Positions 1-21,123 of a DNA stretch of 21,123 bases are shown here, one piece after another. Source of the stretch: a candidate division KSB1 bacterium (GTDB taxonomy: Bacteria; Zhuqueibacterota; JdFR-76; DREG01); the NCBI GenBank assembly GCA_022566355.1, contig JADFJB010000084.1:1-21123 (forward strand). The letters are read 5' to 3'. The translations under genes and the position numbers were made by a program. Position 1 is the stretch's first letter, and each line of letters begins with the position of its first letter. Under the pieces are notes generated by a model. It ran no database searches. It was given only the letters and a program-made list of their open reading frames with translations, and had not been told where the DNA came from.

Positions 1-339
1 TAAAGGTTAAGAAAGATTGATTTTTTATATTGACCGAAAATTGGTTCATAGTAATCTTCTTTATAACTTTAATATTCTTAGTGACTTAGAGTCTTTGTGG
101 CAAAAATTCATGAATAGTGCAGGTTAATTAATAGTTAGCTATGCCTAAAATCAGAAAAGAAAAATATTCCTTCAATTTCAATATAAACACAGAATGTATG
201 TTGATATAAGAATGATGGTTCTAAAAACCGTAATGACCTTTTTCATTTATCATTTTAAAATTCTTGTTAATCCTGTCTTAATACTTTTTTTTTGAGAATA
301 AGTACGTATTATTATGATGATCCATAATTTTAATCCATA
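1..339. other. Intergenic region with one copy of a dispersed repeat
   Basis: No credible coding region is seen in this AT-rich leader. Around 105-130 lies ATTCATGAATAGTGCAGGTT followed by AATTAA, and about 35 bases later comes ATTCCTTCAATTT. The same two blocks in the same order recur near 7428-7497, so this is probably a copy of a dispersed intergenic repeat. The stretch 230-339 must carry the promoter of the following gene, but I could not pick a convincing -35/-10 pair. The gene's start codon at 340 has no clear purine-rich ribosome binding site. Confidence 0.5.
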
Positions 340-714
340 ATGCCGCAATTAATACTTCAATATACAGCGAATATAGACCAGGAGATTAGCTTTCAAGATC
401 TTTTTGTAAAATTACATAATATTCTGGCCGACATTGGTGGCATAAAAATAGACAATTGTAAAAGCAGAGCCTTCAAACTGGATAACTATTATATTGGTCG
501 TGGGGAAACTTCAAATGCATTTATTAACCTGGATATTCACTTTTTGGAGGGACGACCGCAGACCTTAAAAAAAGAGATCGGTAGTCAAATTCTTGAAGCT
601 TTAAAAGAGATTTATAGCCAATCCATATCCGAGCTCAATCTTCAAATCACAGTAGAAATAAAAGATATCGAACGAGACGTTTATTTTAAATATCCGCCTG
701 GAAGTTTAAAATGA
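340..714 (+). CDS. 5-carboxymethyl-2-hydroxymuconate isomerase-like (CHMI) protein
   Basis: A 124-residue protein beginning Met-Pro-Gln. In the tautomerase (4-OT/MIF) superfamily the initiator Met is removed and Pro becomes the N-terminal catalytic base, which fits here. Length, the SRAFKLDNYYIGRG segment and the later FINLDIHFLEGRP strand match CHMI (HpaF-type) proteins. These isomerise 5-carboxymethyl-2-hydroxymuconate in homoprotocatechuate (4-hydroxyphenylacetate) breakdown in the cytoplasm. No other gene of that meta-cleavage pathway is visible here, so the physiological substrate is uncertain, and many CHMI homologues stand alone. The next gene starts 131 bases downstream with its own strong ribosome binding site. 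The call is by family resemblance; the substrate is inference. Confidence 0.85.
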   Translation: MPQLILQYTANIDQEISFQDLFVKLHNILADIGGIKIDNCKSRAFKLDNYYIGRGETSNAFINLDIHFLEGRPQTLKKEIGSQILEALKEIYSQSISELNLQITVEIKDIERDVYFKYPPGSLK

Positions 715-845
715 AAGCAATATTCAAATGCATGTTCTGTATTCCTTCTTAAAAGGAAATAAAGTTTCCTTGATATAAGGAAATAGCATGTAAATAAGTG
801 TGTAGAATCAGTTGAAGCTAGATCATCATCTAACCGGAGGAATCA

Positions 846-1235
846 ATGAGTAAACAATCTGAAGTGAACTTTTATCGCTGGGATGATATGCCATTGGAGA
901 AAGTTACAGATCAAATCGACCGGCGTTTGGTTACGGGTAACCGCATCATGGTAGCCCAGGTCTATCTTAAAAAAGGTAGCATTGTGCCCACACACTCCCA
1001 TGAGAATGAGCAGATCACCTATATCATGGATGGCGCACTTCACTTTTGGATCGGCGAGGATGAATCAGAGGAGATTGTCGTTCGATCTGGTGAAGTCTTA
1101 CATCTTCCTTCGAATGTGGTACACAAAGCACAAGCCCTGGAAGATACATTTGATGTAGATGTTTTTAGCCCGCCTCGACAGGATTGGCTTGACGGCACAG
1201 ATAGCTATTTTCACGATAAAGCAACAGGGTTATAG
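846..1235 (+). CDS. Small single-domain cupin protein
   Basis: A 129-residue protein with both cupin motifs. Motif 1 runs from about residue 44 to 63 with H50-x-H52 and E55/Q56. Motif 2 (GEVLHLPSNVVH, about 83-94) supplies H94. These His/Glu(Gln) side chains would bind one divalent metal inside a small beta barrel. The start is supported by GGAGG at 836-840, five bases before the ATG. The gene ends three bases before the SDR start, so the two are almost certainly co-transcribed and translationally coupled. Small stand-alone cupins do many things (isomerases, dioxygenases, sugar or metabolite binding), so no reaction can be assigned. The partner SDR suggests both act on the same small molecule, which is inference. 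Confidence 0.88.
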   Translation: MSKQSEVNFYRWDDMPLEKVTDQIDRRLVTGNRIMVAQVYLKKGSIVPTHSHENEQITYIMDGALHFWIGEDESEEIVVRSGEVLHLPSNVVHKAQALEDTFDVDVFSPPRQDWLDGTDSYFHDKATGL

Positions 1236-1238
1236 CAG

Positions 1239-2030
1239 ATGAATTTTGGTTTAAAAGGAAAAGTAGCATTGGTCGCCGCTTCCAGTCGTGGTTTGGGACG
1301 CGCCGTGGCAGAGGAACTGGCCTATGAAGGAGCGAACCTGATTCTTTGTGCTCGCGGTGAAGAGAACCTCAACAAAGTCAAATCTGAAATTATCGAAAAG
1401 ACAGGTGTGAAAGTTGTTGCAATAGCGGCAAATCTTACAGAACCAGGACAAGTGAATCATGTTGTGGAAACCGGAATTAATGAGTTTGGCCGCATAGACA
1501 TTCTGGTCACCAATACTGGCGGACCACCTGCTGGGGTATTTGCAAGTCTGAGCCAGGAGGAATGGCAAGAAGCTATTCGCCAAAATCTAGAAAGTGTACT
1601 CAACATAACGCGAGCCGTTCTACCCGGAATGAAAGAACGCAAATGGGGCCGAATCCTTAATGTCACATCGATTTCGGTAAAGCAGCCAGTAGATAACCTG
1701 ATTCTATCAAACAGCATTCGTGCAGCCGTGACAGGTTTCGCCCGTACCCTGGCAAATGAAGTAGCGTCTTTAGGCATTACAGTAAACAACGTGCTGCCCG
1801 GTTATACCCGTACCAGTCGGGTTGAGGAGTTGGCGGGACAAATTGCGAAGGCTAAAGGAACTACAGTGGAAAAAGCAATCGATGGTTGGGCAAATCAAAT
1901 TCCAATGGGCCGGATCGGTGAACCGCGTGAATTTGCCGCGTTGGTTGCATTCCTTGCTTCTGAAAGAGCGAGCTATATTACTGGTACTTCGATCCCGGTT
2001 GATGGTGGGTGGATTCGATCCCTTTATTGA
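1239..2030 (+). CDS. SDR-family oxidoreductase (FabG/BKR-like, degenerate motifs)
   Basis: A 263-residue Rossmann-fold protein of classical SDR length. The cofactor loop reads AASSRGLG (13-20) instead of TGxxxGxG. The N-A-G region is NTGG (92-95), and the active-site serine is present in NVTS (S144). The usual Tyr-x-x-x-Lys, expected 13 residues after that serine, is Ser157-x-x-x-Arg161. The C-terminal GGWIRSLY tail and NNVLPGYT segment are typical. This pattern matches the uncharacterised BKR-like SDR subgroup, which is known to lack a perfect NAD motif and catalytic tetrad. It is therefore annotated as an SDR but may not be a conventional ketoacyl-ACP reductase. It starts three bases after the cupin stop and shares its operon. 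The following DinB-like reading frame begins about 50 bases downstream. Confidence 0.9.
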   Translation: MNFGLKGKVALVAASSRGLGRAVAEELAYEGANLILCARGEENLNKVKSEIIEKTGVKVVAIAANLTEPGQVNHVVETGINEFGRIDILVTNTGGPPAGVFASLSQEEWQEAIRQNLESVLNITRAVLPGMKERKWGRILNVTSISVKQPVDNLILSNSIRAAVTGFARTLANEVASLGITVNNVLPGYTRTSRVEELAGQIAKAKGTTVEKAIDGWANQIPMGRIGEPREFAALVAFLASERASYITGTSIPVDGGWIRSLY

Positions 2031-2083
2031 GTCATCGAAATAATCCTGGATGAAAAAGATATATTAATTCAAGAGGAAACCTA

Positions 2084-2558
2084 ATGGAATCCCAGCTTAT
2101 TGAAGCCTGGCAAATGAGCAATGAGGCGAACTTTTACCTGCTCGAAAATATAGCAGAAGATTATTTACAAGACAGCTATACAACCCCGCACCCGTTCTGT
2201 TGCCGCACAGTTTGCCCACATTCACAATGTTCGTCTTCGCTGGCTCAACCATGCAGCTCCAAAGTTAGTAGTTGATGTACAGAGTTTTCCCAAAGGCGCG
2301 CAGCCAACTAAGGAAGAATTAAAGCAAGCGTTACAGGCTTCTCAACCAATTGTCGCTCGATTTCTGGAAGAATGTGAATCCTCGGGCAAGGTGAAAAGTT
2401 GGAACGGCTCGCCCGCTACTTTTCTGAGTTACATGGTTGCCCATGAAGCTCATCACCGGGCTTTGGCCATTGTGGCGTTACGGATTTGCGGACACAAACT
2501 GCCGTCGGAGGTTATATACGGACAATGGGATTGGGGTAAGAAACGAAGTCTTCGATGA
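2084..2558 (+). pseudogene. DinB-family protein, frameshifted
   Basis: The frame from ATG 2084 (preceded by AGAGGAAA) encodes an N-terminal helix, MESQLIEAWQMSNEANFYLL, and then becomes nonsense after about residue 34. The frame one base over continues with RTRSVAAQFAHIHNVRLRWL and ends in MVAHEAHHRALAIVAL...GQWDWGKKRSLR with stop TGA at 2556-2558. Removing one C from the CCCC run at 2184-2187 joins the two halves perfectly (S-Y-T-T-R-T-R-S-V). The joined product would be about 157 residues with the His residues of HIHN and HEAHH that form the DinB metal triad. DinB proteins are four-helix metal-binding proteins, often thiol-transferase-like or of unknown role. Either a true single-base pseudogene or a sequencing/assembly error in a homopolymer. 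Confidence 0.85.
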
Positions 2559-2657
2559 ATTTGGAACATTAGCTGTTTTGTTCTTCGATGAAACCGCTAC
2601 ATTTTTACTTACGTAATTAGAAATCGCATTACTGGATTATTGATTGAGAATTGGTTT

Positions 2658-3077
2658 ATGTATCGTAAAAATAAAATGCTTGTTGTTGTGATTTTGTTCT
2701 GTTTTTTAACCTGGGCGAATGCAAATACAATCGATTTGATTTGTACTACTGGGAAATTGTGTTCAGTTGAACTTCAAAAGATTGTAGACTCTAATCAAGC
2801 TCACCGTTGCTGTAAACAAAATAATGGAAAGAATAATACCCTAACCGATAAATCCAATGCGAATAATAATCCAAAATGTGGAGATTTTTCATCAAAGCTT
2901 GAGACCTATATTAAACAAGATGTTAAGACGGTCCACACAAATGTAGGATTCGTTACGAATATTATAATTCCTCAATCAGTCTGTACGGCCATTATACTAC
3001 ATTCAAATTTCTCTTCATATCAAACCAAACTTTCAAACCCCGCTATTTTTCTCAAAAGCTGCTCATTTCTGAGTTGA
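2658..3077 (+). CDS. Small secreted Cys-containing protein of unknown function
   Basis: I do not recognise the family with confidence. From the ATG at 2658 it is 139 residues. A basic start (MYRKNKML) precedes a hydrophobic core (VVVILFCFLTW) and ANA-N, a plausible signal peptidase I site, so it is probably exported. The mature part holds spaced cysteines (ICTTGKLC, HRCCKQ, PKCGDF, SVC, KSC) and an Asn/Lys-rich linker. The spacing, with a central CC, recalls small Cys-rich envelope proteins near metal efflux genes in Bacteroidetes-like bacteria, but the match is weak. An upstream in-frame TTG at 2640 and an internal ATG at 2676 are alternative starts; no strong ribosome binding site decides. 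The exact ending is clear (TGA). Confidence 0.55.
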   Translation: MYRKNKMLVVVILFCFLTWANANTIDLICTTGKLCSVELQKIVDSNQAHRCCKQNNGKNNTLTDKSNANNNPKCGDFSSKLETYIKQDVKTVHTNVGFVTNIIIPQSVCTAIILHSNFSSYQTKLSNPAIFLKSCSFLS

Positions 3078-3325
3078 TCACTCAAGTTCGACTTAGATTT
3101 GTCGTTTTGAGTTGATTCTTAGTTTTAATACCGATGTCAATTATTTTGTTGTTTTGAACTGGCTAGTAAACGGTCAAAACCGCAGACACTTATTAAGTTT
3201 AAGAATGTCTCATGTTTTGTGATCCAAGTCAGTTCAGTTTAAAGTTCCGCTCTTGGTAACCATGATTAGTCAATAAATGACATCTGGAAATAATAGGATC
3301 CTAAATTATTTTGAAAGGAAATAGT

Positions 3326-4042
3326 ATGAATATCAAAAACCGGTTAGGCATAATTTTAATGCTGTGTTTATCAATAAATTGTCAGCCTCAACCTAAGAAG
3401 GGTGTTCATGTAGCTGGGGCATTGAGAAAAATGATGTTTGATGCGGATATAAGTGCCAAAATCGATCTGAAATCTCTGGAGAATACTAAAAATTTATATG
3501 GCTTGGGTGCACTGGCAAATTTAAAAGGAGAAATCCTCATTTTTGCAGGGGTGCCTTTTATCACTTCTGTTAAAAACGGCATGGTTAAACTGGATCAATC
3601 TTACGACCATCAAGCTGCGTTGCTGGTGTATACAGAACAAGCGAATTGGCAACCAATCGATATTCCTGAGAGTATCGTATCCTTAAAGGATCTTGAGATT
3701 TTTATATCGAAAGCTTCGGTGGAGTACTCAATTCCTCAGGATCAACCTTATCCTTTTCTCATTCGAGGTAAAGTAAAATCAGCACAGTGGCATGTTATCG
3801 ATTGGCCAGAAGGAGATACGGAGCACACACACGCAAAGCACAAAGCATCGGGATTACATGGAACAATTGCTGATGAAACAGTCGAAATACTCGGATTTTA
3901 TTCAGACAAACATCATGGTGTTTTTACTCATCATACCACTAATATACATTTGCACGTAAAAAACCAAGCGGGTAATATTGCCGGCCATCTGGATGAACTT
4001 TCATTGGGTAAAGGCATGACTTTGTTCTTACCGGTGAATTGA
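3326..4042 (+). CDS. Acetolactate decarboxylase-like lipoprotein
   Basis: The ATG at 3326 is preceded by AAAGGAAA and gives 238 residues; an in-frame TTG at 3311 is less likely. The N-terminus MNIKNRLGIILMLCLSINC looks like a lipoprotein signal with Cys19, although Asn before Cys is atypical. The body resembles alpha-acetolactate decarboxylase (BudA/AlsD). GLGALANLKGEILIFAG matches the GLGTFNxLDGE strand with its conserved Glu, and near the C-terminus HLH...GH has the exact H-x-H-x10-H spacing of the family's zinc site. The position of the catalytic Arg appears to be His (AQWHVIDW), and the C-terminal segment carrying another catalytic Glu looks shortened. A His-rich stretch (EHTHAKHKASGLH) is inserted. 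The fold and metal site are well supported, but acetoin formation is doubtful, and lipidation would place it in the periplasm. Confidence 0.75.
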   Translation: MNIKNRLGIILMLCLSINCQPQPKKGVHVAGALRKMMFDADISAKIDLKSLENTKNLYGLGALANLKGEILIFAGVPFITSVKNGMVKLDQSYDHQAALLVYTEQANWQPIDIPESIVSLKDLEIFISKASVEYSIPQDQPYPFLIRGKVKSAQWHVIDWPEGDTEHTHAKHKASGLHGTIADETVEILGFYSDKHHGVFTHHTTNIHLHVKNQAGNIAGHLDELSLGKGMTLFLPVN

Positions 4043-4321
4043 GAATCCAAATGTAGTTTGTTAAATTCTTACTTGACTAAATGAAAGCACGTGGCCGTGC
4101 CTGGGCAAAAAATTGAAGTTAATCCACGTAAGGCATGGCCATACTATTTTAGGATTGAAGAAAAAAATAATTTACGACACTGATGATAGGAGTGTAGTTT
4201 GGTACAAAGATGGGAAAAATCTTATAATGAATAGAAAAATGAAAATTCCAATTGATAGGATTTTGCTTTTGGAATAGTGGAAGCAATTCTTTAAAAAAGA
4301 AAGACCTCTCTTATTCAAGAG
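4043..4321. other. Convergent intergenic region with an imperfect inverted repeat
   Basis: This lies between the convergent acetolactate-decarboxylase-like gene and the purine nucleoside phosphorylase gene. Arms GTGGCCGTGCCT (4091-4102) and AGGCATGGCCAT (4131-4142) are complementary at 10 of 12 positions with a 28-base loop. There is no clear T run, so it may be a repeat or RNA structure rather than an intrinsic terminator. An open frame of about 37 codons ending with TAG near 4278 (containing VVWYKDGKNL and IPIDRILLLE) has no start codon or ribosome binding site. It could be a gene remnant but is not called. Confidence 0.4.
4291..4321 (-). terminator. Possible weak intrinsic terminator after the PNP gene
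   Basis: On the minus strand, directly after the PNP stop codon, CTCTT (4321-4317), loop GAAT and AAGAG (4312-4308) form a short stem. AGGTC and then the T-rich TTTCTTTTTT follow. The position is ideal for ending the four-gene minus-strand operon, but the stem is short and AT-rich and there are five bases before the T tract. Confidence 0.35.
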
Positions 4322-5149
4322 TCAACTGCCAAAGGTTTCCACAAAACGCTTCATGATTACCGTCATTTTGGGTTCAGCTTCATTAGCATGCTTTAATATC
4401 TCCTGAATATCCACAGCTTTTAAAGAATCCGGGAAACATTCATCGGTAATAACAGACATTCCCAGTACCTTCAAGCTGGCATGCACCGCAACAATCACTT
4501 CCGGAACAGTGGACATACCCACAACATCGGCGCCAAGGTTTCGCAGCATTCGATATTCGGAACGTGTTTCCAGGTTTGGACCGGATAAAGCCAAATAGAC
4601 GCCTTTATGTAGTTTGATCTTCTCATCCAGGGCAATTTGTTCAACTCGTTCGATATATTCGAGGCTGTAAGGCTCGGACATGTCCGGGAAACGAATGCCA
4701 AGTTCGTCATCATTTTCCCCAATGAGCGGATTGTCGCCTAGCAGGTTGATATGATCACAAATGACCATAATATCACCTGCTTTATAAAGCGGATTAAGCC
4801 CGCCGCAAGCATTCGATACCATCAGTGTATTCACACCAAGGGCTTTCATTACACGAACCGGGTAGGTAATTTGCTGCATAGTATAGCCTTCGTAGTAATG
4901 AAAGCGCCCCTGCATGGCAACCACCTCTTTACCGCCAAGACGGCCGAAAATTAAATTTCCCTCATGAAATTCAACGGTTGAAAGTGGGAAATGAGGAATA
5001 TCCCGGTAGGAAATCTCGTGCTCTTTTTCAATTGCTTTCGCTAACCGACCGAGACCGGTCCCCAAAATAATACCAATCGGTGGTTTACTTTCAGATTTCT
5101 TTCTTAAAAAAGAAACAGTTTCATCAATTTTGTTTCGAAGCTCAGTCAT
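4322..5149 (-). CDS. punA: Purine nucleoside phosphorylase, trimeric (PNP/MTAP family)
   Basis: A 275-residue cytosolic enzyme that splits purine ribo- and deoxyribonucleosides with phosphate into base and (deoxy)ribose-1-phosphate (purine salvage). Visible motifs: GTGLG (phosphate loop, near residue 30), MQGRFHYYEGY (Arg and His of the phosphate site plus Tyr), SNACGG, SGPNLETRSEYR (the purine-binding Glu) and GMSTVPEVIVA (Met-Ser at the ribose/phosphate site). The base-recognition Asn of mammalian PNP (ITN) is Asp here (VITDECF, D236), a change that may broaden specificity toward 6-aminopurines. The start ATG overlaps the stop of the upstream lipoprotein gene in ATGA, implying translational coupling. 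It is the last gene of the yggS-divIVA-lipoprotein-PNP operon. Confidence 0.95.
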   Translation of the reverse strand: MTELRNKIDETVSFLRKKSESKPPIGIILGTGLGRLAKAIEKEHEISYRDIPHFPLSTVEFHEGNLIFGRLGGKEVVAMQGRFHYYEGYTMQQITYPVRVMKALGVNTLMVSNACGGLNPLYKAGDIMVICDHINLLGDNPLIGENDDELGIRFPDMSEPYSLEYIERVEQIALDEKIKLHKGVYLALSGPNLETRSEYRMLRNLGADVVGMSTVPEVIVAVHASLKVLGMSVITDECFPDSLKAVDIQEILKHANEAEPKMTVIMKRFVETFGS

Positions 5150-5829
5150 TCGTTTTTCTTTTTCTTTAAAGCTGCTTCTAATTTCTTTCGTTCTTCTTCC
5201 AATTTGGCTTTTGCTGCTTTTTCGGTCTTGATTTGTTGTTGGATTTTATCTAACCTGCCCCGCTCTTCCTTTATCTGCTGTTCAGCTACTTGTTTACGGC
5301 TTTCTTTTACCCGGTCAATCGCCATCTCAAAATCACGTTTATTGCCTATCCGGTTAAATAAAATCGCTCCTAAAATTCCGCCGCCTATGGAAATCGGGTT
5401 AGCCATGTTGAATTCATTGTCAGAGGCTCTTGATGCCAGAGAACTGATAAGGAGGCTGCCACCAAAGCTGAGGGCACCGCCGCTAAGGGTATAGATCGTA
5501 GCAGATTTGTTGTTTTTCATACCCAATATCTCTTTCTGAGAAACCAGGTTGCCTTTTTCATCAAGAACCAGATCGAATTTTTTAATTTCCGTTATTGAAT
5601 TCCGTTTAATTTCGAGTTCTTCGGATATCTCTTTCTGCAATATTATACTCTCACTGGATTTTTTAATGGCGATTCCTTCAACAAGTTCGCCATTCTCAAG
5701 TTTAAGTTTGATTTCTGAGGGTACTTGTAATTGGGAGTAGTTGATTACAACGGTACGGCTGGCACAACTCTGGAGCACAATAAAAAAAACAATCAATATG
5801 AAGGGTATATAAGCATTAGGTTTATGCAT
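5146..5829 (-). CDS. Coiled-coil lipoprotein of unknown function
   Basis: The ATG at 5829 has AAGGAG about nine bases upstream; an in-frame TTG at 5847 is rejected for lack of such a site. The product is 227 residues. The signal FILIVFFIVLQSC ends in lipobox LQSC, so it should be lipidated by Lgt. The next part (about residues 25-100) alternates short strands (IKLKLENGELVEGIAIKK, SIILQKE, ITEIKKFDL), suggesting a small beta domain. Two Gly-rich hydrophobic stretches (SGGALSFGGSLLISSL and ISIGGGILGAILF) may be membrane-embedded. The C-terminal third is a highly charged Lys/Glu/Gln coiled coil ending in a poly-Lys tail. I do not know the function. Its fixed position between DivIVA and PNP genes, overlapping the latter by four bases, suggests co-expression rather than a shared pathway. 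Confidence 0.8.
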   Translation of the reverse strand: MHKPNAYIPFILIVFFIVLQSCASRTVVINYSQLQVPSEIKLKLENGELVEGIAIKKSSESIILQKEISEELEIKRNSITEIKKFDLVLDEKGNLVSQKEILGMKNNKSATIYTLSGGALSFGGSLLISSLASRASDNEFNMANPISIGGGILGAILFNRIGNKRDFEMAIDRVKESRKQVAEQQIKEERGRLDKIQQQIKTEKAAKAKLEEERKKLEAALKKKKNE

Positions 5830-5852
5830 ACCGAGGCTCCTTATCAATTTGA

Positions 5853-6500
5853 TTAAAATACCATTTGGTCATCATCATGTGGTTCGGTTGAGGGATTTTC
5901 GGCGGGGGATTCAACTGAAGATTGTTCTGTCGGAACTGGCTCGGGTTGATGAAGTCGTGTGTCTGAAGTGAGCGGTAATTCCTCTTGAATGACAGGTAAA
6001 GGAATTTCCTTTTTCCTTTTCGATTGCTTTCTTTCATCCTTGAGTTCGGAATCATCAATTTGTAATACTTTGATCAGTTCGATTTGAGATTCCAGTAAGT
6101 GTCTTAGTCGGTTGATAAACGATTCCTTTTGAACCCGGAGAAGTGTTATATCGTTCTTTATTTTTTCAACCTTATTACGTGCCTGGTCCAGGATTTTTTC
6201 CGCTCGTAATTCGGCTTCATGGATAATTAACCCAGCTTCTTTTTCTGTATTGACTCGTGTCCGGCTAATGGATTCCTGCGCATTCATCAGAGTTTCTTTT
6301 AAGGTTTGTTCAACCTGTTGGTAATCCTTTACTTGCGTACGCAATATTAGAGCCTCGGACTTCAATTGATCCTTTTCATTGAGAAGAGCTTCATATTCAT
6401 TAGCTACCATCTCCAAGAAGGTTTCTACTTCCAAAGTATCAAAGCCCCTCATGATACGCTTAAATTCCTGCTTCTTTATGTCAAGTGGTGTTAATTTCAA
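5853..6500 (-). CDS. DivIVA-domain protein
   Basis: A 215-residue protein starting MKLTPLDIKKQEFKRIMRGFD, then EVETFLEMVANEYEALL. This is the hallmark DivIVA N-terminus (TPLDIxxxxF, GYD/GFD, VxxFLxxV). Residues about 40-150 form a long coiled coil. The C-terminal 50 residues are Pro/Glu/Ser-rich and probably disordered. DivIVA-family proteins sense negative membrane curvature and recruit division, growth or polarity factors; in diderms the role is less well defined. GGAGG lies just upstream of the ATG. The gene follows yggS by 17 bases and precedes the lipoprotein by 23 bases. The association of divIVA with a yggS homologue is also known from Gram-positive division clusters, which supports the call. 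Confidence 0.9.
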   Translation of the reverse strand: MKLTPLDIKKQEFKRIMRGFDTLEVETFLEMVANEYEALLNEKDQLKSEALILRTQVKDYQQVEQTLKETLMNAQESISRTRVNTEKEAGLIIHEAELRAEKILDQARNKVEKIKNDITLLRVQKESFINRLRHLLESQIELIKVLQIDDSELKDERKQSKRKKEIPLPVIQEELPLTSDTRLHQPEPVPTEQSSVESPAENPSTEPHDDDQMVF

Positions 6501-6517
6501 ATGATCCTCCTACATTT

Positions 6518-7225
6518 TTAGAAGGCTGATTGTTTAGGTTGTCGTTGCCCAAAAATCGCAGTCCCAATTCGAACTATGGTTGCACCTTCTTCGATAGCCC
6601 ATTCAAAATCATGACTCATACCCATTGATAAATGGTGAATTGGTTTGTGTGAATTGATGTTTGAGTTAATTTGATCTTTGACCTGCCGCAACATTTGGAA
6701 GCACTCACGTACTTCTTTTTCATTAGAAGTAAATTTCCCGATCGTCATAAGTCCGGTTAAACGAAGGTGCGGTAAAGTAACAACTTTCCGTGCAAGTTCT
6801 AATGCCTGGTTCGAGCTTATGCCAAATTTAGTAGATTCATCTGATGTCTTTACTTCCAGAAGAATTTCCACATCCTTATTTCTCTGTTCACATCTTCGAC
6901 TAATTTCTTCTGCAAGATGTAAACTATCCACTGAATGGATAACATCAAATATCTGTATTGCCCGTTTAACTTTATTGGTTTGTAAGTGACCGATTAAATG
7001 CCAGGATGCTATGTTTCCTAAACGTTGGTATTTTTGCCAGGCTTCCTGGATACGATTTTCACCAATGATTGTTACTCCTGCTTCTACAGCCTCTTCAATG
7101 ATCTCTGCAGGAAACGTTTTGGAAACAGCAACAATTTTTATCTCATTAAAATTTCTACCTGAATTTATTGCTGCTTCAGCAATTCGTTCTTGGATTCGTT
7201 TCCAGTTTTTTGATATTTCTGACAT
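6518..7225 (-). CDS. yggS: YggS/PLPBP-family PLP-binding homeostasis protein
   Basis: A 235-residue alanine-racemase-fold single-domain protein. The PLP lysine is K36 in IVAVSKTFP. Other family signatures are IIGENRIQEAW, WHLIGHLQTNKVKRAI, IHSVDS, KFGISSNQA, LTGLMTIG, LSMGMSHDFEWAIEEGAT and VRIGTAIFG. These proteins bind pyridoxal phosphate without a known catalytic activity and buffer the cytosolic vitamin B6 pool and amino-acid balance. It is the first gene of the minus-strand operon. The upstream 400-base region must carry the operon promoter and includes a strong hairpin about 70 bases upstream of the start. Confidence 0.95.
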   Translation of the reverse strand: MSEISKNWKRIQERIAEAAINSGRNFNEIKIVAVSKTFPAEIIEEAVEAGVTIIGENRIQEAWQKYQRLGNIASWHLIGHLQTNKVKRAIQIFDVIHSVDSLHLAEEISRRCEQRNKDVEILLEVKTSDESTKFGISSNQALELARKVVTLPHLRLTGLMTIGKFTSNEKEVRECFQMLRQVKDQINSNINSHKPIHHLSMGMSHDFEWAIEEGATIVRIGTAIFGQRQPKQSAF

Positions 7226-7292
7226 AAAATTGAAATGAATTTATCCATTGCTAATTCAAAAAGCAATTAATTTTTATGCACCTGAAGATCAT

Positions 7293-7322
7293 AAATTTCA
7301 AAGCGACATCGCTTCGAAATTT
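7293..7322. repeat. Strong hairpin in the yggS upstream region
   Basis: AAATTTCAAAGCG (7293-7305), loop ACAT, then CGCTTCGAAATTT (7310-7322). The 13-base arms pair with a single A/G-type mismatch. No T tract follows on either strand, so an intrinsic terminator is unlikely. An operator, an RNA 5'-leader structure on the yggS transcript or a small palindromic repeat are all possible. Confidence 0.6.
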
Positions 7323-7427
7323 AGTCAGTGTTTATAACATAATTTAGCACAAAGTTGTGGCTGGTTTGACTACAAAAGAATCAATGGTTTGTTTTATGCA
7401 GATAAGAAAACTTTGCCTATGTAAGCA

Positions 7428-7497
7428 ATTCATGAATAATGCAGGTTTAATTAAATTAATTACAAAACTTTCGAATCTGAGTTAGGTTATTCCTTCA
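7428..7497. repeat. Second copy of a dispersed intergenic repeat
   Basis: ATTCATGAATAATGCAGGTT followed by TAATTAA, then ATTCCTTCAATTT about 35 bases further on, mirrors 105-175 in order and spacing. The blocks match with one or two differences. In both cases the repeat precedes a plus-strand gene cluster. Confidence 0.55.
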
Positions 7498-7552
7498 ATT
7501 TAAATTTTGGTTTCAGCTTTTTTTATTGATTTTATCGATTTCCTGTTTTATC

Positions 7553-7575
7553 ATTGCACGTGTATATTTTGCAAT
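7553..7575. promoter_or_regulatory. Candidate operator: inverted repeat upstream of the metal operon
   Basis: ATTGCA (7553-7558), 11 bases, TGCAAT (7570-7575) form a 23-bp dyad with an AT-rich centre, about 60 bases before the first gene of the putative metal-uptake operon. Size and position suit a Zur/Fur/MntR-type repressor, but the bases are not a textbook box, so the regulator is inference. Confidence 0.3.
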
Positions 7576-7632
7576 AAACGGAACAATTTTTATAGGTAAG
7601 CATTTTATATTTGAACCTAAGAGATGATTAAA

Positions 7633-7917
7633 ATGAATTTCTTGCAAAAAATATTCCTTATAATCGCTGCAATAGTGTTTATTGCATTATTTGCATTCCT
7701 GCCCTTCTTGCATAATCATACACCTACCTTGGATGAACCATTAAACTGTCCGGCTTATATTCTTGAAATGAGCCTAATATCTGCGCTTGGTTTATTACTT
7801 TTAGCTGCTATTGTATATCTATCATCCCACTGGCTACTTTTTGCAAATAGCCACACAAGATTTCCATCGAATCAAAACTATCCTCTATTTTTAAATAGAG
7901 CGCCTCCTCAATCTTAA
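7633..7917 (+). CDS. Small two-helix membrane protein
   Basis: A product of 94 residues from ATG 7633, preceded by AAGAG about nine bases upstream. An ATG at 7624 is also in frame but sits on that site. It has a first transmembrane segment (IFLIIAAIVFIALFAFLPF), a short non-cytoplasmic loop with HNH and NCPAY, a second hydrophobic segment (MSLISALGLLLLAAIVYL), and a basic/aromatic cytoplasmic or periplasmic tail. The His-x-His and Cys in the loop could contact metal. I do not recognise the family. It precedes the porin-like gene by about 115 bases and shares the strand with the transporter genes, so a role in metal handling is a reasonable but unproven guess. Confidence 0.6.
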   Translation: MNFLQKIFLIIAAIVFIALFAFLPFLHNHTPTLDEPLNCPAYILEMSLISALGLLLLAAIVYLSSHWLLFANSHTRFPSNQNYPLFLNRAPPQS

Positions 7918-8033
7918 TTCATTAATCTACATTTTTCCCATGTGGCTTTTGGAATATTAACATTATTCCTAAATTCAATGAGATTTAATAGTTCAACAAC
8001 CAGGTTGATTTGAACGATGAAAGATTTATTATA

Positions 8034-9386
8034 ATGTGTAAATTATTTGTGGAAATAATTCAAAAATCATTCGGTATTTTAGTGGTTTTATGTGTTTTTT
8101 TAGCAGCGCCAGGATTTGGCCAAGAAAAACAATCGGATAAGATTGTCCGACTCGAGAAAGAAATCCAACTGCTAAGTGATAAGATTAAAAAACTCCAGGA
8201 TGAATTTGCACAAATCACTAAGAGTGATTCTACAAATGATGAGGATGAAGCATTACTAAAAGAACTGGAAGCTGAGCTGGCTCCCAAAACTAAGGAACAA
8301 GAAAAACAACTTCCGCAAATTTCCGATAAAACGCTTAAAGCCAGGCAACAGGTTTTCCAGAACATGAATCCAAATGTAAGCGTAATTGGTAGTTTTTTTA
8401 GCAATGCCAGCAATCAAGATGGGTTAGAAAGAAATGTTAATCTGGGTTTGGGTGAAGCTGAATTTGCATTTTTGGCAGCGGTGGATCCATATGCACGAGC
8501 AGATTTTTATATAGGTTTCGGAAGGCATAAAGAAAATTTAGGTGGTGGGGCTGAAAGTGAAGATGAACTACATGGGGAAGAAGAGGGTGGCCTTTCTACT
8601 GAGCTCGAAGAGGCTTATTTGACTTTGTTAACTTTGCCACACTCAATGCAGCTAAAACTGGGCAAATTCCGTCCTAAGTTTGGCAAAATCAATGAAACCC
8701 ATCCGCATGCCTATAATTTCATCGGATTGCCCCTCATGTATCAGAATTTTTTCGGTGGAGAGGGATTGGTTGATGAAGGCGCCTCCTTGAACTGGTTGTT
8801 ACCAAACACTAAATTTTTCCAGGAGTTAACACTAAGTATCTTAAACGGACCTGCCGAAAATGCATCTTTTACGAGAGCTGAAACCGATAATTTTCTATAC
8901 CTGGCTCACTTGAGGAATTTTTTTGATTTATCCGATAACACATCCCTTGAGATCGGTTTGGGCGGAATGTCTGGCCCTCATAACGAAACGGGAGATCGTA
9001 CCACTATATTTTCAACCGATATTACACTAAAATGGAAGCCATTACAATTCAATAAACTCAAATCATTTGAATGGCAAACCGAAGCCCTGTTAAGTCGTCG
9101 TGAGGAGTTAGGAAGTACAATTGAAAGTTTTGGCCTTTTTTCCCATTTGCGCTACCAACTCTCTAAAAGATGGTATCTCGGCTATTTGATTGATTACTCG
9201 GAGTTTCCTGAAACAAATAAATTCAATCAAACGGCGCATTCCGGAATCTTGCAATTTTTCGCAACTGAGTTTCAAAAATTTGAAATTCAAGGTCGATACA
9301 ACACTGGAAATTTGGGTGATGATTTTTTTGACATCCAGTTGAGAGGCGTCTTTGTTATTGGCGCTCATGGTGCGCATCAATACTAA
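8034..9386 (+). CDS. Outer-membrane beta-barrel protein (porin-like), probable metal uptake
   Basis: From ATG 8034 about 450 residues; an in-frame TTG at 8010 is an alternative start and neither has a strong ribosome binding site. A signal peptide (FGILVVLCVFLAAPGFG-Q) is followed by a short coiled coil (IVRLEKEIQLLSDKIKKLQ) and an acidic linker, as in trimeric-type porins with periplasmic stalks. The rest alternates amphipathic strands and turns typical of an outer-membrane barrel (AEFAFLAAVDPYARADFYIGFG, MQLKLGKFRPKFG and others). A loop near residues 170-190 is rich in Glu, Asp and His (ESEDELHGEEEGG), and the C-terminus carries GAHGAHQY. The gene lies 46 bases before a ZnuA-type binding protein, which suggests it passes or binds zinc or another divalent metal. 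Barrel: well supported; substrate: inference. Confidence 0.75.
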   Translation: MCKLFVEIIQKSFGILVVLCVFLAAPGFGQEKQSDKIVRLEKEIQLLSDKIKKLQDEFAQITKSDSTNDEDEALLKELEAELAPKTKEQEKQLPQISDKTLKARQQVFQNMNPNVSVIGSFFSNASNQDGLERNVNLGLGEAEFAFLAAVDPYARADFYIGFGRHKENLGGGAESEDELHGEEEGGLSTELEEAYLTLLTLPHSMQLKLGKFRPKFGKINETHPHAYNFIGLPLMYQNFFGGEGLVDEGASLNWLLPNTKFFQELTLSILNGPAENASFTRAETDNFLYLAHLRNFFDLSDNTSLEIGLGGMSGPHNETGDRTTIFSTDITLKWKPLQFNKLKSFEWQTEALLSRREELGSTIESFGLFSHLRYQLSKRWYLGYLIDYSEFPETNKFNQTAHSGILQFFATEFQKFEIQGRYNTGNLGDDFFDIQLRGVFVIGAHGAHQY

Positions 9387-9416
9387 TTTAGTACGCTACA
9401 CTAATAACTTATTTAT

Positions 9417-9421
9417 AGGAG
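9417..9421 (+). promoter_or_regulatory. Ribosome binding site fixing the binding-protein start
   Basis: AGGAG at 9417-9421, with a further AGGA at 9423-9426, lies upstream of ATG 9433. This selects that start over in-frame upstream codons that overlap the porin gene. The resulting protein begins with a proper signal peptide. Confidence 0.7.
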
Positions 9422-9432
9422 CAGGAACATTT

Positions 9433-10368
9433 ATGAAAACCAAGAAAATTATGGAATCTATTTTTATCATTACAATTCTTCTAACGACTAACCTTTTTGC
9501 TGCCGATAAAATCAAAATTGTAACCTCTCTGCCTGATTTGGCCGATATTGCCAGACAAGTTGGTGGTGATAAAGTTGAAGTGGTTGCCATCGCAAAAGGA
9601 TACCAGGATCCTCATTTTGTGGACCCAAAACCCAGCCATATTTTAAAAATGATAAAAGCTGATTTATTTATCCACATTGGATTGGACTTGGAAATTGGCT
9701 GGGTTCCGCCTCTTTTGGAAAAAGCCAGGAATCGCAAAATATATTATGGCGGGACCGGTTATCTTAATGCCTCCCAAAATATAGATCTTCTCGAGGTGCC
9801 AAATACTAATCCCGCAGAATTACGTGCGCAGGGAGACATTCATATTTATGGGAATCCTCACTATTGGTTAGACCCTGAAAACGGCAAAATAATAGCGAAG
9901 AATATTTGTGATAAACTCATTGCCATTCAACCCGAAGATTCTGGTTATTTTCAAGAGAATTTAAATAACTTTATTGACCGATTGGATGCTGCCATTAGAA
10001 TATGGGAGGAACGAATGAAGCCATATGAGAACGTGAAAATCATTGCCTATCACAATAGTTGGCCATATTTTACGAAACGATTTCACATAGATGTGGTTAG
10101 TTTTATCGAACCGAAGCCTGGCATTCCACCCACGCCCAGGCACCTGGTTTCCGTAATAAAACGGATCAGGACTGAAAATATTAAAGTCATCATTATTTCA
10201 CCCTATTTTGATGATAAACCGGCTAAAACCATAGCGAGTAAAACAGGTGCAACCGTAGTCTCTTTTGCACCTTCTGTCGAAGCTTTTAAAGGAGTGGACA
10301 ACTATTTAAATCTGTTTGAATACAATTTAACTGAACTAATCAAAGCATTTGAAAATTATAGTAATTAG
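9433..10368 (+). CDS. Metal ABC transporter substrate-binding protein (ZnuA/MntC-like)
   Basis: A 311-residue cluster A-I binding protein. The signal peptide ends LFA-ADK, so the mature protein is periplasmic. Candidate metal ligands are H61 (GYQDPHFVDPKPS), H143 (NPHYWLDP), H207 (AYHNSWPYF) and an Asp near 260 (SPYFDD), which match the His-His-His/Glu-Asp set of the family. The long His-rich loop typical of many zinc-specific ZnuA proteins is missing, so Zn, Mn or Fe cannot be separated. The long helix linking two lobes (residues about 165-195) is present. It delivers metal to the permease encoded 48 bases downstream. A potential outer-membrane partner is encoded directly upstream. Confidence 0.93.
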   Translation: MKTKKIMESIFIITILLTTNLFAADKIKIVTSLPDLADIARQVGGDKVEVVAIAKGYQDPHFVDPKPSHILKMIKADLFIHIGLDLEIGWVPPLLEKARNRKIYYGGTGYLNASQNIDLLEVPNTNPAELRAQGDIHIYGNPHYWLDPENGKIIAKNICDKLIAIQPEDSGYFQENLNNFIDRLDAAIRIWEERMKPYENVKIIAYHNSWPYFTKRFHIDVVSFIEPKPGIPPTPRHLVSVIKRIRTENIKVIIISPYFDDKPAKTIASKTGATVVSFAPSVEAFKGVDNYLNLFEYNLTELIKAFENYSN

Positions 10369-10416
10369 AACGAAATGAGAATGAATATCCAGGTTTTTTA
10401 ACAAATAGCAAACAAG

Positions 10417-11229
10417 ATGGTAGAATTATTAACTGCACCAATCGTCGCATGTTTAGTCATAGCTATGATGCATGCCTATTTGGGAATTCATATCATTGAC
10501 CGAAAGGTTATTTTTGTCGATTTGGCGCTTGCTCAAATTGCTGCCTTAGGAGCTGCATTTGGATTTTTGATGGGATTTGAGTATGGAGATACAACCTCTG
10601 TTATATTGGGATTACTTTTTACATTTATTGGCGCCGCGATATTTTCACTAACACGAACCCGCAGAGAAAAAGTACCCCAGGAAGCAATCATCGGAATTGT
10701 ATACGCCGTCTCGGCTGCTGCCTTTATTCTTGTCATGGACCGCTCTCCAGAGGGTTCTGAGAAAATAAAAGGTATGTTGGTCGGCAGCGTCTTATTTGTC
10801 ACCTGGACTGAAATCATCAGGGTCTCTATCATTTATATGATCATCGGAATGTTTCATTACAAATTTCGCAAGCAATTTTTGGCAATCTCCAGAAATCCCG
10901 AAAAAGCTTTTCAGCAAGGCATAAAAGTTCGATTGTGGGATTTTCTCTTTTATATTTCATTCGGAATCGTCGTAACCCAATCGGTTAGAATTTCGGGAGT
11001 TTTGTTGGTTTTCTCATTTCTTGTTGTGCCAGGCATAATAGCTGTCCTTTTTTCTGATCGTGATTCCAGTAGGCTTGCCATTGGAAGCGCGGTGGGAGTC
11101 ATTGCCAGCTTGATGGGAATTATCATTTCTGTATTGCTTGACATACCAACAGGTGCATCCATAGTATGTACATTTGGTATAATCTTAATTTTTGTTGGTA
11201 TTTTTCGTGCGGTAATGGCAAAACTATAG
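10417..11229 (+). CDS. Metal ABC transporter permease (ZnuB/MntB-like)
   Basis: A 270-residue inner-membrane protein with about eight hydrophobic segments. Family features are the N-terminal HAYLGIHIIDRKVIFVDLALAQ region, QEAIIGIVYAVSAAAF, the coupling region RKQFLAISRNPEKAFQQGI, and VRISGVLLVFSFLVVPGIIAVLF. The protein appears full-length, so the membrane channel half of the transporter is intact. It follows the binding-protein gene by 48 bases. No ATP-binding subunit gene lies between or after them; the next gene is a PhoD-like phosphatase. The permease therefore must use an ATPase encoded elsewhere. Confidence 0.92.
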   Translation: MVELLTAPIVACLVIAMMHAYLGIHIIDRKVIFVDLALAQIAALGAAFGFLMGFEYGDTTSVILGLLFTFIGAAIFSLTRTRREKVPQEAIIGIVYAVSAAAFILVMDRSPEGSEKIKGMLVGSVLFVTWTEIIRVSIIYMIIGMFHYKFRKQFLAISRNPEKAFQQGIKVRLWDFLFYISFGIVVTQSVRISGVLLVFSFLVVPGIIAVLFSDRDSSRLAIGSAVGVIASLMGIIISVLLDIPTGASIVCTFGIILIFVGIFRAVMAKL

Positions 11230-11274
11230 CTTCGTCTTTTTCATTTAAATTCACATAGTATATTCACAAAAACC

Positions 11275-11280
11275 AGGAGG
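11275..11280 (+). promoter_or_regulatory. Strong ribosome binding site for a GTG start
   Basis: AGGAGG at 11275-11280, six bases before GTG 11287, fixes a GTG start for the PhoD-like gene. The protein then begins with a good signal peptide. Confidence 0.8.
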
Positions 11281-11286
11281 AAAGTC

Positions 11287-12621
11287 GTGCTTTTCGTTCG
11301 CTTCTTTACCATTTTCGCTGTTTGGCTTGGTTTAGTACATCCTCTAATGGCTCAATCCAATTATCTTCAATCGGGTCCAATGGTTGGTTATTCTACTATG
11401 ATGGAGGTTTTGCTCTGGGTGCAAACCAATGCCCCAGCGAATGTTCAAATCAAATATTGGGATGAATTGAGACCCAATAATAAGTTATCAACCGAAGAAG
11501 TACAAACTAACAAAAGAACTGCATTTACTGCCAAACTATTGGCAGACAAGGTAGAACCAGGAAATAAATATGTTTACGAACTAACCATTAATGGCAAAAA
11601 AGTAAACAGACCTTATCCTCTAAAATTCCAAACCCAAACTTTGTGGCAATGGCGCACCGATCCGCCTGACTTTAAAATGGTAATTGGAAGCTGCGCTTAT
11701 GTGAATGATGAACCCTATGATCGGCCTGGTGCACCTTATGGAGCCGGATACCAGATTTTCACTCAGATACATGCCAAACAACCCGATTTAATGCTGTGGC
11801 TTGGCGATAATGTATATCTTAGAGAGGCCGACTGGAACTCGATTACCGGGATTCATTATCGCAATACTCACACACGTTCTTTGCCGGAACTGCAGCCATT
11901 GTTGGGCTCTTCTCATCATTATGCGATTTGGGACGATCATGATTTTGGACCTAATAACAGCGATCGTGGGCTCTGGAACAAAGAATGGACATTAGAAGCA
12001 TTCAAGCTCTTTTGGGGCAATCCATCATTTGGTGTGAATGGACAGCCCGGAATTACAACCCAATTCCAATGGGCCGACGTACAATTCTTCTTGTTGGATA
12101 ATCGTTATTACCGAACGCCCAATAATAGAATCTCAGGAAAACGATCCATCCTGGGAGAGCAACAATTTGAATGGCTCATCGATGCACTGGTAAAAAGTGC
12201 TGCGCCATTTAAGGTCGTCGCAATTGGGGGCCAATTTTTGAACCCGGTTGCGGGATTTGAACATCACGCTATTTTTGCAGATGAAAGGGACCGGCTGCTA
12301 AAAGCAATTGAGCAAGAAAATATTACTGGGGTGATATTTTTTAGCGGCGATGTCCATCATACAGAATTGTCAAAACTGGAGCGAAGAGGCACCTATCCAA
12401 TCTATGACTTAACCATCTCTCCATTAACGGCCGGACCGGTTATTTGGGACAAACCTGATGCAAATTATCTTCGCATCCCCGAGACCTTGGTAGTTGAACG
12501 AAATTTTGCATTGCTGGAATTTTCCGGAAAACGTACAGATCGCCAGATGAAAATCACAGATTATAATGTTGATGGCAAAGAATTGTGGAATTATACCATT
12601 AAAGCGAGGGATTTGAGGTAG
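11287..12621 (+). CDS. Secreted PhoD-like metallophosphatase
   Basis: A 444-residue protein from GTG 11287 with signal peptide cleaved after PLMA (residue 22). An N-terminal beta domain (about 25-120, ending KFQTQT) is followed by a metallophosphoesterase domain. Visible motifs are GSCAYVNDEPYDRP (134 on), LGDNVYLRE (172-180), WDDHDFGPNNSD (215-226), GGQFLNP (314-320) and FSGDVHHTEL (352-361). These carry the Asp/Asn/His metal ligands of PhoD alkaline phosphatase D relatives. PhoD enzymes hydrolyse phosphodiesters and monoesters outside the cytoplasm and need Ca/Fe or similar metals. Its length suits the family. It starts 57 bases after the metal permease and is probably the last gene of that operon, linking phosphate release with metal uptake (inference). 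Confidence 0.9.
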   Translation: MLFVRFFTIFAVWLGLVHPLMAQSNYLQSGPMVGYSTMMEVLLWVQTNAPANVQIKYWDELRPNNKLSTEEVQTNKRTAFTAKLLADKVEPGNKYVYELTINGKKVNRPYPLKFQTQTLWQWRTDPPDFKMVIGSCAYVNDEPYDRPGAPYGAGYQIFTQIHAKQPDLMLWLGDNVYLREADWNSITGIHYRNTHTRSLPELQPLLGSSHHYAIWDDHDFGPNNSDRGLWNKEWTLEAFKLFWGNPSFGVNGQPGITTQFQWADVQFFLLDNRYYRTPNNRISGKRSILGEQQFEWLIDALVKSAAPFKVVAIGGQFLNPVAGFEHHAIFADERDRLLKAIEQENITGVIFFSGDVHHTELSKLERRGTYPIYDLTISPLTAGPVIWDKPDANYLRIPETLVVERNFALLEFSGKRTDRQMKITDYNVDGKELWNYTIKARDLR

Positions 12622-12847
12622 AAATATTCTTATAGCAATTAATGAATTCGGTAGGAGTGAAGTCTTATAGGCAATAATTGTCAGAAATTTTGAAAATCTT
12701 TATCATTTGTAAAAATTGAAAAGTCAAATCGATTAGAAATTGCACATATTAAATAATCCGAATTTGATCCTTGAATACCCTCACTTTTTCAAATATTAAA
12801 ATATTCTGCTGCCTTTTTCATAATCATTACTAGTACCTGGACTATTC

Positions 12848-12868
12848 ATAAACCTATCACTGGTTTAT
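12848..12868. repeat. Small hairpin
   Basis: ATAAACC (12848-12854), seven-base loop, GGTTTAT (12862-12868): a perfect 7-bp stem immediately before the REP-like palindrome. Without a following T run it is probably part of the repeat cluster. Confidence 0.45.
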
Positions 12869-12877
12869 AAAACTGTC

Positions 12878-12910
12878 ATTCCCGTCCCGCCTGGCGGGAT
12901 TATCGGGAAT
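12878..12910. repeat. REP-like nested palindrome
   Basis: Outer arms ATTCCCG (12878-12884) and CGGGAAT (12904-12910) enclose inner arms CCCGCC (12886-12891) and GGCGGG (12893-12898) around a single T. It is much more GC-rich than its surroundings. This is the widespread GTCATTCCCG...CGGGAATC type of intergenic palindromic repeat. Confidence 0.75.
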
Positions 12911-12982
12911 CTTGTTACACAGGCCAATAGACCCCGATAAACTTATGCCCGTATGTTTTTAACGGGGGTAAGCACTTCGGGG

Positions 12983-13070
12983 TGACATTTTTGGGGTTCT
13001 CGGACAGCTTGAAAACATTAGAGGATGACATTTCGGGGTAGTACCCGGACACTCTGAAAGCATTCGGGAA
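12983..13070. repeat. Degenerate 43-bp direct repeat
   Basis: Two adjacent units begin TGACATTT at 12983 and 13026. They share, in order, a GGGG block, CGGACA, TGAAA with CATT, and a closing G/A-rich stretch. They look like decayed copies of one intergenic repeat. A related REP-style fragment (CATTCAGGACGA, from 13131) abuts the truncated vapC. Confidence 0.5.
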
Positions 13071-13133
13071 CGACACTCTGCAGCATCCTGCACGACGGGA
13101 CGACATTGGATGTATTAAGTTTCCTTATGTCAT

Positions 13134-13265
13134 TCAGGACGAATCTATTTCCATAAAAAGAATAGTAAAATTGTAAGTATATAGCTCTCGAACATTTGGA
13201 TTCTGTAAATCATTTTTTCTCCGAAATGCTAAAGACCATATACTTGTTTCGACTATTATTTTCAT
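13134..13265 (-). pseudogene. VapC-like PIN-domain toxin, truncated remnant
   Basis: The frame from ATG 13265 gives MKIIVETSIWSLAFRRKNDL, then QNPNVRELY, which is the start of a VapC PIN-domain ribonuclease. After about residue 29 the resemblance stops, and the frame ends at residue 43 (TGA 13136-13134) instead of about 130. The first catalytic acid of PIN domains (VDTS) is Glu here (VETS). The ATG overlaps the stop of the vapB-like frame upstream (ATGA), the classic vapBC arrangement. Repeat DNA begins at the truncation point. It cannot make an active toxin. Confidence 0.75.
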
Positions 13266-13470
13266 CGTTTAACCCGTTGCTTCTTATAATCATAATCAGG
13301 TTCATAATCAATTGAACCAAACAGATCAATAATTTTGAGTTGCTTACGTCTTTGAATATACTCTAGTAATGCCTCTATAACAGCAGCTTTCTTCGTGCGA
13401 TGATTCCAATTTGGGCTTCTTCAATCAGTTTATCATCAATTGCTACATTTGTTGGCATTTTAATTTCCAT
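13262..13470 (-). pseudogene. VapB-like antitoxin, frameshifted
   Basis: From ATG 13470 (or the internal ATG 13458) the frame reads MPTNVAIDDKLIEEAQ and then drifts to an early stop. A different frame continues with NHRTKKAAVIEALLEYIQRR, a KIIDLFGSIDYEPDYDY segment and KKQRVKR, ending at TGA 13264-13262. Together these give the ribbon-helix-helix DNA-binding half and the toxin-binding tail of a VapB antitoxin, about 68 residues. A net loss of one base (or four) near 13415-13425 breaks it. The stop overlaps the start of the vapC remnant. Both partners are therefore dead, consistent with an old toxin-antitoxin locus. Confidence 0.8.
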
Positions 13471-13609
13471 CAAATAAATTTAGAAGATTATAATAAATAA
13501 TGAATTAGATTATACATTTCATGGTGTAATATCAAATGACTTCTGGAATGATCAAACATGCAATTGGTCAAGGATATTATTCAGATTTTTGTAAAAATGT
13601 GATTTTATC

Positions 13610-14407
13610 ATGATTCTTTCCCCCTACATACACTGGAGTGTTGACCCCGAAATTTTCCGATTCGGTGCATTTACCATTCGCTGGTATGGATTGCTGTTTG
13701 CCACATCATTTTTCCTGGGTTATCGAATTATACAATGGATTTTCCAAAAGGAAAAATTACCCAAGACTGATGTTGACATACTGTTGTTTTATGTTTTGTT
13801 TGGTGTTGTTATAGGTGCACGGCTGGGACATTGTCTTTTCTATGAACCCGGTTACTATTTAAGCAATCCGATTGAAATCATCAAATTCTGGCGGGGTGGA
13901 TTGGCGAGTCATGGCGCGGCTATTGGAATTTTGACTGCTATTTATTTATATTCGAAGAAAAAACCTAAGCAGACTTACTTTTGGGTTGTGGACCGTGTTG
14001 TGATTGTTGTGGCTTTATCCGGATTTTTTATACGGGTGGGTAATTTGTTTAATTCTGAGATCCTGGGAAAAGCTACCGATGTGCCATGGGCATTTATTTT
14101 TACTCGTGTTGATATGATCCCCAGGCACCCGACCCAAATTTACGAAGCTTTAGCATACTTAAGTATTTTTTTATTATTGATTACTGTCTATCGTAAGTTT
14201 CATCCAGTTTTTCCAGGTATGCTATTTGGAATTTTCCTTACTTGTATTTTTGGCTTCCGTATTTTTGTTGAATTTTTCAAAGAAACCCAATCTACTTTCG
14301 AAGCGGGAATGACGTTGAATATGGGGCAACTATTGAGTATCCCTTTTTTGCTGATTGGGCTTTTCTTAATTTTTAGATCTAGATTCCGGAAAGCAAAAAC
14401 CACGTAA
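13610..14407 (+). CDS. lgt: Prolipoprotein diacylglyceryl transferase
   Basis: A 265-residue inner-membrane enzyme that moves the diacylglyceryl group of phosphatidylglycerol to the lipobox Cys of prelipoproteins, the first step of lipoprotein maturation. Motifs: IRWYGLLFA, GARLGHCLFYEP (69-80), WRGGLASHGAAIG (94-106, with the essential His at 101), RVGNLFNSEILG (142-153, matching the essential Arg and Asn), PRHPTQIYEA and FRIFVEFFKE, then NMGQLLSIP. About seven transmembrane segments are visible. Size is normal for the family. The ribosome binding site is weak. At least two likely substrates are encoded in this window (5146-5829 and 3326-4042). It appears monocistronic and converges with the alcohol dehydrogenase gene. 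Confidence 0.97.
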   Translation: MILSPYIHWSVDPEIFRFGAFTIRWYGLLFATSFFLGYRIIQWIFQKEKLPKTDVDILLFYVLFGVVIGARLGHCLFYEPGYYLSNPIEIIKFWRGGLASHGAAIGILTAIYLYSKKKPKQTYFWVVDRVVIVVALSGFFIRVGNLFNSEILGKATDVPWAFIFTRVDMIPRHPTQIYEALAYLSIFLLLITVYRKFHPVFPGMLFGIFLTCIFGFRIFVEFFKETQSTFEAGMTLNMGQLLSIPFLLIGLFLIFRSRFRKAKTT

Positions 14408-14526
14408 CAACAGATTTAATCCAATACTAAAATAATTTTATTAGCCTGGCTGAAATGATGATTCAGTTGATTCGCTCAATTTCAGATTCGCAACTTTATA
14501 GCATTGGTTGATTTTATTTCAATCTG

Positions 14527-15555
14527 TTATGTGACTCTCAGCACCTTAGCTCCGCGAATCTTTCTTTCCTTTAATTCCATCAATGCAATATTGGCATCTT
14601 CCAAATCGTATTCCTGGTATTCGGGTTTGATGGGAATTTCTGCCGCGATCTGAAGGAATTCACTCACATCGCTGCGAGTAACATTGGCCACGCTTTTAAT
14701 TTCTTTTTCCATCCACAGGTGTTTGGGATAATCCAGGCCCAACAAATACTTTTTATCAACTTCTTCTTTTCGTATGGCATTGATGACCAATCGTCCTCCG
14801 GCTTTTAAATTATTAAGAGCTTCAACAACAGGTTTCCAAACCGGTGTCGTATCGATGATGCAATGCAATTTTTCGGGAGATTCATCCTCAGTATTGCCCG
14901 CCCAGACGGCTCCAAGCTCCCGGGCAAATTGTCTTTCTTTATCACTCCGGGCAAATACGTAAACCTTTGTAGCCGGATATTTATAGCGTATCATTTTTAA
15001 TACTAGATGCCCGGACGCGCCAAACCCGGTAAGCCCCAAACGTTGACCATTTTTAAGATTACATAATTTCAGGGAACGGTAGCCAATTGCGCCGGCGCAT
15101 AAAAGTGGTGCAGCCTCCGAATCTGAGAATAAAGCTGGTATACTATGGGCGAACTTTTCGGGTACAGTTATATACTCAGCATAACCGCCATTCACATCTC
15201 TACCAGTCGCTTTAAAATCATCGCATAGATTTTCGTTGCCATTAAGACAATACTGGCAATTTCCGCAAGCCGAAAAAATCCATGCGATCCCAACCCTGTC
15301 GCCGAGTTCAAACAACCCGGCATTTCCCCCCTTTTTTTCTACAGTTCCTACTACTTGATGGCCCAAAACCACCGGTAAATGTGGTGGAGCCGTTCGTCCT
15401 TCAATTTCATCCAATTCAGTATGGCAAACTCCACAAGTAGATATTTTTACTAAAATTTCATTTTCAGACGGTTCCGGAACGGGAATATTCCTTAATTCCA
15501 GGGGAGTGTTATTTCGGTTGAGAGAACAGATTTTGTTTAAAACCATTGCTTTCAT
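14527..15555 (-). CDS. Zinc-dependent alcohol dehydrogenase (MDR family)
   Basis: A 342-residue medium-chain dehydrogenase. Catalytic zinc ligands are C44 (STCGVCHTEL), H66 (LGHQVVG) and C153 (APLLCAGAIGYRSL). Structural zinc ligands C97, C100, C103 and C111 lie in SACGNCQYCLNGNENLC. A Rossmann segment, LGLTGFGASGHLVLKM, follows, and the pattern GRDVNGGYAEY is typical of AdhA-type NAD(P)-dependent alcohol dehydrogenases. It should interconvert primary alcohols and aldehydes in the cytosol; substrate preference cannot be read. All zinc residues are intact. The start ATG 15555 lacks a strong ribosome binding site. Upstream (236 bases) lies a minisatellite separating it from the ABC exporter gene on the same strand. 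Confidence 0.93.
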   Translation of the reverse strand: MKAMVLNKICSLNRNNTPLELRNIPVPEPSENEILVKISTCGVCHTELDEIEGRTAPPHLPVVLGHQVVGTVEKKGGNAGLFELGDRVGIAWIFSACGNCQYCLNGNENLCDDFKATGRDVNGGYAEYITVPEKFAHSIPALFSDSEAAPLLCAGAIGYRSLKLCNLKNGQRLGLTGFGASGHLVLKMIRYKYPATKVYVFARSDKERQFARELGAVWAGNTEDESPEKLHCIIDTTPVWKPVVEALNNLKAGGRLVINAIRKEEVDKKYLLGLDYPKHLWMEKEIKSVANVTRSDVSEFLQIAAEIPIKPEYQEYDLEDANIALMELKERKIRGAKVLRVT

Positions 15556-15620
15556 GGGAAATGAATCTTGTTTAATGATTTTTGCTCAAAACTACTAATT
15601 GAATCATCTTCTATGATTTA

Positions 15621-15745
15621 GTCTGTGTAGATCAGTAACTCGTTTTTGTCTGTACAAGTCAGTGGCTTGTTTTTGTCTGTGCAAGTCAGCGGCTTGTTTT
15701 GTCAGTGTGAGTCTGTGGCATGTTTTTGTCTGTGCAGGTCTGTGG
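15621..15745. repeat. 27-bp tandem repeat (minisatellite), about 4.7 units
   Basis: Units start at 15621, 15648, 15675, 15701 and 15728 (the last partial, 18 bases) with lengths 27, 27, 26, 27. The consensus begins GTCTGTGCAAGTCAGTGGCT and ends TGTTTTT. Each full unit contains a short dyad (CAAG...CTTG in the middle units) followed by a T tract on the plus strand. No reading frame uses it. It sits between two minus-strand genes. Confidence 0.9.
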
Positions 15746-15791
15746 TAAAACTAATTCGTAGCGATCTTTTTTTCTTTTCCCGTTTCACGTC

Positions 15792-17558
15792 CTAAATCCT
15801 CGCCTGGTATGTATATAGCCGGAAATAACGCCCTTCTTTTTTGATAAGCTCATCATGGGTGCCGCGTTCGACGATCTGGCCGTCTTCGATTACCAGGATC
15901 TGGTCGGCTTGCCGGATCGTGCTTAAACGGTGGGCAATGACAAGAGTAGTCCGGCCTTTCAATAACCTGGCAAGACTTTCCTGGATGTAGATTTCGCTTT
16001 CGGTATCCAGGCTGGATGTGGCTTCATCCAGGATAAGCACTTTGGGATTTGCCAACAAAGCGCGGGCGATGGTTACGCGCTGGCGCTGGCCGCCGGAGAG
16101 CTTCACGCCGCGTTCGCCGATCACCGTATCCAGTCCATCATCGAAACGATCGGTAAACTCCTTTACATGAGCAGCCTTGACTGCTTCTAGCAACTCATCT
16201 TCGCCTGCACCTGGCCTGGCGAACAAGATATTTTCCCGAATGGTTCCCTCATACAAAAAATCATCTTGAAAAACAACTCCAAGCTGACTGCGATAACTGT
16301 TTAGTTTTACATTTGAAAGATTGTGTCCATCGATAAATACAGTGCCCTGGTTGGGTTTCAGGAAGGATGCAGCCAATCCTGCAATGGTGGTTTTTCCTGA
16401 GCCGGAACTGCCAACAAGAGCGGTAACCGTACCGGCAGGCGCTTCAAAGCTAATATCTTTTAAGACTTCCTTGCCTTTCTCATAGGCAAAGGAAACCTTC
16501 TCAAAGGTGATAGCGCCGTCAAAACCATCTAAATTTTGTGTTCGGGATGCTTCTTCCCCTTCTTTTTGTGTATTGAGGATTTCTTTCATGCGATCAAGAC
16601 CAGCAAACCCTTCAGTGATTTGGCTGCCGATGTTACTCATCTGTACGATTGGCGCGATCAGGAAGCCCAGGTAAAGAGTAAATGCGAAAAATTCCCCGAT
16701 AGTTAAGTTGCCCTTCAGGATCATAGAACCGCCCAACCCCATAATCCCAACACTTGCCAGCCCAAGAAGCAAAGTAGCCGAACTGGTAAGCAAGCTCGTG
16801 GCTGTAAGGGATTTTTTTATATTCTGGAAAATGCTGTCAACGCCTTTCTCAAAGACACTTATTTCCTGTTTTTCCGCATTAAAACCCTTAATCACCCGGA
16901 TGCCACCGAGAGACTCGGTGAGACGGCCGGTAACTTCGGCGCTAATCTCCCACCGTTTTCGGAAAATGGGGCGAATAACAGAAAACGCTTTTAATGAGAT
17001 TAAACCGAACAGAATCAGCGGCGCCAATACATACAAAGTCATGGCTGCGTTGATATTCAGGAGCAGAAAAAAGGCAACCACCGAAGTGAGCGCCCCGCCG
17101 AACAATTGCAACAGGCCGGTGCCTACCAGGTTGCGCACACCTTCCACGTCATTCATGATGCGGGACACCAATGAACCTGATTTGGTATTATCAAAATAAG
17201 AGATTGGCAGATAAATGATGTGTCTCTGTACTTTAGAACGCAGCAATGAAATCAGGTGTTGAGCTTCGACACTCAAAAGCCGGGTTAAAAAAAACGAAGT
17301 GAACGCTTGAACGGTAATGGCGCCACCAGCGACAAACAAGATTGTTTTTAACAACTCGGTATTCCCCTCAGTAATCACATTATCAATGAGGTACTTACTT
17401 GAGCCCGGTAATACCAAACCGCTTAAACTTTTGATTATGATTAAAACCAATCCAAGCGATAATAATTTCCTTCTCGGCCAAATGATGGTTTTAAACACAT
17501 ATTTGACGGTAGATAATGATGGTTTTTTGGATTTTTTCTTTTCTTCTGGATGGTTCAT
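15792..17558 (-). CDS. ABC exporter, MsbA-like half-transporter (fused TMD-NBD)
   Basis: A 588-residue protein with six N-terminal transmembrane helices (about 30-320) and a C-terminal ATPase domain. Walker A GSSGSGKTT is at 383-391, the Q-loop VVFQDDFLYEGTIREN at 428-443, and signature LSGGQ at 488-492. Walker B VLILDE is at 507-512, with the D-loop SSLD and H-loop His543 (IAHRLST) following. All catalytic residues are intact, and it should work as a homodimer. Lipid-flippase (MsbA) and multidrug (LmrA/BmrA-type) exporters share this layout, so the cargo is not determined. GC content of this gene's ATPase half looks higher than that of its neighbours. It is probably monocistronic, and the 236 bases upstream carry no gene. 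Confidence 0.93.
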   Translation of the reverse strand: MNHPEEKKKSKKPSLSTVKYVFKTIIWPRRKLLSLGLVLIIIKSLSGLVLPGSSKYLIDNVITEGNTELLKTILFVAGGAITVQAFTSFFLTRLLSVEAQHLISLLRSKVQRHIIYLPISYFDNTKSGSLVSRIMNDVEGVRNLVGTGLLQLFGGALTSVVAFFLLLNINAAMTLYVLAPLILFGLISLKAFSVIRPIFRKRWEISAEVTGRLTESLGGIRVIKGFNAEKQEISVFEKGVDSIFQNIKKSLTATSLLTSSATLLLGLASVGIMGLGGSMILKGNLTIGEFFAFTLYLGFLIAPIVQMSNIGSQITEGFAGLDRMKEILNTQKEGEEASRTQNLDGFDGAITFEKVSFAYEKGKEVLKDISFEAPAGTVTALVGSSGSGKTTIAGLAASFLKPNQGTVFIDGHNLSNVKLNSYRSQLGVVFQDDFLYEGTIRENILFARPGAGEDELLEAVKAAHVKEFTDRFDDGLDTVIGERGVKLSGGQRQRVTIARALLANPKVLILDEATSSLDTESEIYIQESLARLLKGRTTLVIAHRLSTIRQADQILVIEDGQIVERGTHDELIKKEGRYFRLYTYQARI

Positions 17559-17794
17559 TATTGTTTAAATCCTTAAAATTGTAAAAACTGTGAAGAGGCA
17601 TTTTAATTGATGAGTTTAAAATGATATGTAGAGGGCAGGTTTAATGCAAGGGGAATTGGGGAAAATCGAAGCTTTATTGTAAGAGCTTCTTTACGGAACA
17701 AAGAAATAGTTATGATTTAGATTCAAAAAAGGTCAAAGTACAAAACAGCAACCCCCCAAACATCATTTTAGTTGCCAAATAGTCTTGTGATTAG
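17559..17794. other. Intergenic region between ABC exporter and transposase fragment
   Basis: No gene is seen. A short dyad GAAGCT...AGCTTC occurs near 17668-17690, and GCAAC...GTTGC flanks the stretch near 17748-17777, just past the transposase fragment's stop codon. The second could be a relic of an insertion-sequence end, but this is weak. Confidence 0.3.
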
Positions 17795-18268
17795 TTATTG
17801 GACCGAATCGAGGCGCTGGAGACTGGTATCAACCTTATAGACTTCCTTAAGTCTATCTGTTGCATCATTGAAAACTTTTTTCGCCAGACTGTCGGTCGTC
17901 AAAATATGCCGCATATTCCAAAGCGTTTTTAAAGAAAGGAACTGGTCATCTTGATCCAGCACATCAAGCGCATAATGCCATTGCTGATTAAAGGCCATCT
18001 GGTCGACTGTTTCATCATCGGTTAAATCAAATATTTGTTGCAGAACGTCCCGAAGCGTCGGGATGGAAACCAGTTCTTTGGTAGGCCGGCCCATTTTTTT
18101 GTTAAAATATTTGGCGATCTGGGTAATTGGCATCCTCGGAAGAATGTGCTGTTTGAAAATCTCTGCCCAGGACTTTTTAAGTCGTGCGAGTTTTTTAGCG
18201 CTCAGAGAATTTTCCCATGGGTCCATGCCTTTGAGATACAAATTGTTGCGATTTTTGACCTTTATCAC
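17795..18268 (-). pseudogene. DDE transposase N-terminal fragment (IS1182/IS5-like)
   Basis: 157 residues containing FKQHILPRMPITQIAKYF, MGRPTKELVSIPTLRDVLQQ, FDLTDDETVDQMAFNQQWHYALDV, KTLWNMRHIL and VYKVDTSLQRLDSV. This is the conserved N-terminal helical domain (DUF772-like) of a family of DDE transposases. In complete proteins the DDE catalytic domain (about 300 further residues) follows the RLDSV motif. Here a stop codon comes one residue later. No catalytic domain, terminal inverted repeat pair or target duplication was found, so it is a non-functional remnant. It lies next to the truncated DUF4159 gene and may mark the rearrangement that removed that gene's 5' part. Confidence 0.8.
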
Positions 18269-18455
18269 TTTTTTGCCTTATGTTATTTAATATCAATGAG
18301 ATAAGGTAAGTATTTTGTCGCTTAAATGTAAGAACTAAATGCTCTTAACTAACTATTTATCAATACGTTAAAACAAAGGCGGCAACATTTTTGTGAACAC
18401 AATATAATGTGGTTAAGCCATGGGTGAAATGTCAATATATTGTATGTCCTTTTAA

Positions 18456-18731
18456 TCTTTCGACTTTTTACGAGATCGTCATGATATCTATACTTCATTT
18501 TTTAAATTCGATAAAGGACCACCCACAACTTCCGTCGAGTTGAACGGTTGGGGCGACGATCTGGTGCATGATTATTTAAAAGCTATCGAAATAAATGGAC
18601 GTATCGGTGTACTTTATAGCAATAAAGATTATGGTTGCGAATGGGATTATGATTTCCGCAATAAGCGTTGGCTGGTTGAAGACAATACGAAGTTTGGTGT
18701 GAATATTGTCATCTATGCAATGACAGCTTAA
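18456..18731 (+). pseudogene. DUF4159-domain protein, C-terminal remnant
   Basis: An open frame from 18456 has no proper start and reads RHDIYTSFFKFDKGPPTT, then GRIGVLYSNKDYGCEWDY and FGVNIVIYAMTA with a TAA stop. This matches the C-terminal third of DUF4159 proteins (HPIYxSFF, a Gly-Pro-rich segment, GRLxVxYSxxDxGxxW and a closing GVNIVxYAxT). The missing N-terminal 100-plus residues are not found in the upstream 190 bases, and a stop precedes the frame at 18453-18455. DUF4159 genes commonly stand next to MoxR and DUF58 genes, which is the arrangement directly downstream here, so this is probably a decayed member of the ancestral operon. Confidence 0.75.
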
Positions 18732-18834
18732 ACCAATGAAAAATGAACAATGAATAATGAACAAAATACAAATAACAAATAACCAAATTTCAAATCTGAA
18801 AATGTAACAATGATTTCAAAAATATTAATTTCGT

Positions 18835-18952
18835 TGTCATTTCGAGGAGTTTACGACGAGAAATCTTTTGATTCCTTTAAAAAACTTGTCAAACAAGATT
18901 TCTCCTCGCGGAGTTTATCCTGAGAGCAGCTGAAGGCTACGTCGAAATGACA
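18835..18952. repeat. MITE-like palindromic element (118 bp)
   Basis: Perfect 11-bp terminal inverted repeats TGTCATTTCGA (18835-18845) and TCGAAATGACA (18942-18952) enclose internal complementary pairs CGAGGAG/CTCCTCG and AGAAATCTT/AAGATTTCT (18859-18867, 18895-18903). It has no coding capacity. The TGTCATT...AATGACA ends are typical of abundant non-autonomous repeats in FCB-type genomes. It sits between the DUF4159 remnant and the MoxR gene. Confidence 0.85.
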
Positions 18953-18996
18953 TTTTGTTAATTCTTCAGAAGTTTATAGACAAAAGAGACAAATCA

Positions 18997-20016
18997 ATGA
19001 AAATAGCAGAAACCCCAAAGTTCAACGAAGACGATATACAGAAACTTTTACAAAAACTGAATCTTCTTCGCGCTGAAATTCAAAAGGTGATAATCGGTCA
19101 GGAAGATACCATCGAACAGCTTTTAACCGCGTTTCTATCCGGAGGTCATTGTTTGCTGGAAGGAGTGCCGGGACTAGCAAAAACCTTGATGATCCGCACC
19201 TTAGCGAATGCGGTTCACTTGTCATTTCATCGCATCCAATTTACGCCGGACTTAATGCCTTCTGATATAATCGGCACGGAAATTCTTGAAGAGGACCACG
19301 CAACAGGCAAACGCTTCTTTAAATTCAACAAAGGCCCGGTTTTCGCCAATATCGTTTTAGCAGATGAAATTAATCGAACGCCGCCAAAAACGCAATCGGC
19401 TTTACTCGAAGCCATGCAAGAATTTGAAGTCACCTACGGTGGCAAGACTTACGAATTGGAACGACCGTTTTTTGTGCTCGCAACGCAAAATCCGATAGAA
19501 CAAGCCGGAACCTATCCACTTCCGGAAGCTCAATTGGATAGATTTCTGTTAAACATTGAGATTAGTTATCCTACTGAAGAAAAAGAGCTGCAGATTTTAT
19601 CTACTACGACAGGAAATATTATAGTTGAAACACAACCGGTAATGTCTGCCGATGAGATTCTGAACGCCCAAAGAATTGCCAGGGAGGTAATTATTAATGA
19701 AGCATTATTGGCTTATGTGAATCGCCTGATAAGAGCGACGCGGCCAAACGGCAGTTCCATAGAAAAAGTATCGGAGTGGGTTAGATGGGGTGCCGGACCC
19801 CGCGCAGGCCAGGCAATTATTCTAACCTCTAAAGCAAAAGCCTTGTTAAACGGACGATTTTCCGTAACCTTAGATGACATAAAATCCATGGCTTTCCCGG
19901 TACTGCGTCATCGAGTGTTGGTTAATTTTAAAGCCGAGGCAGAGCGAATTACTTCAGATCACATCACCAGGGAACTTCTGGAGAAAGTGCCTGAGCCAAA
20001 GAGTCCGTTGGAATAA
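18997..20016 (+). CDS. MoxR-family AAA+ ATPase
   Basis: A 339-residue protein from ATG 18997, with AGAG upstream. An in-frame TTG at 18955 would start two bases after the MITE end and is less likely. Motifs: Walker A GVPGLAKT (56-63), Walker B VLADE (120-124), NRTPPKTQSALLEAMQE, sensor-1 ATQNP (162-166) and an arginine-finger region EAQLDRF (178-183), with the C-terminal lid ending near SPLE. MoxR ATPases act as chaperone-like remodelling factors with von Willebrand-A partner proteins in envelope stress, metal insertion or complex maturation. The partner DUF58 gene follows on the same strand, but 380 bases away because repeat elements lie between. Confidence 0.96.
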   Translation: MKIAETPKFNEDDIQKLLQKLNLLRAEIQKVIIGQEDTIEQLLTAFLSGGHCLLEGVPGLAKTLMIRTLANAVHLSFHRIQFTPDLMPSDIIGTEILEEDHATGKRFFKFNKGPVFANIVLADEINRTPPKTQSALLEAMQEFEVTYGGKTYELERPFFVLATQNPIEQAGTYPLPEAQLDRFLLNIEISYPTEEKELQILSTTTGNIIVETQPVMSADEILNAQRIAREVIINEALLAYVNRLIRATRPNGSSIEKVSEWVRWGAGPRAGQAIILTSKAKALLNGRFSVTLDDIKSMAFPVLRHRVLVNFKAEAERITSDHITRELLEKVPEPKSPLE

Positions 20017-20085
20017 TTTAAGGATTATAAACACGGATATGTATGGCATGCTTTTTTTCTCTGTTGACATAAAGATGTACTATTT

Positions 20086-20244
20086 AATTCCTCCCCTTTA
20101 TAAAGGGGAAGTTAGGAGGGGTAGTAAAAGATGGTGTATTGGAAAAAATCCGAATGGTGTGCCTGAACTTAAATGAAAATATTGATGGCTAAGAGGGTTG
20201 TATTAATAACCTCCCCTAACCCCTCCTTGTAAAGGAGGGGAATT
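20086..20244. repeat. MITE-like element with 42-bp terminal inverted repeats
   Basis: The left arm (20086-20127, beginning AATTCCTCCCCTTTATAAAG) and right arm (20203-20244, ending AAGGAGGGGAATT) are near reverse complements over about 42 bases. Differences are mostly C/T or A/G exchanges. Each arm is itself partly palindromic (CCCCTTTATAAAGGGG). The 75-base centre has no coding capacity. The CCTCCCC/GGGGAGG arms are of a widespread intergenic repeat type. Confidence 0.85.
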
Positions 20245-20305
20245 GTTAACATGATATTTGTTAATTTGATGTTAAAATCCAAGTAAAATCTGAAATGATA
20301 CTTAA

Positions 20306-20371
20306 CTGCGGAGAGCGCAAAGATCGTTGAGTTCTAAAAAACCCTGAAACTCAGCACTCTCAGCGAACTCT
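20306..20371. repeat. Imperfect palindrome before the DUF58 gene
   Basis: CTGCGGAGAGCGCAAAGATC with TTGAGTTC (20306-20333) is partly complementary to GAAACTCAGCACTCTCAGCG with AACTC (20345-20371). It resembles the ACGCAGAG...CTCTGCG class of dispersed repeats. It ends about 25 bases before the DUF58 start, so it could influence that gene's translation. Confidence 0.55.
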
Positions 20372-20396
20372 TCGATGAAAAGCTAAAAAAATTTAT

Positions 20397-21123
20397 ATGC
20401 CAATTTCATCTTACCGATTTATCGATCCCTTAACATTGGCTGCAATTTCAAATCTTGAATTACTGGCGAAAACAGTCGTGGATGGTTTTATGATCGGCGC
20501 TCACCAGAGTCCGGTTCCGGGAGCAGGTCTCGAGTTTAACCAGTTTCGCAGCTATCAACCGGGAGATGATGTACGCCGGGTTGATTGGAAATTATTTGCC
20601 CGGTCGGATCGATATTATATTCGTGAATCAGAGGTAGAGAACAGTATTACGGTTCGCTTTATCCTGGATGCCAGTGCATCGATGTTACACGAGGAGAGTA
20701 AAATCTCCAAGTTTAATTATGCAAGATTTCTGATCGCTTCGCTTGGCTACCTGGCGCACCTGCAGGGAGATGCCATAGGGATTTATGCGATCAATGATAA
20801 GGAAATTTCGTTGCTTACCCCAAAGGGTGACCATCAACATTTGCATCGATTTATTCATGAATTAGAAAAAATCAAAGCTGTTGGAATTTGGCCAAATTGG
20901 GATGAACTGGAAAATATCTTTCTATCGGGTCAGAAACGGGAGTTGGTCATTTTCGTAAGTGATATGTACGAGTATAGTAACGAGATCCGAGAAGTGTTAC
21001 GGAAACTGCATGCGCTAAAAAATGAAGTTATTTTGTTTCAATTAACCGGACGTAAAGAATTGGAGTTTACCTACGAAGGCGCCTTAACGTTTGAGGATTT
21101 GGAAACCGGAAAGAAGATTCAGG
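20397..21123 (+). CDS. DUF58-domain protein (VWA-like), truncated by window end
   Basis: The frame from ATG 20397 stays open to the window end (242 codons seen; family members are about 290-440 residues), so the 3' end is missing. The DUF58 signature lies at residues 47-75 (EFNQFRSYQPGDDVRRVDW, then KLFARSDRYYIRE). The following FILDASASM (89-97) is the strand and D-x-S-x-S motif of a von Willebrand-A-type metal site, and a second VWA strand is seen in ELVIFVSDMYEY. Such proteins partner MoxR ATPases, and the pair often precedes batA/batB-like genes. The ribosome binding site is poor (an A-rich stretch), and the upstream palindrome may affect initiation. Partial here only because of the window edge. 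Confidence 0.95.
   Translation, partial: MPISSYRFIDPLTLAAISNLELLAKTVVDGFMIGAHQSPVPGAGLEFNQFRSYQPGDDVRRVDWKLFARSDRYYIRESEVENSITVRFILDASASMLHEESKISKFNYARFLIASLGYLAHLQGDAIGIYAINDKEISLLTPKGDHQHLHRFIHELEKIKAVGIWPNWDELENIFLSGQKRELVIFVSDMYEYSNEIREVLRKLHALKNEVILFQLTGRKELEFTYEGALTFEDLETGKKIQ

Follow-up and report, generated by a model that had tools for sequence, protein, structure and literature searches.

An ATPase-free porin, binding protein and permease module in a candidate division KSB1 bacterium: a probable ATP-independent derivative of ZnuABC-type zinc importers

Layout of the locus and its host genome

The window, the whole stretch of 21,123 nucleotides that was analysed, corresponds to one entire contig of the draft genome of a candidate division KSB1 bacterium (G000: 4.62 Mb, 98.5% complete, 213 contigs). 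A preceding sequence-only reading had described five same-strand genes, successively encoding a small membrane protein, an outer-membrane barrel, a ZnuA-type binding protein (SBP), an ABC-3 permease and a PhoD-like phosphatase, and had remarked that no ATPase gene was located between or beside them. Both statements proved correct, the five genes being located in that order, exclusively on the + strand and at matching coordinates, with no ATPase gene among or beside them:

7624..7917, + strand: small membrane or exported protein of 97 aa (HNH...CPAY...NRAPP), the module's conserved first gene, DUF2946-like
8034..9386, + strand: outer-membrane porin-like barrel with an N-terminal coiled coil and the C-terminus GAHGAHQY; alternative TTG start at 8010
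9433..10368, + strand: ZnuA-type (cluster A-I) metal-binding protein (PF01297, 202 bits, 1.4e-59) with a His61, His143, His207 triad
10417..11229, + strand: ABC-3 permease (PF00950, 130 bits, 1.4e-37), assigned to the ATPase-less clade by tree placement
11287..12621, + strand: PhoD-like phosphatase (PF09423, 70 bits), a mere neighbour outside the module

The SBP and permease, which had been judged complete, do indeed cover almost the full length of Pfam models PF01297 and PF00950 respectively. The window encodes only one ABC ATPase, an exporter fusion (15792-17558), and whole-genome searches located a single ABC-3 permease and a single ZnuA in the host. No Rfam elements were detected in the window, and scans of the sequence for promoters and terminators returned no more matches than were obtained with shuffled sequences. 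A GC-rich palindromic stretch is present at 12882 as a single copy; its candidature as a mobile repeat was rejected because it occurs only once.

No Pfam family was matched by the 97-aa product of the first gene. Homologues were located by phmmer upstream of the porin in four loci (L084, L085, L086 and L123), some members of the group gave weak, sub-threshold matches to PF11162 (DUF2946), and the pattern HxH...CxxC...[RS]xPP recurs 5' of the porin in many loci; this small HxH/CxxC protein belongs to the module. The acidic/His loop ascribed earlier to the barrel is present (GGGAESEDELHGEEEGG) but is not a conserved feature, because it is absent from the barrel of L002. Residues N220, H223 and H445 are invariant in the barrel alignment (A4), and three barrel relatives matched PF07642 (BBP2 porin), at values of up to 3.1e-5.

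Distribution of ATPase-free loci

Relatives were sampled initially as a set of 59, after which 388 genomes were searched and the relevant neighbourhoods retrieved; a single-protein pattern scan of the genome collection yielded one relative only, the remainder being found by the whole-genome searches. Two types of locus were distinguished, one the canonical SBP-ZnuC-ZnuB arrangement (L064-L083), the other an ATPase-free porin-SBP-permease(-permease) arrangement. Of the 59 genomes sampled first, 36 contained the latter, which was also present in 28 other families; its carriers are mostly KSB1-like bacteria and those other families, together with the named organisms Sulfurovum mangrovi ST1-3 (NZ_CP087125.1) and Vibrio campbellii LJC015 (NZ_CP050465.1).

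A total of 75 ATPase-free loci was assembled, with an adjacent SBP gene in 72 and an adjacent porin gene in 68, the exceptions being attributable mostly to contig ends, or in L160 to divergent placement. When gene order was compared in the manner that the sequence-only reading had recommended, znuC was not encountered at this position in any of the 75 related loci, nor was any other ATPase gene present within 1.5 kb of the permease. A coupled outer-to-inner membrane path for metal, with the metallophosphatase as one of its members, had also been envisaged: the porin-SBP-permease unit proved to be conserved, but a PhoD homologue was found in none of the 75 loci, and PhoD was accordingly rejected as a partner of the module.

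Phylogeny of the permease and its clade-specific residues

All of the ATPase-less permeases grouped as one clade, with support of 100/99 in one tree and 100/98 in another, and this clade was present in 100% of bootstrap trees. Its neighbours include ATPase-bearing permeases, among them those of the deeper relatives G318, G364 and G256, in which alone a porin-SBP-ATPase-permease arrangement was found. On the simplest reading of these trees, which are unrooted, an ancestral porin-SBP-ATPase-permease set would have lost its ATPase once.

Five positions in the permease gene distinguish, or bear upon, the two classes of protein; residue counts, here and below, are raw sequence counts in which relatedness is ignored:

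10489..10491, + strand: H25 codon; 76 of 83 ATPase-less permeases have His here, and all 29 ATPase-bearing permeases have Phe, Tyr or Val
10519..10521, + strand: D35 codon; Asp is present in all 83 ATPase-less permeases and in none of the 29 ATPase-bearing permeases
10534..10536, + strand: Q40 codon, at the position of the metal ligand His50 of PsaB; all 83 ATPase-less permeases have Gln
10681..10683, + strand: E89 codon; all 83 ATPase-less permeases have Glu, most ATPase-bearing permeases Asp
10885..10932, + strand: cytoplasmic loop (residues 157-172) that corresponds by homology to the coupling helix, with A164...G168 retained here

A DHD metal site has been described for MntC (PMC8487065), and the corresponding D46 and H50 for PsaB (PMC11779740). 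In each of the 83 ATPase-less permeases this site is altered, Q40 replacing the His and E89 the second Asp, the latter being the probable counterpart of MntC D94 as judged from motif alignment rather than structure. Because most of the close ATPase-bearing relatives already have Q40 and E89, the changes that track the loss of the ATPase are D35 and H25.

The NBDs and the membrane domain of ABC metal importers are joined by coupling helices (PMC11779740); IsdF contacts FhuC through an A...G pair in this helix (PMC10147376). The corresponding loop lay at a conservation percentile of 0-8 in the ATPase-less groups, compared with 52 in canonical permeases, and whereas it comprised 31 residues in 29 of 29 ATPase-bearing permeases, its raw, relatedness-blind length range in the ATPase-less proteins was 14-33 residues, with 40 of 83 off-length. 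Most other segments of the permease were steadier in length. The loop has been deleted in G051, G029, G095 and G170 and in the Sulfurovum and Vibrio proteins, and the A...G pair was kept in 34 of 81 ATPase-less permeases, as against 8 of 8 close ATPase-bearing and 14 of 20 canonical permeases. An AlphaFold model of the permease generated from two sequences was set aside (pLDDT 43).

The binding protein and the identity of the metal

The SBP residues His61, His143 and His207 are invariant in 71 of 71 relatives, the third ligand thereby differing from that of the manganese-binding PsaA, in which it is Glu. The best NCBIfam match of the SBP was to the zinc protein AztC, and manganese binders were also among the profile matches. 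The omr-znuAII-znuBII cluster of V. parahaemolyticus is induced 1033-, 543- and 283-fold under zinc deficiency, and is said to occur also in V. vulnificus and V. campbellii (PMC9817125); V. campbellii locus L197 is presumably that same cluster, as judged from gene order and species. In an earlier study, deletion of vpa1307 (ZnuAII) lowered growth with TPEN by ~70%, and function required the His ligands (PMC3794297); a single ZnuAII mutant of a different V. parahaemolyticus strain exhibited no growth defect in the later study (PMC9817125).

Zinc is consequently the most likely transported metal, so that of the Zn/Mn (or metal-phosphate) source suggested initially the zinc option has gained ground from the three-His SBP and the Vibrio data (PMC9817125; PMC3794297). 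Manganese, iron or some other metal carried by the same ATP-free module would accord with the manganese binders among the SBP profile matches and with a host that has no FUR-family regulator, but is rendered doubtful by the uniform third His ligand, by the zinc AztC being the top match, and by the induction of the Vibrio cluster on zinc starvation (PMC9817125). No FUR-family regulator was found in the host genome, and regulation of the module must therefore differ from the Zur control exercised in Vibrio. A Fur/Zur box upstream of the module was likewise rejected, both for want of such a regulator and because the palindromes present were AT-rich and unconvincing.

Proposed mechanism and alternative explanations

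We consider it reasonably probable that the module imports zinc in an SBP-dependent manner and without ATP, having arisen from a ZnuABC-type ABC importer through permanent loss of the ATPase. The gene content, the clade-wide want of an ATPase, the decay of the coupling loop and the residue changes are observed features of the sequences, and the evidence on zinc regulation and zinc-dependent growth comes from published work on the Vibrio counterpart; that no ATP is used, and what drives transport instead, is what we infer. Zinc would cross the outer membrane via the dedicated barrel, helped by the small His/Cys protein, and be captured in the periplasm by the three-His SBP, which would then dock on a permease dimer, a homodimer in this instance and a heterodimer where two permeases are encoded in tandem. 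The membrane potential would thereafter drive the metal into the cell, perhaps accompanied by movement of protons via the clade-specific H25, D35 and E89, which surround the former metal site in the membrane. That the motor could be lost is plausible on energetic grounds, because the membrane potential favours the entry of divalent cations and because metal carriers such as ZIP and NRAMP operate without ATP.

The conserved motor-less set, viewed as one old lineage, suggests that an ATP-driven pump evolved into an ATP-free one. The balance of the evidence tips slightly towards the more extensive proposal that a single, clade-wide loss of the ATPase gave rise to secondary SBP-dependent zinc transporters, in which H25, D35, Q40 and E89 would form the coupling site and the porin and small metal-binding protein would complete a trans-envelope route. 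The ATPase is the defining component of an ABC importer, and a motor-less lineage, if correctly identified, would show a primary pump becoming a secondary transporter, while the porin-SBP-ATPase-permease and porin-SBP-permease loci constitute a natural before-and-after set for finding coupling residues. For many uncultured bacteria in which searches located no ZnuC-type importer, it would in addition identify how zinc enters the cell, and it would explain a zinc-starvation-induced Vibrio cluster that is annotated as an ABC transporter yet has no ATPase.

The sequence-only reading had supposed instead that an ATPase is borrowed from elsewhere in the genome, in which case the permease would be energised in trans and the module would be a conventional ABC importer whose motor is shared, in the manner of IsdEF-FhuC. 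There is experimental precedent for such an arrangement, in that IsdEF, which has no ATPase gene of its own, requires FhuC via the A...G motif (PMC10147376), and the strongest point in its favour here is that the window's permease is among those that retain this motif (A164...G168), because of which its branch could still dock an NBD. Furthermore, when ATPases scoring at least 200 bits against a ZnuC profile (A1) were regarded as ZnuC-like (values of 298-392 bits being obtained beside most canonical permeases, and 204-248 bits for close relatives with an ATPase), 21 of 69 carriers were found to have one elsewhere, and such an ATPase is likewise present in V. parahaemolyticus. Against this, the search for an orphan ZnuC-type ATPase across the host genome returned no ZnuC-like match at 1e-45, the best host ATPase scoring only 142 bits and being located in an unrelated system; sharing with a FecCD-type importer was similarly rejected, the host having none. 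A ZnuC-like ATPase is lacking in the remaining 48 of the 69 carriers, host included, and in 42 of these (the host and 41 others) a FecCD importer is lacking as well. The coupling loop, moreover, is relaxed or deleted in the clade, and better retention of it in those carriers with a ZnuC was sought and found to be absent, the A...G pair being kept in 9 of 31 cases where ZnuC is present elsewhere in the genome and in 25 of 49 where it is not. Host ATPases other than type II (LptB, MlaF and the ABC-2 types) may, as far as sequence allows, be partners. A borrowed ATPase is thus disfavoured, and is best regarded as an unlikely explanation that nevertheless carries some weight.

Two further readings dispense with import by an ATP-free carrier. 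That the SBP-permease pair no longer transports, serving rather as a zinc sensor or regulator or as a periplasmic zinc buffer, is consistent with the absence of the ATPase and the decay of the coupling helix as signs of lost primary transport; it is nonetheless improbable given that the transmembrane core of the permease is strongly conserved (mean identity 50-60% within groups), that the protein is under constraint (dN 0.19 with saturated dS), that D35, Q40 and E89 are invariant in 83 of 83 permeases, and that a Vibrio SBP mutant is reported to have a zinc-dependent growth defect (PMC3794297). Recent deletion of znuC, or its omission through an assembly gap in this genome alone, might be entertained for a window that makes up one complete contig out of 213 in a draft genome, but the intergenic gaps are too small to hold a gene, and the same ATPase-free order recurs across the 75 loci, including that of a one-contig genome (G373) and those on the named Sulfurovum and Vibrio replicons; this explanation is thereby refuted, and its residual probability is negligible.

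Comparison with known systems

The proposed ATP-independent importer shares with ZnuABC, PsaBCA and MntABC a homologous SBP (PF01297) and permease (PF00950), and in common with them periplasmic metal capture and delivery, the permease matching ZnuB (9oko, 1.5e-12) and PsaB (7kyo, 5.6e-8) in the PDB. It differs from these systems in having no ATPase, in the relaxation or deletion of the coupling helix across its clade (the window's own permease keeping the A...G motif), in the replacement of the metal-site His and Asp by Gln and Glu, in the new invariant D35, and in its linked porin.

The gene order of omr-znuAII-znuBII (V. parahaemolyticus VP_RS21430-21420; vpa1307) is the same as that in V. 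campbellii L197, which shares with the window both the absence of an ATPase and the permease residues D35, Q40 and E89. The omr product is called TonB-dependent in the relevant papers, whereas the outer-membrane protein of L197 gave no significant Pfam match; in the available text of the open-access literature the cluster is treated as a second ZnuAB, and its missing ATPase is not discussed.

IsdEF of S. aureus likewise consists of an SBP and a permease without a linked ATPase gene, but there FhuC is present and has been shown to be required, whereas most carriers of the ATPase-free module have no such ATPase. Solitary ECF S-components (BioY, CbiMN) provide another instance of parts of ABC-type importers that function without an ATPase, although they have a different fold and no binding protein, and are also found with ECF modules. 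Binding-protein-dependent import without ATP is known from the TRAP and TTT transporters (PMC8276074), for which the resemblance is one of functional analogy only, their membrane subunits and substrates being unrelated; the membrane subunit of the module is an ABC-3 permease and not of the TRAP DctM type. The same Vibrio bacteria possess a second zinc system under Zur control, the importer ZrgABCDE, which includes an ATPase of its own (ZrgC; PMC9820375) and whose SBP and permease are unrelated to those of the ATPase-free module.

Variant permeases and a cultured carrier of the probable zinc module

At a number of the loci compared (L100-L109, L165 and L176), one binding protein was followed by two ATPase-less permeases in tandem, the first of which often had the shorter coupling loop, the cytoplasmic segment homologous to the NBD-docking coupling helix. 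Some ATPase-less permeases (L090, L092 and L093, and L085, L086 and L095) were extended by one more transmembrane segment and by a C-terminal domain, either HEAT-like or containing His, that is probably periplasmic. The ATPase-bearing ABC-3 permeases of L191 (genome G313) and L192 (genome G175), each of ~740 aa, were long fusions with a partner domain.

In Sulfurovum mangrovi (L196), the four-gene module was located close to one end of NZ_CP087125.1, a linear 396 kb record entered as a plasmid; this carrier is a cultured host that lends itself to testing.

Host genome and flanking sequence

No FUR/Zur-family regulator was found in the whole host genome, which is 98.5% complete and contains a zinc module. 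Elsewhere in the window, a Cys-rich exported ORF (2640-3077) with no Pfam match adjoined a gene (3311-4042, + strand) for a lipoprotein-like exported relative of alpha-acetolactate decarboxylase (PF03306, 28 bits), the C-terminal half of which is rich in His. Downstream of the PhoD-like phosphatase gene lay a GC-rich, imperfect palindromic stretch (12882-13110), of which the palindrome at 12882-12911 proved to be single copy when searched across the host genome.
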